A stretch of DNA of 64,000 nt from Halalkalicoccus sp. CGA53. GTDB lineage: Archaea > Halobacteriota > Halobacteria > Halobacteriales > Halalkalicoccaceae. The notes under the pieces are model-generated. The model saw nothing but the letters and a program-made list of their open reading frames with translations. It searched no databases and was not told where the DNA came from. Both the position numbers and the translations under genes were made by a program. Positions 1-64,000 of the stretch are shown here, one piece after another (within the stretch, counting starts at the first letter, position 1; each line of letters begins with the position of its first letter). Location: contig NZ_CP144125.1 in NCBI RefSeq assembly GCF_036429475.1, positions 2,170,001-2,234,000 of the forward strand. Reading direction: 5' to 3'.

Positions 1-1641
1 GACGAGCCACTCGACGAACCGGTACTCGATCGTCCCCGCGAGGAACGCGGAGAACGGCTCGCCCGCCACTGAGAGCCCCTCCGAGTCGAACCGCGTGTGC
101 GTCGAGAGCCGGAGGTTCTCGACCAGCGCGTCGCGCTCTGCCTCGCCCGCGTGGACGTCCGGGAGCGTCGCCCCCCGCTTCGAGTCGTAGCGGACGAACA
201 GGTCCGTCCCCGAGAGCGCCGTCTCCGGGTCGATCGAGCGACCCTCGTCCTGCGTCGGTTCCGGGCCCGACCGCTCGCGCTCCGCTCGATCCAGTCGCTC
301 GCGAAGGTCGGTGACGGTCCCGCGCAGCCGTTCGGCCTCCGCCGCGACGGCGTCGCGCTCTGCGCGAACGGATTCGAGCGTCTCGCGGAGCGCGTGCGCC
401 GACTGGCCGTCGACGGGCGGTACCTCGTCCGGCGGTCCACTGCGTGTTCCCTCCGGATCACGATCCGTCTCGTCGGCGGAGGACGTGGGCTCGATCCCAT
501 CGAGGGCTCCCGAGTCGTGTCGATCGGCCGTCTCCGACTCGCCCCGTCCCTCGGGCACCGTCGCCGGGTCGCCACCGTCGCCCGCGCTCAATGCGGGGTC
601 GAGCGAGGGGACCCGCCTCCGTCCGCGCCAGTCGCGCTCGGCCGCGAGCGGGTCCTCGGGGGCCTCGGACCGCTCGGGGAGGTCGATCCCCTCCGGCAGT
701 CCCTCGGTGTCAGCGTCGGGCTCCGCCCCCGAGGCCGTCGTGACGGACTCCTCCTCCACGAGCGGCCCGTCCGTCGGTACCTCCTCCGGTTCCGACCCGT
801 CCGGCGCCTCCGCACCAGCGTCGTCGATCCCGTCGTCAGTCACGGAAACCTCGCTCTCCTCCGCCGGTTCCGGGGCGAGTGCCGGCTCACCCTCGTCCGC
901 CGGAGTCACCGCATCGACCGGACTCGTGGGATCGTCGGCCGTGTCGTCTCGGATCGGATCGACCGTCACGTGCTCTCGGCCCTCCGGCATCGGCACATCG
1001 GAACGTCGACCGTCGGCCGGCTCGTCGGACGGGGACGCGTCGGCCCCCTCGGCGGGCTCTCGTGTCCCGTCGGTTTCGGCTGCCGGCGCCGGGGGCTCCT
1101 CGCCCGGCTCCGGGAGCTGCGCGACCGTCAGATCGACCGAGACTACCTCGTAGATGCCGACCTCCGCCTCGGCTCGTTCCCGGGCTTCCTCGCCGGTCAA
1201 CAGGCGTTCGCCGGTGCCGACGAACGCGACGTCCATCGAACGACCGCCGTAGTAGACGGTGTAGTACTCCCCGCTCAGGACGTTCTCGGAGAGCGAGACG
1301 TAGCCCGAGAACCCCCGTTCGGTGAGCGTCTCGTGGACCTCGGTCAGGGGGGTCTCCTCGGTGTAGTAGCTCGCTGTCGTCTCCCCACCCTCTTCGGCCA
1401 TCGCGTACAGGAGCGAAAGCCCCGGATCGGGTGCGCTGTGGACAGCGGTCGGCGTCTCGAAGGCGTCGAGCGAGGTCGCCTCCGGGCCGATCGCCCGGCC
1501 GTTGAGCAGGAACAGGCGACGGTCATCCACGCTCGCGACGCCGGTGAACCCCTCCGCTGCGAGCGTCGGGAGGGGCTCGGAGTCGCCGTCGATCGATCGG
1601 GTCTCCCACTCGGAGAGCCGTGTCTCTATGTGCGTCTGCAT
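1..1641 (-). CDS. DUF7527-like haloarchaeal protein, 3' end outside window
   Basis: The frame is open from the ATG at 1641 to the window edge (547 codons), so the C-terminus is missing. Residues 1-165 form a compact conserved-looking domain with a GGRS motif. Residues about 170-400 are a Pro/Glu/Asp-rich low-complexity linker, and about 410-460 is heptad-like coiled coil rich in Arg, Glu and Leu. This order matches a haloarchaeal family I recall as DUF7527, often labelled transcriptional regulator; no DNA-binding motif is visible in the part present. A TTTTATC box centred about 27 nt upstream supports this start and a leaderless transcript. Function unknown. Confidence 0.75.
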   Translation of the reverse strand, partial: MQTHIETRLSEWETRSIDGDSEPLPTLAAEGFTGVASVDDRRLFLLNGRAIGPEATSLDAFETPTAVHSAPDPGLSLLYAMAEEGGETTASYYTEETPLTEVHETLTERGFSGYVSLSENVLSGEYYTVYYGGRSMDVAFVGTGERLLTGEEARERAEAEVGIYEVVSVDLTVAQLPEPGEEPPAPAAETDGTREPAEGADASPSDEPADGRRSDVPMPEGREHVTVDPIRDDTADDPTSPVDAVTPADEGEPALAPEPAEESEVSVTDDGIDDAGAEAPDGSEPEEVPTDGPLVEEESVTTASGAEPDADTEGLPEGIDLPERSEAPEDPLAAERDWRGRRRVPSLDPALSAGDGGDPATVPEGRGESETADRHDSGALDGIEPTSSADETDRDPEGTRSGPPDEVPPVDGQSAHALRETLESVRAERDAVAAEAERLRGTVTDLRERLDRAERERSGPEPTQDEGRSIDPETALSGTDLFVRYDSKRGATLPDVHAGEAERDALVENLRLSTHTRFDSEGLSVAGEPFSAFLAGTIEYRFVEWLV

Positions 1642-1691
1642 GGCTCGGCGGTGGCGAGGGTCCGATAAAACCTTTCTGCCGATCGGAGAGG

Positions 1692-1970
1692 TTACAGCTT
1701 GCTCTCGGCGTCGTCGGCGAGCTCCTCCATCCGCTTCGAGAGGCGGCCGGCGTTCGAGAACTCGTCGTCGCTCATCGCCGTCGCGAGCGCGTTTCCGAGG
1801 ACGAAGACGGCGTGTTTGTGCTCGCTCTTGGACTTGTGGACGTGTGAGGGGTCGACGTCGAGCTGGTCGTAGGGGGCGAAGATCGAGCCGTCGACCTCCT
1901 CGCGCGAGCGGAAGTACTCCATGATCGTCACCATCTGCTCGTGGAGTTCGAGGAGTTCCTCTTTGTGCAT
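1692..1970 (-). CDS. UPF0058 family protein
   Basis: A 92-residue protein beginning MHKEELLELHEQM, the typical opening of the archaeal UPF0058 family. An upstream in-frame ATG at 2021 would add 17 residues, but the family normally starts at the Met-His-Lys used here. It is helical and acidic, with no signal peptide or membrane segment. The biochemical role of the family is not established; small size and conservation in haloarchaea suggest a soluble housekeeping or nucleic-acid-associated role, which is inference. It lies between the DUF7527-like gene and a ribbon-helix-helix gene on the same strand, each with its own intergenic space. Confidence 0.85.
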   Translation of the reverse strand: MHKEELLELHEQMVTIMEYFRSREEVDGSIFAPYDQLDVDPSHVHKSKSEHKHAVFVLGNALATAMSDDEFSNAGRLSKRMEELADDAESKL

Positions 1971-2025
1971 TACTCGCGCTACGGCGGTTGCGGTGTTAAG
2001 GATTTCCCGAGAGGAGATCACACAC

Positions 2026-2238
2026 CTAGAACACGTACTCGTCTTCGTGGCCCATCATCCCGTCTTCCTCCACGCCGGCCTCGTCCGCGAGCGCGCCGCC
2101 GCTGGTCTTGTACGCTTTCATCCCGGTCGAGAGGAGCTCCTCGATCGCCTCCTCCCGGTTGAGGAAGTCGCCCTGGTCGATCATCTGCGAGATCTGCATT
2201 TCGAGGTGCTCTGGGATCGTTATCTCTACTTTCGGCAT
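2026..2238 (-). CDS. Ribbon-helix-helix (CopG-like) small DNA-binding protein
   Basis: A 70-residue protein. The N-terminal strand MPKVEITIPEHL followed by two helices fits the ribbon-helix-helix fold used by CopG/Arc repressors, and the C-terminal third is acidic and probably disordered. I recall similar haloarchaeal proteins as DUF7120. The start is the ATG at 2238: the longer upstream frame is out of character, and a TATATAAC-type box at about 2266-2274 sits 27-35 nt upstream. That box is nearly palindromic and could also serve the divergent MFS gene, so the protein may regulate its neighbour; this is inference only. Confidence 0.8.
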   Translation of the reverse strand: MPKVEITIPEHLEMQISQMIDQGDFLNREEAIEELLSTGMKAYKTSGGALADEAGVEEDGMMGHEDEYVF

Positions 2239-2377
2239 CTGAACAACCGGGGCTTCGGCCAGGGTGTATATAACTCTGGTGGGGTGGCCGGTTCCCCCGC
2301 GTGTCGCTCTCTGCGGTCCGTTCGCACGGACTGCCCCGTTCGAAGCCCCTACCCATGCCGGCCCGCTCTCCCGACCC

Positions 2378-3649
2378 ATGTGCGCGGGTCTCCGCCGGTA
2401 CGTCGAGGTCGCCCACCCGAAGAACGTCGGGCTGATCAGCACCGCCCACGGCGTCAACGAGTTCTTCTCGATCGCCCTCCCCCCGATCATCCCGCTGCTC
2501 GTCGCCGACCTCGGCATCAGCTACGCGCAGGCGGGGCTGTTGCTCACCGTCTTCTTCGCGATGTACTCGGTCTTCCAACTCCCGGCGGGCGTGGCCGCCG
2601 ACCGGTACGGGAAACGTCGGATCCTCGTGGCCGGCCTCGCCGGGATGTCGCTCTCACTGCTGCTCGCCGCCGGTGCGGAGAGCTACGCGACGCTCGTGCT
2701 CGCCCAGAGCCTCGCCGGGATCAGCGGAAGCACCTTCCACCCGACGGGGATGTCACTGATCAGCGACCTCGAATCGGGGGGGACGGAGGGGAGGGCGATG
2801 GGCGTCTTCGGCTTCGGCGGGATGGTCGGCATCGCGATGTCGCCGGTCGCCATCGGCGGCGTCGCCGCCATCGCCGGCTGGCGGGCCGCGCTCGTCGTCG
2901 CCGCCGCCCTCGGCGCCGCGGTCACCGTCGTCTTCGCGCTCTCGTTCCGGGACCCGGAGGACGGCACCGGAAGCGAGCGAGCGACGACCCCGGAGACCGA
3001 CGGCGGACGGTCCACTTCGAGCGTATCCGGACGCCTCGGAACGCTCCTCCGACGGGTGCGCAGGACGATCAACGTCCCGCTGACCAGAGGGCTGGTCGTG
3101 CTCTTTCTGATCACGTTCTGTATCTCGGTTCAGACCCGTGCGATCCAGACGTTTACCACCAGTTACGTGGCGGACGGCGTCGGTGGCTCGCTCGCGCTCG
3201 GCAACGTCGGCTTCTTCGCGATGCTCGTCGCGGGCAGCCTCTCCTCGCTCTACGCCGGCGGCCTCGCCGACCGGGTGGACAGGCGCCGTCTCGGCGGGGC
3301 CGTCTCGATCGGGACCGCACTCCTCGTCGGCGGAACCTTCCTCGTCGTGAACGCCCTCGGGACGGTCGGCGAGACGGTCGTCCTCGGGGTCGTGACGGTC
3401 TGGTTTTTCGTCATCGGCTTCGTGATGTACGCCTGCGTGCCAGTGAAGAACGCGCTCGTCTCGAGCCACGCGGAGGAGCGTTTCAGCGGCGGGCTGTTCG
3501 GCGTGATCCAGACCGCGAGCGCGGTCGGCAGCGCGACCGGCCCCGCGACCTTCGGCGCGCTCGCGACGGAGTTCGGCCTGCTCGTCGCCTACCCCGCGAT
3601 CGCGCTCGTCGCGCTCGTGCTCGCGGCGGCCTTCCTCTCGCTGCCGTGA
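2378..3649 (+). CDS. MFS transporter
   Basis: A 423-residue integral membrane protein with about twelve hydrophobic segments. The loop between the second and third segments carries D-R-Y-G-K-R-R, the signature loop of the major facilitator superfamily, and a long charged central loop (around residues 185-225) separates the two six-helix halves. Substrate is not predictable; the overall pattern resembles small-molecule or drug-efflux members. The ATG at 2378 is the only good start, since the 5' part of the longer open frame is not membrane-like. There is a leader of roughly 80 nt if the TATA-like box near 2270 is used. The next gene starts 64 nt downstream. Confidence 0.88.
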   Translation: MCAGLRRYVEVAHPKNVGLISTAHGVNEFFSIALPPIIPLLVADLGISYAQAGLLLTVFFAMYSVFQLPAGVAADRYGKRRILVAGLAGMSLSLLLAAGAESYATLVLAQSLAGISGSTFHPTGMSLISDLESGGTEGRAMGVFGFGGMVGIAMSPVAIGGVAAIAGWRAALVVAAALGAAVTVVFALSFRDPEDGTGSERATTPETDGGRSTSSVSGRLGTLLRRVRRTINVPLTRGLVVLFLITFCISVQTRAIQTFTTSYVADGVGGSLALGNVGFFAMLVAGSLSSLYAGGLADRVDRRRLGGAVSIGTALLVGGTFLVVNALGTVGETVVLGVVTVWFFVIGFVMYACVPVKNALVSSHAEERFSGGLFGVIQTASAVGSATGPATFGALATEFGLLVAYPAIALVALVLAAAFLSLP

Positions 3650-3713
3650 TGGTGCGGTGCCAGAATCGGTCGCGAGTGACACGACATAAGCCCGCGGAGA
3701 CGATAGGACGGGT

Positions 3714-4310
3714 ATGAGCGTCAGGGACGTCACGGACCTCTACCGGGAGTTCGGCGAGGAGCGACTGCCGCCGGGACAGCGAGTCACCGAGAAGTTCCCC
3801 GTCCTCTCGAAGGGCTCGGTCCCGAAGTGGGACCCCGAGATCTGGGAGTTCACCGTCCGGGGGGCGGTCGAGGACGACCTGACGTACTCGTGGGAGGAGT
3901 TCGGCGACCTCCCACACGAGACCCAGCGCCAGGACTTCCACTGCGTGACGGGATGGAGCAGGTTCGACTGCGAGTTCACCGGCGTTCCCTTCCCCGAGAT
4001 CGCGGATCGTGCGGGCGTCCACGACGACGCCGTCCACGTCATGTTCGACGCGCTCGACGGCTACACGACGAACTTGCCTCTGGAGGACTGCCTTCGCGAG
4101 GAGGTCCTGTTCGCCTCCGAGTTCGACGGCGAACCCCTCCCGAGGGAACACGGCGGGCCGCTTCGAGTCGTCACGCCCCATCGCTACGCCTACAAGGGGG
4201 CGAAGTGGGTGACGGACGTGACGTTCCTCACCGAACCCGAGAGGGGGTTCTGGGAGCGACGGGGCTACTCGAACACGGCCGACCCGTGGGCCGAGGAGCG
4301 CTACAGTTAG
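3714..4310 (+). CDS. Sulfite-oxidase-like molybdopterin-dependent oxidoreductase
   Basis: A 198-residue protein consisting only of the oxidoreductase molybdopterin-binding domain (sulfite oxidase/YedY-MsrP fold). The motif FHCVTGWS contains the candidate Mo-coordinating cysteine, Cys77, and the basic C-terminal stretch HRYAYKGAKW is the usual cofactor-binding part of this fold. There is no dimerisation domain, haem domain or Tat signal, so it is probably cytosolic and partnered with an unknown electron carrier. Short stand-alone members are common in haloarchaea; substrate is unknown. A CATAAG box about 27 nt before the ATG supports a leaderless start. Confidence 0.88.
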   Translation: MSVRDVTDLYREFGEERLPPGQRVTEKFPVLSKGSVPKWDPEIWEFTVRGAVEDDLTYSWEEFGDLPHETQRQDFHCVTGWSRFDCEFTGVPFPEIADRAGVHDDAVHVMFDALDGYTTNLPLEDCLREEVLFASEFDGEPLPREHGGPLRVVTPHRYAYKGAKWVTDVTFLTEPERGFWERRGYSNTADPWAEERYS

Positions 4311-4470
4311 ACGCGAAAGCGGCGTCGGGCAGGTCTCGGAGGCGAGCACGCCGTCGAACCGAACCGGTGAGCGGTTTCACCCATCCCTCCGAACGTGTGC
4401 CGGACTCCGACGGGAGGGGAGACGGCGTCGCAACGAAACCCTTCTGGTGTGCTCGGGGAGTGGTGAGAGC

Positions 4471-6177
4471 ATGAACGTCGATGGAACACCGGACCGGCGA
4501 TGGTGGAAGGAGGCGGTCGTCTACCAGATCTACCCGCGGAGCTTCAACGACAGCGACGGCGACGGCGTCGGGGATCTGCGCGGGATCACGGAGAAGGTCG
4601 ACTACCTCGACGCGCTCGGTGTCGACGTCGTCTGGCTCTGTCCGGTGTACGAGTCCCCGAACGCTGACAACGGCTACGACATCAGCGACTACCGATCGAT
4701 CGCGGCGGCGTTCGGGACGATGGCCGACTGGGAGGAGCTCCTCTCGGCGCTTCACGCGCGCGGGATGCGACTGCTCATGGACCTCGTAGTCAACCACACC
4801 TCCGACGAGCACGAGTGGTTCCGGCGGTCGAGGCGGCGCGAGGACGGCTATGGCGAGTACTACTACTGGCGCGACGGTGACGTGAACGGGGACGGCGAGC
4901 GGGTCCCGCCGAACGACTGGGGGTCGTTCATGGGAGGGTCGGCCTGGACCTACGACGACACCCGCGGCCAGTGGTACCTCCACCTCTTCGACGAGAAACA
5001 GCCCGACCTGAACTGGCGTAACCCCGACGTTCGCGACGAGATCGCGTCGCTCGTCGACTGGTGGCTCGAGCGGGGGATCGACGGCTTCCGTATCGACGCG
5101 ATCAACTACATCTCGAAGCCGGACGGGCTGCCAGACGGGACCGCCGACCGGGAGCCGAGGGGGATCGAGGTGTTCAGTCACGGCCCCCGCATCCACGAGT
5201 ACCTCCGCGAACTGTACGAGCGTACCTTCTCGAACTACGACGTGATGACCGTCGCCGAGATGGCCGACACCACCGTGGAGATGGCCGACCGCTACCTCGG
5301 TGAGGACGGCGACGGCCTGGACATGATCTTCCACTTCGAGCACATGGACGTCGACGTCGGCCCCCGGGGTCGGTTCGACCCCGAGGGGTGGGGCGAGTGG
5401 AGCCTCCCGGAGTTCAAGGCGATCATGAGCCGCTGGCAGAGCGACCTCGGCGAGAACGCATGGAACGCCCAGTACCTCGGAAACCACGACCAGCCACGGA
5501 TCGTCTCGCGGTTCGGCGACGACGGGACCTACCGGGTCGAGAGCGCGAAACTGCTGGCGACGTTCCTGCTGACAGCCCGCGGCACCCCGTTCGTCTACCA
5601 GGGCGAGGAGATCGGGATGACGAACGACGACTTCCGGCGGCTGGCCGCCCTCGACGACCCGATGACGGTCGGGGCCGTCGAAGAGGCCCTGGACGCCGGA
5701 CGGGCCGACAGCTACGACGAGTTGCGCGAGTTCGTGAACCACGTGAGCCGCGACCACGCGCGGACGCCGATGCAGTGGTCGGACGCGCAGAACGCGGGCT
5801 TCACGGCCGGCGAGCCGTGGTTCCCGCTCAACGCGAACTACCCCGAGATCAACGTCGAGGCCGCCCGCGCCGACGAGCGATCCGTCTGGCACCACTACCG
5901 ACGGCTCGTCGACCTCCGCCACGAGGAGGACGTGCTGGTCTACGGGGAGTACGACCTCCTGCTCCCCGACGACGAACGGCTCTACGCGTACACCAGGACG
6001 TTCGGCGACGAGCGTGTGCTCGTCGTTCTCGACTGGTCGGACGAGCCCGCGACGTTCGATTCCGGGGTCGTGGACGCCGGCGCTCGGGCGGTGCTCTGCA
6101 GCAACTACGACGACTCGCCGCCGGACCCGTCGGGACGAGAGTTCCGACCGTACGAGGCGGTCGTCTATCGGATCTGA
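4471..6177 (+). CDS. GH13 alpha-glucosidase / oligo-1,6-glucosidase
   Basis: A 568-residue cytosolic enzyme of glycoside hydrolase family 13. It opens with WWKEAVVYQIYPRSF and contains the four conserved regions: DLVVNHTS, GFRIDA with nucleophile Asp209, the acid/base Glu263 in VAEM, and NHDQPR with Asp340. Length and order (TIM barrel with inserted B domain, then a C-terminal beta domain) fit exo-acting alpha-glucosidases that release glucose from maltose or isomaltose. The acidic surface fits a halophile. The start at 4471 precedes the conserved N-terminus directly. It is a single-gene unit; no transporter for oligosaccharides lies beside it. Confidence 0.9.
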   Translation: MNVDGTPDRRWWKEAVVYQIYPRSFNDSDGDGVGDLRGITEKVDYLDALGVDVVWLCPVYESPNADNGYDISDYRSIAAAFGTMADWEELLSALHARGMRLLMDLVVNHTSDEHEWFRRSRRREDGYGEYYYWRDGDVNGDGERVPPNDWGSFMGGSAWTYDDTRGQWYLHLFDEKQPDLNWRNPDVRDEIASLVDWWLERGIDGFRIDAINYISKPDGLPDGTADREPRGIEVFSHGPRIHEYLRELYERTFSNYDVMTVAEMADTTVEMADRYLGEDGDGLDMIFHFEHMDVDVGPRGRFDPEGWGEWSLPEFKAIMSRWQSDLGENAWNAQYLGNHDQPRIVSRFGDDGTYRVESAKLLATFLLTARGTPFVYQGEEIGMTNDDFRRLAALDDPMTVGAVEEALDAGRADSYDELREFVNHVSRDHARTPMQWSDAQNAGFTAGEPWFPLNANYPEINVEAARADERSVWHHYRRLVDLRHEEDVLVYGEYDLLLPDDERLYAYTRTFGDERVLVVLDWSDEPATFDSGVVDAGARAVLCSNYDDSPPDPSGREFRPYEAVVYRI

Positions 6178-6336
6178 ACGGATCGGTCCGGGGTCTGTGG
6201 CTACCGGCGACGTGATGGGGGCGGCGATGGAGAGGGCCCGTCGAGGCCCGGACCGAACCCCAATGGATCGTTCACCGGTCGCCCTCCGGTCCTGTAATGG
6301 ATACGCTCTTGCGTGCGGGGTCCCGAACGTGGGGTA

Positions 6337-7677
6337 ATGGAACCTGCCCGGGGTGACGAACGGCTACAGGCCGCCCGAGATCGCTCGCAGGTGGTCAGTC
6401 GCGCCCGGGAGCTCTCGGACGTCTCCTTCCGGGCCTTCCTCGACGCTCACGAGCCGCCGAAGGTCCACTGGGCCGACCTCGACGGGATCGAGTGCATCGG
6501 CGTCGGCGCGGCGACGACGCTCACCGCCGACGGCGAGGGGCGCTTCGAGGCGATCCGGGAGCGAGCCGATGCGCTCTTCGAGGCGATCGATCACGAGGGG
6601 CCGGCCGAGACGCGACCGCGGCTCTTCGGCGGCTTCGCCTTCGACGCGGATCACGACCGGACGGATCCCTGGGCAGACTTCCCCGGCGCACGGTTCGTCC
6701 TCCCCGAGGTACAGCTCACCCGCGGCCCGAACGCTGCCTGGCTCTCGGTGAACCGAGCGGACCACGATACGACCCCCGCGGCGGTCGAACGGGCACTGGA
6801 CGCGGCCGCGGAACGGACGTCGACGCTCCCGATGATGCGGGCGAGTACCGGCTCTCCCGGCGTTCGGTCGACGCGGATCCGGCCCGAGCGGGCGGAGTGG
6901 ACCGACGAGGTCGCCCACGCGGTGAGCCGGATCGACGCCGGCGAACTCAGGAAGGTGGTGCTCGCGACGGCGATGGACGTGGAGCTGGAGAGCGCCCTCG
7001 ACGTCCCCGCGACGCTCGAACGCCTCCGGCGAACCTACCCGAACTGCTTTCGGTTCCTCATCCAGCCCACCGAGGGGGCGAGCTTCTTCGGTCCGCCGCC
7101 GGAGCGCCTCGTCCGGCTGGAGGGCGGTCGCGTCGCGACCGAGGCGCTCGCGGGCTCGGTTGCCCGAAGCGAGGACCCCGACCGAGACGACGAACTCGGC
7201 CGGTCGCTACTCGAGAGTCGAAAACTCCAGCACGAACAGCGCCTCGTCGTGGACGCGATCTGTGAGCAACTCCGCCCGTTCGGCGCGGTGCGGGAGGGCG
7301 AACAGGGGATCCGAAAGCTCACCAACATCCAACACCTGGGGACGCCGATCTCGGTCGATCTCGATCGGGTGACACACGTGCTGGAGATCGTCGAGGCGCT
7401 CCACCCCACGCCCGCGGTCGGTGGGTTGCCCCCCGAGACGGCGATGGAGGCGATCCGCGAGACCGAGGCGTTCGATCGGGGGTGGTACGCCGCGCCGGTC
7501 GGCTGGTTCGACGCCGCCGGCGAGGGCGAGTTCGCCGTCGCGATTCGATCGGCAGTCGCAAACGGGACCCGGGCGACGCTGTATGCAGGTAATGGGATCG
7601 TCGCCGACAGCGACCCCGCAGAGGAGTGGGCGGAGATCCAGCACAAGTACCGGCCGATCCTCGACGAGCTCGAATGA
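6337..7677 (+). CDS. menF: Isochorismate synthase MenF
   Basis: A 446-residue chorismate-utilising enzyme converting chorismate to isochorismate, the first committed step of menaquinone synthesis. The C-terminal half carries the chorismate-binding hallmarks: the Lys in LRKVVLA, the central TEALAGS block, KLTNIQHL, and the final YAGNGIVADSDP segment near the Mg site. The N-terminal half is the more variable alpha/beta region. The ATG at 6337 is preferred over an in-frame start eight codons upstream, but the choice is not firm. Its stop codon overlaps the menD start (ATGA at 7674-7677), so the two are translationally coupled in the men operon. Confidence 0.9.
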   Translation: MEPARGDERLQAARDRSQVVSRARELSDVSFRAFLDAHEPPKVHWADLDGIECIGVGAATTLTADGEGRFEAIRERADALFEAIDHEGPAETRPRLFGGFAFDADHDRTDPWADFPGARFVLPEVQLTRGPNAAWLSVNRADHDTTPAAVERALDAAAERTSTLPMMRASTGSPGVRSTRIRPERAEWTDEVAHAVSRIDAGELRKVVLATAMDVELESALDVPATLERLRRTYPNCFRFLIQPTEGASFFGPPPERLVRLEGGRVATEALAGSVARSEDPDRDDELGRSLLESRKLQHEQRLVVDAICEQLRPFGAVREGEQGIRKLTNIQHLGTPISVDLDRVTHVLEIVEALHPTPAVGGLPPETAMEAIRETEAFDRGWYAAPVGWFDAAGEGEFAVAIRSAVANGTRATLYAGNGIVADSDPAEEWAEIQHKYRPILDELE

Positions 7678-9425
7678 TCCCGAACCGGAACGTCCTCTGG
7701 GGGCGTGCGATCGCGGACGAGGTCGCGAAGGCGGGGATCGACGCGGTCTGCATCTCGCCGGGAAGTCGGTCGACGCCGCTCACCGTCGCGTTCGCGGAGC
7801 ACGAGGGGGTCGACGTGTTCTCGCACCTGGACGAACGCTCGGCCGCGTTCTTCGCGCTCGGTCGGGCGAAGGCGACGGGACGACCCACGCCGCTCGTCTG
7901 CACCTCCGGCACCGCGGCGGCGAACTTCCACCCGGCGGTGATCGAGGCGTCTCAGGCGCGAGTGCCGATGGTGCTGCTCACCGCCGACCGCCCGCCCGAA
8001 CTGCGCGACTCGGGGGCGAACCAGACGATCGACCAGGAGAAGCTCTACGGCGACGCGGTGCGGTGGTACCGCGATCTCCCCGAACCCGAGGCAGACGACC
8101 GGAAGCTTCGGTCGCTGCGGACCGATATCGCGAGGGCGATCTGGACCGCGGAGGGCATGCCGTCGGGACCGGTCCACCTGAACGTCCCGTTCGGAAAGCC
8201 GCTGGAACCGACCGAGGTTCCCGACGACGTCCCGGAGCGCTTCTCAGAGCGGTTTCCGCTCGCCGCCGACGGACGGGACGGCCCGTTCGTCACCCCACAC
8301 GGGGGGACCTCGACGCTCGGAGCGAACGAACGACGGACGCTCGAACGGGCGATCGGTGGGGCCGAACGAGGGCTGATCGTCGCCGGTCCCTCGGACACCC
8401 TCGACCCGGAGGCGGTCTCGGCGCTCGCCACAGCGACCGGCTTCCCGGTGCTCGCCGACCCGCTCTCCGGGGTCCGGTACGGTCCCCACGTCGCCCACGA
8501 CGACGTGCTCGTCTGTGGGGCCTACGACTCGTATCTCGACGACCGAGTGGTCCGAACGTGGCCCGATCCCGACCTCGTCCTCAGGGTCGGCGCGCCGCCG
8601 ACCTCGAAGACGCTCCAGCTCTTCCTTCGCGACTCAGACGCCCGGCAGGTCGTCGTCGACCCGGCGGGGGAGTGGCGCGAGGCACGCTTCGGTTCGGGGG
8701 AGATCGCGGTGGTCGATCCGAATCGGCTCTGTCGCGTGCTCGCGGAGGGGATCGACGGGACCCCTGTAGATCCCGACTGGCGCGAACGGTTTTCCGGGGC
8801 CGAGATCGGGTACTGGAAACTGCTCGAGAGTGAGGAAAACCGTCTCTTCGAGGGAGCGATCCTCGCACGGGCGTTCGACCGGACGCCGGAGCCCTGTACC
8901 GTGTTCGTCTCGAACTCGATGCCGATCCGTGACGCGGATCGGTTCGCCCGACCCCGTACTGCGGACCTCTCCGTTCTCGGCAATCGCGGGGCGAGCGGCA
9001 TCGACGGGATCGCGAGCAGCGCGCTCGGTGCGGGAAGCGCGAGCAAGCGGCTCGTGCTCGTCACGGGCGACGTCGCGTTCTACCACGACGCGAACGGGCT
9101 GCTCGCGCTCTCGCGCTGTGGGGTCGACGCGACGGTCGTCCTCGTGAACAACGACGGCGGCGGCATCTTCCACATGCTCCCGATCGAGTCGTTCGACCCG
9201 CCGTTCACGAGTCAGTTCAAGACGCCGCACGGCCTCGACTTCGAGCCGCTCGGAGCGCTCTACGGCTTCGAGTTCGAGCGGGTCGAGTCGGTGGAGGCGT
9301 TCGAGGAGCGGTACACGGACTCCCTCGCGAGTTCCGGAACGCAGGTGATCGAGGTGAGCGTAGAGAGCGAGGCGAGCCACCGCACGCGCGAAGCGATCCA
9401 GGAACGGGTCGTCAACGTGCTCTGA
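7674..9425 (+). CDS. menD: SEPHCHC synthase MenD
   Basis: A 583-residue thiamine-diphosphate enzyme that joins 2-oxoglutarate-derived succinic semialdehyde to isochorismate. It shows the three-domain ThDP layout: an N-terminal pyrimidine-binding domain with SPGSRSTPL and CTSGTAAANFHPAV, a middle domain, and a C-terminal pyrophosphate domain with GNRGASGIDG, the GDVAFYHD metal-binding stretch and NNDGGGIF. Length equals the family norm. It overlaps menF by four bases; menB follows after about 106 bp and has its own TTTAAC box. Confidence 0.93.
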   Translation: MIPNRNVLWGRAIADEVAKAGIDAVCISPGSRSTPLTVAFAEHEGVDVFSHLDERSAAFFALGRAKATGRPTPLVCTSGTAAANFHPAVIEASQARVPMVLLTADRPPELRDSGANQTIDQEKLYGDAVRWYRDLPEPEADDRKLRSLRTDIARAIWTAEGMPSGPVHLNVPFGKPLEPTEVPDDVPERFSERFPLAADGRDGPFVTPHGGTSTLGANERRTLERAIGGAERGLIVAGPSDTLDPEAVSALATATGFPVLADPLSGVRYGPHVAHDDVLVCGAYDSYLDDRVVRTWPDPDLVLRVGAPPTSKTLQLFLRDSDARQVVVDPAGEWREARFGSGEIAVVDPNRLCRVLAEGIDGTPVDPDWRERFSGAEIGYWKLLESEENRLFEGAILARAFDRTPEPCTVFVSNSMPIRDADRFARPRTADLSVLGNRGASGIDGIASSALGAGSASKRLVLVTGDVAFYHDANGLLALSRCGVDATVVLVNNDGGGIFHMLPIESFDPPFTSQFKTPHGLDFEPLGALYGFEFERVESVEAFEERYTDSLASSGTQVIEVSVESEASHRTREAIQERVVNVL

Positions 9426-9531
9426 CCGACGGGACGAGGGAACGAGACGAGGTGACGGCCCTCGTTGACGTCGATGAGCGAGTGACCCGACCGAAACGAA
9501 GCTTTAACACCCCGATCCCGGACCGTACAGT

Positions 9532-10446
9532 ATGGTCTCTGAGCTATTCGATCCCGACCGGTGGACCGAGGTGGAGGGCTTCGAGTTCACCGACCTCACC
9601 TACCACCGCGCCCGCGAGGTGGGTGCCGTCCGGATCGCGTTCGACCGACCGGAGGTCAGAAACGCGTTTACCCCGCACACCGTCGACGAACTCTACACCG
9701 CACTGGACCACGCCCGCCAGCAGACCGACGTGGGCTGTGTGCTGCTGACCGGCAACGGTCCCTCCCCGAAGGACGGTGGCTGGGCGTTCTGTTCGGGTGG
9801 GGACCAGACGGTGCGGGGCGACTCCGGCTACGAGTACACGGAGGGAGATGGTGGGTTGGACGAGGGCGACGCGGGGAATGCGGTCGGGAAGACCGGTCGA
9901 CTGCACGTCCTCGAAGTCCAGCGGCTGATCCGGTTCTCCCCGAAGCCGGTGGTCGCAGTCGTGCCCGGCTGGGCGGTCGGCGGCGGCCACAGCCTGCACG
10001 TCGTCTGTGACATGACGCTCGCGAGTGCCGACCACGCGAAGTTCCTCCAGACCGACCCGGACGTCGCGAGTTTCGACGCCGGCTACGGCTCCGCGTATCT
10101 CGCCCGGCAGATCGGCCAGAAGAGAGCTCGAGAGGTGTTCTTCCTCGGGAAGACCTACTCAGCACAGGAAGCCGAGGAGATGGGGATGGTGAACGAGGTC
10201 GTCGCCCACGAGGAGCTAGAGGAGGTGGCGCTCTCGTGGGCGGCGGCGATCGAGGGGAAGTCGCCGATGGCGATCCGGATGCTGAAGTTCGCGTTCAACG
10301 CCGCCGACGACGGGATGGTCGGCCAGCAGGTGTTCGCCGGCGAGGCGACGAGGCTGGGCTACATGACTGACGAGGCGAGGGAGGGGCGCGAGGCGTTCGT
10401 CGAGAAGCGCGAGCCGGAGTTCTCGGAGTACCCCTGGTACTTCTGA
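9532..10446 (+). CDS. menB: 1,4-dihydroxy-2-naphthoyl-CoA synthase MenB
   Basis: A 304-residue crotonase-superfamily enzyme that cyclises o-succinylbenzoyl-CoA. MenB-specific traits are the oxyanion-hole segment AFCSGGDQ, the glycine-rich GWAVGGGHSLHVVCD stretch, the FDAGYGS block, and a C-terminus ending YPWYF. Length is slightly above the bacterial norm because of an N-terminal extension of about 30 residues. A TTTAAC box centred near 9505 lies 27 nt before the ATG. The gene sits between menD and menA but is separated from menA by the divergent gene at 10560-11102. Confidence 0.93.
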   Translation: MVSELFDPDRWTEVEGFEFTDLTYHRAREVGAVRIAFDRPEVRNAFTPHTVDELYTALDHARQQTDVGCVLLTGNGPSPKDGGWAFCSGGDQTVRGDSGYEYTEGDGGLDEGDAGNAVGKTGRLHVLEVQRLIRFSPKPVVAVVPGWAVGGGHSLHVVCDMTLASADHAKFLQTDPDVASFDAGYGSAYLARQIGQKRAREVFFLGKTYSAQEAEEMGMVNEVVAHEELEEVALSWAAAIEGKSPMAIRMLKFAFNAADDGMVGQQVFAGEATRLGYMTDEAREGREAFVEKREPEFSEYPWYF

Positions 10447-10500
10447 GAGGAGGCGAACTCGGAGGGATCGTCGGAGAGACTCACCGTTCCTCGACTGCGG

Positions 10501-10563
10501 ATCGAACGACACCGGTGACCTGTACGCCCGAGAGGGACGATCGGCTACGACGATTTCTCTCAG
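10501..10563 (-). repeat. 63-nt dispersed repeat, copy A, abutting a stop codon
   Basis: This 63-nt block aligns without gaps to 47592-47654, with 48 of 63 positions identical by hand count. Both copies lie immediately 3' of a minus-strand gene and include that gene's TGA stop codon one base from their end. The genes themselves (CMD-like and a small membrane protein) are unrelated. It could be a conserved terminator, a small transposed repeat or a 3' UTR element. Confidence 0.55.
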
Positions 10564-11102
10564 TCACCGGAGAGCGTCCAGCCGACGAACGGCTCCTCGA
10601 GTTCGACGTCGAAGGCGGCGAGTACCTGTCCGAGCATCGCGTACGCCCCCGCGAGCGCGGCGATACCGACGATTGTATCGTTACCGTGGCGCTCTGCGAG
10701 GCGATCGTGGAGCGCGTCGTCGACCTCCTCACGAACGACCGCGATGGCGTACTCGATCAGCTCCCGGTCGTCGGTGTCGAACGTCTCGAGTCGGCCCTCG
10801 GAGATCGCGAGGATCTCCTCGTCGGTGACGCCGACGCCGCGGGCGATTCGGACGTGCTGGTGCCACTCGTAGTCGAACTCCGCCTCGCGCGAGACCGCGA
10901 GGATCACGAGTTCGCGCCCGCGCTCGTCGAGGCCGGTGTCGGTCCAGAGCGAGGCGAAAAAGCCCCTGAGTCCCGCGAGTACCTCCGGGTTGTTGCCGAT
11001 CGACTGGTAGACGTGGAGCCGTCTGCCCTGTAACGAGGAGACGATCAGGTCGCGGTACTCCGGCGGGAGATCCTCGTCGGTGACGTACGGAACGCGTGCC
11101 AT
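10560..11102 (-). CDS. Carboxymuconolactone decarboxylase (AhpD-like) family protein
   Basis: A 180-residue all-helical protein of the CMD/AhpD family. The core reads RELVILAVSREAEFDYEWHQHVRIARGVGVTDEEI, giving the Glu-x-x-His-His pattern typical of decarboxylase or unknown-function members. The CxxC that makes AhpD a peroxidase partner is absent. It sits inside the menaquinone cluster on the opposite strand and shares a symmetric promoter with menA, so a role linked to quinone synthesis or redox stress is plausible but unproven. Its stop codon is embedded in copy A of a 63-nt repeat. Confidence 0.85.
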   Translation of the reverse strand: MARVPYVTDEDLPPEYRDLIVSSLQGRRLHVYQSIGNNPEVLAGLRGFFASLWTDTGLDERGRELVILAVSREAEFDYEWHQHVRIARGVGVTDEEILAISEGRLETFDTDDRELIEYAIAVVREEVDDALHDRLAERHGNDTIVGIAALAGAYAMLGQVLAAFDVELEEPFVGWTLSGD

Positions 11103-11124
11103 ACGGGGGGTTCTCGGAGCGGGT

Positions 11125-11132
11125 GGTTAACC
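11125..11132. promoter_or_regulatory. Palindromic bidirectional TATA box between CMD-like gene and menA
   Basis: GGTTAACC is a perfect palindrome centred at 11128.5. The menA ATG begins at 11155 and the CMD ATG begins at 11102, so both starts are exactly 26.5 nt from the centre. That is the spacing of a TATA element from the first base of a leaderless transcript, so one box can fire both genes. Confidence 0.7.
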
Positions 11133-11154
11133 GTTCCCGTCAACCACAGCCCCT

Positions 11155-12123
11155 ATGACCGGGCCGACCCTCCCTCCGGCAATGAGCGCCGGGTCGGTCG
11201 AGGTCTCGCGAGGGAAGGCGTGGTTGATGGCCGCCCGGCCGCAGACGCTCCCCGCGGCCGCCGCCCCGGTGATCGTCGGGACCGCCCTGGCGGTCGCGGA
11301 CGGCCTGTTCGCCCCCCTGCCGGCGCTCGCCGCGCTGGTCGGTGCGGCGTTGATCCAGGTCGGGACGAACTTCGCGAACGACTACTACGACGCGGTGAAA
11401 GGCGCCGACACGGACGCCCGCGAGGGCTTCACCAGGGTCACCCAGTCGGGACTGATCCCGCCCGAAGCGGTGAAGCGCGCGATGGCCCTCACGTTCGCCG
11501 CGGCGATCCTCGTCGGCACCTACCTGGTCTCCGTCGGCGGCGTCCCGATCCTCGTCATCGGCCTGGCGAGCGTCGCCGCGGGCGTCGCCTACACCGGCGG
11601 TCCCTACCCGTTCGGCTATCACGGGCTGGGCGACCTCTTCGTCTTCGTCTTCTTCGGGCTGGTCGCCGTCACCGGCACCTACTACGTCCAGGCCGCGGCG
11701 CTGCTCGTCGAGCCGTTCCCGCTCTGGATCCCGCCAGGGACGGTCACGGTGGAGGCGGTGGTCGCGAGCCTCCCGATCGCGGCCATCTCGACGTGTATCC
11801 TCGTGGTGAACAACGTCAGGGACAGGGAAACCGACGCCAGGGCGGGCAAGCGGACGCTCGCGGTGATCTTCGGCTACCGGTTCGCCCGCGCGGAGTTCGT
11901 CTCGCTACTCGCGCTCGCCTATCTCGTCCCGACCTGGTTCGTTCTCACTGGCTGGGGCGTGGCCGTCCTCCTCCCGCTGCTCTCGCTCCCGCTCGCCGCA
12001 TCGCTCTCCCGAACGCTCCTCACGGAGACGGGGGGCGACGCGCTCAATCCTGCGCTCGAACGCACGGGGAAGCTGCTCGCGCTCTATGCCGTCCTCCTCT
12101 CGATCGGGCTGGTGGTCGCGTGA
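11155..12123 (+). CDS. menA: 1,4-dihydroxy-2-naphthoate polyprenyltransferase MenA
   Basis: A 322-residue UbiA-family membrane enzyme that attaches the prenyl chain to dihydroxynaphthoate. It begins its core with WLMAARPQTLPAAAAPV and carries the two Asp-rich Mg-prenyl-diphosphate motifs: NDYYDAVKGADTD in the first half and NNVRDRETDARAGKRTLAV in the second. About eight to nine hydrophobic segments are visible. A second in-frame ATG at 11182 is possible, but the start at 11155 fits the promoter box 26.5 nt upstream. Its stop overlaps the menC GTG start. Confidence 0.92.
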   Translation: MTGPTLPPAMSAGSVEVSRGKAWLMAARPQTLPAAAAPVIVGTALAVADGLFAPLPALAALVGAALIQVGTNFANDYYDAVKGADTDAREGFTRVTQSGLIPPEAVKRAMALTFAAAILVGTYLVSVGGVPILVIGLASVAAGVAYTGGPYPFGYHGLGDLFVFVFFGLVAVTGTYYVQAAALLVEPFPLWIPPGTVTVEAVVASLPIAAISTCILVVNNVRDRETDARAGKRTLAVIFGYRFARAEFVSLLALAYLVPTWFVLTGWGVAVLLPLLSLPLAASLSRTLLTETGGDALNPALERTGKLLALYAVLLSIGLVVA

Positions 12124-13139
12124 TCCGGCTGGCCGAGGTCCGGGGGTTCTCGCTCCGGCTCGCGACGCCGCTCGAGACCGCCGCCGATCGGATCGACGAG
12201 CGCCGCGGGTTCCTCCTCCGCGTGACCGACGGCGAGGACGACGGGATCGGCGAGGCGACACCGCTCCCCGGCTGGACCGAGTCCGAAGACGCGTGCCGTA
12301 CAGCACTGGACCGAGTCAGAGAAGTGAGCGACGGAGAACTCGCCGGGATCGAGACCCCCGCCGCGAAACACGGCCTCTCGCTCGCGCTCGCCGACCTGCG
12401 TGCCCGTCGCGAGGGCGTCTCGCTCGCGCGGTGGCTCGGGGCCGATCCGGGGACGGAGATCGTTCCCGTCAACGCGACGATCGGTGACAGTTCGTCGGAG
12501 GAAGCCGCCGAACGCGCGATCGACGCGGTAGCGGACGGCTTCGGGACGCTGAAGCTCAAAGTCGGTGCCCGTCCCGTGCCCGAGGACGTGAGCCGGGTTC
12601 GCGGGGTCCGGGAGGCCGTCGGTTACGGTATCGACCTCCGGCTGGACGCGAACGGCGGGTGGGGGCGTGACGAGGCACGGGAAGCGCTCGACGCGCTCTC
12701 GACGTTCGATCCCGAGTACCTCGAACAGCCGCTCGCGGCGACCGATCTCGACGGGATCGGAGCGCTCGAGACCGACGTTCCGATCGCGCTCGACGAGTCG
12801 CTCGTCGCCCCTGACCTCGAACGCTGTCTCGAGGTCGCGGACGTACTCGTCTGTAAACCGATGGTCCTCGGCGGGCCGGATCGCGTACTGACAGTCGCGA
12901 ACCGGGCGAGAGCGCGCGGGACCCGTGCCGTCCTCACGACGACGATAGACGGCGTGGTCGCCCGCCTGGGCGCGCTCGCGCTCGCGGCGTCGATCGCGCC
13001 GGGAACCGCCCACGGGATCGCGACCGGTGGGCTCCTGGCGGAGGACTCGGGAGACGACCCGTCTTCGGTAGAGCGGGGTTCGATGCGGGTTCCCGACGGC
13101 CCCGGCCTCGGGGTCGAGTGGGGTGAGCTCCGTGTCTGA
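12120..13139 (+). CDS. menC: o-Succinylbenzoate synthase MenC
   Basis: A 339-residue enolase-superfamily enzyme dehydrating SHCHC to o-succinylbenzoate. The whole catalytic set is visible: the Lys145-x-Lys147 pair in LKLKVG, metal ligands Asp176 (LDANGGW), Glu202 (YLEQPL) and Asp225 (ALDES), and the opposite base Lys246 (CKPMVLGG). It uses a GTG start that overlaps the menA stop (GTGA at 12120-12123), and its end overlaps menE by 17 nt. Coupled translation across menA-menC-menE is therefore likely. Confidence 0.92.
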   Translation: MIRLAEVRGFSLRLATPLETAADRIDERRGFLLRVTDGEDDGIGEATPLPGWTESEDACRTALDRVREVSDGELAGIETPAAKHGLSLALADLRARREGVSLARWLGADPGTEIVPVNATIGDSSSEEAAERAIDAVADGFGTLKLKVGARPVPEDVSRVRGVREAVGYGIDLRLDANGGWGRDEAREALDALSTFDPEYLEQPLAATDLDGIGALETDVPIALDESLVAPDLERCLEVADVLVCKPMVLGGPDRVLTVANRARARGTRAVLTTTIDGVVARLGALALAASIAPGTAHGIATGGLLAEDSGDDPSSVERGSMRVPDGPGLGVEWGELRV

Positions 13140-14634
13140 ACGTCTCGTACCCGACCTCCTCGCCGAGCAGGCGAGGACGAATCCGGACTCGATCGCGCTG
13201 ATCGACGCCGACTCCGGCGAGCGGTGGCGCTACGACGAACTGAGCGAGTCGGTGGGGGTCGTCGCGGGCCGTCTTCGAGGACGGGGGATCGAAGCCGGGG
13301 ACAGGGTCGGCCTGCTGCTCGACTCCCGGGTTCCGGTCGTCCACCTCGTGCACGCCTGCTTTCGGGTCGGCGCGACGGTCGTCCCGCTGAACACGAGACT
13401 CGATACGGGAACCCTCTCCGAGCAGGTGGGACACGTCGAGCTCGCGTCGCTCGTCTGTGAGTCGGAAACGGCGGACCGGGCCAGACCGCTCGCCGACGAT
13501 CGGGATCTCCCGGTCGTCTCGGTCGACGAGACACCCGCTGTGGAGACCCTCTCCGAGGGTGACTCGCTCCGCGGGGAGCCAGCGAAGAGTCGGTTCGACG
13601 ACCCCGCCTCTGTGCTGTTCACCTCGGGAACCACGGCGACACCGAAGGCCGTCGTGCTGACCCCGAAGAACCTGCTCTCGAGCGCCGTCGCCTCGGCGTT
13701 CCGTCTCGGCGTCCTCCCCGACGACCGGTGGTTCTCTCCGCTTTCGACCTACCACATGGGCGGGCTCGCACCGATCGTCCGCTGTGCGCTCTCCGGGACG
13801 ACACTCGTCGTGAGCGAGGGGTTCGACGCGGACCGGACCGGACGGCAGATCGAGGAGTGCGAGGCGACCGGGATCTCGCTCGTCCCGACGATGCTCGGGC
13901 GGTTGCTCGACGCCGGGTTCGGGTACGGGGGACTTCGCTTCGTCCTGCTCGGGGGGGCGCCGACACCACCGGAGCTGATCGCCCGGTGCGAGCGCGAGGG
14001 GATCCCCGTCTGTCCCTCGTGGGGGATGACCGAGACGGCCTCCCAGATCGCGACCGCCCTGCCGGACGAGGCGTTCTCACAGCCCGAGAGCGTGGGTCGA
14101 CCGCTTCTCGGTACCGCGGTCCGTGCGGTCGCCGACGGCGAGGTGCAGCCGCCGGGCGAGGTCGGCGAACTCGTCGTGCGCGGGCCGACGGTCACGCCCG
14201 GCTACCACGCCACACCAGAACTGACCGAGGAGGCGTTCGGTGCCCACGGCTTCCGCACCGGCGACGTCGGGAGCGTGGGTGAGGACGCACGGATCCGTGT
14301 GCTCGGCCGTGTCGACGACGCGATCACGACCGGAGGGGAGACGGTCCACCCGAGCCGGATCGCCGCGGCACTCGGAGAACACCCGGACGTTCGGGACGCG
14401 GCGGTCGTCGGCCTCCCCGATCCCGAGTGGGGCGAGCGGGTCGCCGCACTGGTCGAAGCCGACGCAGGACGGGAGCCGGACGAGGCGGAGCTACGCGAGT
14501 TCTGCGCGGAGCGCCTCGCCGGGTACGAGGTGCCGAAGACTATCCGGGTCGGGGACGGCCTCCCGAGAACTGCGTCGGGAACGGTCGACCGGGTGGCGCT
14601 CCGCCGGCTCCTCGGGAGCGGCTCACCCGGGTGA
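13123..14634 (+). CDS. menE: o-Succinylbenzoate-CoA ligase MenE
   Basis: A 503-residue ANL-superfamily acyl-CoA ligase that activates o-succinylbenzoate for MenB. The P-loop FTSGTTATPKAV, the SWGMTETASQ motif, the hinge region FRTGDVG followed by RVLGRVDD, and the C-terminal catalytic Lys in PRTASGTVDR are all present. The GTG at 13123 is used; another GTG three codons later is possible. It starts inside menC and ends 12 bp into the convergent asparagine-synthase-like gene, so the men operon ends here. No menG, menH or menI is in this window. Confidence 0.9.
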   Translation: MSSVSERLVPDLLAEQARTNPDSIALIDADSGERWRYDELSESVGVVAGRLRGRGIEAGDRVGLLLDSRVPVVHLVHACFRVGATVVPLNTRLDTGTLSEQVGHVELASLVCESETADRARPLADDRDLPVVSVDETPAVETLSEGDSLRGEPAKSRFDDPASVLFTSGTTATPKAVVLTPKNLLSSAVASAFRLGVLPDDRWFSPLSTYHMGGLAPIVRCALSGTTLVVSEGFDADRTGRQIEECEATGISLVPTMLGRLLDAGFGYGGLRFVLLGGAPTPPELIARCEREGIPVCPSWGMTETASQIATALPDEAFSQPESVGRPLLGTAVRAVADGEVQPPGEVGELVVRGPTVTPGYHATPELTEEAFGAHGFRTGDVGSVGEDARIRVLGRVDDAITTGGETVHPSRIAAALGEHPDVRDAAVVGLPDPEWGERVAALVEADAGREPDEAELREFCAERLAGYEVPKTIRVGDGLPRTASGTVDRVALRRLLGSGSPG

Positions 14635-16323
14635 TCGGATCAGGTCGTCGACGGAGGTCCCGTCGTCGAGAACGGAGTCGAGCCAGATCCGCGCGTCGTT
14701 GATCCGGAGCTTCGTTCGAGGAGGGAGGTCGTGGAGGTCGGGTCGATCGGGGAGGAGCCGCCGGTCGAGGTCGTTCTCGCGGTAGATCCGGTCACGGTCC
14801 GGCCAGGGGGTGGCGAACGGCTCGATGCCCGGGATAATCCGCCTGAAGAACTTCTCGAGCTGGTTGAGCTGGTACGATCGGTGCGGTCGGTCCGGCGGGC
14901 GGTGCTCGAAGATCTCCGGATCGACCAGTTCGAGCGCGGCCTGGTAGATCTCGTCGTTTCGGAACTCCGGCGACGCAGTGAGGTGCCAGTCGACGAGTTC
15001 GGCGTCGGCCGCGACGAGACTCTCGACGTGGTCGGCCGCGAGGTCGATGCGGAACGGGAGCGCCGGCTTCAGGCGGACGCCCATCAGCGCCATCGCGTTG
15101 TGGACCGACTCCGACCGATCGGCACAGCGACCGAACTCGGCGTCGATCGACTTCTCGAGGAACCCCTCGGGCGTCTCCGGACCGTCGGCCCGGACGAGGA
15201 GGCGCTCTCCCCCGCCGTAGAAGTCGAGCTTCGACGCGAAGCGCTCGGCGACGTCCGGGCGAGCGTCGAGCCTGTCGAGCGGGAACCGCTTGTGGAACAC
15301 CGGGATCCGCTCCCTGGGGAGGTAGTGGTCGCGGACGAGCGAGTCGAGGAACAGACCGTGGTAGACCGTCGGCGCAGTGATCTCCGCGGCTGACCCGCGG
15401 TGGTGGATGTGGATCGACTCGCGGATCCCGTTCGTCCGGCGGACGACCTCCGGCGTCGCCTCCAGGTACGCCCTCGTGACCGTGAGCGTCCGGTGTCGTT
15501 TCCCGTACTGCTCGCAGAGCCGTCGGGCGATGGCGACCTCCGGGTCGTCGGGCGCGCCGAGCGTGTAACAGACGTCGAGGTCGGAGAGGGTCGCGAGGAG
15601 GAGGCGGGAGTCGTAGCCCGCGCTCATCAGCATCCCGCCGGGTCGCGGGTAGCCCGACCGCCGACCGATCGCCCGTTCGAGCCGGCGAGCGAGCTCGCCC
15701 GTGTGGTCGAGGACCTTCGGTTCGTAGACGAACCGGGAGAGTGTTTCCGTCTCCCGCTCGAACAGCGCGCTGTCGAACGGGAGGCGCTCGACGCCACGGA
15801 TCAGTGTCCGGTCCCCGAGGACGACACCGAAGTGAACGAACTCGCGGAGCCCCCGCCGATCGACGGTCGGTGCTCGCCGAGCGCGTGCGACCGCCGTCGC
15901 GTCCGTCCCGAAGACACGGCCCCGCGGGCTCTCGGTCACGAAACACTCCCACGAGCGGATCGGGTCCGTGACGACGACCGCCTCGCCTTCCGCCTCGATC
16001 ACGGCGACGTACGAGCCGTTGACCTCGGAGAACGCGTCGGTACCCGCGACACCGTAGCGGTCGAACAGCCACGCCGCGACCGACTCACCGGCGTCGCCGG
16101 GCGAGAACGCCTCGCCCCAGACGACGCAGAACCCCCCGTCCGACCGGTGGACGGCGGTTCGTCCCGGGATCCCGATCGCGGGATCGCTGACGCCGACCGC
16201 CACGCGCTCGCCGTGGAGGAATCGGTCGAACTCCTCGGGGGAGCGAACCCGTTCGAACCGTTCGCACGGACCGTACAGGCCGAACAGCTCCATCGACGGC
16301 TGGGCGGAGGACACGACGTCCAC
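14623..16323 (-). CDS. Asparagine-synthase-like protein lacking the amidotransferase cysteine
   Basis: A protein of up to 566 residues with a degenerate N-terminal glutaminase-like (class II) region and a C-terminal synthase domain carrying an altered PP-loop, SAGYDSR instead of SGGxDS. Active glutamine-dependent enzymes begin Met-Cys; here neither the GTG start at 16323 nor the in-frame ATG at 16293 (reading MELFGLYG) places a Cys at position 2, so glutamine hydrolysis is unlikely. ATP-dependent adenylation with ammonia or another amine is possible. Similar proteins occur in surface-polysaccharide loci, but no glycosyltransferase is nearby. The start choice is uncertain. Confidence 0.72.
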   Translation of the reverse strand: MDVVSSAQPSMELFGLYGPCERFERVRSPEEFDRFLHGERVAVGVSDPAIGIPGRTAVHRSDGGFCVVWGEAFSPGDAGESVAAWLFDRYGVAGTDAFSEVNGSYVAVIEAEGEAVVVTDPIRSWECFVTESPRGRVFGTDATAVARARRAPTVDRRGLREFVHFGVVLGDRTLIRGVERLPFDSALFERETETLSRFVYEPKVLDHTGELARRLERAIGRRSGYPRPGGMLMSAGYDSRLLLATLSDLDVCYTLGAPDDPEVAIARRLCEQYGKRHRTLTVTRAYLEATPEVVRRTNGIRESIHIHHRGSAAEITAPTVYHGLFLDSLVRDHYLPRERIPVFHKRFPLDRLDARPDVAERFASKLDFYGGGERLLVRADGPETPEGFLEKSIDAEFGRCADRSESVHNAMALMGVRLKPALPFRIDLAADHVESLVAADAELVDWHLTASPEFRNDEIYQAALELVDPEIFEHRPPDRPHRSYQLNQLEKFFRRIIPGIEPFATPWPDRDRIYRENDLDRRLLPDRPDLHDLPPRTKLRINDARIWLDSVLDDGTSVDDLIRSPG

Positions 16324-16426
16324 TCACTACACCGCCGGGCGATATGTCGGTTTTGTCGCCGGTCCGACCCGATGGGTCCGGACCCCCGGCGCCACCGTTA
16401 ACACGGCCGGCTTCCAAGCACAGGAG

Positions 16427-17113
16427 GTGTGTACCCTGATCGTCGCCTGGTGTGTCTTCTCCGATCCGGTCGTCGTCGCGGCGAACCGTGACGAGGCGCT
16501 CGACAGACCGGCGAGCGTACCACACGCCTGGGGAGAGGGGTCGGGGATCTTCGCCCCCCGCGACGAGTGTGTGGGGGGGACCTGGATCGGGACGAACGAT
16601 GCGGGGCTGTTCGTCGCCGTCACGAACCGACGCGTCGAGATCGAGGGAGGCGGCGAGCGCTCGCGCGGTCTGCTCGTCGCCGACGCGCTCGGTTACGAGA
16701 GCGCGGCAGAGGCGATCGACCACGTCGTCGCCGAGACAGACGGGGCTACCTATTCCGGGTTCAACCTCCTGATCGCCGACGCCGAGCGCGCAGCGCTGAT
16801 CGAGTGGGACGGAACACGAACCCTGACCGAGATCGATCCGGGGATCCACGTCGTCGTCAACGACGGCCAGCCGGGCGTCGAGCGAAAGCGCCGTGGCGTC
16901 GAGAAACTCGTCGAACCGCGGAACGGCGAGAGCACCGAGGAGTGGCTCGTCCGGGTTCGATCGGTCCTCGTCGACCACGACCTCGGGACCTGCGTCCACG
17001 GCGAGGAGTACGGCACCCGATCGTCCTCGCTCGTACGAGTAGACCGTGAGGGAAACGCAGACTGGCGATTCGCCCCCGGGCCGCCGTGTGAGACCGAGTA
17101 CGCCTCGCGCTGA
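16427..17113 (+). CDS. NRDE (TANGO2-like) family protein
   Basis: A 228-residue protein starting Met-Cys-Thr and containing ANRDEALDRPA, the motif that names the NRDE/TANGO2 family (PF05742). The N-terminal Cys after the initiator and an overall Ntn-hydrolase-like pattern (GGTWIGTN, NDAGLFVAVTNRR) suggest a processed nucleophile, but the reaction is unknown; animal homologues affect Golgi and haem or lipid handling. The GTG start at 16427 fits a GTTAAC box centred 27 nt upstream, so the AGGAGG touching the start is probably not used as a ribosome site. Confidence 0.85.
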   Translation: MCTLIVAWCVFSDPVVVAANRDEALDRPASVPHAWGEGSGIFAPRDECVGGTWIGTNDAGLFVAVTNRRVEIEGGGERSRGLLVADALGYESAAEAIDHVVAETDGATYSGFNLLIADAERAALIEWDGTRTLTEIDPGIHVVVNDGQPGVERKRRGVEKLVEPRNGESTEEWLVRVRSVLVDHDLGTCVHGEEYGTRSSSLVRVDREGNADWRFAPGPPCETEYASR

Positions 17114-17152
17114 GACGGTCACGGTTAAATGCCCTCGGCGACTGCTTCGGGT

Positions 17153-17509
17153 ATGAGCGTGGCCGACATCGAGGCGGAGCTGTCGGAGGACGAGCGCGCC
17201 GGGCTCGAACTGGTTCGCGAGAGCGGCGGGATCCACCAGAGCGACTTCTGGAAGGAACTCGACGTCTCCTCGCGGAAGGGGAGTCGAATCGTCGAGAAGC
17301 TCGCCGAGACCGGCCTGATCGAGCGGACCGAGACCGTCTACAACGGCCACAACACCTACCTGCTCTCGCCCGCCGCCCGCGACCTGGAGTTCTCGCTGCT
17401 GATGGCCGGCGACATGCTCTCGCCCTTCATCGGCGAGGAGGAGGCAGACCCCCAGAGCGACGCCTTCTCGCAGTGGATCATGAACCTCGCCTACGAGGAG
17501 TACGACTGA
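17153..17509 (+). CDS. MarR-like winged-helix transcriptional regulator
   Basis: A 118-residue protein. The first 70 residues form a winged helix: GGIHQSDFWKELDVSSRKGSRIVEKLAETGLIERTETVYNGHNTYLLSP reads as helix, recognition helix and wing. The C-terminal part is acidic and may mediate dimerisation. No ligand domain is seen. The ATG at 17153 lies about 27 nt after a GGTTAAATG box, so it is preferred over the in-frame start at 17129. It is the last gene before a palindrome-rich spacer; target genes cannot be told from the sequence. Confidence 0.82.
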   Translation: MSVADIEAELSEDERAGLELVRESGGIHQSDFWKELDVSSRKGSRIVEKLAETGLIERTETVYNGHNTYLLSPAARDLEFSLLMAGDMLSPFIGEEEADPQSDAFSQWIMNLAYEEYD

Positions 17510-17731
17510 CGGACGCCGTTTCACCGCGCACCGTTTTCCGGCTCGGGTGCGCATCGCGCACCGCTCGGCTGCTCACGGGCGCTTCGTGCTCGTTCGCGCG
17601 GCTCGCGAGAGCTCCGCTCTCGCGCTGCCGCAAGAATCTGCACCAAAAAATCCGCGAGCGCCGACGGCGCTCGCGGGTGCATCGTTCGTCGGAAGTCGTC
17701 GGAGTGAATTCGCACTCGCGGGCTAAAATAG
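17510..17731. repeat. Palindrome-rich intergenic spacer with two strong hairpins
   Basis: No gene is seen in these 222 bases between convergent genes. 17652-17676 is a perfect 11-bp inverted repeat with a 3-nt loop (CCGCGAGCGCC / GGCGCTCGCGG). 17604-17624 is an 8-bp inverted repeat (CGCGAGAG / CTCTCGCG) with a 5-nt loop. An A6 run at 17645-17650 precedes the first hairpin, which on the minus strand reads as hairpin plus T6 and could end udp transcription. Confidence 0.65.
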
Positions 17732-18556
17732 TTACAGCGTCAGCCCCGCGTGCCACCGCTCGGCACCGGCCTCCGCCTTCACCTCGTCCATCCGCTCCAG
17801 GTAGTGTACCGCGAGGCTCGCCGTCTTCGCCGCCTTCCGCTCGCCCTCGGTTCGGAACTCTCCGGTCACTCGGTTGGCGTAGACCGTACAGACCGCCCCC
17901 GCCCGGAGGCCGTAGACGTTCGCGAGCGTCAGGATCGAACTCGCCTCCATCTCCACGTTCTTCACGTTCGCCTCCTGCAGCGCGTCGATCAGCGCCTCGC
18001 TCCCCGCGGCCCGAAACCCTTCGAACCCGGGTCGGCCCTGGCCGGCGTAGAAGCTGTCGGCGCTCATCGTCAGCCCGGTGTGGTAGTCGTAGCCCAGTTC
18101 CTCGGCCGCGGCGACGAGCGCACAGACGACCTCGTAGTCGGCGGTCGCGGGGTAGTCCTCCCGCACGTACTCCGCGCTGGTCCCCTCCTGACGGACCGCA
18201 CCGGTGGTGATCACCAGATCGCCCACGGCCATCCCCTCCTGGATCGCGCCGCACGATCCGACCCGGATGAACGTCTCCGTACCGACCCGTGCGAGCTCCT
18301 CGACGGCGATCGCCGCCGAGGGGCTGCCGATCCCGGTCGAGGTCACCGAGATCGGCGTTTTTCTGTACCGACCAGTAGCCGTCCGGTACTCCCGGTGATA
18401 CGCCTTTTCGTCCCAGGAGTCCCACAGATCGACTACCTTCTCGACGCGCTCCGGGTTTCCGGGGAGCAGCACCGAGGGGGCGACGTCCTCCGAACCGACC
18501 TCGATGTGGTACTGGAGTTCCTCGTTGGGGTCCTCGCTGTCTCGCGTCTCCGTCAT
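17732..18556 (-). CDS. udp: Uridine phosphorylase
   Basis: A 274-residue member of the PNP/UDP phosphorylase family, cleaving uridine with phosphate to uracil and ribose-1-phosphate. Visible signatures are LLPGNPERV at the phosphate site, STGIGSPSAAIAVEEL, RVGSCGAIQ and the nucleoside-binding VEMEASSIL. Pyrimidine specificity is inferred from similarity to Udp and from the adjacent cytidine deaminase. It follows cdd by about 74 bp, and a CTATTTC box about 27 nt upstream suggests an additional promoter of its own. Confidence 0.87.
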   Translation of the reverse strand: MTETRDSEDPNEELQYHIEVGSEDVAPSVLLPGNPERVEKVVDLWDSWDEKAYHREYRTATGRYRKTPISVTSTGIGSPSAAIAVEELARVGTETFIRVGSCGAIQEGMAVGDLVITTGAVRQEGTSAEYVREDYPATADYEVVCALVAAAEELGYDYHTGLTMSADSFYAGQGRPGFEGFRAAGSEALIDALQEANVKNVEMEASSILTLANVYGLRAGAVCTVYANRVTGEFRTEGERKAAKTASLAVHYLERMDEVKAEAGAERWHAGLTL

Positions 18557-18630
18557 GGGTACGACAACTCCGAGCGGGCTGAAATAGCCTCTCCTCGCCG
18601 GTCGGGGCGACGCAGAAAGACGAGTGAGCC

Positions 18631-19023
18631 TTACCGCAACATCTCCTCGGTGATCGTATCGGGCAACAGCTCCCCGAGCGTGTACTTCCTGATCGACTCG
18701 CCCTCGTCACAGAGCACGACCAGATCCGGCTCACAGAACTCCGAGAGCGTCTGTCTGCACATCCCACAGGGCGTGACGCCGTCGCGGCGGTCCGACGAGA
18801 CCGCCAGTCTGGAGAACTCCCGGTGGCCCTCCTTCACCGCCTCCGCGACGGCGACCTCCTCGGCGTGGAGGCTGTTCGAGTAGTTCGCGTTCTCTATGTT
18901 ACAGCCGACGAACACCTCCCCGTCCTCGGTTTCGAGCGCCGCGCCGACCCGGTAGTTCGAATAGGGGACGTGCGCACGCGTCTGGATCTCTCGGGCGGCT
19001 TCGATGAGCTCCCGAGGACTCAT
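18631..19023 (-). CDS. cdd: Cytidine deaminase
   Basis: A 130-residue zinc enzyme converting cytidine to uridine. The zinc and catalytic residues are seen in SLHAEEVAVAE (His53, Glu55) and in PCGMCRQ (Cys86, Cys89). A His-Ala-Glu ligand is less common than Cys-Ala-Glu among short tetrameric forms. CNIENANY is the substrate-binding motif. Its ATG overlaps the stop of the upstream mutase gene by four bases, so the pair is translationally coupled, and its product feeds the uridine phosphorylase encoded next. Confidence 0.92.
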   Translation of the reverse strand: MSPRELIEAAREIQTRAHVPYSNYRVGAALETEDGEVFVGCNIENANYSNSLHAEEVAVAEAVKEGHREFSRLAVSSDRRDGVTPCGMCRQTLSEFCEPDLVVLCDEGESIRKYTLGELLPDTITEEMLR

Positions 19024-20372
19024 TCGCCGACCTCCCGCTCGATGGCCGCGCGTGCGTCGGCGATCAGGGCGTCGACGTCCTCCGATTCCGCGTAGAGCCG
19101 GACGTACGGCTCGGTCCCGCTCGGCCTGACGAGTATCCAGGCGGCGTCGGGCCACTCCAGCCGGACGCCGTAATCGGTGTCGACGCTCGCCTCCGGGAAC
19201 GTGTCGGGGAGCGATCCCTCCAGCGACTCCATCACCGCCTCCTTCCGTTCGTCCGGGCAGGCGACGGCGACCTTCCGGTACGGTCGCTCGGTGATCGGCT
19301 CCCGGAGCGCGCCGAGTCCACCCGCGTCGGCGACCAGTCGGACGAGGACCGCCGCGCTCGCGACACCGTCGATCCACCCCCCGAACGCGGTGTGGATGTG
19401 CTTCCACGGCTCGGCCGCGAAGACGACCTCCGTCTCCTCACCGCCCCCCTCGTAGACCCGGGCGATCCCCTCGTGGAGCGCCCCGAGCCTGACGCGTTCG
19501 GTGCGCCCGCCGGCCGTCTCGACGCGCTCGTCGATCCGCGCGGAGGCGTTCGGCGTCGTGACGACGACCGGATCGGCGGCGGTGGCGTGGCGGGTGTAGT
19601 GCTCGGCGAGGATCGCGAGCACGGTGTCCTCGTGGACGATTCTCCCGTGGCTATCGAGGATCACGATCCGGTCGGCGTCGCCGTCGTGGCCGATCCCCAG
19701 TTCGGTACCCGTATTCGCGACGAGCGCGCCGAGGTCCGAGAGCGTCTCCTCGGTGGGTTTGCTCGGGCGGCCGGGGAAGTGGCCGTCGACCTGTGCGTTC
19801 AGGGTGACGACCGACGCGCCGAGCTCGCGGAGTACCTGTGGCGTGGCGAGCCCGGCGACGCCGTTGCCGCAGTCGACCGCAACGCGAAGACCGACCGGCT
19901 CCGAGCCAAGACCCTCCGCGTAGGCTGCCACCGCCTCGCGGTAGCGCGGGAGGACGTCCCACTCTTCGACCGTACCCCAACGGTCCCAGCTCTCGGCGTC
20001 GACGCCCTTCGCGACGCGCGATTCGATACGGCGTTCGGCCTCGCGGTCGTACTCGACGCCCTCGCTGAACAGTTTGATACCGTTGTCGGTTGGCGGGTTG
20101 TGGCTCGCGGTGAGCATGGCGCCGCGACAGTCACGGGCGGCGAAGGCGACCGCCGGCGTCGGGACGACGCCGAGACGGCGGACGCTGGCACCGGCGCTCG
20201 TGAGCCCCGCTTCGAGCGCGGCTGCGAGCGCACCACCCGTCTCGCGACCGTCGCGACCGACGACGAACTCGTCCCCGTCGAGGCCGGCCGCTCGGCCGAC
20301 CGAGAGCGCGAGCTCGGGCGTCACTCGTGTCCTCGTGTCGCCACGGATACCGGCGGTTCCGAACAGGTCCAT
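19020..20372 (-). CDS. Alpha-D-phosphohexomutase family enzyme, possible phosphopentomutase
   Basis: A 450-residue enzyme of the phosphoglucomutase/phosphomannomutase superfamily. The phosphorylated serine is Ser90 in TASHNPP; the Mg loop is DGDADR at residues 230-235; the C-terminal phosphate-binding loop is RPSGTEPYVRLY. By sequence alone it would be called GlmM or PMM. It is the first gene of an operon with cdd and udp, whose product is ribose-1-phosphate, so conversion to ribose-5-phosphate is a good alternative role. An ACTATACT box about 27 nt upstream supports the ATG. Confidence 0.85.
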   Translation of the reverse strand: MDLFGTAGIRGDTRTRVTPELALSVGRAAGLDGDEFVVGRDGRETGGALAAALEAGLTSAGASVRRLGVVPTPAVAFAARDCRGAMLTASHNPPTDNGIKLFSEGVEYDREAERRIESRVAKGVDAESWDRWGTVEEWDVLPRYREAVAAYAEGLGSEPVGLRVAVDCGNGVAGLATPQVLRELGASVVTLNAQVDGHFPGRPSKPTEETLSDLGALVANTGTELGIGHDGDADRIVILDSHGRIVHEDTVLAILAEHYTRHATAADPVVVTTPNASARIDERVETAGGRTERVRLGALHEGIARVYEGGGEETEVVFAAEPWKHIHTAFGGWIDGVASAAVLVRLVADAGGLGALREPITERPYRKVAVACPDERKEAVMESLEGSLPDTFPEASVDTDYGVRLEWPDAAWILVRPSGTEPYVRLYAESEDVDALIADARAAIEREVGE

Positions 20373-20488
20373 CGGACCCGGGTTCGTGGCCGGGGAGTAT
20401 AGTTCCGGTCGGTTCGCACGGGTCGCGTTACCCGATACGAGCGATCGCGGACTCGTCCGATCGATCGCAGTACCGACGACGGTCCCTA

Positions 20489-20947
20489 TCAGAGCTCGAC
20501 GCCGCTCGGGATCAGGCTCCGCTCTCTCAGCAGGGTCCCCTCGCTGTCGTAGACGAGGAAGGTGGACTTCTCGTAGGTGACCAGCTCCTCCCCGTCGACG
20601 AGGAGGTGGACGCGGAACTTCCCGTCGTCGACGCCCGACTCCTCGCCGTAGGCACGGGCGGCGCGGACGAACCGGAAGACGTCCTCCGCATCCGCGTTCA
20701 GCTCGAAGACGAAGTCGCCCGTGAGCCGGTCCGTGACGCTCACGACGCCGCTTTCCTCCGATCGAAGTCGAAACGCGACGTCGGTCCCGCGGGCGTTCAG
20801 GAGGTCGCCGTCGGGACCGACCAGCCGCTCGTCGAGGAGCTCGCCCGGCCCGTCGAACTCGATCGTTACCGTCGGCGTTTCGGGATCACCGTCGTGTTCG
20901 ACCCAGTCGATCCCGCGAACGTCGAGGGTGAACTGCTCACGTCTCAT
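20489..20947 (-). CDS. DUF5793-like haloarchaeal protein
   Basis: A 152-residue acidic soluble protein beginning MRREQFTLDV and predicted to be mostly beta-strand with a C-terminal SLIPSGVEL. I recall a haloarchaeal family of this pattern as DUF5793; no catalytic motif is visible. The ATG at 20947 is chosen because residues encoded further upstream are arginine-rich shadow sequence without protein character. It lies 57 bp downstream of the MATE gene on the same strand and could be cotranscribed. Function unknown. Confidence 0.75.
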   Translation of the reverse strand: MRREQFTLDVRGIDWVEHDGDPETPTVTIEFDGPGELLDERLVGPDGDLLNARGTDVAFRLRSEESGVVSVTDRLTGDFVFELNADAEDVFRFVRAARAYGEESGVDDGKFRVHLLVDGEELVTYEKSTFLVYDSEGTLLRERSLIPSGVEL

Positions 20948-21003
20948 CTGGTCTCCGTCATCCGGCGGTATGGGCCGGGGTGGCATGAACGTAACGCCCG
21001 CGG

Positions 21004-22446
21004 CTAATCGTCGGCGGGTGTTCCGGGACGGTAGGTCCGGCTGATCGCCTTCCACTTCCCGGTGTGAAAGCGCCAGTAGTTGATCGCCGCGGGGACGCTC
21101 GTCTCGGCGACGAACGCGAGGTAGAGCCCCCACAGCCCGAGCGAGGTCGTCGCACCGACGTAGGCGAGCGGTATCGCGACGACGAACATCCCGAGGAACT
21201 GGCTGTAGAAGGGCCAGCGGGTGTCGCCGCTCGCGTCGAGCGCCCCCGAGGCACCCCCCGCGACGCCCTGGAAGACGACGGCGATGCAGGCCGCGTGGAC
21301 GAGCGAGACGGCGATCGGGATCGACGCCTCGCCGGACTCGCCGACGAACAGGCCGACGATCGGCTCGGAGAAGACGAAGATCACGAGCGCGGAGACGAGG
21401 TAGATCGCCACCGCGAACCGGACGATCTCGCGTCCGTAGCGCTCCGCACTCGTCTCGCGGCCGACGCCGAGTTCCTGGCCGACGAGGCTCGAGGCGGCGA
21501 GGCCGAAGCCCCAGCCGGGCGTGTTCATGACCCCCCAGATCCGCCGGGCGATGACGAACGCGGCGAGCACCTCCTCGCCGAAGATCCCCAGGATGAACAG
21601 CATCGGGAACTCCGCGACCGTCCAGACGGTGTTGCGCCCCAGCACCGGCAGGCCGATCGTCACGAGCGCGCGGATCGTCTCCCCGTCGACGTAGGTGCCG
21701 AACGGGTCGATCCTGACGGGGAACGCTCCGATCCCGGGGAACCGACCGTAGGCGAGGCCGAGCGCGAACGTCGCGGTCACCGCGACGTTCGCGAGGACGG
21801 TCCCGGCCGCCGCGCCCGCGACGCCGAAGCCGAGTCCGAAGATGAGCACCGCGTTGATCACGATGTTCGCGAGTGCGCCGCCTCCCCTGACGACCATCGC
21901 GATGTAGGCGTCGTTACAGCCGACGAGCACCCGGCTCCCGATCAGGTTCAGTCCCGCGAACGGGACGCCGAGGCCGACGATCTTGAGGTAGGTCGCTCCC
22001 TGGTCTACTACGACGGGGTTGTCGTTGAGCAGCGAGATGAGTTGTTCAGGGAACGTCCAGAAGACGGCAGTGATCGGGAGGGTGAGGAGGACCACGAGGA
22101 GGGTGCTCGACCGGACGGCGACGCCGAGCTCCTCGTAGGCGTCGGCGCCGTAGCGCTGGCTGACGAGCGCGATGGTGCCGCCGGCGACCCCGCCGCCGAC
22201 GGAGAACGCCAGCCCGTAGAACGGCCCGGCGAGGCCGACCCCGGCCGTCGCGCTGATGCCGACGGCGACGCCGACCATGGCGACGTCGACCGCGTTCTTC
22301 GACATTCGGGCGATGCCGGTGACGATGCGTGGCCACGCCAGGTCCGTCGTCCGGCGCGCCCGCTCGGGATCGATGAGGCCCAACCGCGAGAGCGCGAGAC
22401 CGATCCACAGGACGAAGAGCCGGAAGGGGTTCGGGAGGCGTGACAC
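21004..22446 (-). CDS. MATE family efflux transporter
   Basis: A 480-residue membrane protein with twelve hydrophobic segments in two related halves, as expected for the multidrug and toxin extrusion (NorM/DinF) family. MATE-like signatures include VDVAMVGVAVG in the first helices, GLAFSVGGGVAGGTIALVSQ, and the second-half counterpart GFGLAASSLVGQELG. Substrate and coupling ion are unknown; Na+ coupling is common in halophiles. A CTTTACC box about 27 nt before the ATG supports the start. Confidence 0.88.
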   Translation of the reverse strand: MSRLPNPFRLFVLWIGLALSRLGLIDPERARRTTDLAWPRIVTGIARMSKNAVDVAMVGVAVGISATAGVGLAGPFYGLAFSVGGGVAGGTIALVSQRYGADAYEELGVAVRSSTLLVVLLTLPITAVFWTFPEQLISLLNDNPVVVDQGATYLKIVGLGVPFAGLNLIGSRVLVGCNDAYIAMVVRGGGALANIVINAVLIFGLGFGVAGAAAGTVLANVAVTATFALGLAYGRFPGIGAFPVRIDPFGTYVDGETIRALVTIGLPVLGRNTVWTVAEFPMLFILGIFGEEVLAAFVIARRIWGVMNTPGWGFGLAASSLVGQELGVGRETSAERYGREIVRFAVAIYLVSALVIFVFSEPIVGLFVGESGEASIPIAVSLVHAACIAVVFQGVAGGASGALDASGDTRWPFYSQFLGMFVVAIPLAYVGATTSLGLWGLYLAFVAETSVPAAINYWRFHTGKWKAISRTYRPGTPADD

Positions 22447-22616
22447 GACGACTTTCGATTCGTAGTAGTCGGACGGGTAAAGCCCTTCTCTCCTCGGCAG
22501 CCGGGTCCGGTATCAGCATCGCTCGCACGCGACGGCCTCACAGTCCACACGGCCGGTTCTCGCGCGCAAGGAAGACGCGACACGGCGCTTATCACTCCCT
22601 CGCCCGAGGGTCGTGC

Positions 22617-23279
22617 ATGGAGCGCGATCAGCGTGGGAAGTCGGTCCGCGAGACGTACGACCGGATCGCCGCGCACTTCGCGAAGACCCGGGAGTACGCC
22701 TGGCCCGAGGTCGAGTCGTTCGTCCGCGATCGGGGGAGCGAGGCGCCGGGATCCCGCGCGCTGGACCTCGGCTGTGGGAACGGGAGACACGCCGAACTCC
22801 TCTGCGAGCACGGCTTCGAGGTGACGGGAATCGACGTGAGCGAGGGGTTGCTGGGGGAGGCGAAAGAGAGGGGGAGAGAGCGAGGGTTCGCGAGCGGTGT
22901 GGAGTGGGTGCAGGCCGACGCCGCGGCGCTCCCGATCCGTTCCGGGGTCGTCGACCTGGGACTCTACGTGGCCACGCTGCACCACCTCGCTCCCCGCGAC
23001 GTGCGCGTGGCGAGCCTCTCGGAGCTCGCCAGGGTGCTCGGGTCGGAAGGGAGAGCGCTCGTGAGCGCGTGGAGCACCGACCACGACCGGTTCGACGCGA
23101 GCGAGGGGTTCGACACGACCGTCGACTGGACGCTTCCCGGCGGCGAGACGGTCACCCGCTACTACCACATCTACGATCCCGGGGAGTTCGAGACCGACCT
23201 CGCAGAGAGTGAGCTCTCGGTGATCGAGAGCGAGGTCTCGAGCGGGAACTGTTACGCTGTCGTACGCGGAGAGGAGTAG
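22617..23279 (+). CDS. Class I SAM methyltransferase, Trm9/ABH8-like
   Basis: A 220-residue SAM-dependent methyltransferase. Motif I is LDLGCGNGRHAELL, followed by the acidic motif II end GIDVS and LGLYVATLHHL. The opening VRETYDRIAAHFAKTREYAWPEV closely resembles the start of Trm9, the enzyme that methylates wobble uridine carboxymethyl groups in tRNA. Whether it acts on tRNA is inference; haloarchaea have many Trm9-like paralogues. The ATG at 22617 follows a CTTATC box by about 27 nt. The gene overlaps the convergent DUF998 gene by 28 bp. Confidence 0.8.
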   Translation: MERDQRGKSVRETYDRIAAHFAKTREYAWPEVESFVRDRGSEAPGSRALDLGCGNGRHAELLCEHGFEVTGIDVSEGLLGEAKERGRERGFASGVEWVQADAAALPIRSGVVDLGLYVATLHHLAPRDVRVASLSELARVLGSEGRALVSAWSTDHDRFDASEGFDTTVDWTLPGGETVTRYYHIYDPGEFETDLAESELSVIESEVSSGNCYAVVRGEE

Positions 23280-23893
23280 GTTCCGAGCGAGCGTCGGGCG
23301 GCCAGCACCGTCCAGAGGGCGAACAGGGCGACGACGATCATCTCCTGGAGCGCGAACCAGCTGGTCGGAGCGGTCGCGACCCGTGTGACGTAGCCGATCC
23401 AGACGGCCCACGTGAGGACGTGGAGGAGTCCGAGCACGACGCTGAACCCGCCCCACCGGTGGTCGCCCGCGAGATACGATCCGGCACCGTAGAGCGCGGT
23501 GGTGACGGGGGCCATCCCGAAGAGCAACAGCGCGGCGGGGGCGTGGAGGTCGGTATCGAGGTAGACGGCGGTGTGATCGAGGAAGAAGACCCCGACGAGA
23601 CCCATCCCCACAGCCGAGAGTCCGAAACAGAGCCCACCGACGCGTTCGAGCGTGTTCCGCGCGTCGACGACGAGCCGCCAGGTGAACGGGAGCGCGAGGA
23701 GAGCGGCGACGAGCAGGCCGCCGTTGAACAGCCAGAACGTCTCCGCGCCGAGCCGTCCGAGATCCGAGAGCGCCCGCTCGCTCCACGTGAACGTCTCGGG
23801 TGGGGCGAGCAGGGTGGCGAGGAGGACCGAGGCGATGCCGATCGTCGGGGCGAGAAATCCACAGTACGCCGTCGTGCGTCTCGGATCGACCAT
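23252..23893 (-). CDS. DUF998 family membrane protein
   Basis: A 213-residue protein with six hydrophobic segments. The first, GFLAPTIGIASVLLATLLAP, is followed by the extracytoplasmic WSERALSDLGR, the region most typical of DUF998 (PF06197) proteins, which act or are thought to act as small membrane proteins of unknown function. The ATG at 23893 is preferred to the longer frame because a TATTTAAT box lies about 25 nt upstream and the extra N-terminus would run through the tRNA-Gly gene. Confidence 0.82.
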   Translation of the reverse strand: MVDPRRTTAYCGFLAPTIGIASVLLATLLAPPETFTWSERALSDLGRLGAETFWLFNGGLLVAALLALPFTWRLVVDARNTLERVGGLCFGLSAVGMGLVGVFFLDHTAVYLDTDLHAPAALLLFGMAPVTTALYGAGSYLAGDHRWGGFSVVLGLLHVLTWAVWIGYVTRVATAPTSWFALQEMIVVALFALWTVLAARRSLGTYSSPRTTA

Positions 23894-23979
23894 CGGGTGG
23901 ACCGAGGGTGTGGCCCTATTTAATACAGGTCGCTCGCGAAGGGTAAGGGTCTTAACGAGCCACGGGGTACGGAGAGTGC

Positions 23980-24050
23980 GCACCGGTGGTCTAGTGGTAG
24001 GACCTGAGCCTTCCAAGCTCATGGCCCGGGTTCGAATCCCGGCCGGTGCA
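23980..24050 (+). tRNA. tRNA-Gly (anticodon TCC)
   Basis: The 71-nt cloverleaf reads GCACCGG...CCGGTGC as a seven-pair acceptor stem plus discriminator A. The anticodon stem is TGAGC/GCTCA around loop CTTCCAA, giving TCC (Gly, GGA codons). The T arm is CGGG-TTCGAAT-CCCG. CCA is not encoded. Its 3' 22 nt are duplicated at 24173 and 14 nt again at 24957, marking it as an integration target. Confidence 0.95.
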
Positions 24051-24052
24051 TT
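24029..24052 (+). repeat. att-like direct repeat 1 (inside tRNA-Gly 3' end)
   Basis: GGTTCGAATCCCGGCCGGTG plus CATT. The 24 nt recur exactly at 24173-24196. Its last part, from 24040, together with the next bases to 24059 (20 nt), recurs at 24957-24976. Such tRNA 3'-end duplications are what tyrosine-recombinase integration leaves behind. Confidence 0.75.
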
Positions 24053-24172
24053 CTGCCGAGCCGAACTCGCGAGCACGGTCAGGCGAGGCGAATGCAGCAC
24101 GGAGGGATTCGAGCCCTGCACGTCGCAGCCCGCGAGGCGAGCAGAGCGAGACGGGCGGGACCGTCGTGCTCC

Positions 24173-24196
24173 GGTTCGAATCCCGGCCGGTGCATT
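24173..24196 (+). repeat. att-like direct repeat 2
   Basis: An exact 24-nt copy of 24029-24052, containing the T-loop and 3' acceptor strand of the tRNA-Gly but not the rest of the gene. It is followed by TTCG instead of CTGC. Confidence 0.75.
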
Positions 24197-24275
24197 TTCG
24201 CGGCGAATCGACTCAAGGGCGATGAGTCAGCAGTGAGCGAGACGGTTTATGTCGCCTCATGAGTAACGGGGTACT

Positions 24276-24561
24276 ATGACCGAGGTCGTAAGCGACGAGG
24301 GGGGTGATGGGGGGACAGCCACGGCTCGACGGCCACCGGATCAGCGTCCTTCAGGTCTCCGAGTGGGTTCACGAAGATGGAATGGACCCGGAGAACGTCG
24401 CGACGGAGTTCGATCTCGAACTCGCCGACGTCTATCGCGCGCTCACGTACTACTACGACAACATCGAGGAGATGACCGAGTGGCGCGAACGACGGACCGC
24501 CCGGATCAAGGAGAGTCGCGAGCAGGGGCCGTCGCCGGATTCGTTCTCCGAAACGGTATGA
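24276..24561 (+). pseudogene. DUF433 antitoxin, +1 frameshift
   Basis: The start at 24276, with a TTTATG box about 27 nt upstream, gives MTEVVSDEG and then leaves frame in a run of six G (24299-24304). Removing one G restores VMGGQPRLDGHRISVLQV, the DUF433 opening, and the rest of the domain continues to a stop at 24559-24561. Total length is a multiple of three plus one, as expected for a single insertion. A GTG or ATG at 24304/24307 could still start a protein lacking nine residues, so activity may survive. It overlaps the toxin start (ATGA). Confidence 0.75.
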
Positions 24562-24883
24562 GGCTACTCTGCGACGAGAACGTCAAGCGGTCGGTGTTCG
24601 AACTCCTCCGCCAGGAGGGGTACGACGTCGAACGCGTTCAGGGCCGACTCGAACTCGGGTTCGAAGCGGAGAGATCGTCTCGTACTGCCGGGAAGCGGAT
24701 CGCCTCCTGCTGACGAACGACGACGACTTCTTCGCGTTCGACACACACCCGGGCATCTTCTTCCTTGACGACCAGCGCGCACGGCCGCGGGAAGTCGTGA
24801 CGGCGATCCAGCGGATTGAGCGGTTCGTCGGACCCGAGGAACTGGCGGGTCGGGTCTTCCACGTACCGGACGGGTGGGTGTGA
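24558..24883 (+). pseudogene. DUF5615 PIN-like toxin, frameshifted
   Basis: MRLLCDENVKRSVFELLRQEG is the N-terminus of the DUF5615 (Mut7-C/PIN-like) toxins that pair with DUF433 antitoxins. At about 24669-24671 one base is missing. In the next frame the protein continues EIVSYCREADRLLLTNDDDF, keeping the acidic pair expected of a PIN-type active site, and ends VPDGWV at 24883. The single frame would otherwise stop at 24713, truncating half the domain. With the upstream antitoxin also frameshifted, the module looks decayed. Confidence 0.75.
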
Positions 24884-24956
24884 ACCACGTACGGAACAAC
24901 GCGACTCTCGGTCCAGGCGGCGAGTGCGATAACGGGGCAGCCGGCGAGGACGAACA

Positions 24957-24976
24957 CGGCCGGTGCATTCTGCCGA
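24957..24976 (+). repeat. att-like direct repeat 3, element end
   Basis: A 20-nt exact copy of 24040-24059: the last bases of tRNA-Gly plus nine bases of its 3' flank. Because it includes non-tRNA flank, it marks a segment duplication or the original right junction rather than chance tRNA similarity. Confidence 0.7.
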
Positions 24977-25041
24977 AAAACCTGCGAGCGACGGCTCCTC
25001 ATTGTACGTTTATCCGCGCTCTCCGCCTACTGTCGGACACG

Positions 25042-25806
25042 ATGGACGGAACCGATTCCGGGCCAGGAGACGGCGATTCGATCGCTCTCTCGACCGGACA
25101 GACGGTCGACTTGCCGCTCTCGACCGAGGCGACGATCACGGGCGCGGTCTTCTCGGCCGATCGGGAGGGAGTCGTGGACCTGCTCCCGGACGACCTCGTT
25201 CCGGTTCGGACGGCACCCGGTCGCGCCGCGGTGACGTTCCTCTGCGTCGAGTACCACCGGGTCGGTCGACGTGGGGAGATCGAACCTTACGACGAGTTCG
25301 GCGTCCTCGTTCCGGCGGTTCCCGAGGGAGTCGGACTCCTCCCCTCACCGTCGGCGTTCCTCCACGAGATCGGTGGCTACGTCTGGTACCTCCCGGTGAC
25401 CTCGGAGTCGGCGCGGGCGCTCGGGATCGAGCCATGGGGCTACCCGAAGGAGGTCGCCGAGATCACCCACGAACGGAGCGGGAGTCGACGTCGGACGACC
25501 GTCGACGTGGGAGACGAGCGTCTCGTCACGATCGAGATCGACCGCCCGAGGACCCTGCCGCGACGCGAGTCCGTGGCGAGCTACACCGTGAGAGAGGGTC
25601 TTTTGCTACGAGAGCGACTCACGCTCTCGGGTGAGGTAGGTGTCTGGCCGCTCGGCGGGGCGGCTCGGTTCTCGCTCGGCGACCATCCCCGTGCCGACCG
25701 CCTTCGAGCGCTGAACCTCGGGCGGCGGGCGCTCCTGCGCGTCGCCGCCGAGGGCGAGTTCGTGATCCACGCCGGTCGACCGCTGTCGGCCGGTGACCGG
25801 GGCTGA
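25042..25806 (+). CDS. Acetoacetate decarboxylase family protein
   Basis: A 254-residue protein resembling the acetoacetate decarboxylase-like superfamily (PF06314): VTFLCVEYHRVGRRGEIEPYDEFGVLVPA and the IEPWGYPKEVAEI segment match the beta-cone core, in which GYPK supplies the Lys region of ADC relatives. Whether the catalytic Schiff-base lysine is functional cannot be judged by eye; many family members are uncharacterised. The ATG at 25042 follows a GTTTATC box by about 27 nt. It sits just outside the tRNA-Gly island. Confidence 0.78.
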   Translation: MDGTDSGPGDGDSIALSTGQTVDLPLSTEATITGAVFSADREGVVDLLPDDLVPVRTAPGRAAVTFLCVEYHRVGRRGEIEPYDEFGVLVPAVPEGVGLLPSPSAFLHEIGGYVWYLPVTSESARALGIEPWGYPKEVAEITHERSGSRRRTTVDVGDERLVTIEIDRPRTLPRRESVASYTVREGLLLRERLTLSGEVGVWPLGGAARFSLGDHPRADRLRALNLGRRALLRVAAEGEFVIHAGRPLSAGDRG

Positions 25807-25868
25807 GGAGAGCCTGTGTCAGCGGAGAAACGCCTATTTCCGAGGAGGGCCATTGAATAGGGGTCAGC

Positions 25869-26362
25869 ATGTTCGACGCCACGTTCGGGGTCCTCGCGGA
25901 GCGACCGGCAGCAGTCGCCCTCCTCGACGGGACGCTCTCGAACGTCGCCCCCGCGCTCTCTGCGAACGAGTTCCTGCTCACCGTCTTCTCTTCGAGTTCG
26001 TCGCGGGGGCGGCGCTCGTCACCGTGCTCTACGAGGCGACGCGCTCGGGGGGTTCGGAGTGGAGTTCGTGGCTCTCGGCCGTCGGGGTGATCCTCTTCGT
26101 CTCGGGGTTCACCTCGACGCTGTTCGGGAGTTCGGTCTGGGGCGTCGGCGAGGAGGCGCTCGTCTCGGGGTTCGTCGCCGGAACGGTGGGGCTGGCGCTC
26201 GGCGTCACGACGATGGTCCTGCTGGTGCGCCCCGAGTTCGGCGGCGACTCGCCGGTCGCGAGGCTCTGCGAGACGGCGGCGAGATCGGTGTGGGGCGACG
26301 ACCGGACGGGGACGGAGCCGGGATCCGGAGCCTCGCGCGAGACGGAGCGAGAGTCGCTGTAA
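25869..26362 (+). pseudogene. Membrane protein gene with one-base frameshift
   Basis: From the ATG at 25869 the frame reads MFDATFGVLAERPAAVALLD and reaches NEFLLTVF, then enters Ser/Arg-rich nonsense. Skipping to the next frame at about 25986-25991 gives LFEFVAGAALVTVLYEATRSG and two clear membrane segments before the stop at 26362. The length (494 nt) fits one lost base. The product would be about 164 residues with three membrane helices, family unknown. It may be a real pseudogene or a sequencing error. Confidence 0.6.
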
Positions 26363-26641
26363 TCACTCCTCCCGGGACTGCCGGTACCACCAGCGCAGCC
26401 ACTCCAGAAGCGGGGCGCTCGGGCCGTCGGTGCTGACTCTGACGGTGCCGTCGAAGCGCCAGTTCGCCACCGGCGAGTCCTCCCCGAAGGCCAGCGGGAC
26501 CTCGACGCGGAGGTCCTCGACTGTGAGTTCGACGACCTCGTCGCGCTCGACGCTCTCGTCGATGAAGGCGTCGACGAGGTCGAACCAGGAGGGAGAACGC
26601 TCTCTCCGTTCACCCTCGGCGGGTGTCTCGGTGTCTGTCAT
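26363..26641 (-). CDS. Small acidic protein of unknown function
   Basis: A 92-residue soluble acidic protein, MTDTETPAEGERRERSPSWF at the N-terminus and ending WYRQSREE. Its centre alternates strands (VVELTVEDLRVEVPL, WRFDGTVRVST) and its C-terminus has a Trp-rich helix LLEWLRWWYRQ. I do not recognise the family. Its stop abuts the stop of the frameshifted membrane gene on the other strand. The ATG at 26641 is the natural start because upstream in-frame sequence is not protein-like. Confidence 0.65.
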   Translation of the reverse strand: MTDTETPAEGERRERSPSWFDLVDAFIDESVERDEVVELTVEDLRVEVPLAFGEDSPVANWRFDGTVRVSTDGPSAPLLEWLRWWYRQSREE

Positions 26642-26805
26642 GTCTCCCCAAGGGAACCGCAGCGTACTGTGTGTTGCGAGAGCGCGAGCGGCCCCGATCC
26701 GGATGATCGTCGAACGAGTCCGATCGATCCGTGCCCTCCCGGTAGCTGGGTGAGACCGGCACACAGCCACAGTCGGTTAAGGTAGCTGGCGCTCTCCCTA
26801 AGTGT

Positions 26806-28197
26806 ATGACCGACCCCATCCCCGACCGGCTTCCCGACCGTCTCCGGCCTCGAAAGCGCGACGGACCGAGGGACGTCTCCCGCCGCCGCTTCCTTCGGGG
26901 ATCGGCCGCAGCGAGCGCGACCGCCGGCGCCGTGGCGAGCGCCGGCTGTAGCGAGGAGCCCGACGAGCCCACGCCCACGCCGGAGCCGGAGGCGACGGGG
27001 TCGCCTGCCGACGAGGACGACGGGCCAGCCAGTGTGGACGACGCCGAGACGGGGGTGGAGGAGGAATCGGACGACGGGGACGACGGGGACGACGAGGAGC
27101 ACGAGGAGACGACGGTCTACGTCTTCAACACGGGCGAGATGACGGTGAGCCTGATCGACCCGGCGACCGACACCCTGGTCGAGACGACGCATCTCGGAGC
27201 GACGTCGTCGTTCCCGGCGAACCAGTACGCGACGACGGTACGGGAGATCGAGACACTCTGGCTCAACGTCGAGGGCGGCGTCCGGGGCTACGATCCGGCT
27301 TCGCTCGACCTCGCCGTCGAGGTCGCGACGGGGTCGGACTCGAACTGGCAGGAGGTGACCCCCGACGGGCGACACCTCGTCGTGAGCGCACGCGAGCCGA
27401 CGCACGCGCAGTACCGCATCGACGCGGATCCGGGCTCGGAGAGTTTCGGTGAGCTGACCGGCGAGATCGACCGCGACGAAGCGGGTCCCTGCGACGTCTC
27501 GATCGGACCCGAGGGGGAGTACGCCTACGTCCCGGACCTCTTCGCGGACACGCTCACCGTGATTGACGTCGAGGCGTTCGAGGTCGCCGCGCAGATCGAC
27601 GTGGATCCGGTTCTGGAGGGCGTGACGGCGTCCGCGCCGTACATGGGGACCGCCTCGTGGGACGGGGAGTACCTCTCGATCGAGCACCTGGAGGGCGACC
27701 ACGGCACGCAGGGGATCTGGGACGTCTCCGATCCGACGGAGCCGGAGGAGCTCGTCAGGCTCACCGAGGACGACGGCCTCGGCGGCGGGACGATCACCAG
27801 CGAGTTCGACGCGGGTGGGCAGACGCTCTACGTCTTCACCCCCGACACCGAGGACGTGACGGTGATCGACGTGGAGGAGCTCGCGGTCGTCGACCGGATC
27901 GACCTCGGTGGCTCCGCGTACGCCGGGACGTGGGACCCGACCCTGGAGAAGCTGTACGTCCCGGTGCAGTCGGCGGACGAGGTAGCGGTGATCCGGGATC
28001 GGGGGCTGATCGACCGGATCGAGGTCGGCTCGGCACCCTACGGCGCGACGGCACGACACGGCCGGCCGGAGTCGGACGTCGTCGGCCGGTTCGTCGCCAC
28101 GCTCGCGGGGATGGGTGTCGACGTCGGTGGATCCGGGACCACCTACTGTATCGGGGACTGTCGGTGTGCCGTCGGTCGGTGTTCAGTCGAGGAGTGA
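26806..28197 (+). CDS. Tat-exported lipoprotein with YncE-like beta-propeller
   Basis: A 463-residue secreted protein. A twin-arginine signal (SRRRFLRG at about residues 25-32) leads to a lipobox ASAGC, so it should be exported folded and lipid-anchored. An Asp/Glu-rich spacer follows (about 50-100), then YVTN/YncE-type propeller blades from about residue 103, each ending like LTVIDVEAFEV or VTVIDVEELAV. The extreme C-terminus holds four cysteines in fourteen residues (YCIGDCRCAVGRC), a possible metal site. It precedes a Tp34-like protein by 51 bp, suggesting a metal-related operon. Confidence 0.8.
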   Translation: MTDPIPDRLPDRLRPRKRDGPRDVSRRRFLRGSAAASATAGAVASAGCSEEPDEPTPTPEPEATGSPADEDDGPASVDDAETGVEEESDDGDDGDDEEHEETTVYVFNTGEMTVSLIDPATDTLVETTHLGATSSFPANQYATTVREIETLWLNVEGGVRGYDPASLDLAVEVATGSDSNWQEVTPDGRHLVVSAREPTHAQYRIDADPGSESFGELTGEIDRDEAGPCDVSIGPEGEYAYVPDLFADTLTVIDVEAFEVAAQIDVDPVLEGVTASAPYMGTASWDGEYLSIEHLEGDHGTQGIWDVSDPTEPEELVRLTEDDGLGGGTITSEFDAGGQTLYVFTPDTEDVTVIDVEELAVVDRIDLGGSAYAGTWDPTLEKLYVPVQSADEVAVIRDRGLIDRIEVGSAPYGATARHGRPESDVVGRFVATLAGMGVDVGGSGTTYCIGDCRCAVGRCSVEE

Positions 28198-28248
28198 CCC
28201 GGCCTGCAGGCATGACTCCTACCCGCTCTCGAGCCGTCCGTCCGAGCG

Positions 28249-29409
28249 ATGCGACGCCGGGAACTGCTGGGAGTGCTCGTCGGAGCCGGCGGTCTCGCCC
28301 TCCCGGGCCGTCTCGATCGCCTCGGTCACGAGGCGACCTGGCGCGAACTCGTCGTGAACCGCCCGGACGTGGTCTACCTCCCCGCGAAGTACGACGGTAT
28401 GCTCACCTACGCGGTGGGGGAGACCGACGAGTACCTCCTCTCGCTCTCGGCGACCGTTCCCCACCCCTTCTTCACCGTCACCGGTACCGAGGCGAACCAG
28501 GCGAACGTCTACACGAGCGACTCCGTACACCTGATGGTGGACGTGCGGGACCGGGAGACGGGACGGGTGATCCCGTCGAACGTCTCGCTCGCGCTCTCCC
28601 GGGAGGGGGAGACGGTCGAGGAACGGGTGCTCTGGCCGATGCTCTCCCAGCGGATGGGATTTCACTACGGCGATACGTTCTCGCTCCCGGAGGACGGGAG
28701 CTACTCGGCGCGGATCGGCGTCGATCCGGTCGCGGCCAGTCGCGTCGGGACGTTTGCTGGTCGGTTCGCGGACCGGCAGACACTCGACGTGGGGATCGAG
28801 TTCTCGGAGGGGGAGATCGACGACCTGGAGTGCGTGCTGATCGACGTCGACCGGCGAGGACGACCCGGCGCGCTACCACCGATGGAGCACGACGATCACG
28901 GTCACGGTGACGGGGTAGAGGGGACCGAGGCCGACGGAGAGCACGACCATCGCGACGATCACGACGAGGGCGGGCACGGCGATCGCGGGGATGGGACGGA
29001 GCACGAACCGTCGCCCGAGCGTCTCGCCTCTCCCTCCTCGCTGCCGGGCGAGGTGCTGGGTGTCGCCGAGAGCGGCGACGCACGCGTCGCGGCGACGGTG
29101 ATCGGGGGGTCGTCGACGGACGGGCCGGGGAGCTACCTCGCGGTCTCGCCGCGGACGCCACACAACGCCTATCCGCTGCCGACGCTGGCGCTCTCGGCGC
29201 GGGTACGCGACGGCGACGATGTCCGGTTCGACGGCCCGCTCCCGGAGGCGGTCGGCCCCGAGTTGGGGGTCCACTACGGCGCCGAGATGCCCGGGGTCGG
29301 TCGGGGAAACGAGGTACGGATCGCGGTCGACGCACCGCCGCAGCTCGCGCGGCACGAGGGCTACGAGACGGCGTTCCTCGACATGGATCCGGTACGATTC
29401 GATCACTGA
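28249..29409 (+). CDS. Secreted His-rich protein, Tp34-like iron-transport type
   Basis: A 386-residue exported protein with N-terminus MRRRELLGVLVGAGGLALPG, a short Tat-like signal. Two beta-sandwich-like halves flank a His/Asp-rich linker at about residues 210-250, full of HDDHGHGD and EHDHRDDHD. The pattern, including the YLPAKYDGM and GFHYGDTF motifs, recalls the Tp34/P19 divalent-metal binding proteins (haloarchaeal relatives I recall as DUF7350). Metal binding is likely; iron versus copper is open. It follows the propeller lipoprotein and faces a DUF2243 membrane gene, with only 2 bp between stops. Confidence 0.68.
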   Translation: MRRRELLGVLVGAGGLALPGRLDRLGHEATWRELVVNRPDVVYLPAKYDGMLTYAVGETDEYLLSLSATVPHPFFTVTGTEANQANVYTSDSVHLMVDVRDRETGRVIPSNVSLALSREGETVEERVLWPMLSQRMGFHYGDTFSLPEDGSYSARIGVDPVAASRVGTFAGRFADRQTLDVGIEFSEGEIDDLECVLIDVDRRGRPGALPPMEHDDHGHGDGVEGTEADGEHDHRDDHDEGGHGDRGDGTEHEPSPERLASPSSLPGEVLGVAESGDARVAATVIGGSSTDGPGSYLAVSPRTPHNAYPLPTLALSARVRDGDDVRFDGPLPEAVGPELGVHYGAEMPGVGRGNEVRIAVDAPPQLARHEGYETAFLDMDPVRFDH

Positions 29410-29411
29410 GC

Positions 29412-29867
29412 CTACTCCGCCAGCCGGAGGACGAGGATGCCCGCACCGAGCAACAGTACGCTCACGACGAGCCAGTGTGGGTTCCACGCCTCGGTGCCGT
29501 GGACGACGTTGTGGAGACCGAGGAGGTAGTGGTTCACGACGCCGTCGAAGACGTTGAAGACGCCGGCGCCGACGAGGATCGACCCCACGAGGTACGTCGA
29601 GGGGAGTTTCTCACGGGTGCCGTTCGCCAGCCGCCAGAGCATCGCAGCGCCCACGAGCGCGAGCGTGAGCATCCCGAGGGTGAACAGCCCGTCGAACATC
29701 ACGTTCGTCCGGAGACCGTCGATCGCGTAGGGGTCGATCAGCCCCGAGAGCAGGTGGTGTGTCTGGAAGATCAGGTGGAAGACGAGCACGTCGACGGTCG
29801 CTCCGAGTCCGAAACCGACGATGCCGCCCCACAGCAACAGCGATCGCCGTCGGTTCCCGTCGGTCAT
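29412..29867 (-). CDS. DUF2243 family membrane protein
   Basis: A 151-residue protein with four hydrophobic helices. GGIVGFGLGATVDVLVFHLIFQTHHLLSG and NVFDGVVNHYLLGLHNVVHG carry the paired Asp/His residues within membrane segments that typify DUF2243 (PF10002). The histidines suggest metal or haem contact, and family members often neighbour copper or cytochrome genes, but the function is unknown. It converges with the Tp34-like gene. The ATG at 29867 is the first in frame and is followed by a short charged cytoplasmic tail. Confidence 0.82.
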   Translation of the reverse strand: MTDGNRRRSLLLWGGIVGFGLGATVDVLVFHLIFQTHHLLSGLIDPYAIDGLRTNVMFDGLFTLGMLTLALVGAAMLWRLANGTREKLPSTYLVGSILVGAGVFNVFDGVVNHYLLGLHNVVHGTEAWNPHWLVVSVLLLGAGILVLRLAE

Positions 29868-29922
29868 AGAAGTCGTTCATCGGGCCGGCGGAAAAGCCCG
29901 GAGCGTGCGTGTGCGCCGCGGG

Positions 29923-30318
29923 TCAGGGAACGAGCGTCACGGGCAGGTCGCTCTCGGTGACGACGGTCTCCGATGCGCTACCGACGACGAACCGTTCGAA
30001 CCGGCCACTCGTGTTCCGCCCCATCACGAGGTGGTCGTAGCCGCGCTCCTCGGCGAGGGCGATGATCCGCTCTCCGACCTTGCCCCCGGCGTTGGACTTG
30101 CCCACGTCCTCGGTGAGCCGAAGCTCCGGCTCGACCGAGAGCCCCGCCTCCCGACAGATCTCCCCGGCACGCTCTACGAGCTCGTCGGTCGCGTCGGTCC
30201 GTTCCCGAGCGTAGTGAACCACGTCGAGGTCGCCCTCGAAGCGGTTCGCGAGCGCCGCGCCGAACCGGAGCGCCGAGAGGGAGCTATCGGAACTGTCGAC
30301 CGGAACGAGGACGTACAT
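29923..30318 (-). CDS. Universal stress protein (UspA family)
   Basis: A 131-residue single-domain UspA protein. It begins MYVLVPVDSSDSSLSALRFG, and its C-terminal nucleotide loop reads GRNTSGRFERFVVGSASETVV, a variant of the G-2x-G-9x-G(S/T) ATP-binding motif. The domain binds ATP or AMP in many relatives and acts in stress adaptation. The longer upstream frame is a shadow; the start at 30318 matches the domain start exactly. Two further usp genes lie at 31784 and 32268. Confidence 0.88.
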   Translation of the reverse strand: MYVLVPVDSSDSSLSALRFGAALANRFEGDLDVVHYARERTDATDELVERAGEICREAGLSVEPELRLTEDVGKSNAGGKVGERIIALAEERGYDHLVMGRNTSGRFERFVVGSASETVVTESDLPVTLVP

Positions 30319-30370
30319 GGCCGGGGTTCGAGGTGTCGGGACTAAACTACTTCGGCACCGCTGGCGTTGT

Positions 30371-31603
30371 TCAGCCGTCGTCGGCGGAGTCGTCGCTGTC
30401 GTCGTCTTCGTCAGCCCCGTCCTCGGCCCCGTCGTCGGTAACGGGTTCGTCCTCGCTCCCGTCGTTCCCGTCCTCGGATTCGAGGATGATCGTCTCCAAG
30501 GTGTCCTCCCACGTCTCGACGAACGTCCCACCGACGTAGTAGCCGTCTGCCTCCACCCCGACGTCGATCCCCCCTTCGGCCATCGTGGCCGTCGCCGTCC
30601 CGTCGGCGTCTGTGGTCGCGGTCGGGAGCTGTTCGTCGTCCGGCTGGGAGGGGTAGATCCGCATCAGGCTGACCTCGGCACCCTCGATCGGTTCTCCCCC
30701 CTCGTCCTCGACGAGGAACTCGATCTCGACGTCGTCGAGGTCGTGGTATAGCTCGGCGTAGATCCCCGGTCCTTCGTCCTCGAGCGCGACGGCCTCCAGC
30801 GTCTCGTCGATGTACCCCTCGGACTCTATCTCGACGTCGTAGGTCCCCGGCGAGACGTCCACCTCGGCCGGCCACGACTCCGGATCGGTCGTGACCTCGA
30901 ACGTCACCGGCTCTCCGTTCGGGGCGTCCTCGTGACGCTCGCCGCTGACGACCGCCTCGACCGCGCTCCCCTGGTCGACGTCGATCGTCTCGACCTCGGT
31001 CGTCACGGTGTCCAGATCGTCCGGCCCGTCCTCGTCGGCGTCGCCGGCATCGTCGCCCGCTCCAGCGGTGTCGTCAGCGTCGTCTGTCTGGTCCTCGTCG
31101 GCCAGCTCGTCGTCGGAGGTACCCTCGTCGGAATCGTCTAGCGCGCCGTCGTCGCTGGTGTCGTCGTCCGCTACGTCGTCGCCCTCGTCCGCAACGTCAT
31201 TCGACTCGTCCGAGTCAGTGAAATCGTCGTCCGTCTCGGTCGGTGTCTCTGCCTCGTCGTCGGGGCCGTCCGTCGCTTCTGCCCCGTCGTCGTCGGTCCG
31301 ATCGTCGGCGGCGGACTCGTCGTCCCCGTCTGCGTCCTCGGAGTGGTCGTCGTCCTCGAACCGGTCGAAGTCGGCATCGTCGTCCGCCGAGTCGTCCGCG
31401 TCGTCGGCGTCCTCTGCATCGGTATCGGGATCGTCCGTGTCCGTCTCGCCCTCCTCTGCGACCTCGTCGTCGGCCGCGTCGGCGCCGATCCCATCGGCAT
31501 CGTCGTCCACGCCCATCCCGGCACACCCGGCGACGGCGACGAGGAGACAGACCGCCACGACCGTCGCGAGCGACCGAAGCTCGCTCCTTCCATCGTTTCG
31601 CAT
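30371..31603 (-). CDS. Asp-rich lipoprotein with carboxypeptidase-regulatory-like domains
   Basis: A 410-residue lipoprotein. The signal peptide VVAVCLLVAVAGC ends at Cys27 in a lipobox. Residues about 30-200 are an extreme Asp/Glu/Ala low-complexity stretch with hardly any hydrophobic residue. Residues about 205-375 hold two small beta domains (PGTYDVEIESEGYIDETLEAV and the related TWEDTLETIILES end), resembling PEGA or carboxypeptidase regulatory-like folds. The tail is again acidic. It probably sits on the outer surface as a stalked domain. An ATATAAAT box about 28 nt upstream supports the start. Confidence 0.78.
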   Translation of the reverse strand: MRNDGRSELRSLATVVAVCLLVAVAGCAGMGVDDDADGIGADAADDEVAEEGETDTDDPDTDAEDADDADDSADDDADFDRFEDDDHSEDADGDDESAADDRTDDDGAEATDGPDDEAETPTETDDDFTDSDESNDVADEGDDVADDDTSDDGALDDSDEGTSDDELADEDQTDDADDTAGAGDDAGDADEDGPDDLDTVTTEVETIDVDQGSAVEAVVSGERHEDAPNGEPVTFEVTTDPESWPAEVDVSPGTYDVEIESEGYIDETLEAVALEDEGPGIYAELYHDLDDVEIEFLVEDEGGEPIEGAEVSLMRIYPSQPDDEQLPTATTDADGTATATMAEGGIDVGVEADGYYVGGTFVETWEDTLETIILESEDGNDGSEDEPVTDDGAEDGADEDDDSDDSADDG

Positions 31604-31783
31604 TTCGAACCCGTTCGGCGGTCGACGATTTATATCTTACTGATACATTTTGAGATGAAACGAAGTCGTGACGAACCCCGCGACACGAGCGGGTGGCTGG
31701 CCGGTTGATTCTCTTCCCTTCCCTCGTCGCGATCGAGGCCGGTGCGACGACGGTGGTAAGTCGTCACACGGTCTACGGACGGC

Positions 31784-32212
31784 ATGACCGACCGTATCCT
31801 CGTCGGACTCGACGACTCGGAGCCGGCGGCGAAGGCGCTTGAGTTCGCGCTCTCGACCTTCCCGGCGGGGGAGGTGATCGCGCTGCACGTGATCGAGCCG
31901 TTTCGGTTCCGTGAACTCGGCGGGGGCTACGAGTGGCTCAACTCGCCGGAGGCGTTCGAGCGCGCCCGCGAGCGGGCCGAACGGCTGTTCCGGGACGCGA
32001 GGGAGCGAACGACCCACCTCGGGGCGACGTTCGAGACCGCGGTCGCGACCGGCAGACCCCACAGGGCGATCGTCGACTACGCGACCGACCACGACGTCGA
32101 CCACGTCGTAGTGGGGAGCCACGGGCGCACCGGCGCCTCCCGTGTCCTCCTCGGGAGCGTCGCCGAACGCGTGGTCCGGCGGTCGCCGGCGCCGGTGACG
32201 GTCGTTCGCTGA
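31784..32212 (+). CDS. Universal stress protein (UspA family)
   Basis: A 142-residue UspA protein with RILVGLDDSEPAAKALEFAL at the N-terminus and the nucleotide-binding loop GSHGRTGASRVLLGSVAERVV near the end, the complete G-2x-G-9x-G-S/T motif of ATP-binding Usp proteins. It has an insertion after the second strand (residues about 40-60). It is followed after 55 bp by a second usp gene on the same strand; the two share the Usp fold but differ clearly in sequence, so they are old paralogues rather than a recent duplication. Confidence 0.9.
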   Translation: MTDRILVGLDDSEPAAKALEFALSTFPAGEVIALHVIEPFRFRELGGGYEWLNSPEAFERARERAERLFRDARERTTHLGATFETAVATGRPHRAIVDYATDHDVDHVVVGSHGRTGASRVLLGSVAERVVRRSPAPVTVVR

Positions 32213-32267
32213 CCGGTCTCGATCGATCCCCGCAACCGACTTCGGGTGTGGGCTCGTCTCTCACACC

Positions 32268-32675
32268 ATGTACGACAGCGTGCTCGTCGCGACCGACGGG
32301 AGCACCGACGCCGAACGAGCGGTCAGGCAGGCGGTCGAGATCGCCCGACGGTTCGAGGCGGAGCTCCACGCCCTCTCGGTCGCGGACGAACGTCTCGCCA
32401 GGTCGGCGGCCACCGAGGAGACCTACCGACAGATCGCGAACCGCGCCGTCCGCGTCGCCGAGCGCGAGGCGGCAGAGGCGGGCGTCGGAGTGACCACCGC
32501 CGTCAGGACGGGAGCGCCGGCGGCCGAGATCCTCGACTACGCGAGCGAGAACGGGATCGATCTGCTCGTCGTCGGGAACAGGGGCCGAAGCGGCCTGGAT
32601 CGGTTCTTCGTGGGAAGCGTCGCCGAACGCGTGGTGAGGAGGGCCGAGAGCTCCGTGCTCGTCGTCCGCTCCTAG
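32268..32675 (+). CDS. Universal stress protein (UspA family)
   Basis: A 135-residue UspA protein. It starts MYDSVLVATDGSTDAERAV and ends with the ATP loop GNRGRSGLDRFFVGSVAERVV, matching the full nucleotide-binding consensus. Its stop codon directly abuts that of the convergent SLC13 permease gene. With the neighbours at 29923 and 31784 there are three usp genes in 2.8 kb around the SLC13 transporter; Usp proteins often modulate transporters, though no direct link is shown here. Confidence 0.9.
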   Translation: MYDSVLVATDGSTDAERAVRQAVEIARRFEAELHALSVADERLARSAATEETYRQIANRAVRVAEREAAEAGVGVTTAVRTGAPAAEILDYASENGIDLLVVGNRGRSGLDRFFVGSVAERVVRRAESSVLVVRS

Positions 32676-34514
32676 CTAGAGCCCCCAGAAGAAGGCGATC
32701 CCGAGGGTGGTGACGACCGCGAGCAGCAGCTGGAGCGGCGCACCGACGCGGAAGAAGTCGGCGAACGTGTAGCCGCCGGGGGCGTAGACCATCAGGTTCG
32801 TCTGGTAACCGACGGGCGTCATGAACGCGGTCGAGGCGGCGAAGGTGACCGCGAGCACGAACGCGAAGGCGTTGGCGTCGATCTGTGCGGCCGCGTCGAC
32901 GGCGACCGGGATCATGAGCACGACGCTCGCGTTGTTGCTGATGACGTTGGTGAGCAGCGCCGTCACGAGGTAGAAGATCCCCAGCACGACGATCGGGGAG
33001 AACAGTTCGGCGCTCTGGACGACGCCCGCGGCGATCAGCGCCGCGCCGCCGGTCCCCTCCAGGGCGATCCCGAGCGGGATCACGCCTGCGAGGAGGAAGA
33101 TGACGTTCCAGTCGACGGCGTCGTAGACCTCCGAGGGGCGCACGCAGCCGGTCGCGACCATCGCGACGATCCCCGCGAGCGCGCTGATGACGATCGGGTA
33201 GATGTCGAGGGCGGCGACGGCGACGACGCCCGCGATGATCCCGATCGCGATCGGGAGCTTTCCGGTCCGGTACTGGGTCCGGGTGAGCGCCTCGACGACG
33301 ACGAACTCGCGGCGGCGGTCCAGCCGGGTGACGGTGTCCTCGGTCGCCTGCAAGAGGAGCGTGTCGCCGCCGCGCAGCGGGCGCTGGCCCATCCGCTCGC
33401 GGCGGATCGCGCCGCCGCGGCGGATCGCGAGCACGGTCGCGTCGTAACGGTCGCCGAAGTTGATCTCGTCGAGCGTCGCCCCGACGATGGAGGCGTCGGG
33501 CGTGACCACGACCTCCGCGAGCTGGCGGGCGGTCTCCTCGCCACCGGTCTCTAAGTCCTCGTCGTGCATCGTCGTCGGGAGCAGGTCGAGACCCGGCCGG
33601 GCGAGCAGGCGTATCAGGACGTCCCTCCCCGTTCTGACCATCAGCACGTCGCCCTCCTGGACCTCTTTTCGTGCCAGGGGCTCGATGAACGGCTCGCCGT
33701 GGCGGATCACCTGCACGATGTCGAGGTCCATGTCGAGTTCCCCGAGAGCTTCCTCGACCGTGCGTCCGACCAGCGGCGAGTCACCCCGGACGACCACCTC
33801 GGTGAGGTACTCGGTCATCGCGAACTCCTCGGTGAGCTCCTCCTCGGCCTTGATCCGCTCGGGGATCAGGTAGGGGGCGACGACGAGCAGGTAGACGCTC
33901 CCGACGACGAGCACGACGAACCCCAGGAGGGTGAACTCGAACATCGAGAACGGGCGGTCGAGCAGGCGCGCGGAGACGTCGCTCGCGAGGATGTTCGTCG
34001 AGGTGCCGATCAGCGTGAGCATCCCGCCCATCATCGAGGCGAACGAGAGCGGCATCAGCAGTCTCGAGGGGGACGTGCCCGTCCGCCGGGCGATGTCCGT
34101 CGCCATCGGGATCATGATCGCGACGACCGGGGTGTTGTTGATGAACCCCGCGGTGCTTCCCGAGAGGCCGACGATCGCCGCGAGCTGCTTTCTCGGGCTG
34201 TCTCCGGTGACCCCGACGATCCGGTCGCCGATGAGTTTCACTACCCCCGTCTGGCGCACCCCCTCGCTCAGGACGAACATCGCGAGCACCGTGATCGTCG
34301 CGGTGCTCGAGAAACCCGAGAGGCCGTCGGCGGGCGTGATCCCCGTCCAGGGCTCGAAGACCACTAGCGCGACGATCAGCCCGATCGCGATGATGTCTAT
34401 CGGCACCGGCTCGACGACGAACAGTACGAGCGCGAGGACGATGATCGCGAAGACGACGACCATCCCTGTCGTCACGGGGGGCATCGCCTGCAGGACGAGC
34501 GACGGAACCGTCAT
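32676..34514 (-). CDS. SLC13/DASS-type anion permease with two TrkA-C domains
   Basis: A 612-residue transporter. Residues 1-215 and 410-612 are membrane domains with the SNT/NNA-type loops STAGFINNTPVVAIMIP and NVISNNASVVLMIPVA that line the substrate and Na+ sites in this superfamily. Between them, residues about 230-395 form two cytoplasmic RCK-C (TrkA-C) domains, each with the VRGDSPLVGRTVEEA or VTPDASIVGATLDEI pattern. This layout is typical of sulfate- or dicarboxylate-type permeases with regulatory ligand domains. Substrate is unknown. Confidence 0.9.
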   Translation of the reverse strand: MTVPSLVLQAMPPVTTGMVVVFAIIVLALVLFVVEPVPIDIIAIGLIVALVVFEPWTGITPADGLSGFSSTATITVLAMFVLSEGVRQTGVVKLIGDRIVGVTGDSPRKQLAAIVGLSGSTAGFINNTPVVAIMIPMATDIARRTGTSPSRLLMPLSFASMMGGMLTLIGTSTNILASDVSARLLDRPFSMFEFTLLGFVVLVVGSVYLLVVAPYLIPERIKAEEELTEEFAMTEYLTEVVVRGDSPLVGRTVEEALGELDMDLDIVQVIRHGEPFIEPLARKEVQEGDVLMVRTGRDVLIRLLARPGLDLLPTTMHDEDLETGGEETARQLAEVVVTPDASIVGATLDEINFGDRYDATVLAIRRGGAIRRERMGQRPLRGGDTLLLQATEDTVTRLDRRREFVVVEALTRTQYRTGKLPIAIGIIAGVVAVAALDIYPIVISALAGIVAMVATGCVRPSEVYDAVDWNVIFLLAGVIPLGIALEGTGGAALIAAGVVQSAELFSPIVVLGIFYLVTALLTNVISNNASVVLMIPVAVDAAAQIDANAFAFVLAVTFAASTAFMTPVGYQTNLMVYAPGGYTFADFFRVGAPLQLLLAVVTTLGIAFFWGL

Positions 34515-34874
34515 ACTGCGACGCGCTACCTACCAGCGTCGGTCCCAAATAGGTGGTGGTCCGAGCGCGGCTGTCCGGTTACCGTCAACGAAAGCGATCC
34601 GACGCCTTCGAGCCCGTTCGGCGGGCCGAATCGGCAGCTCTCCGCGCCCTCGGCCGGTCCTAACCGACCGCTAAACATACTAACTCAGGTGTTAAAAATT
34701 ACGTAAAGATTATATGTCTCGCCACCGTTGGACGTGAATAGTGCGCGAGAGTATATCAGAAAAACGGGTAGGTTCGGAGAGGCGAGGGTCGCTTCTCTCG
34801 ATCAGCTGGATTCAGAAATCCAGTACGATCCGTCCGGACGACCGCTCTCGGCGCCACAACGACATAGAAGAACC
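34515..34874. promoter_or_regulatory. Intergenic region and probable long leader of the pilin gene
   Basis: No gene is supported in these 360 bases. AT content rises from 34670, with a GATTATATG box near 34708-34716. Transcription from it would give a leader of about 135 nt before the pilin ATG, unusual among the leaderless genes here. The leader holds a hairpin CTGGATT-CAGA-AATCCAG (about 34806-34823). A second box, AGTATATCAG, is at about 34750. Confidence 0.5.
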
Positions 34875-35291
34875 ATGACACTCAGAAACCTGTTCGCGGA
34901 GGAGGAACGCGCCGTCTCGCCGGTCATCGGGGTCATCCTGATGGTCGCGATCACGGTCATCCTCGCCGCAGTGATCGGAACGTTCGTGCTTGGACTCGGG
35001 GATGACGTAAACGCGGCACCGAGTGCTCAACTAAGCTTTCAAGTTGATGATGATACTGACAATCTAATCATTTCGCATGATGGAGGTGATGCTCTTGAAC
35101 CAGGAGAGATGTCCCTTATCGTCGACGGAACTGCGATTGATGATGCATTAGATGGAGAGGAAATCCTATCCGCTGGGACTTCGTGGGAAGTAGATGGTGA
35201 AACCGCTACTGATGAAGTGACGGTTACTTTGGTCCACGACCCCAGCGATAGTATTATTAAGAGCACTGAGTTAGAATTCTCTAACTCGTAA
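34875..35291 (+). CDS. Type IV pilin, haloarchaeal PilA type
   Basis: A 138-residue pilin. After a short charged leader comes [20 protein letters not shown], the conserved prepilin hydrophobic helix; PibD-type peptidase should cut just before it. The rest is a small acidic beta domain ending LEFSNS. The first 55 codons are GC-rich and typical of the genome. From about 35030 the codons become A/T-rich (GAT, AAT, GTT, ATT), a sharp composition change inside one gene. The start at 34875 matches the family. It may form adhesive pili using the PilB/PilC system at 51851. Confidence 0.9.
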
Positions 35292-35440
35292 TCGCATAAT
35301 TTTTATCTTAAGATTTAAACTTCTATATTCTTATTAATATAAATTTAAATTAATACACAAATTATTTTGATGTTAAGATTAGATAATCAGGACACGATTC
35401 CGTCGGAACGCTTTGGATCCTACCCATCTAACATCGCCAG
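35292..35440. other. Low-GC spacer after the pilin gene
   Basis: About 100 of these bases are very A/T-rich, starting with ATTTTTATC, a plausible archaeal terminator T-run right after the pilin stop, and continuing through stretches such as TAATATAAATTTAAATTAAT. No ORF or RNA is recognised. Composition returns to normal at about 35410. Confidence 0.6.
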
Positions 35441-35672
35441 GTGTCCAAAGCGTCGCTCGACTCGCGAGGGCGACTCACGCTCCCGAAAGAGATCCGAGAG
35501 CGCTTTGGCGAGCGCTACTACGTCGTCGAGCGCCACGACGGGAATCAAACTCATCCCGCTTGCAGACGACCCGCTCGACGCGCTCAGAGAGGAGTTCGCA
35601 GACGTCGACCGCTCGGCCGACGAACTCCGGGAGCGAGCGCGCGAGACGGCGCTGGACGAGGCAGGTCGGTAG
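35441..35672 (+). pseudogene. AbrB/MazE-type antitoxin, +1 frameshift
   Basis: GTG at 35441 starts SKASLDSRGRLTLPKEIRER, a clear AbrB swapped-hairpin DNA-binding domain, and continues GERYYVVERHDG. At about 35538-35542 one extra G throws the frame; in the next frame the protein resumes IKLIPLADDPLDALREEFAD and ends ALDEAGR at the TAG 35670-35672. The 232-nt length (multiple of three plus one) fits a single insertion. Such antitoxins usually precede a PIN toxin; only a fragment of one appears to follow. Confidence 0.7.
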
Positions 35673-35733
35673 ACGTACGTCGGGACGGAGCCTCCTCTTC
35701 GCGTTCATCGAGAACGACTGCTCTCCCCCGATA
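35673..35733 (+). pseudogene. Possible PIN-domain toxin remnant
   Basis: Directly after the AbrB stop, TYVGTE in one frame and LLFAFIENDC in the next resemble the first 20 residues of PIN toxins that pair with AbrB antitoxins. There is no start codon and nothing recognisable follows before the convergent gene ending at 35762. This is weak evidence resting on position and a short match. Confidence 0.3.
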
Positions 35734-35761
35734 CTCGTACCGACTACCCGTACGTTCCGGA

Positions 35762-36112
35762 TCAGTCGTCGTCGGCAGCCGTATCATCGGGCCCGGAGAG
35801 CAGCGAGTCGAGGTCGTCGAACCGGGGGCCGGGGCCGACGAGTTCGCGCTCGGGGTCGTAGCTGACGAGGCCGGCGTCGGCCAGGTGCGGGACGTGGCGG
35901 TGATAGAGCGAGAGGTAGACGGTCTCGGTTTCCGCGTCCGGCGGGCTCGCCGGCGATTCGACCCCCTCGCGGGCCACGACGTCGTTCGCGAGGTCGGCCA
36001 GCGCGAGCGTCCCCTCGACCTCGGCGAGACAGGCGAGGACCGCCTGGCGTCGGTCGTCGGCGAGCGCCTGGAACAGTTCGTCGCGGTCCTTGGGGGTGTG
36101 GTCGGAACTCAT
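35762..36112 (-). CDS. DUF7344-like winged-helix regulator
   Basis: A 116-residue protein with the pattern DELFQALADDRRQAVLACLAEVEGTLALADLANDV, then VYLSLYHRHVPHLADAGLVSYDPER. This is a winged-helix domain of the haloarchaeal type I recall as DUF7344, widespread small regulators. The start at 36112 overlaps the stop of the upstream zinc-ribbon gene by four bases (ATGA), so the two are coupled. The acidic C-terminus has no domain. It may be a local regulator; targets are unknown. Confidence 0.82.
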   Translation of the reverse strand: MSSDHTPKDRDELFQALADDRRQAVLACLAEVEGTLALADLANDVVAREGVESPASPPDAETETVYLSLYHRHVPHLADAGLVSYDPERELVGPGPRFDDLDSLLSGPDDTAADDD

Positions 36113-36267
36113 CCGTCGACGACCCGGAACTCCGTCGCCCCACAGGTACACTCCCCGCCCATCCCGATGAGCGAGATCGTCCCGTCGCGGAGCTTCCACG
36201 CGGCGTACACCGCGGTGCAGGCGGCGCACTTCGCGGCGACCTTCAAGCGGTCGTCCTCGACCGTCAT
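36109..36267 (-). CDS. Small zinc-ribbon-like protein
   Basis: A 52-residue protein starting MTVEDDRLKVAAKCAACTAVYAAW. The pairs CAAC and CTCG are spaced about 24 residues apart, which would hold one zinc ion in a ribbon fold. Such mini-proteins are frequent in haloarchaea but mostly uncharacterised. The start at 36267 is preferred since the longer frame has no protein character before it. It overlaps the DUF7344-like gene by four bases and probably shares its transcript. Confidence 0.7.
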   Translation of the reverse strand: MTVEDDRLKVAAKCAACTAVYAAWKLRDGTISLIGMGGECTCGATEFRVVDG

Positions 36268-36408
36268 CCGTCCCTCCGCTGCGTAATCCACATCGTCACA
36301 CCTCCGTAGGACAGGGGGGAGAATAGCGATTCCGAGTCCCGAACCCCCTAGAAGTGTCCGATTCGCAGGATAGTGGGGGTTCGCTCCGATTTCCACACCG
36401 GGAGTGGC

Positions 36409-36888
36409 TCACTCGCCGTCGACCGGCTCGGTCCCGAAGTGGTTGAACGGCTGTCGATGAAGCGTCTTGACGACGTCCGTCGACTCGATCTCGAGGCCGA
36501 TCCTCGTGAGCCGCGCGCTGATCCGGTCGACCATCTCCGAGTCGGCGCCGACCCCCTCGATGTGGACGTTCGCGGACCCGGTCAGCATCTCGCGGACCGT
36601 CACGACCCCCTCGATCCCCATCGCCTCGGCCACCAGCTCCGCTCGCTCCTCGACCGGGGCACAGCAGATGAACACCATGTGGAGCTGGTAACCCGCTCGT
36701 TCGTAGTCGATCTCGGGGTGATAGCCTCGGAGCACGCCGTCGGCTTCGAGGCGGCCGATCCGGTTGCGGACGGTGCTGGCCGAGACGCCGATCGCGTCGG
36801 CCATCTCGGCGGTGGTGATCGTCCGGGCGTCCTCCTGGAGCAGGTGGAGGATGCCCCGATCGGTTTCGTCGAGTGCGTCTCGTACCAT
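36409..36888 (-). CDS. Lrp/AsnC family transcriptional regulator
   Basis: A 159-residue regulator. Residues 1-60 form the AsnC helix-turn-helix (DETDRGILHLLQEDARTIT, then ADAIGVSASTVRNRIGRLEADGVLRGY), and 65-145 the RAM effector-binding domain. The effector and targets are not known; members respond to amino acids or act without ligand. The ATG at 36888 is the natural start, without extra residues before the first helix. The Pit permease gene lies upstream on the same strand, separated by about 300 bp that contain a 10-bp inverted repeat. Confidence 0.88.
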   Translation of the reverse strand: MVRDALDETDRGILHLLQEDARTITTAEMADAIGVSASTVRNRIGRLEADGVLRGYHPEIDYERAGYQLHMVFICCAPVEERAELVAEAMGIEGVVTVREMLTGSANVHIEGVGADSEMVDRISARLTRIGLEIESTDVVKTLHRQPFNHFGTEPVDGE

Positions 36889-37027
36889 GGTTGCTATCCC
36901 TGTGGATGTCGCGGCTACACCCCCGGTTCGACCCGTCTCGGAGCCGGATCGACCGGATCGAACCCTCCGGCCCGTTCGGATTCAACCGACGGCGGGTCGC
37001 GGTGAACCCGGGGCATCGTAGACGGTC

Positions 37028-37074
37028 CCCCGTCGGATCCCACCCGATATGAAACCGGGGGATCTCCGACGGGG
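37028..37074. repeat. Inverted repeat in the 298-bp lrp-pit spacer
   Basis: CCCCGTCGGA (37028-37037) and TCCGACGGGG (37065-37074) are perfect inverted copies, 27 nt apart. The spacer 36889-37186 holds no gene. The repeat could be an operator for the Lrp-type protein, or the stem of a terminator for the Pit gene ending at 37187. Confidence 0.5.
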
Positions 37075-37186
37075 TTCCCACAGGCCCCCTCGATCGACGA
37101 CCAGTGGACAGCGAGGGATCGGACTGACCGATCGGTCGCGGGAGGTGGATACCGTGTCGGGTCCACCCGCCACGGTCGACGGCCGG

Positions 37187-38359
37187 CTAGAACCCGAACA
37201 CCGGCACGAACCGGAAGGTGAGAAACGCGCCGATCGTCGCGATGATCGGGACGACGTTCTGCAGGACGATCACACGGGCGGACGCCGATGGGTCGAACAG
37301 GTCCGCGGAGGTGGGCATGTCCTCGGGCTCTTCCTCCCCGATCGGCGGCATCGCCTCGCCCTCCGTGTCGCCCGCGAGCGCGCCGAAGGAGGTGGCCGTG
37401 GGCTCGCCGCGCATCGCGTCCGAGACCGTGGTCGTCCTCGACGCTCTGCCCCAGCCGAGGCCGACGATGCTCATCGTCGAGACGATCACGAGCTGGACGG
37501 GGATCCCGATCGCCGAGAGCAGCGTGACGATCGTCGCGGAGACGACCATGACGATCACCGCGGCGGTGAGCGGGAGCGCGGTGAGGTCGTTACCCATCGT
37601 GTCGAGGGTCCGTCTCGCGATCGTGAACGCCCCGATCGCCACGGCGAGACAGGCGACGAGCACGCCCGCGCTCATCGTGAGCGAGCCGCTCCCGACCAGG
37701 GGCGCGATCGCGTTCGCCACGTTCGACGCCCCCGAGGAGAAGGCCATGTAACAGCCGATCCCGATGACGACGGCCGACCCCGAGAGCTCTCGCCGCGAGG
37801 CGCCGTCCGCGAGGTCGATCGTCGGCAGCGTCCCGGAGCGATCGATCGAGATGAGCCGTTTCCCGTCGGTGTCGATCGCGACCCACCGGTTGATCGTCGG
37901 GTAGAAGTACCGCCCGATGACGCCGCTGACCCAGAAGGCCGTGACGGGTGCGACGAGCCACCAGGCGACGATCTGGCCCATCGTCGCCCAGTCGAGCGTG
38001 CCGGTCGCGAGGCCCAGACCCGCGATGGCGCCGACGGCGGTCATCGAGGTCGAGGCGGGCACGCCGAAGACGTTGCCGACGAACAGCGCCAGCCCGATGA
38101 AAAAGAGCGCGACGATCCCCGTCTCGAGCGTGAGGACGGTGCTCGGGACGAGATCCTCCCCGAGCGTCTCGACGACTGCGGGGCCGATGATCCAGCCGCC
38201 CAGAAAGAAGAAGACCGACATCAAGAGCGCGGCGCCGACCTTGGAGACGACGTTCGCGCCCACGCCGGGACCGAAGGAGACGCCGGTCGTCGCCCCGCCG
38301 ATGTTGTACCCGACGAAGAGGGCGACTACGATACCGACGACGAGCAAGAACTCGCTCAC
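37187..38359 (-). CDS. Inorganic phosphate transporter, Pit family
   Basis: A 390-residue permease of the PitA type (PF01384). The two inverted signature segments are GYNIGGATTGVSFGPGVGA with ALFVGNVFGVPASTSMTAVGA in the first half, and GCYMAFSSGASNVANAIAPLVGS with GNDLTALPLTAAVIV in the second. A soluble, acidic Met/Glu-rich loop lies near residues 305-350, between the last helices. It should import phosphate with a cation. No PhoU-like gene is adjacent here. Confidence 0.9.
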   Translation of the reverse strand: MSEFLLVVGIVVALFVGYNIGGATTGVSFGPGVGANVVSKVGAALLMSVFFFLGGWIIGPAVVETLGEDLVPSTVLTLETGIVALFFIGLALFVGNVFGVPASTSMTAVGAIAGLGLATGTLDWATMGQIVAWWLVAPVTAFWVSGVIGRYFYPTINRWVAIDTDGKRLISIDRSGTLPTIDLADGASRRELSGSAVVIGIGCYMAFSSGASNVANAIAPLVGSGSLTMSAGVLVACLAVAIGAFTIARRTLDTMGNDLTALPLTAAVIVMVVSATIVTLLSAIGIPVQLVIVSTMSIVGLGWGRASRTTTVSDAMRGEPTATSFGALAGDTEGEAMPPIGEEEPEDMPTSADLFDPSASARVIVLQNVVPIIATIGAFLTFRFVPVFGF

Positions 38360-38404
38360 GCTCCGAGCGAGGGACGCACGAGGGTTAAACCGTCCTATCT
38401 CCGA

Positions 38405-38734
38405 TCAGTCCTCGACGATCGAGATCGTCCCCTCCGCGTGAACGACGACCTCGTAGGAGTCGAGGGTGAAGACGACCTCCTCGACGCCCTCGGAGCCGGA
38501 GCCGGAGAAGAGCGCGTCGAGCGCGTCCACGTCGACGCCCTCGTAGAGCGGCCGTTCCATCCTCAGAGGATCCTGGTCGGTCAGCTCCGCGACCGCCGTT
38601 ATCAGCGCCGTGCTGACGCGCTCGCCCGGCTTCACCTCGAACGTCCACTCCCTCTCGTCGATCGTCGGCCCGTCGGTCGTCTCCGGTTCCTCGCGTCCGA
38701 GCCCATCGCTGGGTGTCTCCGTCCTGTCACTCAC
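38405..38734 (-). CDS. HalOD1 output-domain protein
   Basis: A 109-residue protein with a disordered acidic N-terminus and a HalOD1-like domain: VSTALITAVAELTDQDPLRMERPLYEGVDVDALDALF, then the strand pair VVFTLDSYEVVVHAEGTISI. HalOD1 is a haloarchaeal domain found alone or fused to sensor modules; its output is unknown. A GTG at 38761 is in frame but lies almost within a CTATTTAAC box (about 38767-38774). Transcription should start near 38745, so the GTG at 38734 (reading VSDRTE) is more likely the start. Confidence 0.8.
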   Translation of the reverse strand: MSDRTETPSDGLGREEPETTDGPTIDEREWTFEVKPGERVSTALITAVAELTDQDPLRMERPLYEGVDVDALDALFSGSGSEGVEEVVFTLDSYEVVVHAEGTISIVED

Positions 38735-38862
38735 GGTCTGGCCTCTGATCGCGATTTCCACTCCGGCTATTTAACAGTTTCAGCTCGGGTGAGTGACAGT
38801 ACTCGACCGCACTCCACCCGGCGACGCCGACCGAGTGACGGTCGCCAGCGAGAGCAGCCGTC

Positions 38863-39666
38863 TCAGAGTTCGAGGCGTTCGACGAGGCTGCCCTCCTCGC
38901 GGGCGTTGAGCGCGACGATCCGGACGTACTCGTCGAGGCCGGAGCCGTCGAGTTTGGACTTCAGCAGCTCGTCGACCTGGTAGACGCCGGCAGCGTCGGT
39001 CATCTCGATCTCGATGTGGACCGGCACCGACCCTCCCGCGCTCAACGAGACGCGCTCGATCGCCTGGCTCGAGACCGTGTTGATCCCGCGACCGCCCTTC
39101 TCGTAGGGCACCCGCGAGCGCCCACGCTCCATGTCGAGGCCGTCGGCGACCCGGATGACGCCCGCCTCGTAGGTGAGCGGCTCCTCCGCGGAGTGGTGAC
39201 AGAGGATCGCGTGGAGCACCTCGCCTTTCACCCGGACGGCATCGGCCACGCCGTAGAACTCCGGGAGGATCCGATCGAGGACGTCGGCGGCGAGCGGGAT
39301 CGAGTAGTAGGCGTGGTTGTCGCGGTGGACGACGTGGCCGATGTCGTGGAGCACCGCCGCGAGCCCGATGATCACCGCTTCGTCTGCCTCCGCGAGCCCC
39401 TGTTGCCGTGCGCCGTTGAACTCCACCCCGCCAGCTTTCAGCAGGTCGTAGAGACAGAGCGCCCGGTTGCGAACGATCTCGATGTGTTTCTTCCCGTGGT
39501 CGTTGTACCCCTTTCGTAACACGGGATTGACGTTCTGGGCCTCGAGATACGTCGAGATCTCCTCGTCGTCGTCGACGAACGCGAGCACCTCGTTCAGCCG
39601 CTCGTCGGGGAAGGCGTGGTCGGCGTCGGGGTCGAAGTACCGACCGTTTCCGGAAGAGTCGTTCAT
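38863..39666 (-). CDS. HD-domain phosphohydrolase
   Basis: A 267-residue metal-dependent phosphohydrolase. The HD motif is spread as in the family: H in NDHGKKHIEIV, HDIGH in AAVLHDIGHVVHRDNH, then HAILCHH and the closing Asp in VIRVADGLDMERGRSR. Substrate could be a nucleotide or other phosphate ester; there is no fused nucleotidyltransferase. It is a soluble protein. An ACTTTTG box about 27 nt upstream supports the ATG at 39666. It stands alone between the HalOD1 gene and a class III aminotransferase gene. Confidence 0.88.
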   Translation of the reverse strand: MNDSSGNGRYFDPDADHAFPDERLNEVLAFVDDDEEISTYLEAQNVNPVLRKGYNDHGKKHIEIVRNRALCLYDLLKAGGVEFNGARQQGLAEADEAVIIGLAAVLHDIGHVVHRDNHAYYSIPLAADVLDRILPEFYGVADAVRVKGEVLHAILCHHSAEEPLTYEAGVIRVADGLDMERGRSRVPYEKGGRGINTVSSQAIERVSLSAGGSVPVHIEIEMTDAAGVYQVDELLKSKLDGSGLDEYVRIVALNAREEGSLVERLEL

Positions 39667-39780
39667 ACCTGCCAGTGCCCGCCGACCGGCAAAAGTTTGC
39701 TGTGTGAGGGGGTTACAGACCGATTCGAGCCTCCGCTTCGATCGCTGCCCGCCGCCTCGGAGGGACGGTCGTGGTCTCTA

Positions 39781-39816
39781 ACCGGTGATCGCCAGTACGG
39801 GTCGGCGATCACCGGT
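39781..39816 (-). terminator. Strong hairpin downstream of the aminotransferase gene
   Basis: ACCGGTGATCGCC (39781-39793) and GGCGATCACCGGT (39804-39816) form a perfect 13-bp stem with a 10-nt loop. It starts 22 nt beyond the stop of the minus-strand aminotransferase gene. There is no clean T-run after it, so it may protect or end the transcript. Confidence 0.55.
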
Positions 39817-39837
39817 AACCAGTGACAGCCGTCCGTA

Positions 39838-41148
39838 TCAGAACGACGCCTCGATCGCCGCGTCCAGCACCTCGATCGCCTCGTCGATCTCCTCCTCGGT
39901 GACACAGAGCGGCGGCGAGAGGACGAGCTGGAAGGCGGGTCGGCCCGTCCCGACGAGCACGCCGCGCTCTCCGGCTTCCTTCGCCGCCTCGGAGACAGGG
40001 TTCTCGTCGGCGTCGTCGACCCACGGGTGGACGAACGCCTCCCCCGTATCCGGATCGGCGAACCGGAGCCCCCAGTGAAGCCCGCGGCCGACCACGTCGC
40101 TGATCACGTCGTGCTCGGAGGCGAGGGTCGAAAGCCGCTCCTCCACCACCGGCCCGAGGTCGGCCGCGTTCTCGATCAGGCCGTCCTCGTACTCGTCGAG
40201 CGCGGCGTGGGCGGCGGCGCAGGCCACCGGGTGGCCGCCGAACGTCTGGCCCAGGTCGACGCCCTCCTCGCGGGCGAACTCGCCGATCTCGGGGCGCGCG
40301 ATCACGCCCGCGAGCGGCGCGTACGCGCTCGTCACGCCCTTCGCGAACGTCAGCATGTCCGGCTCCACGTTCTCGGTCCCGATCCCGAACCACTCGCCAC
40401 AGCGGCCGAAGCCGGTGATCACCTCGTCCGAGATGAGAAGGACGTCGTACTCGTCACAGATCTCCCGGACGCGCGGGAAGTAGCCCTCGGGGGCGGTGTA
40501 CGCGCCGCTCGTCCCGGCGATCGGCTCGGTGAGCACCGCCGCGATCGACTCCGGTCCCTCGTTTCTGATCACGAACTCGAGGTGGTTCGCCGCCCGCTCG
40601 GCGAGCTCCTCGCCCTCGGCGTCGAACGCATCGGGCACCGGCGGGAGGAACTTGACCCCGCCGGTCGTCGCGGCACCGCTGTCGTCGAGCGCGTTCCGCG
40701 TCTCCGGGTCGCCCGTCAGCGAGCCGGCGCCGTACGTCGAGCCGTGGTACGACCGCCAGCGGGTGAGCACCTTCCCCCCGCCCGTGTACCGCCGTGCGAG
40801 GTGGACAGCCGCCTCGTTCGCCTCGCTTCCCGACACCGAGAAGAAGACGTCCGAGAGTTTGCCCGGACTGATCTCCGCGAGGCGACCGGCCAGTTCGTCG
40901 CGCGTGTCGTTGCCCTTCGCGGAGGAGACGTAGGCCAGACGTTTCGCCTGTTCGGCCATCGCGTCCGCGATCCGCTCGTTGCCGTGACCGACGTTCACGC
41001 AGTAGAGCTGTGAGACGAAATCGAGGTACTCGTCACCCTCGTCGTCGGTCACTCTCGTTCCGTTGCCCTCGACGAACGTCGGCACGTCGTCGTCCGGCGA
41101 CGACCAGTGGCGGATCGTCGTCGGCCTCGGCTTCGCTCGTTGTGCCAT
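39838..41148 (-). CDS. Class III (PLP-dependent) aminotransferase
   Basis: A 436-residue class III aminotransferase. The PLP-binding set is visible: FSVSGSEANEAAVHLAR at the phosphate loop, YHGSTYGAGSLTGD, LLISDEVITGFGRCGEWF with the pyridine-N Asp, and the Schiff-base lysine in LTFAKGVTSAYAPL. The family uses omega-amino acids, beta-alanine, taurine or similar donors; specificity is not predictable. The ATG at 41148 fits an ATTAATG box about 27 nt upstream, giving MAQRAKPRP at the start. Confidence 0.88.
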   Translation of the reverse strand: MAQRAKPRPTTIRHWSSPDDDVPTFVEGNGTRVTDDEGDEYLDFVSQLYCVNVGHGNERIADAMAEQAKRLAYVSSAKGNDTRDELAGRLAEISPGKLSDVFFSVSGSEANEAAVHLARRYTGGGKVLTRWRSYHGSTYGAGSLTGDPETRNALDDSGAATTGGVKFLPPVPDAFDAEGEELAERAANHLEFVIRNEGPESIAAVLTEPIAGTSGAYTAPEGYFPRVREICDEYDVLLISDEVITGFGRCGEWFGIGTENVEPDMLTFAKGVTSAYAPLAGVIARPEIGEFAREEGVDLGQTFGGHPVACAAAHAALDEYEDGLIENAADLGPVVEERLSTLASEHDVISDVVGRGLHWGLRFADPDTGEAFVHPWVDDADENPVSEAAKEAGERGVLVGTGRPAFQLVLSPPLCVTEEEIDEAIEVLDAAIEASF

Positions 41149-41192
41149 GGAGTCACAGAGCGAGCGAGAGAGCATTAATCTGCGGGAATCGG

Positions 41193-42158
41193 TCAGTCGA
41201 ACCGGTCGCGGTCGTGCTCCGCCGCGAAGTCGAGGTCGGGACCGCGGGCGACGATCCGCGAGGGGTTCACGTCGGGGTGGGTCGTGTAGTAGTGCTCTTT
41301 GATGTGGTCCATCTCCACCGTCTCGGCGATCCCGGGCGTCTGGTAGACGTCCCTGAGGTAGTTCCAGAGGTTCGGGTAGTCGACGATCCGCTTCGCGTTA
41401 CACATGAAGTGGGTGTGGTAGACGGAGTCGAAGCGGACGAGCGTCGTGAACATGCAGACGTCGGCCTCGGTGAGCCGATCGCCCGCGAGGTAGCGCTGGT
41501 CCGCGAGCACGGACTCCCAGCGAGAGAGCGCCGAGAAGAGGTCGTCGATCGCCTCGTCGTAGGGCGCCTGTCTCGTCGCGAACCCGGCGCGGTAGACGCC
41601 GTTGTTGATCGGCTCGTAGATGGCGTCGATGACCTCGTCGACCGCCTCCCGATAGCCCTCTGGATAGAGGTCGGCCTCGCGGGTGGCGTGGGCCTCGAAC
41701 TCGGTGTCGAGCATACGGAGGAGTTCGCGCGACTCGTTGTTCACGATCGTTCCCTCGACCGTGTCCCAGAGCACCGGTACCGTCACCCGACAGGTCGCCT
41801 CCGGATCGGCCCGGACGTAGAGCTCGCGGAGGTAGTCGACGCCGTGGACCCGGTCGGGGGTACAGCCCTCCCGTTCCGGGGTGAACTGCCAGCCGTCGTC
41901 GGCTCGGAACGGATCGACGACCGAGAGCCCGATCGTCTCCTCGAGGCCCTTGAGCGCCCGGATCGCGAGCACCCGGTGTGCCCACGGGCAGGCGTAGGAG
42001 ACGTAGAGGTGGTACCGACCCGACTCGGCGGGGAACCGAGCGTCGGGGTCGTCCTCGATGCGGTCGCGGAACGTGGTCTCGCCCCGCTCGAACGAGCCGT
42101 CGTCGTCCGTGTACTCCCCGGCGTCGGTGACCCACTCCCCGTCCACGAGCTGATTCAT
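41193..42158 (-). CDS. Xi-class glutathione-transferase-like reductase (ECM4/YqjG type)
   Basis: A 321-residue protein of the S-glutathionyl-hydroquinone reductase class. The catalytic cysteine is in YVSYACPWAHR, the Xi signature; NNESRELLRML completes the thiol-binding site, and YRAGFATRQAPYDEA plus LTEADVCMFTTLVRFD mark the helical domain. Haloarchaea use gamma-glutamylcysteine rather than glutathione, so the natural cofactor and substrate are probably different. A link to quinone chemistry is possible. A CTTTAGG box about 27 nt upstream supports the ATG. Confidence 0.9.
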   Translation of the reverse strand: MNQLVDGEWVTDAGEYTDDDGSFERGETTFRDRIEDDPDARFPAESGRYHLYVSYACPWAHRVLAIRALKGLEETIGLSVVDPFRADDGWQFTPEREGCTPDRVHGVDYLRELYVRADPEATCRVTVPVLWDTVEGTIVNNESRELLRMLDTEFEAHATREADLYPEGYREAVDEVIDAIYEPINNGVYRAGFATRQAPYDEAIDDLFSALSRWESVLADQRYLAGDRLTEADVCMFTTLVRFDSVYHTHFMCNAKRIVDYPNLWNYLRDVYQTPGIAETVEMDHIKEHYYTTHPDVNPSRIVARGPDLDFAAEHDRDRFD

Positions 42159-42262
42159 ATTCCCCCTAGACGCTCCACGCCTAAAGGGGGAGTGGAGCGA
42201 CGCGTGCCGTCGGGTACCGAGGGACGCGCAACGTACTTACTTTCACCGACCGACCAACGGAT

Positions 42263-44041
42263 ATGGATCTGCCACTCCGGCGACGGGAGTTCCTCGTCAC
42301 CGGAACGGCTCTCGCCGCGTGGACTGCGGGCTGCATGCAGACCGAGGAGGGCGACGAGGAGCGGACGCCGTCGGGGAGCGACGACGACGGCCCGAGCGGG
42401 CTATCGACCGAAGCCGAGACGGGGGACGAAGCGCCCACCGAGACCGAAGAACCAGCCGAGACGGAGACGGAGGAACCGACCGAGACTGAGGAACCGACCG
42501 AGGTCGAAGAATCGACTGAAACGGAGACCGAAGAGCCGACCGAGACTGAGACCGAAGACCTCCCTGAAACGGAGACCGAGACCGAAGAACCGACCGAGAC
42601 GGAGACGGAGGAGCCGACCGAGACGGAGACTGACGACGAGGGGACGGGTGAGGAGAACGGGGAGACCGACGACGAACACGGGGAGGCCGACGACGAGGAT
42701 GCCGACGACGAACCCGAGGAAACCGACGATGAAGAGGAGCCGGAGGGGCCGAGCGCCTCGATCGACGCCTCGCTGGCCTCCGAGGCGGTGCCCAACGGGT
42801 ACGTCTTCGAGGCCGACGTCGACGAGGGCGACGAACCGATCGGTTCCACCCGGTGGGAGTTCGGCGACGGCAGCGACGGGGAGGGGGAGTCGGTCGCACA
42901 CGCCTACGACGACCCGGGCGAGTACACCGTCTCGCTGACCGTCGAGGACGACGTCGGCGAGACCGACCGCGTGGAGGAGACGATCACGGTCGAGGAACGC
43001 CCCGACGGCCGGCCGATCACGGGACGCTTCTTCCCCGAACTCGTTGGGGTGGACGAAGCCCTCCTGGAGCTCGTCGAATCCCACGACGTCGGCGGGGCGA
43101 CCGTCGCGGTGAACCACGAGGGCGAGTTCGTCCATTCCCGGGGATACGGCTGGCACGACCGCGAGCGGGGCGGGGCGGTCGCGCCGGACGCGCTCGTACG
43201 TATCGCGAGCGTCACCAAGCCGATGACCGCCGCGGCGGTACGACGCCTCGACGCCGAGGGTGCCATCGATCTCGACGAGCCGGCGCTCGATCTGATCGAC
43301 GTCGAACCGCAGGAGGGCGAGGAGCCGGACGACCGGCTCTCGGAGATCACGGTCGGACACCTGCTCGATCACCGGGCCGGGTGGGACCGCGACGCGACGT
43401 TCGACCCGCTCTTCCAGCCGATCGAGATCGCGAACGAACTCGGACTGGATCGGCCGCCGGAGCCGCGGGAGATCGCCCGCTTCGTCCTCGGCCGTCCCCT
43501 CCAGTTCGACCCCGGCTCTCGACGCGTCTACTCGAACTTCGGCTACCTGCTGCTCGGCCTGCTGATCGAGGACGTGACGGGGCGGTCGTACGACGAGTAC
43601 GTGAGAGCGGAGGTGCTCGACCCCGTCGGCTCCGAGGAGGTGGTCCCGGCGCGCAACCTCCCCGAGGACCGACCCGACCGCGAGGTCGCCTACGACGACG
43701 GCCGGACCTGCTACAACGCGGTCGACCTCGACCGGGGGGACGACGTCGCCTGTGCGGACGGCGGGATCGACGTCGAGTCGATGGACGCCGCGGCGGGGTT
43801 GGTCGCCTCCGCACCGGCGGTCGCCCGGTTCATGGCGGCGTACGAGCTCGACGGCACACAGCGGTCGGGAGCCCCCTCGCAGCGACGGACGACCCACGGC
43901 TGGTTCACCGACGGGACGAGCGCGGTCGCCCGACAGGGTTCGGATGGGATCGACGTCGTCGTCCTCTGTAACTCGCGCGTGCCGACCGAGGATCTCGACG
44001 ACGCCATCGAGACGGCGATCGACCGAGTGGAGTGGCCCTAG
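42263..44041 (+). CDS. Tat lipoprotein with PKD domain and class C beta-lactamase-like serine hydrolase
   Basis: A 592-residue exported protein. RRREFLVTG is a Tat motif and AGC a lipobox at about residue 24. Residues about 50-165 are a Glu/Thr tandem-repeat linker, about 168-252 a PKD domain (YVFEADVDEGDEPIGSTRWE, then AYDDPGEYTVSL), and 265-592 a serine beta-lactamase-like domain. Its catalytic motifs are Ser316-Val-Thr-Lys319, Tyr423-Ser-Asn and His545-Gly. Archaea lack peptidoglycan, so the substrate is probably a peptide or ester outside the cell. It overlaps pheT by four bases, tail to tail. Confidence 0.87.
   Translation: MDLPLRRREFLVTGTALAAWTAGCMQTEEGDEERTPSGSDDDGPSGLSTEAETGDEAPTETEEPAETETEEPTETEEPTEVEESTETETEEPTETETEDLPETETETEEPTETETEEPTETETDDEGTGEENGETDDEHGEADDEDADDEPEETDDEEEPEGPSASIDASLASEAVPNGYVFEADVDEGDEPIGSTRWEFGDGSDGEGESVAHAYDDPGEYTVSLTVEDDVGETDRVEETITVEERPDGRPITGRFFPELVGVDEALLELVESHDVGGATVAVNHEGEFVHSRGYGWHDRERGGAVAPDALVRIASVTKPMTAAAVRRLDAEGAIDLDEPALDLIDVEPQEGEEPDDRLSEITVGHLLDHRAGWDRDATFDPLFQPIEIANELGLDRPPEPREIARFVLGRPLQFDPGSRRVYSNFGYLLLGLLIEDVTGRSYDEYVRAEVLDPVGSEEVVPARNLPEDRPDREVAYDDGRTCYNAVDLDRGDDVACADGGIDVESMDAAAGLVASAPAVARFMAAYELDGTQRSGAPSQRRTTHGWFTDGTSAVARQGSDGIDVVVLCNSRVPTEDLDDAIETAIDRVEWP
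42439..42633 (+). repeat. Degenerate tandem repeats coding Glu/Thr-Pro units
   Basis: The block is built from repeats of about 15-24 nt around GAGACGGAGACGGAGGAACC, GACCGAG and close variants, encoding ETETEEPT units. It forms the surface linker of the PKD/hydrolase lipoprotein and is a likely site of length change by slippage. Confidence 0.7.
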
Positions 44042-45792
44042 GTCAGTGAGTCGAGGTCGAACTCGAACGCCGCGACCGGGAGTTCGAGGTCGCACGCGAC
44101 GAGCACCCGGGGATGGAGCTCACCGAGGACCCCCACCCGCTCGTCGTCGATCACGACCGCGGCGGATCGGCCCTCGACGAACGACGGGTGTTCGATAGCA
44201 GGTGTCTCTAGCTCCGCACCGAACGCCCGGCAGAGCCCCTGGAGTCGTGCCCGCGCGTCCTCGTAGGAGGCGTCCGTCCGGGCGAGGACGCCCGCGACGT
44301 GACGTCGCTCCGCGAGGCCCGTCTCCGTCCCCTCCTCGCGCTCCATCACGAGCCCGATCTCCGAGAGCTCCTGCGGGTAGCGCCGGTGGGTGTTGTTCGA
44401 GAGCACCGTCAGCAGCGACGGCAGCGCCCACGTCCGGACGATCTCGTACTCCTCGCTGTACGGCTCGCGGATCCGCGCCGGCTCGCCCCCGCCGAGGACC
44501 TCCGTACCCGGCTCGACGCTCATCCGGGAGAACGTCGCCTCTTCGCTCGTGAGGTGGAAGTTCAGCAGGTCCTCGAAGCCCATCCCCACGAGCGTCTCCC
44601 GCGCCGCGTCCTCCAGTCGGCTCCGCTCGTGACGCCCGCCGACCGTTCCGACGTCGGGATAGCGGGGTACGAGGTCGCCGAAGCCGTAGGCGCGACCCAC
44701 GTCGTCGACGAGGTCGATCGGGTGGAGTACGTCGACCCGGTAGGCCGGGACCTTGACCTCGTAGTCGGTGAACGCCTCGCTACTCAGCTCCGAGACCCGC
44801 GCGTCGAGGCCAGCACGCTCGAAGCAGTCGATCGCCTCCTCGATCTCCAACCCTGTCCCGAGCACGCGCTCGATCCGGTCGTGGGCGACGAGCTTCGACT
44901 CGGTCTCGAGGTCGGGACGCAGCAGCTCTCGATCCGGGTAGCGCACCGTGACCTCCTCGATCGTCGCGCCGCGCGAGGCGAGCGCGTAGCAGACGATCGC
45001 GAGCATCCTGTCGATCGTCCACTGGTCGGTGCCGGTCATCTCGACCAGCAGTTCCCGCGTGTCGGTCGTCACCTCGGTGCGTCGACCGTTGATCACCGGC
45101 GGGAACGAGAACAGCCCGATCTCGTCGTAGATCGCCGGCATCCTCCCGTAGTCCTCGACGATCGTGGCGTACTCGCGGCCGGTCGGATGCTCCGTAAGCA
45201 CCTCGCCGGGGGTTAGCTCGGCGTCCGAGTCGAGGGGGACGAACCGCTCGCCGTCGGGCTCGACGCCCGTGTAGCGGATCGTCGGCCGGTTCTCGGCCGT
45301 CCCGGGGCCGCTTTCGTCCGACCCGTCGGAGGCCGTCCGGGCCGCACGACCTTTCAGCATCGCCAGATCGTGGACCCCGATCGCGCCCTTCGCCCGGCCG
45401 CGGCCCATCGTCGCGTGCAGCTTCTCCTGGAGTTGGATCAGCGAGTCGAGCGTCCGCTCGTCGAGCGAGAGTCCCCTGACGATCGCCCCGGTGACGTACG
45501 GCCGTTCCTCGGGCACCGACTCCTCGACCTCGATCACCCAGTCCGCGCTGTTCGTCCTGGGGACCGAGATCCCCCGGTCGAGCCCGTAGTGATACCGGAG
45601 CGAACGGGCGACCCCCTCGACCGAGAGCCGGTCGAGTCGATCGGGCGCGAACTCGAACTGGAGCTCTCCCTCCTCAGTTTCGCCCTCGTACTCGAGCCCC
45701 AGACCGAAGAGGTCGGCTTTCAGCTCCTCATCGTCTTTCTCAGTGCCGGCGAGCGAGCGAAGCTCGTCCGTGTCGATGTCGACGACGGGCAT
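44038..45792 (-). CDS. pheT: Phenylalanyl-tRNA synthetase beta subunit
   Basis: A 584-residue archaeal-type PheT (B1, B3/B4, B5 and catalytic-like domains, without the bacterial N-terminal tRNA-binding or C-terminal FDX domains). Typical stretches are MPVVDIDTDELRSLAG, the B3/B4 editing segment with EIGLFSFPPVINGRRTEV, and the C-terminal FEDLLNFHLTSEEATFSRM. It joins PheS in an alpha2-beta2 enzyme charging tRNA-Phe. The ATG at 45792 overlaps the pheS stop by one base (TGATG); the extra N-terminal residues of a longer frame are not protein-like. Confidence 0.93.
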   Translation of the reverse strand: MPVVDIDTDELRSLAGTEKDDEELKADLFGLGLEYEGETEEGELQFEFAPDRLDRLSVEGVARSLRYHYGLDRGISVPRTNSADWVIEVEESVPEERPYVTGAIVRGLSLDERTLDSLIQLQEKLHATMGRGRAKGAIGVHDLAMLKGRAARTASDGSDESGPGTAENRPTIRYTGVEPDGERFVPLDSDAELTPGEVLTEHPTGREYATIVEDYGRMPAIYDEIGLFSFPPVINGRRTEVTTDTRELLVEMTGTDQWTIDRMLAIVCYALASRGATIEEVTVRYPDRELLRPDLETESKLVAHDRIERVLGTGLEIEEAIDCFERAGLDARVSELSSEAFTDYEVKVPAYRVDVLHPIDLVDDVGRAYGFGDLVPRYPDVGTVGGRHERSRLEDAARETLVGMGFEDLLNFHLTSEEATFSRMSVEPGTEVLGGGEPARIREPYSEEYEIVRTWALPSLLTVLSNNTHRRYPQELSEIGLVMEREEGTETGLAERRHVAGVLARTDASYEDARARLQGLCRAFGAELETPAIEHPSFVEGRSAAVVIDDERVGVLGELHPRVLVACDLELPVAAFEFDLDSLT

Positions 45793-47309
45793 CAGTAGAT
45801 CGCCTCCGCGTTCCGGAGGAAGTCGATGTCGACGAGCGTGCCGTGGAGGTCGCGGATGTCCTCCGCGCCGGTGACGAGCATCGCGAGGCGTTCGAGCGCG
45901 AGCCCCCACGCCATCACGTCACACTCCACCCCGAGCGGTTCGAGGACCTCGGGACGGAACATACCCGAGTTGCCGATCTCGATCAGTTCGCCGGTCTCGG
46001 GGTGGTGTCCGAAGAGTTCGAAACTCGGCTCCGTGTACGGGTTGTAGTGGGGTTTGAACTGGATGTCGGTGATGCCGAAGCTCGCGTAGAACTCGGTGAA
46101 CGTCCCCATCAGGTCCCGTACCGAGAGCTCCTCGGCCATCACCCAGCCCTCGATCTGGAAGAACTCGAGGAGGTGTGTCGGGTCGAGCGTGTCGTTTCTG
46201 TAGACCTTCTCGACCGAGAAGTACCGCTGTGGGGGTTCGAGCGTTCCGACCGCGTGTCCGGAGAGGTAGCGCATCGAGAGCGAGGTGGTGTGGCCGCGCA
46301 GTGCGATCTCTCTCGCCATCTCCTCGGACCAGGGCGAGTGATACCCCTCTCCGTCCGGTCCGACACCGTCCCTGTGTGCGGACTCGACTCGCGAGAGGAG
46401 GTCCTCGGGGAGGTCGTCGATCCGCTCGGGCGCCTCGAGCGAGAACCGGTCCCAGTGCGTACGTGCGGGGTGGTCCTGGGGCATGAACAGACAGTCGTTG
46501 ATCCAGAAGTCGGCGTCCGCGTGCGGCCCGTCCATCTCCCGGAAGCCCATCCCGATCAGGACGTCCTTCACCCTGTCCGCCGTCTGGCGGAGGACGTGTT
46601 TCCGGCCGGCCGGAGCGGTCGCGGCCTCCGCCTCGACGTTGTACGGCGCGAACTCGACCGTCTCCCAGTCACCGGAGGCCGCAGTCTCGCCGGTCAGTAA
46701 GTCGGAGGAGATCTCACCGACGGTATCTCGTTCCTCGAGGCCTTCCATCAGTGCGGTGACGCCCTCGTCGGTGAGCTTCACGGATCGGACGGTCCGTTCG
46801 GTCCGTTCGATCAGGTCGCGCCGGTCGAGCGCGTCGAGGGTCGCCTCGTCGTCGACTGAGCCGCCCGAAGAGATCGCCGAGAGCGCGGTCGCCTCCTCGT
46901 CCTCGCCGGCGTCGGGCGTCGCGGAAAGCTCACCGGAGTCGATCCCGCCCAGTCCTTTGCGTGCGAAGTTCGAGAGCGCGATGTCGACCTCCCCGCCCTC
47001 TAGACCGGAGCGGCCGATGATCTCGCCCATCGAAACGGAAGAGTCGTCGGCCCCGAGGTCGAGTGCCGTCTCGTAGAGCCGTCGTTCGGGCAGACCGCTC
47101 TCGGCGTAGCTCTCGCCCTCCTCCGTGAGCGTGAGCGTCTCCTCGGTCTCCTCTGCGACCGAGAGCAGCCCCGCCTCCTCGAGGGCGAACGCCGCTCCCG
47201 TGATCGTCTCCGGTTTCTCCCCCGTCTCGTCGGCGATTCGATCAATCTCCCGGTACTCCTCGGCGCTCGCCGCCCGGAGGACGGCGACCTGTGTCGCTGG
47301 TAGTCTCAT
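45792..47309 (-). CDS. pheS: Phenylalanyl-tRNA synthetase alpha subunit
   Basis: A 505-residue archaeal-type PheS. The N-terminal 230 residues are winged-helix DNA/tRNA-binding-like domains (LPATQVAVLRAASAEEYREI, RSVKLTDEGVTALMEG). The class II catalytic core follows: motif 1 near GFREMDGPHADADFWINDCL, motif 2 RYFSVEKVYRNDTLDPTHLLEFFQIEG, and motif 3 in MAWGLALERLAML. It is translated just ahead of pheT. A weak CGCTAAGCG element lies about 30 nt upstream, and a Phe-rich short ORF with a better TATA box precedes it by about 90 bp. Confidence 0.94.
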   Translation of the reverse strand: MRLPATQVAVLRAASAEEYREIDRIADETGEKPETITGAAFALEEAGLLSVAEETEETLTLTEEGESYAESGLPERRLYETALDLGADDSSVSMGEIIGRSGLEGGEVDIALSNFARKGLGGIDSGELSATPDAGEDEEATALSAISSGGSVDDEATLDALDRRDLIERTERTVRSVKLTDEGVTALMEGLEERDTVGEISSDLLTGETAASGDWETVEFAPYNVEAEAATAPAGRKHVLRQTADRVKDVLIGMGFREMDGPHADADFWINDCLFMPQDHPARTHWDRFSLEAPERIDDLPEDLLSRVESAHRDGVGPDGEGYHSPWSEEMAREIALRGHTTSLSMRYLSGHAVGTLEPPQRYFSVEKVYRNDTLDPTHLLEFFQIEGWVMAEELSVRDLMGTFTEFYASFGITDIQFKPHYNPYTEPSFELFGHHPETGELIEIGNSGMFRPEVLEPLGVECDVMAWGLALERLAMLVTGAEDIRDLHGTLVDIDFLRNAEAIY

Positions 47310-47400
47310 TGTCGGTGTCGTTTCGGAGCAGTCGCTTAGCGGTTCCGGACTCCGTGGACGGGTTCACGCGAGACGTGCGCTCGCGATCCGTCGCCCGCAG

Positions 47401-47481
47401 CTAGGTGAAAAAGCCGAACCCGTCGACGCTCGCGGCCTGCTCGCGTGCGGTTCGGACACCGGTTTCGGGTTCGGAAACCAT
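47401..47481 (-). CDS. Putative Phe-rich leader peptide upstream of pheST
   Basis: A 26-codon ORF, reading MVSEPETGVRTAREQAASVD and then Gly-Phe-Gly-Phe-Phe-Thr before TAG. A GTTTATC box lies almost exactly 27 nt before its ATG, so it would start a leaderless transcript running into pheS, whose ATG is 91 bp after the ORF. Three of the last six residues are Phe. The TTT-TTC codons create a T5 run (CTTTTTC), the usual archaeal termination signal. The resemblance to attenuation leader peptides of aminoacyl-tRNA synthetase operons is by position and codon content only. Confidence 0.45.
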   Translation of the reverse strand: MVSEPETGVRTAREQAASVDGFGFFT

Positions 47482-47591
47482 ACGGACGGATTCGGGTATC
47501 CGATGATAAACGTTGCCGTGGACGGGCGTCCCTCGGGACGGGCGGCCGCTCGTAGGGATCGTCGTAGAAGCTCATACTCTCTCGATCACGA

Positions 47592-47654
47592 ACCGAACGA
47601 CACCGGGGACGTGTCTGTCTGAGAGACCCGGTTGGCTACGACGATCCCTTTCAG
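47592..47654 (-). repeat. 63-nt dispersed repeat, copy B, abutting a stop codon
   Basis: The second copy of the block at 10501-10563, ungapped with 48 of 63 matches. Its end includes the TGA stop (47651-47653) of the small membrane protein gene. The best-conserved stretch is GGCTACGACGAT at 47633-47644. Confidence 0.55.
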
Positions 47655-47851
47655 TGTACATCCGCGATCCGTTCGACGGCGACGACGAGCCGATAGAGGA
47701 GGTAGGTCGGGACGACCAGCAGCACGAGTATCAGTGGGACGAGCACCCCGAGCAGGACGTTTCCGGTGAGAACGCCGTACACGAGTATCACGACCGACAA
47801 CAGGCCCACCGCGAGGGAGAGAGCGGTGGGGAATCCGTCGGTGGAGAGCAT
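47651..47851 (-). CDS. Small two-helix membrane protein
   Basis: A 66-residue protein, MLSTDGFPTALSLAVGLLSV onward, with two hydrophobic helices (about residues 8-30 and 34-54) joined by a short GNVLL turn, and a charged cytoplasmic tail VAVERIADVH. I do not recognise the family. Haloarchaea encode many such short membrane proteins. Its stop lies in copy B of the 63-nt repeat. The preceding gene on the strand is trxA, with a gap of about 75 bp, so cotranscription is possible. Confidence 0.75.
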   Translation of the reverse strand: MLSTDGFPTALSLAVGLLSVVILVYGVLTGNVLLGVLVPLILVLLVVPTYLLYRLVVAVERIADVH

Positions 47852-47926
47852 CGATATGGGCGGAGTCGATGACGAAGAGCCATGAGTGTTCGGGCCGGTC
47901 GAGCATCCCCCGTCCAGTGGTTCGCG

Positions 47927-48349
47927 TCAGTTCGCGTGTCGGTCGATCAGTTCGGAGAGTACCGTGCGGTCCTGCATTCCGACCAGCCGTTCGACCTGCT
48001 CGCCGTCGGAGAATAGCAAGAGCGTGGGCACGCTCCGGACGCCGTACTCCATCGCGATCTGCCGGTTGCGGTCGATGTCCACCTTCGCGACGGCCGCGGG
48101 CGAGTCGGCCGCGACGGCTTCCACGACCGGGGCGAGCATCTGACACGGCCCGCACCACTCGGCGTGGAAGTCCACGAGCACGACGTCGTGGTCGGCGACC
48201 ACCGCCGAGAACTCCTCTCTCCTTCGGATCTCGATCGGTTCGTTCGGTGTCCCCTCTCTCCCCTCTGAAGCGTCCTCGGCCTCAACCTGCGAGACCAACT
48301 CCTCTCGCTTCCGTTGCCTGATCGCCTCGATATCGTCCGCGTCACTCAT
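47927..48349 (-). CDS. trxA: Thioredoxin
   Basis: A 140-residue thioredoxin with active site WCGPC at residues 65-69 in VLVDFHAEWCGPCQ, a cis-Pro in GVRSVPTLLLF, and the usual strand order. The N-terminus adds about 45 mostly charged residues (RQRKREELVSQVEAEDASEG) that are probably disordered, a frequent haloarchaeal feature. It is cytosolic, for disulfide reduction. An ACTTATTC box about 27 nt upstream confirms the ATG at 48349. The thrS gene precedes it on the same strand after a 43-bp gap. Confidence 0.92.
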   Translation of the reverse strand: MSDADDIEAIRQRKREELVSQVEAEDASEGREGTPNEPIEIRRREEFSAVVADHDVVLVDFHAEWCGPCQMLAPVVEAVAADSPAAVAKVDIDRNRQIAMEYGVRSVPTLLLFSDGEQVERLVGMQDRTVLSELIDRHAN

Positions 48350-48392
48350 AACGAGCGACTACGGACCGGAGGAGAATAAGTGAACCTCTCGA

Positions 48393-50348
48393 TTACTCCG
48401 AGAGGAAGTCGGGGATCACGCGTTTCTCTTCGACCTCGCGTTCGAGGTGCGAGCGGAACGTCTCGGAGTCGACGTCGCTCGCCTCGCGCTCGAAGCGATC
48501 ACGAACGGAGAGCGTGCCTGCCTCGGCCTCGTTCCCGCCGAGGATCAGCATGTAGGGGACCCGGTCGTCGTGCGCCGTCTGGATCTTCTTCCCGAGCGTC
48601 CACGAGCGCTCTTCGATCTCGACGCGGAAGCTCCCCAGTAGATCTGCGACCTCACGGGCGTAGTCGAGGGTGTCGTCGCTCACGGTGAGGATCCGGACCT
48701 GTTCGGGTGCGAGCCAGGTCGGGAAGTCGCCCGCGAACTGCTCGATCAGCACGCCCATGAACCGTTCCATACTCCCGAGCAGCGCCCGGTGGACCATCAC
48801 CGGGCGGTGTTCCTCGTTGTCATCTCCCACGTAGGTCAGGTCGAGGCGTTCGGGGATGTTGAAGTCCAGCTGGACGGTGCCGACGGTCCACTCCCGACCG
48901 ATCACGTCGCGGGCGTCGAGACCGATCTTCGGGCCGTAGAAGGCGGCTTCGCCCTCCTCGAGTTCGTACTCCAGTCCCGCCTCCTCGAGGGCGTCGCGGA
49001 GGGATTCAGTCGCTCTCGACCAGATCTCGTCGCTGCCGACGGCGTGCTCGCCCTTCGTCTCCAGCTTGTAGATCACCTCGAAATCGAACTCGCCGTAGAT
49101 CTGTTCGATCACCTCGAGCGTGCGCGAGATCTCGGCCTGGATCTGGTCCTCGCGGATGAACGCGTGGCCGTCGTCCTGGGTCATCCCACGCACTCGCAAG
49201 AGTCCCGAGAGCTCGCCGGACTGCTCGTTCCGATAGACGTTGCCGAACTCGGAGAACCTGACCGGGAGGTCCCTGTAGGAGCGGACCTGCTGGTCGTAGA
49301 TGTAGGCGTGGTTCGCACAGTTCATCGGCTTCAGACCGTACTCGGTGGCGTCCTCTCTCTCCCCGCCGGCGCTCGCCTGGTGCCACGCGAACATTTCGTC
49401 GTCCTCTTTGAACGCGTCGTAGTGACCCGTCGGCTTCCAGAGTTCGGCCTTGTTGAGCTCCGGCGTGCGGACCTCCTCGTAGCCGAGGTCGTCGTTTTTC
49501 ACCCTGATGTACTCCTCGAGCTCCCGGCGGATCCGCATCCCGTTCGGGTGGAAGTGGACACAGCCCGGCGAGTGACTCGGCACCGAGAAGAGGTCCATCT
49601 CGCGGCCGATCTTCCGGTGGTCGCGCTCTTTGGCCTCCTCCCGGCGTTCGAGGAACGCGTCGAGTTCCTCCTCGGTCGGGAACGCGGTGCCGTAGACCCT
49701 GGTCAGGGATTCGTTGTCCTCGTCGCCGCGCCAGTAGGCCGCGCTCATCTCCAAGAGCGCGAAGCCGCCGATCTCGCCGGTGGAGGCGACGTGCGGGCCG
49801 CGACAGAGGTCGCGGAACTCTCCCTGCTCGTAGAAGCTGATCGGGTCGTCGCCGGCCGCCTCCTCGTCCAAAATGTCGAGTTTGAACGGGTTTTTCTCCT
49901 CGTGGTAGTGTGCGATCGCCTCCTCTCTCGGGAGTTCGACGCGCTCGACGGGGAGGTCGGTTTCGATGATCTCGTGTGCCTCGGCCTCGATCGCTTCTAA
50001 GTCCGACTCGTCCAGGTCGACACCGTGGACGTCGTAGTAGAATCCCCGGTCGGTCCACGGGCCGATCGCGAGCTTCGCCCCGGGGTGGAGTCTGAGCAGC
50101 GCCTGGGCGAAGACGTGGGCGGCGGTGTGACGCAGCGCGTCCGTGTACTCGTCGGCGGCGTCGGTGACGATCTCTATCTCGACGTCGCGCTCGATCGGCT
50201 GTTCTCGCGCCACCAGCTCGCCGTCGAGTTTGCCCGCGACGGTGTCGCGACCGAGGCCTGGTCCGATCTCGTAGGCCACGTCCTCGACGGTGGCCCCGGA
50301 TTCGACCTCGAGCGTCGAGCCGTCGGGCAGCGTCACGGTCACGCTCAT
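48393..50348 (-). CDS. thrS: Threonyl-tRNA synthetase, bacterial-type domain layout
   Basis: A 651-residue enzyme. It has an N-terminal TGS domain (residues 1-62, [20 protein letters not shown]), an N2 editing domain with HTAAH and CRGPHV zinc/editing motifs, then the class II core with motif 2 [13 protein letters not shown] and motif 3 in [12 protein letters not shown], and an anticodon-binding domain to [16 protein letters not shown]2 is the bacterial/eukaryotic arrangement, not the DTD-like editing domain of most euryarchaea. A TATAAATC box lies about 36 nt before the ATG, giving a short leader. Confidence 0.93.
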
Positions 50349-50513
50349 ACCTACAGAGAGCCGAGGGCGGGTAGATAAGGATTTATACAGCGAGGGCCCG
50401 GCTTCGCCTCGTGGCGAACCGTTCTCCGCCAGGTATAACGAACGATCGTTACAAACGACGATCGACGTAGATACCTTTATGAGAACGAGCGATGTGCGAC
50501 CGTCTGAGTCCTT

Positions 50514-50777
50514 ATGGGTGGACGAATCAACGGCGTCACCCCGGGTGACCGAAAGCGTGTCGAGGAGCTGCTCGCGGGGGTCGGGGGGCGAGAGTTCGTC
50601 AGATCGGTCGAGATCGCCGAGGAGCTCGGGCTCTCGACGCGGGCCGCCGGACGGACGGTCGCCGCGCTCGCCGAGGCGGACTCGATCGAGGAGATCCGCA
50701 TCGAGGAGTGGTCGCGCGGGCGAACCGGCGGGACCACGTGGCTGGTCGAGCGCGACGGCACCGGGAGCCGACCCTGA
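50514..50777 (+). CDS. Small winged-helix protein, DUF7123-like
   Basis: An 87-residue protein, [20 protein letters not shown] then a helix-turn-helix ([26 protein letters not shown]) and a short basic wing [15 protein letters not shown]-like segment ending WLVERDG. It looks like a compact DNA-binding regulator; I recall a haloarchaeal family of this kind as DUF7123. A CCTTTAT box lies about 36 nt upstream, and a palindrome AACGATCGTT at 50441-50450 in the divergent thrS spacer could be an operator. Target unknown. Confidence 0.75.
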
Positions 50778-50915
50778 GACAGTGCTCCGAGTGGATCGGG
50801 GATCGGCGACCGGAGAGCGCCGCCGTGGTCGGTTCGGCCCGCGAGAGCGGCGCGTTCTGGCCGACCCACGGATGCAAAAAGCCTATAATCGCGACCGGGT
50901 TACGCTGAGGTAGCA

Positions 50916-51242
50916 ATGACGATAGAACCCCTGCCGCTGTTCCCGGGCTTCCCGGGGGGGATCGAACTGGCCGTGATCGTGCTGATCGCGATCCTGCTGT
51001 TCGGCGCGAACAAGATCCCGAAGCTCGCCCGGTCGACCGGACAGGCGATGGGCGAGTTCCAGAAGGGCCGTGAGGAGGTAGAACAGGAGCTGGCCGAGAT
51101 GCGCGACGGCGCGACCGGCGCGATCGAGGGCGACGACGACTTCGGCGAGCCCGAGACCGACGACACCGAGGCCGAACCCGAGATCGGCACCGAAGAGCAG
51201 GTCGAGGCCGAACCCGAGACCGAAACCGAGACGTCGACGTAG
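50916..51242 (+). CDS. tatA: Sec-independent translocase subunit TatA
   Basis: A 108-residue TatA/E protein: a short N-terminus, one membrane helix (GIELAVIVLIAILLFGANK), the FGxxKxP-like hinge LLFGANKIPKLARSTGQ, an amphipathic helix to about residue 60, and a strongly acidic tail rich in EPETETE. It oligomerises to form the Tat channel, used heavily by haloarchaea; several Tat substrates are encoded in this window. A CCTATAATC box lies about 27-30 nt before the ATG. No tatC is adjacent. Confidence 0.93.
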   Translation: MTIEPLPLFPGFPGGIELAVIVLIAILLFGANKIPKLARSTGQAMGEFQKGREEVEQELAEMRDGATGAIEGDDDFGEPETDDTEAEPEIGTEEQVEAEPETETETST

Positions 51243-51263
51243 TTTTTTCCAGTCGATCCCCGG

Positions 51264-51336
51264 GGACGTGTGGCCTAGTGGATAGGGCGAGAGGTTCCTA
51301 ACCTCTCGATCGCGGGTTCGAATCCCGTCACGTCCG
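51264..51336 (+). tRNA. tRNA-Arg (anticodon CCT)
   Basis: The 73-nt cloverleaf has acceptor stem GGACGTG/CACGTCC plus discriminator G. The anticodon stem AGAGG/CCTCT surrounds loop TTCCTAA, giving CCT (Arg, AGG). The T arm is GCGGG-TTCGAAT-CCCGT. CCA is not encoded. It lies 21 bp after tatA. Confidence 0.95.
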
Positions 51337-51850
51337 TCGTGGTCGCTCACGTCCGTTCGCGACCGCGACGGACACAGGGATTCGAAGTACGGAACGAGCT
51401 AGTGTCAGCGAGCGAAGTTCAGGTGGATCGAGTCCCGTCGTGTTCGTCGTCTGTAAACGTCCTCCCCAGCCACCCGGACGAACGTGACGGAGTAGACCGA
51501 CGGTACACCACGACCGGAGAGTCCGCCTTGATCGGACGGGAACCGGCCGAGAGTAGCGAGAAGGCTCATACCGGACCCTGCGAGTGTGATACGTATGGTC
51601 GCTGAACCGGAAGGGATCGACCCCCGGAGCGGCATCGGACGCCTCCGACCGCCGGCCGCTGCGGTGAGCGCACCTCCCGACCGAGTTTTGTCTCGATCAG
51701 CGGAGAGTTCAGATGGCGGCGTCCTCTCTCGACTACCGGGCCTCGGCCTTTCACTTCCACACGTTCTTATCGCCCCTCTAACCTATAATTATGTTTTGTA
51801 CTATGTTTTAGCAGAAGGTTTTTTCTTCGGTCGGGACCAGTGTCGCTGTA
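51337..51850. other. Spacer between tRNA-Arg and the pilus operon
   Basis: No gene is supported in these 514 bases. 51426-51450 matches the 3' end of tRNA-Arg plus flank (51316-51340) at 20 of 25 positions, a possible worn attachment site. From about 51765 to 51830 the DNA is A/T-rich (for example CTATAATTATG at 51784) and holds the operon promoter; several T-runs follow. Confidence 0.5.
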
Positions 51851-54688
51851 ATGGCTATCGACGACGGTGACCGGACCGGTCCCGCACAGTTAGAGGGGGA
51901 GGTGGCGGCGGAGTCCGCGGAACGGACGGTTCCGTCGGTCAGCGTCGACGAGTACACGTGGGCGGAGTTCATGGACGAACACGGCCACGGGGAGGAGGTC
52001 GACGCGCTCTACGAGGGGCTCGTGCGGTCCGACGGCTCCCGGACGGTCCCGAGCGGATCGGACTGGGACCGGGTTTCGTTCGATCCCGAGCGCTACCTCG
52101 GCTACCACCCGGATTCGCTCCCCGGGAGGCTGACCGAGGCCGCGGGGACGGCCGGGAGACGCTGGCTGGAGGCGCTACGATACATGGACCCGGCGTTCGT
52201 CCCCGTCACGAAGGGGATCTACACCTGGGAGCACTTCAAAAAGGAGTTCTACTACACCGACGAGGGACGGCCCCCACGGGACGAGGAGGGTCGCGTCGTG
52301 CCGTTCGACCCGACCGAGTACCTCGGGTTCTCCCCGGAGGACACCCCCGGGGTGTGCTCGAACGGGGAGAACGTCGCCACGAAGCTCGCGGAGGTAGTCG
52401 AGGAACGGACGGTCAACGTGAGAGAGGAGCTGGACGAGGACGCTTTCTTCTCCGGACCCGGCGGCGAGACGACGATCACGAACCGCTACGACCTGGAGAA
52501 GGCGGTTCCCCTGCCGAAGAAATCGCACTTCCACGAGGTCGACCGCTACTGGGTGAACAAGCCCTACGCGTTCGTCGTGATCTTCCACTCGAAGAAGGAG
52601 AACGAGAAGAAGTACTACCTCGTGGAACCGCACCTCACGCCGATCGAGGGGGAGCTACTGGAGTTCCTCACGGGGAAGCTCAGGACCGCGATCAAGTACG
52701 CCGGCGACGACGTGGTCGTCCGGGGGAGCGAGGAGGAGCGTCGCGGGGTGATCGACCGCGAGACACGTCGGCTGCTCGATCGGTACGACCTCGCGACGGG
52801 CGAGAGCGAGGCGATCGGCGACCGGGTCCGGGAGTTCTTCGGGAGCGACGAGGCAGGCGTCGTCGAGCGACTGAAACGTCTCGTCTCCGGCGAAGAGCAC
52901 CCCGAGGGGCGGGTCGTCGTGGGTGCCGAGCCGGTCCGACCGGAGCCGGCGCTGATCGACGAGGACGCGGAGACGCTCTCGCCCACACAGATCGAGAAGC
53001 TGCTCTACCGGCTCAAACGCGACTTCATCGGGTATCAGCGGATCGACGGAATCAAACACGACATCAACGTCGAGGACATCTCCTGCGACGGCTACAACTC
53101 GCCGGTGTTCGTCTACCACGGCGAGTACGAACAGGTCATCACGAACGTCTTCCACGGCCAGGAGACGCTCGACGACTTCGTCGTCAAACTCGCCCAGCGC
53201 TCGGGCAAGGGGATCAGCAAGCGACAGCCACAGGTCGACGCGACGCTGCCCGACGGCTCGCGGGCACAGCTCACGTTGGGTCAGGAGGTCTCCGATCACG
53301 GGACGAACTACACGATCCGGCAGTTCAAGGACGTCCCGTTCACCCCGGTGGACCTGATCTGCTGGCACACGTTTAGTTTAGAAGAGATGGCCTTTCTCTG
53401 GCTCTGTATCGAGAACAACAAGAGCCTGATCTTCGCGGGCGGGACCGCCTCGGGGAAGACGACCTCGCTCAACGCCGTCTCGCTGTTCATCCCCTCGAAG
53501 TCGAAGATCGTCTCGATCGAGGACACCCGCGAGGTCGAACTCCCCCAGCGCAACTGGATCGCGAGCGTCACGCGCGCGTCGTTCTCCGAGGACGACGGCG
53601 GCGGGGTCGACGAGTTCGACCTGCTCGAGGCCGCGCTCCGCCAGCGCCCCGAGTACATCGTGATGGGCGAGATCCGTGGCGAGGAGGGCCGAACCGCGTT
53701 CCAGGTGATGTCGACCGGGCACACCACCTACACGACGTTCCACGCCGATTCCGTCGGCGAGGTGCTCAAGCGCTTTACGACCGAGCCGATCAACGTCTCG
53801 AAGACGATGTTCACGGCGCTCGACCTCGTCTCGATCCAGACGTCGACGCGCGTGGAGGGTCGGAAGGTCCGACGAAACAAGACGCTCACCGAGATCAACC
53901 ACTACGACGCAGAGAACGACGAGATCAACGTCAAGGACGTCTACCAGTGGCAGGCCGAGACCGACGAGTACTTGAAGACCGGCGAGTCGAACACCGTCGA
54001 GGAGATCTGTTTCGACCGTGGCTGGAGCCGCGAGGAGCTCGACGACGAGCTGTTCGAACGCGAGGTCGTCATCGCCTACCTAATCGAGAACGGGCTGAAC
54101 GAGTATCGCCAGGTCGCGGCGACGTTCCAGGCCTTCATCAACGATCCCGAGACGATCATGACGCTCATCGCGAACGACGTCTTGGAGGAGAGTCTCACCG
54201 ACCTCAGGGAGATGGAGAGCGTGTTGATCGACGTCGACCCGGAGAAGGAGGCGCTCGTCCCCCGACCGGACCCGGACGAGAAGACCCGTGCGCTCGCTCG
54301 AGAGATCCTCGCACGCGCCGAGGAGGAACTCTTCGGGGAGTACGAGGGGAAGGTCCCGGAGGGGCTCGCGAGCGCGCTCGACGCCATCGAGACGAGCGAG
54401 GACGTCGTCGTCGGACCCGGACTCGACGACGGTGTCGCCGTTCCCGGTCTCCCGGAGGGAGCGCCTTCCGCGCTCGACGAGGGAGAATCGAGTGCCGATC
54501 CCGATGAACCGGACGGAATCGGATCGGACGAGGATACGGACACGAGTACGGACCGATCGGAGGCTAACGAACGTCTCGGAGGCGATAGCGAGGACGGAGA
54601 CGGCGATACAGCGGACGACGGGGCCGCGTTCGAGTTCGGCGGGGACGAGGACGGGTTCGAGGGCGCGCGTCCCGCGGAGGAGCCGTGA
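51851..54688 (+). CDS. Type IV pilus assembly ATPase, PilB/GspE-VirB11 type
   Basis: A 945-residue secretion ATPase. A long N-terminal region (about 1-520) with repeated WAEFMDEHG-like and YTWEHFKKEFYYTD segments precedes the motor. Walker A is IFAGGTASGKTT at about residue 528; the Asp box follows in SIEDTREVELP; Walker B is YIVMGEIRG at about 602; the His box is TGHTTYTTFHAD. The last 90 residues are an acidic disordered tail. It powers pilus extension with the membrane protein encoded next. GTGA overlap with that gene indicates coupling. Confidence 0.9.
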   Translation: MAIDDGDRTGPAQLEGEVAAESAERTVPSVSVDEYTWAEFMDEHGHGEEVDALYEGLVRSDGSRTVPSGSDWDRVSFDPERYLGYHPDSLPGRLTEAAGTAGRRWLEALRYMDPAFVPVTKGIYTWEHFKKEFYYTDEGRPPRDEEGRVVPFDPTEYLGFSPEDTPGVCSNGENVATKLAEVVEERTVNVREELDEDAFFSGPGGETTITNRYDLEKAVPLPKKSHFHEVDRYWVNKPYAFVVIFHSKKENEKKYYLVEPHLTPIEGELLEFLTGKLRTAIKYAGDDVVVRGSEEERRGVIDRETRRLLDRYDLATGESEAIGDRVREFFGSDEAGVVERLKRLVSGEEHPEGRVVVGAEPVRPEPALIDEDAETLSPTQIEKLLYRLKRDFIGYQRIDGIKHDINVEDISCDGYNSPVFVYHGEYEQVITNVFHGQETLDDFVVKLAQRSGKGISKRQPQVDATLPDGSRAQLTLGQEVSDHGTNYTIRQFKDVPFTPVDLICWHTFSLEEMAFLWLCIENNKSLIFAGGTASGKTTSLNAVSLFIPSKSKIVSIEDTREVELPQRNWIASVTRASFSEDDGGGVDEFDLLEAALRQRPEYIVMGEIRGEEGRTAFQVMSTGHTTYTTFHADSVGEVLKRFTTEPINVSKTMFTALDLVSIQTSTRVEGRKVRRNKTLTEINHYDAENDEINVKDVYQWQAETDEYLKTGESNTVEEICFDRGWSREELDDELFEREVVIAYLIENGLNEYRQVAATFQAFINDPETIMTLIANDVLEESLTDLREMESVLIDVDPEKEALVPRPDPDEKTRALAREILARAEEELFGEYEGKVPEGLASALDAIETSEDVVVGPGLDDGVAVPGLPEGAPSALDEGESSADPDEPDGIGSDEDTDTSTDRSEANERLGGDSEDGDGDTADDGAAFEFGGDEDGFEGARPAEEP

Positions 54689-56724
54689 GCCTCGACGTCG
54701 GCTCGTCGGGGGAGTTCGGGGCCGACGCCCTCGGGGACACGTTCTACCCGCTCTACCGGTGGGTCTTCTCGGAGGACAGCACGTTCGTCGCTGACGTCGA
54801 CCGCAAACTCAGCGAGGCCCGGATGGCCGACACGGTCGAACTCTACCTCTCGCGTGCGCTCGCGATCGGCACGCTCTCGGGCGGAGCGCTCTGGGTCGTC
54901 GGAACGCTCCTGGGATACCTGCTGTTCGCTACAGGGCTGGTCCCGATCGACACGCTGATCGGCATTCCCGCGCCGAACGAGGCGCTCCTCGAACTGATGA
55001 TCGCGATCCGGATCCCGTTGCTGATCCTCGTCACCGGTCTCGTCTTCGGGAGCCTCGGCTTCGCCGCTGGCTTCGGGGCGCTGCTCGTGGTTCCCTACTC
55101 GCGAGCCTCGGCCAGGGAACGCGAGATCAACATGCTGATGGCCGACTCCGTCGCGTTCATGTACGCGCTCTCGGTGGGAGGGATGAACCAGCTCGAGATC
55201 CTCGAGGCGATGGCCAGAGCCGACGACACCTACGGCGAGGTGAGCTACGAGTTCAAGTCGATCGTCCAGGAGACCGAGTACTTCGACACGGACTATCGAA
55301 CCGCGATCAGGAACCAGGCGATGGAGACCCCCTCGGACGAGCTGAGTCAGTTCCTCACGGACATGCTCTCGATCGTCAACAGCGGCGGCGACCTCTCGCG
55401 CTTTCTCGAGGACAAGAAGGACAAACACATGCGGACTGCGAAACAGGAACAGGAGCTCACCCTCGAAACGCTCGAGCTCTTCGGCGAGATGTACATGACG
55501 CTCTCGCTCTTTCCGCTGTTGCTCATCATCATCCTCGTCATCATGAGCATGCTCGGCGACGCGGACGAACTGATGCTCTACGGCACCGTCTACGCGCTGA
55601 TCCCGCTCGTCGGTGCTGGCTTTCTCGTGCTCGTCTCGACGGTGAAACGCGACGAACCCGGCGACGGCTACCTCGTCCCGGACGGGGGGAGCGCACACCT
55701 CGCCGACCCGAACCGGAACCCGCTGTTCGACCTCGGACTGATCGAGAGATTCACCGGCGAGTACGGGGTCTTCGACCGGATAAAGCGCAGAGAGAGGGGA
55801 TACGAGTTCGGCGAGATCCTCCGCCGCCCGCATCACTTCCTCCGCGACTTCCCGCTGTACACGCTCGCGCTCACGGTCCCGCTCTCGCTCGTTCTGGTGG
55901 GGGTGGCTGCCGCGACGGGGTCGGCTCCCACCACCTGGCAGGGCTTCATCAACCAGCCCGTCTGGTCGACGTTCGTCTGGGTCTACGTACCGCTCTACCT
56001 GATCGGCATCCCGCTCGCCGTGTTCTACGAGTGGAACCAGCACTCCCGCCACGCGATCACGAAGGGACTGTCCGACGACCTCAGGAAGCTCTCGAGCGCG
56101 AACGACACCGGGATGACGCTGCTCGAATCGGTCCAGGTGGTGTCGGAGACGTCCTCCGGGAAGCTCGCCAGGGAGTTCGAGACGATGCACGCGAAGGTGA
56201 ACTACGGGACGAGTCTGAAAGACGCACTGATCGAGTTCAACAACCGCTATCACATCCCTCGGCTCGCCCGGACGGTCAAGCTCATCAGCAAGGCCCAGGA
56301 GGCCTCCAGCCAGATCACGGCCGTCCTCACCACAGCGGCGCAGGCGAGCGAGAACCAGGACGACATCGACCGCGAACGCAAGTCCAGAACCAGGATGCAG
56401 GTCGTCATCATCGTGATGACGTATCTCACGCTGCTCGCGGTGATGGCGATCCTGAAGACGCAGTTCCTCGACGTGATGAGCGGGATGACCGACCAGGCCG
56501 CGAACGGCGACGCCACAGCGGACGTCGGCGGTGGCGGACCGGACTTCGGCGGCGGGATCGACACGGGCCTCCTCAGCGTGATGTTCTTCCACGCCGTGAC
56601 GATGCAGGCGATCCTCTCGGGGATGATCAGCGGCTACATGCGCGACGCGAAGATCGTGAGCGGCGTGAAGTACGTCATCGTGCTCGTCACGATCGCACTG
56701 GCGGTCTGGATGGTGGTCGGATGA
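54685..56724 (+). CDS. Type II/IV secretion F-family platform protein (PilC type)
   Basis: A 679-residue membrane protein with two type-II-secretion F domains, each a cytoplasmic helix bundle followed by membrane helices: VGGMNQLEILEAMARADDTY in the first and LLESVQVVSETSSGKLAREFET in the second. About eight membrane segments are visible. It is the inner platform on which PilB acts. The GTG start overlaps the PilB stop, and its own stop overlaps the next gene (ATGA), a tight chain through the operon. Confidence 0.9.
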   Translation: MSLDVGSSGEFGADALGDTFYPLYRWVFSEDSTFVADVDRKLSEARMADTVELYLSRALAIGTLSGGALWVVGTLLGYLLFATGLVPIDTLIGIPAPNEALLELMIAIRIPLLILVTGLVFGSLGFAAGFGALLVVPYSRASAREREINMLMADSVAFMYALSVGGMNQLEILEAMARADDTYGEVSYEFKSIVQETEYFDTDYRTAIRNQAMETPSDELSQFLTDMLSIVNSGGDLSRFLEDKKDKHMRTAKQEQELTLETLELFGEMYMTLSLFPLLLIIILVIMSMLGDADELMLYGTVYALIPLVGAGFLVLVSTVKRDEPGDGYLVPDGGSAHLADPNRNPLFDLGLIERFTGEYGVFDRIKRRERGYEFGEILRRPHHFLRDFPLYTLALTVPLSLVLVGVAAATGSAPTTWQGFINQPVWSTFVWVYVPLYLIGIPLAVFYEWNQHSRHAITKGLSDDLRKLSSANDTGMTLLESVQVVSETSSGKLAREFETMHAKVNYGTSLKDALIEFNNRYHIPRLARTVKLISKAQEASSQITAVLTTAAQASENQDDIDRERKSRTRMQVVIIVMTYLTLLAVMAILKTQFLDVMSGMTDQAANGDATADVGGGGPDFGGGIDTGLLSVMFFHAVTMQAILSGMISGYMRDAKIVSGVKYVIVLVTIALAVWMVVG

Positions 56725-57152
56725 ACGCGCGCGGACAGACCGGGATCGACTTCCTCGTCGGCGCGACGGTGTTCCTGATCGCCGTCGGTTTCGTCTTCGC
56801 GTTCGTCCCGTCGATGTTCGCACCGTTTTTCACCGGTGGCACCGGCGACACGCTCACCGCCGACCGGGCGGCGACGCAGTTGGCGGAGAAGGAACTGGTC
56901 GTGGATCCCTCGTCGCCCGCTGTTCTGAACGAGTCGAGTGTCGATGAGTTCTTCGAGGGGTGTACGGACGAGGAGGACGAAGGGCAGTACGTCGCGGACG
57001 AACTCGGGCTCGGAACCGATCGAGTGCAGGTCGAACTGGGCAACGACTCCTGTGGGGACGACCCGCCCGCTCGCTCCTCGGTGACCGTCTCCCAGCGCTA
57101 CGTCTCGATCGACGAAGACCACCACACGCTCACCGTGAGGGTCTGGTCATGA
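56721..57152 (+). CDS. Pilin-like protein (DUF7287-like)
   Basis: A 143-residue exported protein starting MNARGQTGIDFLVGATVFLIAVGFVF, a hydrophobic helix after a short polar leader as in archaeal pilins or pseudopilins. The body is acidic with two cysteines (EGCTDE, NDSCGDD) that could pair outside the cell. I recall this position-two gene of haloarchaeal pil operons as DUF7287. It overlaps the PilC stop by four bases and the next gene by four bases. Probably a minor pilin. Confidence 0.8.
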   Translation: MNARGQTGIDFLVGATVFLIAVGFVFAFVPSMFAPFFTGGTGDTLTADRAATQLAEKELVVDPSSPAVLNESSVDEFFEGCTDEEDEGQYVADELGLGTDRVQVELGNDSCGDDPPARSSVTVSQRYVSIDEDHHTLTVRVWS

Positions 57153-57757
57153 ACCGGGGGCAGGTCCACACGCTGGAGGCGTTCGTCGCCGCGCTCTTGC
57201 TCGTCGGCGGGCTCATCTTCGCCACGCAGGCGACGGCGGTGACGCCGCTTTCGGCCAGCACGTCGAACCAGCACATCGAGAATCAGCAGCGGGCGGTCGC
57301 GACCGACCTGCTCGCGGTGACCCACGAGGACGGCTCGCTCGAGGAGGCGCTGCTGTTCTGGAACGACACCGAGGACGGGTTCGCCTACACCGGAGAGAAC
57401 CGGCAGTTCTACACCGACGATCCGCCCGAGGAGTACGCTCACCCGCTCGCAGACCCGCTCTCGGAGGCGTTCGGCGGTACGCAGGTCGCGTACAACATCG
57501 ACCTCATCTACCAGAACTCGGAGGACCCCGCGAACACGAGCGAGCAGGAACTGGTGGAGATGGGCTCGCCGAGCGACAACGCGGTCGTCGCGAGTCGGAC
57601 GGTCGTGCTGTTCGACGGGAACGGGGTCAGCGCCGGCGACAACGAAGGAACAGCTCTCTCGGAACTGGAAGACGGCGAGTTCTACGCACCGAACGTCGAC
57701 GAAGACGGCGAACTGTACAACGTCGTAGAGGTGAGGATCACCGTATGGCGGATGTGA
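57149..57757 (+). CDS. Pilin-like protein (DUF7288-like)
   Basis: A 202-residue protein with N-terminus MNRGQVHTLEAFVAALLLVGG, again a pilin-like leader and helix with a Glu near position 5 of the helix. The rest is an acidic beta-rich extracellular domain ending VVEVRITVWRM. I recall its family as DUF7288. It overlaps both neighbours. Like its operon partners it has no cysteine pair or catalytic motif, so a minor-pilin role is the likely one. Confidence 0.8.
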   Translation: MNRGQVHTLEAFVAALLLVGGLIFATQATAVTPLSASTSNQHIENQQRAVATDLLAVTHEDGSLEEALLFWNDTEDGFAYTGENRQFYTDDPPEEYAHPLADPLSEAFGGTQVAYNIDLIYQNSEDPANTSEQELVEMGSPSDNAVVASRTVVLFDGNGVSAGDNEGTALSELEDGEFYAPNVDEDGELYNVVEVRITVWRM

Positions 57758-58590
57758 GTCGACTCCGCCGATCGGATCGCGCGCAGTTCATCCTCGTCTC
57801 CGGGCTGCTCATCGCGGTCGTTCTCGTCGCGCTCGTGCTGTTGCTGAACGCGACGATCTACACCGAGAACGTCGCGACCCGCGGGGTCGACAGCGGGGCG
57901 AACGACGCGCTCCAGTACCAGGAGACGCTCTCGGTCGGTATCGTGGGACTGGTCGAAGAGGAGAACCAGCGAAACCACTCGGAGTGGGGGGATATCGAGG
58001 CGAACGTCAACCGGGGCAACGCGGTCCTGACTGACCGACTCGAACGACAGTACGTAGAACGCGGCAGTGTCGTGACAGCGGAGGTTCGCATCGACCCCGG
58101 TGTTCGCGTGTGGCAGGAGGAAACCGGGGAGTTCGACGACGGGACGATCGCGAGCAATGTCACCGAGGTTCGCTCGTTCTCGATCGATTCGCACGAACTC
58201 CCCGAGGACAACGAGTCCTTTCAGATTGTCGTCCAGAACGGCTCCGACGAGTGGGTGCTGTCGCTCTATCAGGAGGGCAACGAGGTCGTCGCAGAGGCGG
58301 AGGCCGGGACCTGCTCGGCAGACGTCGAGGAGATCACCCCTCACGATCCCGACTGGTGCAACGGCGACTATGTGTGGGCCGACGGCGTGGACGAAGGCTA
58401 CGAGATCGACTTCGTGAACGGGTCAGCCACGAACGGGGAATACGAACTCGTCGCCGACGGGGTCGGTGGTGACGGGATCGAAGCCAACCAGACCGCGTTC
58501 GTCTCCAGCGCGACGATCGACCTGACCTATCGCTCCTCGCGGATCGAGTATTCGACGAGCGAGAGCCTCGGTTGGGAGGCACCGCGATGA
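57745..58590 (+). CDS. Pilin-like protein (DUF7261-like)
   Basis: A 281-residue protein: charged leader MADVSRLRRSDRAQFILVSG, then the helix LLIAVVLVALVLLLNATIYTE, then a large acidic extracellular domain with two cysteines (GTCSADVEE, DWCNGDY). It overlaps the end of the preceding gene by 13 nt. Among the five small operon proteins it is the largest and may form the tip or an adhesive subunit, which is inference. I recall its family as DUF7261. Confidence 0.8.
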   Translation: MADVSRLRRSDRAQFILVSGLLIAVVLVALVLLLNATIYTENVATRGVDSGANDALQYQETLSVGIVGLVEEENQRNHSEWGDIEANVNRGNAVLTDRLERQYVERGSVVTAEVRIDPGVRVWQEETGEFDDGTIASNVTEVRSFSIDSHELPEDNESFQIVVQNGSDEWVLSLYQEGNEVVAEAEAGTCSADVEEITPHDPDWCNGDYVWADGVDEGYEIDFVNGSATNGEYELVADGVGGDGIEANQTAFVSSATIDLTYRSSRIEYSTSESLGWEAPR

Positions 58591-59018
58591 CCGATCGCGC
58601 GGTCTCCGTCGCGGTCAACTACGTGCTCACGCTGCTCATCGCGACGGTGCTCCTCGGCGGGCTCGTGATGGCTGCCGGTGGTGTGATCGAGTCCCAGTCG
58701 AACAACTCGGTCCACGACGAACTGGGCGTGATCGGCGAGCGCCTCGCGGCCGATATCGAGAGCGCGGATCGGCTGCGCGCTGCTGGTGGCGAGGACACAA
58801 GCGTCTCGGTCCGGAGCGATCTCCCGAACCGGGTCTCGGGAACGAGCTACACCATCGAGGTGAACGGAGATGAGGAGACCATCACGCTCGGTTCGCAGAA
58901 TCCGGAAGTGACCGTGAGGGTCTCCTTCGCCGTGGAGAACGTCGAATCGACACGGGTCCGCGGAGGGGCAGTGGTGATCGCTTCGAAGGATGGAAAATTG
59001 GAGGTGCGAGAGTCGTGA
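58587..59018 (+). CDS. Pilin-like protein (DUF7266-like)
   Basis: A 143-residue protein, MTDRAVSVAVNYVLTLLIAT with the helix continuing LLGGLVMAAGG, then SQSNNSVHDELGVIGERLAADIESADRL, a typical post-helix segment of archaeal pseudopilins, and a small beta domain. The ATG at 58587 overlaps the stop of the previous gene (ATGA); an earlier in-frame GTG or ATG adds only five residues. I recall its family as DUF7266. Probably a minor pilin. Confidence 0.8.
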   Translation: MTDRAVSVAVNYVLTLLIATVLLGGLVMAAGGVIESQSNNSVHDELGVIGERLAADIESADRLRAAGGEDTSVSVRSDLPNRVSGTSYTIEVNGDEETITLGSQNPEVTVRVSFAVENVESTRVRGGAVVIASKDGKLEVRES

Positions 59019-59770
59019 TGGACGACCGTGCGGTGAGCGAAGTGGTGGGCTACGTGCTGGTGCTCGCGCTCGTCGTCACCACGATGGGTGTCCTGTTCAC
59101 TACAGGGTTCGGTACGTTGCAAGACGTCCAGCGGGCGGAGCAGGTGAACAACGTCGAGCGGGCGTTCGACGTTCTCGACGCGAACTTACAGGACATGTAC
59201 AGGGAGGGTGCGCCGAGTCGGGCGACCGAGATGCGACTCGTCGATGGATCGCTCGGGTTCGGCCAACCCACGACGATCGACGTCGCACAGGACGGAGAGA
59301 CCATCGGCAACCTCACCGTTAGTGCCTACCCGATCGAGTACGACAGCGGTGACGGAACACAGATCGTCTACGCTCACGGTGCCCTGATTCGGGCCGAAGG
59401 CGACGGCAGTGTCATGCTCGCGGAGCCGAACTTCGTCCTCGACGACGACCACGTTGTCGTCTCCGGGGTGAGGACACGACCGCTGTCCGATTCACCCACC
59501 AGTATCGACCGGACCGGAACCGTGTTGATCGGTGGCGAACACCTGCGAACCGATACCTCGACTAGCGAGTCGTCGAATGAACCGCTGACCATCACCGTCG
59601 AAACCCAGCACGTCGACGCGTGGGAGGGATACTTTCGGGAGCATGAAGACCGAGGGATCGGAGACGTCGTAGAGCGGACCGACGACTCGGTAACGTTCCA
59701 GATCGATCACGACGACTACGAGACGGCGTCGGTCGTTCGGCCAGTCATCAGGATAGCGTTCAGAAACTGA
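59018..59770 (+). CDS. Pilin-like protein (DUF7289-like)
   Basis: A 250-residue protein starting MDDRAVSEVVGYVLVLALVV, with the SEVVGYVL signature of archaeal class III-type prepilins. After the helix, QRAEQVNNVERAFDVLDANLQDM forms a coiled segment and the remainder is a beta-rich extracellular domain. A GTG one codon upstream (59015) is an alternative start. It closes the pilus operon, ending 5 bp before the stop of the large convergent pilin-like gene. I recall its family as DUF7289. Confidence 0.8.
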   Translation: MDDRAVSEVVGYVLVLALVVTTMGVLFTTGFGTLQDVQRAEQVNNVERAFDVLDANLQDMYREGAPSRATEMRLVDGSLGFGQPTTIDVAQDGETIGNLTVSAYPIEYDSGDGTQIVYAHGALIRAEGDGSVMLAEPNFVLDDDHVVVSGVRTRPLSDSPTSIDRTGTVLIGGEHLRTDTSTSESSNEPLTITVETQHVDAWEGYFREHEDRGIGDVVERTDDSVTFQIDHDDYETASVVRPVIRIAFRN

Positions 59771-59775
59771 ATGGA

Positions 59776-61191
59776 TCAGTTCAGTTCTACTTCGACTTCG
59801 TTCTCAGTGACGTGGAGGTACTGGATCTCGTCGACAGTGACGTCGAAGCCGATACCTTTGTCCTCTAAACTCTGGTGTCCGTGTATCGTTGTTGCCGCAC
59901 TGTGAACCTCGATCACGTCGGCGATGATCGCTCCCTGTATGTCAACGGCCCCTTGTAGCTCCACTTTCGAGTTCGGTGCGTATATCACGCCACTCATCTC
60001 GAAGTTACTGTTGTCATCGCTTACTTTCTGGACGTCCGAGTGTACGTAAAAGAACAGTTCACTTGCGTTTCCACCCGCGTTGATGTCCTGATTTCCGAAC
60101 TCGATCGGCCCCTTCACGAAGAACTGGACGCTGTTGTTCTCGTCGCCGTCGATAGTGAGGTCGTTCTGACCGATTTCGAGACTCCCGTTCACGACGACGG
60201 AGATGTTATCCTCGGTCGTATCGAACGTGAGATCACCGAGGTCGGAAACGTCACCCTCCGCACAGTACGTATCGCTGACGCCGCTGTCGTAGGTCCCAGA
60301 CGAACCGAACTCGTGCTCGATATCTTTGCAGTCTTCGATCCGTCTGTCTATTTCGGGGCTCACGGAGGGATAGTTCGTTCCCTCTCGGGTCTCGCCCACG
60401 TCCGCATTCTTGAACACCTCCACGTGATCCTGTGCGGCGAGTGGCGAGTCGATCTCCTCGTCGAACGGAGTGACCAGCTCCATTCGGACCGTCCGGTTGG
60501 CCTCGTCGTGGTGAACGACCCCATCCGCACGGCTGTCGAAGAAGTGGTACCAGCCGTGGTGGTACTCACTCACTATTTCCACGTAGATCGTTCCGTTTTC
60601 GACGGGGTTCGTCCACTCCTCGTTCTCGGTTGCGTTCGGGTAGATAGCCGCCCCTGTCTCAGTCTTGCTGAACTCGCCCCGGACGTCACCGCTCGCCGCA
60701 CCCTCACCGGAGACGGTGACTATTGGGAACGTGAGCGTCCGGTCGCGGTAGTGGTACTCCGGTGGGGAGATCATTCGGCTCCAGTCATCCTCTTTCTTCC
60801 AGACACCACCTCCCTGGAAAGCCACCTGTTCGTCGTCGAGTTCGTACACTACTGACCCGAGAGAGCCGTTGTGTAATTCGGTTTCATACCCGGTTTCGTT
60901 TTCGTGAATCACCCGTACGTTCCCGGCTTCGGGCTTTACCTCCACCTGGCCGTCACCGATGTCACCTAAGTCGAATCGCTGGGCGTCGGTCTCGCCCAAC
61001 GCGACCAGGCTCGCCTTCGAACTCATCTGGGACATCGAGTTCTCCATCGCCGACAGCCGGGAATCGCTCTGTGCGTCACCCAACGCGGCCGCACCCACCG
61101 CCAGCGTCACCGTGATCGTCGCGAGGGTGATCCCGAGGATCAACACCACACCCACGACTTCGGACTGCCCTCGCTCCCCGTCGAAAATCAT
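59776..61191 (-). CDS. Large pilin-like protein with beta-helix-like C-terminal region
   Basis: A 471-residue protein. GQSEVVGVVLILGITLATIT is a prepilin-type helix and cleavage region. Residues about 50-250 are a beta-rich domain; two cysteines are at about 285-310. Residues about 310-440 show rising strand repeats such as SLEIGQNDLTIDGD, KGPIEFGNQDINAG and QGAVDIQGAIIADVIEV, like a bactofilin or pectate-lyase-like beta helix; I recall relatives as DUF7305. It likely forms a long surface adhesin or pilus tip. A CTTTATTG box about 27 nt upstream sets the start. Confidence 0.78.
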   Translation of the reverse strand: MIFDGERGQSEVVGVVLILGITLATITVTLAVGAAALGDAQSDSRLSAMENSMSQMSSKASLVALGETDAQRFDLGDIGDGQVEVKPEAGNVRVIHENETGYETELHNGSLGSVVYELDDEQVAFQGGGVWKKEDDWSRMISPPEYHYRDRTLTFPIVTVSGEGAASGDVRGEFSKTETGAAIYPNATENEEWTNPVENGTIYVEIVSEYHHGWYHFFDSRADGVVHHDEANRTVRMELVTPFDEEIDSPLAAQDHVEVFKNADVGETREGTNYPSVSPEIDRRIEDCKDIEHEFGSSGTYDSGVSDTYCAEGDVSDLGDLTFDTTEDNISVVVNGSLEIGQNDLTIDGDENNSVQFFVKGPIEFGNQDINAGGNASELFFYVHSDVQKVSDDNSNFEMSGVIYAPNSKVELQGAVDIQGAIIADVIEVHSAATTIHGHQSLEDKGIGFDVTVDEIQYLHVTENEVEVELN

Positions 61192-61573
61192 GTACGATTA
61201 TACGGACTGTCCCACAATAAAGCCTTTGTGTAATTATGATAAATGGATAGTACTTTTCGTGCGGACGCCTCTCGGACCTATATGAACGGTCGGTCGGTCG
61301 TACTTACTGGTACCCTGTAAGAAGATGATGACTGGCACCAGAAACAAGGAACCCTCCGAAAGTGAAGCGCTCAGACGACGGGCCACGATTTCCTTGGGTC
61401 TTACCGTGCGGTCGTGAACCCTGTACACGGCACAGGAATCGTGGAGGCTTGCCGGGCCTTTGCCGCAGCAAACAAGGTGTTCATCCTCAACTGCTTTCGT
61501 GAGATGCGTCGCTGTTAGCCTTTCTTCTGAATCCTCACATCTCAGTACTGATAAGGGACGGTTAAGATCCGAG
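61192..61573. other. Spacer between the pilin-like gene and tRNA-Trp
   Basis: No gene or RNA is recognised. GC is lower than average near 61192-61350. An imperfect inverted repeat CTGGTACC/GGCACCAG surrounds 61310-61341. A 35-codon GTG frame at about 61413-61520 has no promoter or protein character that I can support. Confidence 0.4.
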
Positions 61574-61753
61574 TGGGGTCGGAGGGATTTGAACCCCCGA
61601 TCAACTGATATCTCCGGTGCGCGCCTCGGTACTCCAGAGGGTCGTCATCACGGCCGATGATCAGTCGGCCGCTCGGTATATCAGTCTGGAGTGTCGTCAC
61701 CGGGCACGCGGTCCTCTGGAGTCAGTCGCCTTGCCGGACTAGGCCACGACCCC
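61574..61753 (-). tRNA. tRNA-Trp (CCA) with 106-nt intron
   Basis: Minus strand. Acceptor stem GGGGTCG/CGACCCC plus discriminator A; anticodon stem ACTGA/TCAGT; anticodon CCA, so Trp. The intron (61610-61715) lies between positions 37 and 38 at a bulge-helix-bulge, as in other haloarchaea. The spliced tRNA is 74 nt with loop CTCCAGA. Inside the intron are a box-C-like GTGATGA (61645-61651), a GTGACGA, CTGA boxes, and segments complementary to the anticodon arm, consistent with the known box C/D guide role of this intron. Confidence 0.9.
61610..61715 (-). ncRNA. Box C/D-like guide RNA inside the tRNA-Trp intron
   Basis: The intron carries GTGATGA and GTGACGA (C-type) and CTGA (D-type) boxes. 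ACTGATAT is exactly complementary to the exon segment ATATCAGT around position 39, and CTGGAG to the exon CTCCAG around position 34. In Haloferax volcanii the equivalent intron guides 2'-O-methylation of C34 and U39; the same role is inferred here from the motifs. Confidence 0.65.
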
Positions 61754-61796
61754 GCATCACTCGCTATGCCAAAGCGCCCTAAAGCGGTTTCGGTCC

Positions 61797-62024
61797 TCAC
61801 TCCCGGTCGTCCGCGCTCCAGGCACAGTCCTGGCACTTGTAGCCGGTGACGAACTCCGTGACGCTCGGCATGTAGCCCACCGAGAGGACGTCCCCGCCAC
61901 ACTCCGGACAGTCGCGTTCTGTGTCCTCGATCGACTCGGCTTCCATCACGGACTCGCCCTCTACCAGCTCGGCGAGGCGCCTCGCGTCCACCATCCGTCC
62001 CTCGACGACTCTGTTCTGACTCAT
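61797..62024 (-). CDS. Small zinc-finger protein (DUF5795-like)
   Basis: A 75-residue protein: MSQNRVVEGRMVDARRLAEL then ERDCPECGGDVLSVGYMPSV and YKCQDCAWS. The CPECG and CQDC pairs, about 24 residues apart, would bind one zinc. I recall this strongly conserved haloarchaeal small protein as DUF5795. Role unknown; zinc ribbons of this type bind nucleic acid or partners. It lies between tRNA-Trp and a membrane gene on the same strand. Confidence 0.82.
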   Translation of the reverse strand: MSQNRVVEGRMVDARRLAELVEGESVMEAESIEDTERDCPECGGDVLSVGYMPSVTEFVTGYKCQDCAWSADDRE

Positions 62025-62061
62025 ACCGGAACGGAGAGAGCGAGCGGCCTAAGCCTTGGCC

Positions 62062-62892
62062 TTACTGCCAGGGTGCGCGTTCGTGATCGAGGAGCCTGTC
62101 CCGGGTCTCTCGCTCCTCGCCGTCGCCGCCGTCGGCGACCGTTCCCTCTGACGCTCGTTCGATCGGCTCGCCACCGGGATCGAACGCGAGCACAGCGGCG
62201 ACGACGAGCACCGCCAGCGGTGCCTGTTCGGGGACGAGGTTGAGCAGCGCGAGCGGGAGCACGCCGAGTGCGACCGCGCTCCCGAAGCGGAAGCGGTCGA
62301 TGTCCATCGCCTCGCGGAGCCACGGACCGCCGAGCGCGACGGCCAGCGCGAACGCCACGCCGACGAGCGCGGCCGCGACCGCCCTCGCCACGAGTTCAAG
62401 GTCGGTCGTGACGACCAGCGACGCGCCCGCGAGATCGATGCTCGCGACGAAGCCGAGACCGACTATCACGGCAGGTCTCGGGAGGTACTCGCCGACGCGC
62501 GCGCTCGCGGTTTTCGCGGCGATGGCGGCGATGACGAGCGCGGCGAAGCGCTCGAAGATCACCAGGTCGAGCACGCTCGCGATGGTCGGCGCGAGCGCGG
62601 CCTCGATCGCCGCGAGCGCGACGAGCGGCACAGCGAGTACGAGGACGATCGTCGCCTGCTCGCGTGGGCTGCCGTCCATCTCGGCGAGGATCACGGCGAG
62701 GACGGCGCTGCCGCCGAAGATGAGCAGGCCGACCTGGAGGATTCCTACCACAGAATCGAGCGCCCCCGCGAGTATCAGCGCGGGGAAGATCCCGTCGATC
62801 AGCGGGAGGAACAGGACGATCGCCAGTAACTTCGTCGGCCCGTCGACGGCACGTTCGAGCCGCAGCGCGATGGGGTGCTGGGAGCTACTCAT
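62062..62892 (-). CDS. DUF5794-like membrane protein
   Basis: A 276-residue protein with about seven hydrophobic segments from GPTKLLAIVLFLPLIDGIF to LAVLVVAAVLAFDPGGEP, and an acidic/basic cytoplasmic tail. No transport or enzyme motif is recognised; I recall it as the haloarchaeal family DUF5794. The ATG at 62892 overlaps the end of a 56-residue gene upstream by eight bases, so translation may be coupled. The longer in-frame extension toward 63858 crosses guaB and is not real. Confidence 0.8.
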   Translation of the reverse strand: MSSSQHPIALRLERAVDGPTKLLAIVLFLPLIDGIFPALILAGALDSVVGILQVGLLIFGGSAVLAVILAEMDGSPREQATIVLVLAVPLVALAAIEAALAPTIASVLDLVIFERFAALVIAAIAAKTASARVGEYLPRPAVIVGLGFVASIDLAGASLVVTTDLELVARAVAAALVGVAFALAVALGGPWLREAMDIDRFRFGSAVALGVLPLALLNLVPEQAPLAVLVVAAVLAFDPGGEPIERASEGTVADGGDGEERETRDRLLDHERAPWQ

Positions 62893-63055
62893 GTAACGGT
62901 CTGGCTCCCGGCCGACGGTGTTCGACGAGCCGCTCGCCGACCGCAGTGACCGGTGTGAACCGTTTGAACTCCGCAAATGTCGTCCAGAGTCGTCCGTCGA
63001 GTCCCGCGATCGATCGGTCGACGACACGCCGTACGGCCGGACGGTCGGAGTCCAT
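62885..63055 (-). CDS. Small leaderless protein of unknown function
   Basis: A 56-residue basic/mixed protein, MDSDRPAVRRVVDRSIAGLD then GRLWTTFAEFKRFTPVTAVGERLVEH and a short tail. It is supported mainly by an AACGTTTATT box centred about 29 nt upstream, which would start a leaderless transcript at its ATG, and by its 8-nt overlap with the DUF5794-like gene. No family is recognised. The same transcript would serve the membrane protein. Confidence 0.5.
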   Translation of the reverse strand: MDSDRPAVRRVVDRSIAGLDGRLWTTFAEFKRFTPVTAVGERLVEHRRPGARPLHE

Positions 63056-63288
63056 GAACGAACATGCACGACCCGGGAGAATAAACGTTGTGTGAGCCGT
63101 GACCGCAGGGGGCGAAACGAACGGGCGCACACCGACGGACAGCGTTGAACATCGGTCGGCAGGTCCGGGTATCGGTGGAAGATCGACACCCCCCGTCCGA
63201 TCCGCGTCCGTACACCGCACCCGGTGGGCCCGTGGAGCGAGCTTGCGGCTCTCGCAACGCTTTTCCGCGGGGCACCCACACCGATTAC

Positions 63289-64000
63289 ATGGCGAGCGAC
63301 GAACGAGGGTTCTTCTCGGAGAAACTGGACGTACCGGAGGCACTGACGTTCGACGACGTGCTGCTCAAACCGAAAGAGAGCCGGGTCGAGCCGGACGACG
63401 CCGACGTCTCGACGCGCGTCTCGACGAACGTCTCGCTGGAGGTGCCGATCCTGACCGCCGCGATGGACACGGTCACCGAGAGCGAGATGGCGACCGCGAT
63501 GGCGAGACACGGCGGCCTCGGCGTGCTCCACCGGAACATGGACATCGACCGGATGGTCGAAGAGATCGAGCAGGTGAAAGCCGCCGACGAGCTGATTATC
63601 CCCCTCGAATCGGTCGTCACGGCCGACCCGGAGATGAGCGTCCGCCAGGCCGACGATCTGATGGCCCGACGCGGCGTCGGCGGCGCGCCCGTCACGAACA
63701 CGAACGGGGAGGTCCTCGGGATCATCTCGAGCACCGACATCCGTCCGCACCTCGAGGTCGGCGAGAACGACCCCGTGCGCGAGGCGATGACCGACGAGGT
63801 GATCACCGCGCCCGAGGACGTCGCCGCGCGCGAGGCGTTCGACCTCATGTACGAACACAAGATCGAGCGGGTCCCCGTCGTCGACGACGAGAACCTCCTC
63901 GTGGGGCTGGTGACGATGCAGGGCATCCTCCAGCGCCGCGAGTACGGGGACGCCGTGCGCGACGAGCGCGGCCGGCTCCGCTGTGGGGTCGCCGTCGGCC
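63289..64000 (+). CDS. guaB: IMP dehydrogenase, 3' end outside window
   Basis: The first 237 residues of IMP dehydrogenase, which oxidises IMP to XMP in GMP synthesis. ALTFDDVLLKPKESRVEPDD and PILTAAMDTVTESEMA are the start of the TIM barrel; VLHRNMDI follows; two CBS domains (about residues 98-215) sit as an insertion (TADPEMSVRQADDLM, VITAPEDVAAREAFDLM). The catalytic cysteine loop lies beyond the edge. A GCTTTTC box about 27 nt before the ATG at 63289 fits a leaderless start. Confidence 0.93.
   Translation, partial: MASDERGFFSEKLDVPEALTFDDVLLKPKESRVEPDDADVSTRVSTNVSLEVPILTAAMDTVTESEMATAMARHGGLGVLHRNMDIDRMVEEIEQVKAADELIIPLESVVTADPEMSVRQADDLMARRGVGGAPVTNTNGEVLGIISSTDIRPHLEVGENDPVREAMTDEVITAPEDVAAREAFDLMYEHKIERVPVVDDENLLVGLVTMQGILQRREYGDAVRDERGRLRCGVAVG

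Follow-up and report, generated by a model that had tools for sequence, protein, structure and literature searches.

A conserved leader with clustered Phe codons upstream of pheST in haloarchaea and a Trp-codon counterpart upstream of trpS

The pheST locus of Halalkalicoccus sp. CGA53

The window analyzed here is a 64,000-nucleotide stretch of the Halalkalicoccus sp. CGA53 genome (NZ_CP144125.1, positions 2,170,001 to 2,234,000). On its minus strand, a short leader ORF is followed by pheS and then by pheT (Table 1). The true start of pheT probably lies nearer 45790 than the end of its open frame at 45909. A sequence-only reading of this region had proposed a Phe-codon leader peptide in front of pheST, and its description of the locus was borne out by ORF reading: the 26-codon ORF ends in Gly-Phe-Gly-Phe-Phe-Thr-stop, and the pheS ATG is found 91 nt past its stop codon. 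The T5 tract formed by the TTT-TTC codons is present at 47412-47408, and the GTTTATC box on the pheS strand stands at the leaderless distance, with its TTT starting 29 nt before the leader ATG.

This promoter arrangement is shared by other leaders. Among 64 leaders the consensus is AACGtTTTTg, and in 52 of them the distance from the start of the TTT to the ATG is 28-29 nt. A separate motif of the CGGAACCGYTAAC type, resembling a BRE plus a weak TATA box, lies 30-50 nt upstream of pheS in the majority of 81 loci, including loci that have no leader. Since this motif, at 47336-47347 in the window, is conserved even without the leader, a second pheS promoter may exist, and some pheS transcription may bypass the leader. 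For Haloferax volcanii pheS (HVO_2948), Table 2 of a published transcription start site (TSS) map gives no additional TSS, so none at the pheS-proximal motif (PMC4983044).

Two further observations concern other parts of the window. An Rfam tRNA match of 180 nt at 61574-61753 on the minus strand was not called by ARAGORN, and it is therefore probably a tRNA gene interrupted by a long intron, perhaps tRNA-Trp. A leader before thrS was looked for by eye in the window and none was seen; a TATA-like box of its own stands shortly before thrS.

Table 1. Leader, pheST genes and RNA elements, in positions of the window
Feature	Position	Strand	Evidence or remarks
Candidate TATA box GTTTATC for leaderless transcription of the leader, preceded by a BRE-like CAAC	47505..47511	-	Position and consensus
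Leader ORF, 26 codons, MVSEPETGVRTAREQAASVDGFGFFT and stop	47401..47481	-	ORF reading
Helix A 5' strand, leader nt 8-16 (codons 3-5 plus one base)	47466..47474	-	Pairs with 47414-47422; 97.2% of cells paired, 4 pairs changed on both sides
Helix A 3' strand, leader nt 60-68 (from the third base of codon 20 through Gly and the first Phe to the second base of the next Gly codon)	47414..47422	-	Joint exchanges
Phe codons 22, 24 and 25 (TTC GGC TTT TTC)	47407..47418	-	Contain T5 at 47408-47412
P1 5' strand, starting 3 nt past leader stop	47391..47397	-	A1 columns 98-104; 7/7 pairs changed on both sides among relatives
Internal loop 5' side, CGGAT (consensus YGGAC)	47386..47390	-	GGA: first G 52/52, second G 49/52, A 51/52
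P2 5' strand, CGCGAG	47380..47385	-	A1 columns 110-113: 4 pairs, all changed on both sides, 93.8% paired
P2 3' strand, CTCGCG	47367..47372	-	Pairs with 47380-47385
Internal loop 3' side, TGAAC (consensus CGAAA)	47362..47366	-	GAA in 51/52
P1 3' strand	47355..47361	-	A1 columns 149-155
BRE/TATA-like motif CGGAACCGCTAA near pheS, possible second promoter	47336..47347	-	Conserved in relatives
pheS, phenylalanine--tRNA ligase alpha subunit	45792..47309	-	Pfam PF01409, E=2.9e-79
pheT, beta subunit (open frame)	44038..45909	-	PF17759, PF03484, PF03483

Conservation, codon choice and RNA structure of the Phe leader

The upstream regions of the best 80 pheS loci from GTDB genomes were examined, and most of them carry an ORF of 24-29 codons of the type MASEPHxxxVxRQPxxxxGFGFFFAR. 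The sequence-only reading had suggested searching other Halobacteria for a short ORF with clustered Phe codons before pheS. With a fixed rule (15-34 codons, at least three Phe among the last ten), such an ORF was found in 63 of 81 loci, while the same rule gave no Tyr, Phe or Trp clusters in 30 tyrS upstream regions and no Phe cluster in 30 pheA upstream regions. At least three Phe residues are present in the tail of 63 of 65 leaders. Neither of the outcomes named as speaking against a leader, unconserved Phe codons or a pheS transcript always starting downstream of 47401, was encountered.

An RNA model, R1, was built from 52 leaders linked to pheS. It has matches in 330 of the 392 genomes examined from the haloarchaeal order, covering 84 of 95 genera. 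In a phylum sample of 393 genomes, all 63 matches fall inside this order, so that at this sensitivity the element is a haloarchaeal feature. The R1 match in the window spans 47351-47481 with 69.2 bits (E=8.7e-14), the window sequence itself being among the 52 used to build the model. A peptide-only search over the 392 genomes gave strong hits confined to near relatives because the peptide is too short, a problem solved by the RNA model. Where a genome gave a further R1 match, it was either weak or an antisense copy of helix A, and a second Phe leader was not found. Searches of Pfam and NCBIfam matched the 26-aa product alone to no known family, as would be expected of a chance ORF or an unrelated small gene before pheS; that explanation is already refuted for practical purposes, since position, tail, frame, structure and promoter are all conserved in 84 genera.

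The leader has a lost start or frame at L039, L067, L103 and L042 and is absent in L062, L077, L088 and L109. Such cases are scattered among the haloarchaea, Halomicrobium katesii and Halarchaeum being examples, which indicates that the element can be lost. Of the 80 loci, those that match the model and yet break the start or the frame are few; L039, L067 and L103 are among them.

The pattern of change suggests that the leader is translated, but not for its product, as in a leader peptide. In the middle of the ORF, differences among related leaders number 202, 185 and 194 at codon positions 1, 2 and 3, and with such equal change the amino acids there appear free to vary. The start, the Phe cluster and the stop are kept in one frame among the leaders, the ORFs having been picked for this.

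Codon choice in the tail is skewed toward T. Outside the first Phe codon, TTT makes up 52 of 169 leader Phe codons, whereas in pheS at these loci the figure is 55 of 1197, a 9-fold difference (p=2e-22), and the Val codon in the tail is GTT in 7 of 8 cases. Between the leader stop and pheS, none of 64 loci has a T-run longer than three, which makes the Phe codons the sole T-rich stretch before pheS. The sequence-only reading had taken the T5 as the archaeal termination signal. Its T-richness stands up in the enrichment of TTT and GTT and in the lack of another T-run, but a run of at least four is absent from 24 of the 64 leaders, and the nearest relative, L032, reads TTCTTC. T-richness of the Phe codons thus seems favored, not required. 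TTT, but not GTT, might also be preferred because a GAA anticodon reads it more slowly.

Alignment A1 of the leaders contains three helices, helix A, P1 and P2, supported by compensatory changes. Pooled over the three helices, 91.8% of cells are paired, compared with 23-53% in slid controls, and 148 cells are changed on both sides, compared with 51.6 +/- 7.3 in shuffles and 25-40 in slid versions. The same helices are recovered by RNAalifold unaided. Independent comparisons on the pheS protein tree over ten column pairs gave 27.0 changes in the same way and 0.5 in the other way, and eight shifted-column controls gave 4.7 and 7.1; these values are sums over columns and not a formal test.

Helix A joins the start of the ORF to its Phe cluster. 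Its joint exchanges are CCC/GGG, TCC/GGA and CGC/GCG, in which Pro CCC is partnered with Gly GGG, Ser TCC with GGA (or GGG by wobble) and Arg CGC with Ala GCG. The first Phe codon is taken in by this covariation-supported helix, so that a proposed sensing codon is itself part of the structure. Pairing in helix A accounts for the fixation of the first Phe codon as TTC and for the odd conservation of GAA at codon 4, where 58 of 61 Glu codons are GAA versus 24% in pheS.

P1 begins within a few nucleotides of the leader stop across the leaders and encloses an internal loop, with P2 closing the tip. In the window P1 is weak, with two of its seven pairs mismatched. The GGA/GAA loop could presumably form three sheared G-A pairs, as judged from RNA loop thermodynamics. 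A kinked-turn was considered for this loop and dropped, as the loop looks symmetric and has no 3-nt bulge.

The near-invariant GGA/GAA loop and the strong covariation of P1-P2 go beyond what an attenuator hairpin needs, and they raise the question of a structured 5'UTR that acts without ribosomal Phe sensing. A protein, perhaps PheRS itself, would bind P1-P2 through the YGGAC/CGAAA loop and repress translation or stability, the ORF being a remnant. The GAA of the loop is also the Phe anticodon, and autocontrol by PheRS would account for the restriction to pheS. This explanation leaves aside the in-frame Phe codons, the preference for TTT and the Trp-codon leader of trpS described below, which does not have this loop, and we consider it improbable.

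Folding of single sequences revealed no excess stability (z 0.4), and the minimum-energy fold of the window differs from the consensus structure. In that predicted fold, GACGGGUUC (47424-47416) pairs perfectly with GAACCCGUC (47365-47357) over 9 bp. This pairing of the Gly-Phe codons with the 3' part of the hairpin competes with helix A and P1 in the window species. In its general form, GGNUUCG/CGAAACC, this pairing is possible in nearly all sequences; it is invariant and therefore offers no covariation in favor of a switch.

A Trp-codon leader before trpS and the published Haloferax transcripts

In many haloarchaea, a second leader type with clustered Trp codons (..CWRW..) was found upstream of trpS. 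It has its own covarying hairpin around the Trp codons, and also a second predicted helix after which comes a U/C-rich stretch, GCTCACTCGCTTTCTC. Its structure differs from that of the Phe leader and contains no YGGAC/CGAAA loop. A Trp-leader model has hits in 81 of the 195 haloarchaeal genomes, representing 31 of 66 genera, and the leaders precede two types of TrpRS paralogue. Strong matches lie beside trpS wherever checked; some weaker ones lie away from it, and six of these were examined without a clear result. In the window's genome, no Trp leader was found at E<=0.001. Both the RNA structure of the Phe leader and the Trp counterpart are additions to what the sequence-only reading had claimed.

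Trp-codon leader ORFs (..WRW..) are located at L152:1166-1308, L161:1051-1193, L180:422-555 and L057:517-655, among others. In L210 and L211, and by model position in L208, the Trp leader and trpS lie directly ahead of the Phe leader and pheS.

The strongest argument for codon sensing is that the codon cluster fits the synthetase in both the Phe and the Trp systems. The same comparison bears on an arrest-peptide leader, in which the nascent GFGFFF would stall the ribosome from within the exit tunnel and perhaps sense free Phe instead of a lack of Phe-tRNA. GFGFFFA at the C-terminus is the most conserved part of the peptide, and Gly is kept between the Phe residues, as such a leader would have it. 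The conservation of the Gly codons is, however, accounted for by helix A, in which they covary with codon 5. Moreover, V, C, S or L replace Phe at single positions in some leaders, and the Trp leader peptide differs (CWRW), as expected if codons count. An arrest peptide is therefore very unlikely.

Transcripts carrying such ORFs have been mapped by others. The H. volcanii dRNA-seq map lists 16 uORFs in mapped 5'UTRs of 150-250 nt, among them number 13, with 26 aa and 2772 Da, ahead of pheS HVO_2948, and number 12, with 23 aa and 2743 Da, ahead of the tryptophan--tRNA ligase gene HVO_A0127 (PMC4983044, Table 2). No additional TSS is given for HVO_A0127 in the available part of that map either. 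Our leaders from relatives are of similar size: the Phe leader of L015, MASEPERGARASEPTTDGFGFFFLTA, has 26 aa and 2793 Da, and the Trp leader of Haloferax mediterranei, MVSTSHANCWRWHAFREVDSIAV, has 23 aa and 2703 Da. Trp leaders of 23 aa are present in L180-L182 (Haloferax and Natronorubrum). With position, size and downstream gene in agreement and with relatives that fit, the two H. volcanii uORFs are very probably the same two elements, and the published map, in its available part, shows a transcript from the leader TSS in that species. In the accessible text of the study, the uORFs are presented only as possible small proteins, and codon clusters, conservation, RNA structure and regulation are not described (PMC4983044). 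As far as that text goes, the codon clusters, conservation, RNA structure and Trp counterpart are new here, while the 26- and 23-codon uORFs before pheS and trpS were already listed.

Proposed mode of action and relation to known systems

We read the element as a cis-acting pheST leader that measures charged Phe-tRNA through a ribosome, with a probability of roughly 0.7. A Phe-codon leader peptide before pheST, put forward as a possibility by the sequence-only reading, is strongly supported by conservation, codon choice, covarying RNA structure, the Trp-codon counterpart of trpS and the published Haloferax TSS map. As judged from sequence, a ribosome-dependent leader that senses Phe-tRNA and controls pheST appears well supported, its mode of action does not. 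Conservation, codon choice, helices, position and the absence of another T-run are properties of the sequences themselves; leader translation, a Phe response and a termination step are what we infer.

In the scheme that we propose, the leaderless mRNA would begin at the leader ATG and be translated at once. When Phe-tRNA is ample, the ribosome would pass the Phe codons to the stop, cover the 5' strand of P1 and leave, so that the U-rich Phe tract is exposed and termination of the FttA/aCPSF1 type could end transcription before it reaches pheS. Under a shortage of Phe-tRNA, the ribosome would wait on the Phe codons, melt helix A and hide the U-rich tract, with P1-P2 free to fold; the polymerase would then escape into pheS, and more PheRS would be made. 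A ribosome covers about 15 nt ahead of its A site. The 5' strand of P1 ends, at the median, 10 nt past the first base of the stop, 19 nt past the last Phe codon and 31 nt past the first, so that a ribosome at the stop would cover P1 while one on the early Phe codons would leave it free.

Several published data bear on the termination step. FttA prefers U-rich RNA 30-36 nt behind the polymerase end, according to the available text of PMC11616081, and aCPSF1 binds U-tracts in the corresponding part of PMC8716108. Intergenic termination sites in Haloferax consist of a T stretch plus TC (PMC7237163), and the leader's TTTTTC resembles these 3' ends. Transcription-translation coupling and polymerase-ribosome links are indicated in Haloferax (PMC8576121). 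Termination at the U-tract is plausible, with TTT enriched 9-fold and no other T-run before pheS, although the T5 is not universal. A polymerase with the Phe tract 30-36 nt behind it would stand in P2, before P1 is complete, and a ribosome resting on the tract would exclude FttA. The idea of the sequence-only reading that a stalled ribosome masks the tract would in this form be workable in time. With FttA/aCPSF1, whose U-rich target lies about 30 nt behind the polymerase, such masking makes physical sense. With intrinsic termination at the tract it makes less, since the polymerase would already be past the tract by the time a ribosome could stall on it.

No bacterial-type intrinsic terminator was found between leader and gene in the 64 loci. 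This lack of a hairpin with a T-run, together with the position of P1-P2 right after the stop, would suit regulation through pheS translation or mRNA decay, for example by a leader ribosome changing nuclease access, in place of transcription termination. The pheS start, however, lies outside P1-P2, at distances that vary and can reach about 200 nt beyond it, and T-richness of the Phe codons is selected; we consider this alternative unlikely.

The proposed Phe-tRNA-sensing leader resembles the bacterial leader peptides (E. coli pheL, pheM of pheST and trpL; Rfam Phe_leader and Trp_leader) in having an upstream short ORF, presumably on the same transcript, with clustered codons of the amino acid served by the controlled gene, a helix involving the sensing codons and a structure starting at the leader stop. 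It differs in being archaeal, on a leaderless mRNA, with no GC hairpin and T-run after the leader and with the Phe codons themselves as the sole U-rich tract. When the window and eight loci were compared with all 4227 Rfam families, the only hits were tRNAs and one snoRNA below threshold. The T-box leaders that precede aminoacyl-tRNA synthetase genes in bacteria are similar in that a synthetase gene would be controlled by the charge of its tRNA and in a conserved GG(U)GGA-like loop near an antiterminator-like stem. Unlike them, the haloarchaeal leader has a probably translated ORF rich in Phe codons, neither a stem I or specifier loop nor an antiterminator bulge complementary to the tRNA 3' end was found in it, it has no Rfam match, and its loop reads YGGA, with C in 26 of 52. 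FttA/aCPSF1 termination shares the U-rich RNA about 30 nt behind the polymerase and the proposed competition with a coupled ribosome, but a regulated, amino-acid-dependent case is not described in the available parts of those studies (PMC11616081, PMC8716108). The uORFs of long H. volcanii 5'UTRs, as far as they are listed, agree with the Phe and Trp leaders in position, size and downstream gene (PMC4983044).

The leader would thus work like bacterial attenuation leaders while standing outside their families, having no Rfam match and no bacterial terminator, and apparently it has an independent origin. We know of no established case of archaeal amino-acid sensing by a translated leader peptide, and none was found in the open-access papers searched. 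A broader proposal is more tentative, and we place it slightly below even odds: haloarchaea would have their own, independently arisen ribosome-mediated attenuation for pheST (Phe leader) and trpS (Trp leader), in which the sensing Phe codons double as the U-rich signal of the archaeal termination factor and the waiting ribosome itself would prevent termination, with no terminator hairpin of the bacterial kind involved. If the proposal is true, the archaeal sensing codons would be the termination signal at the same time, and no bacterial-type hairpin would be needed. The leaders would also explain the long, uORF-bearing 5'UTRs of two Haloferax synthetase genes in a group where leaderless mRNAs are the rule.
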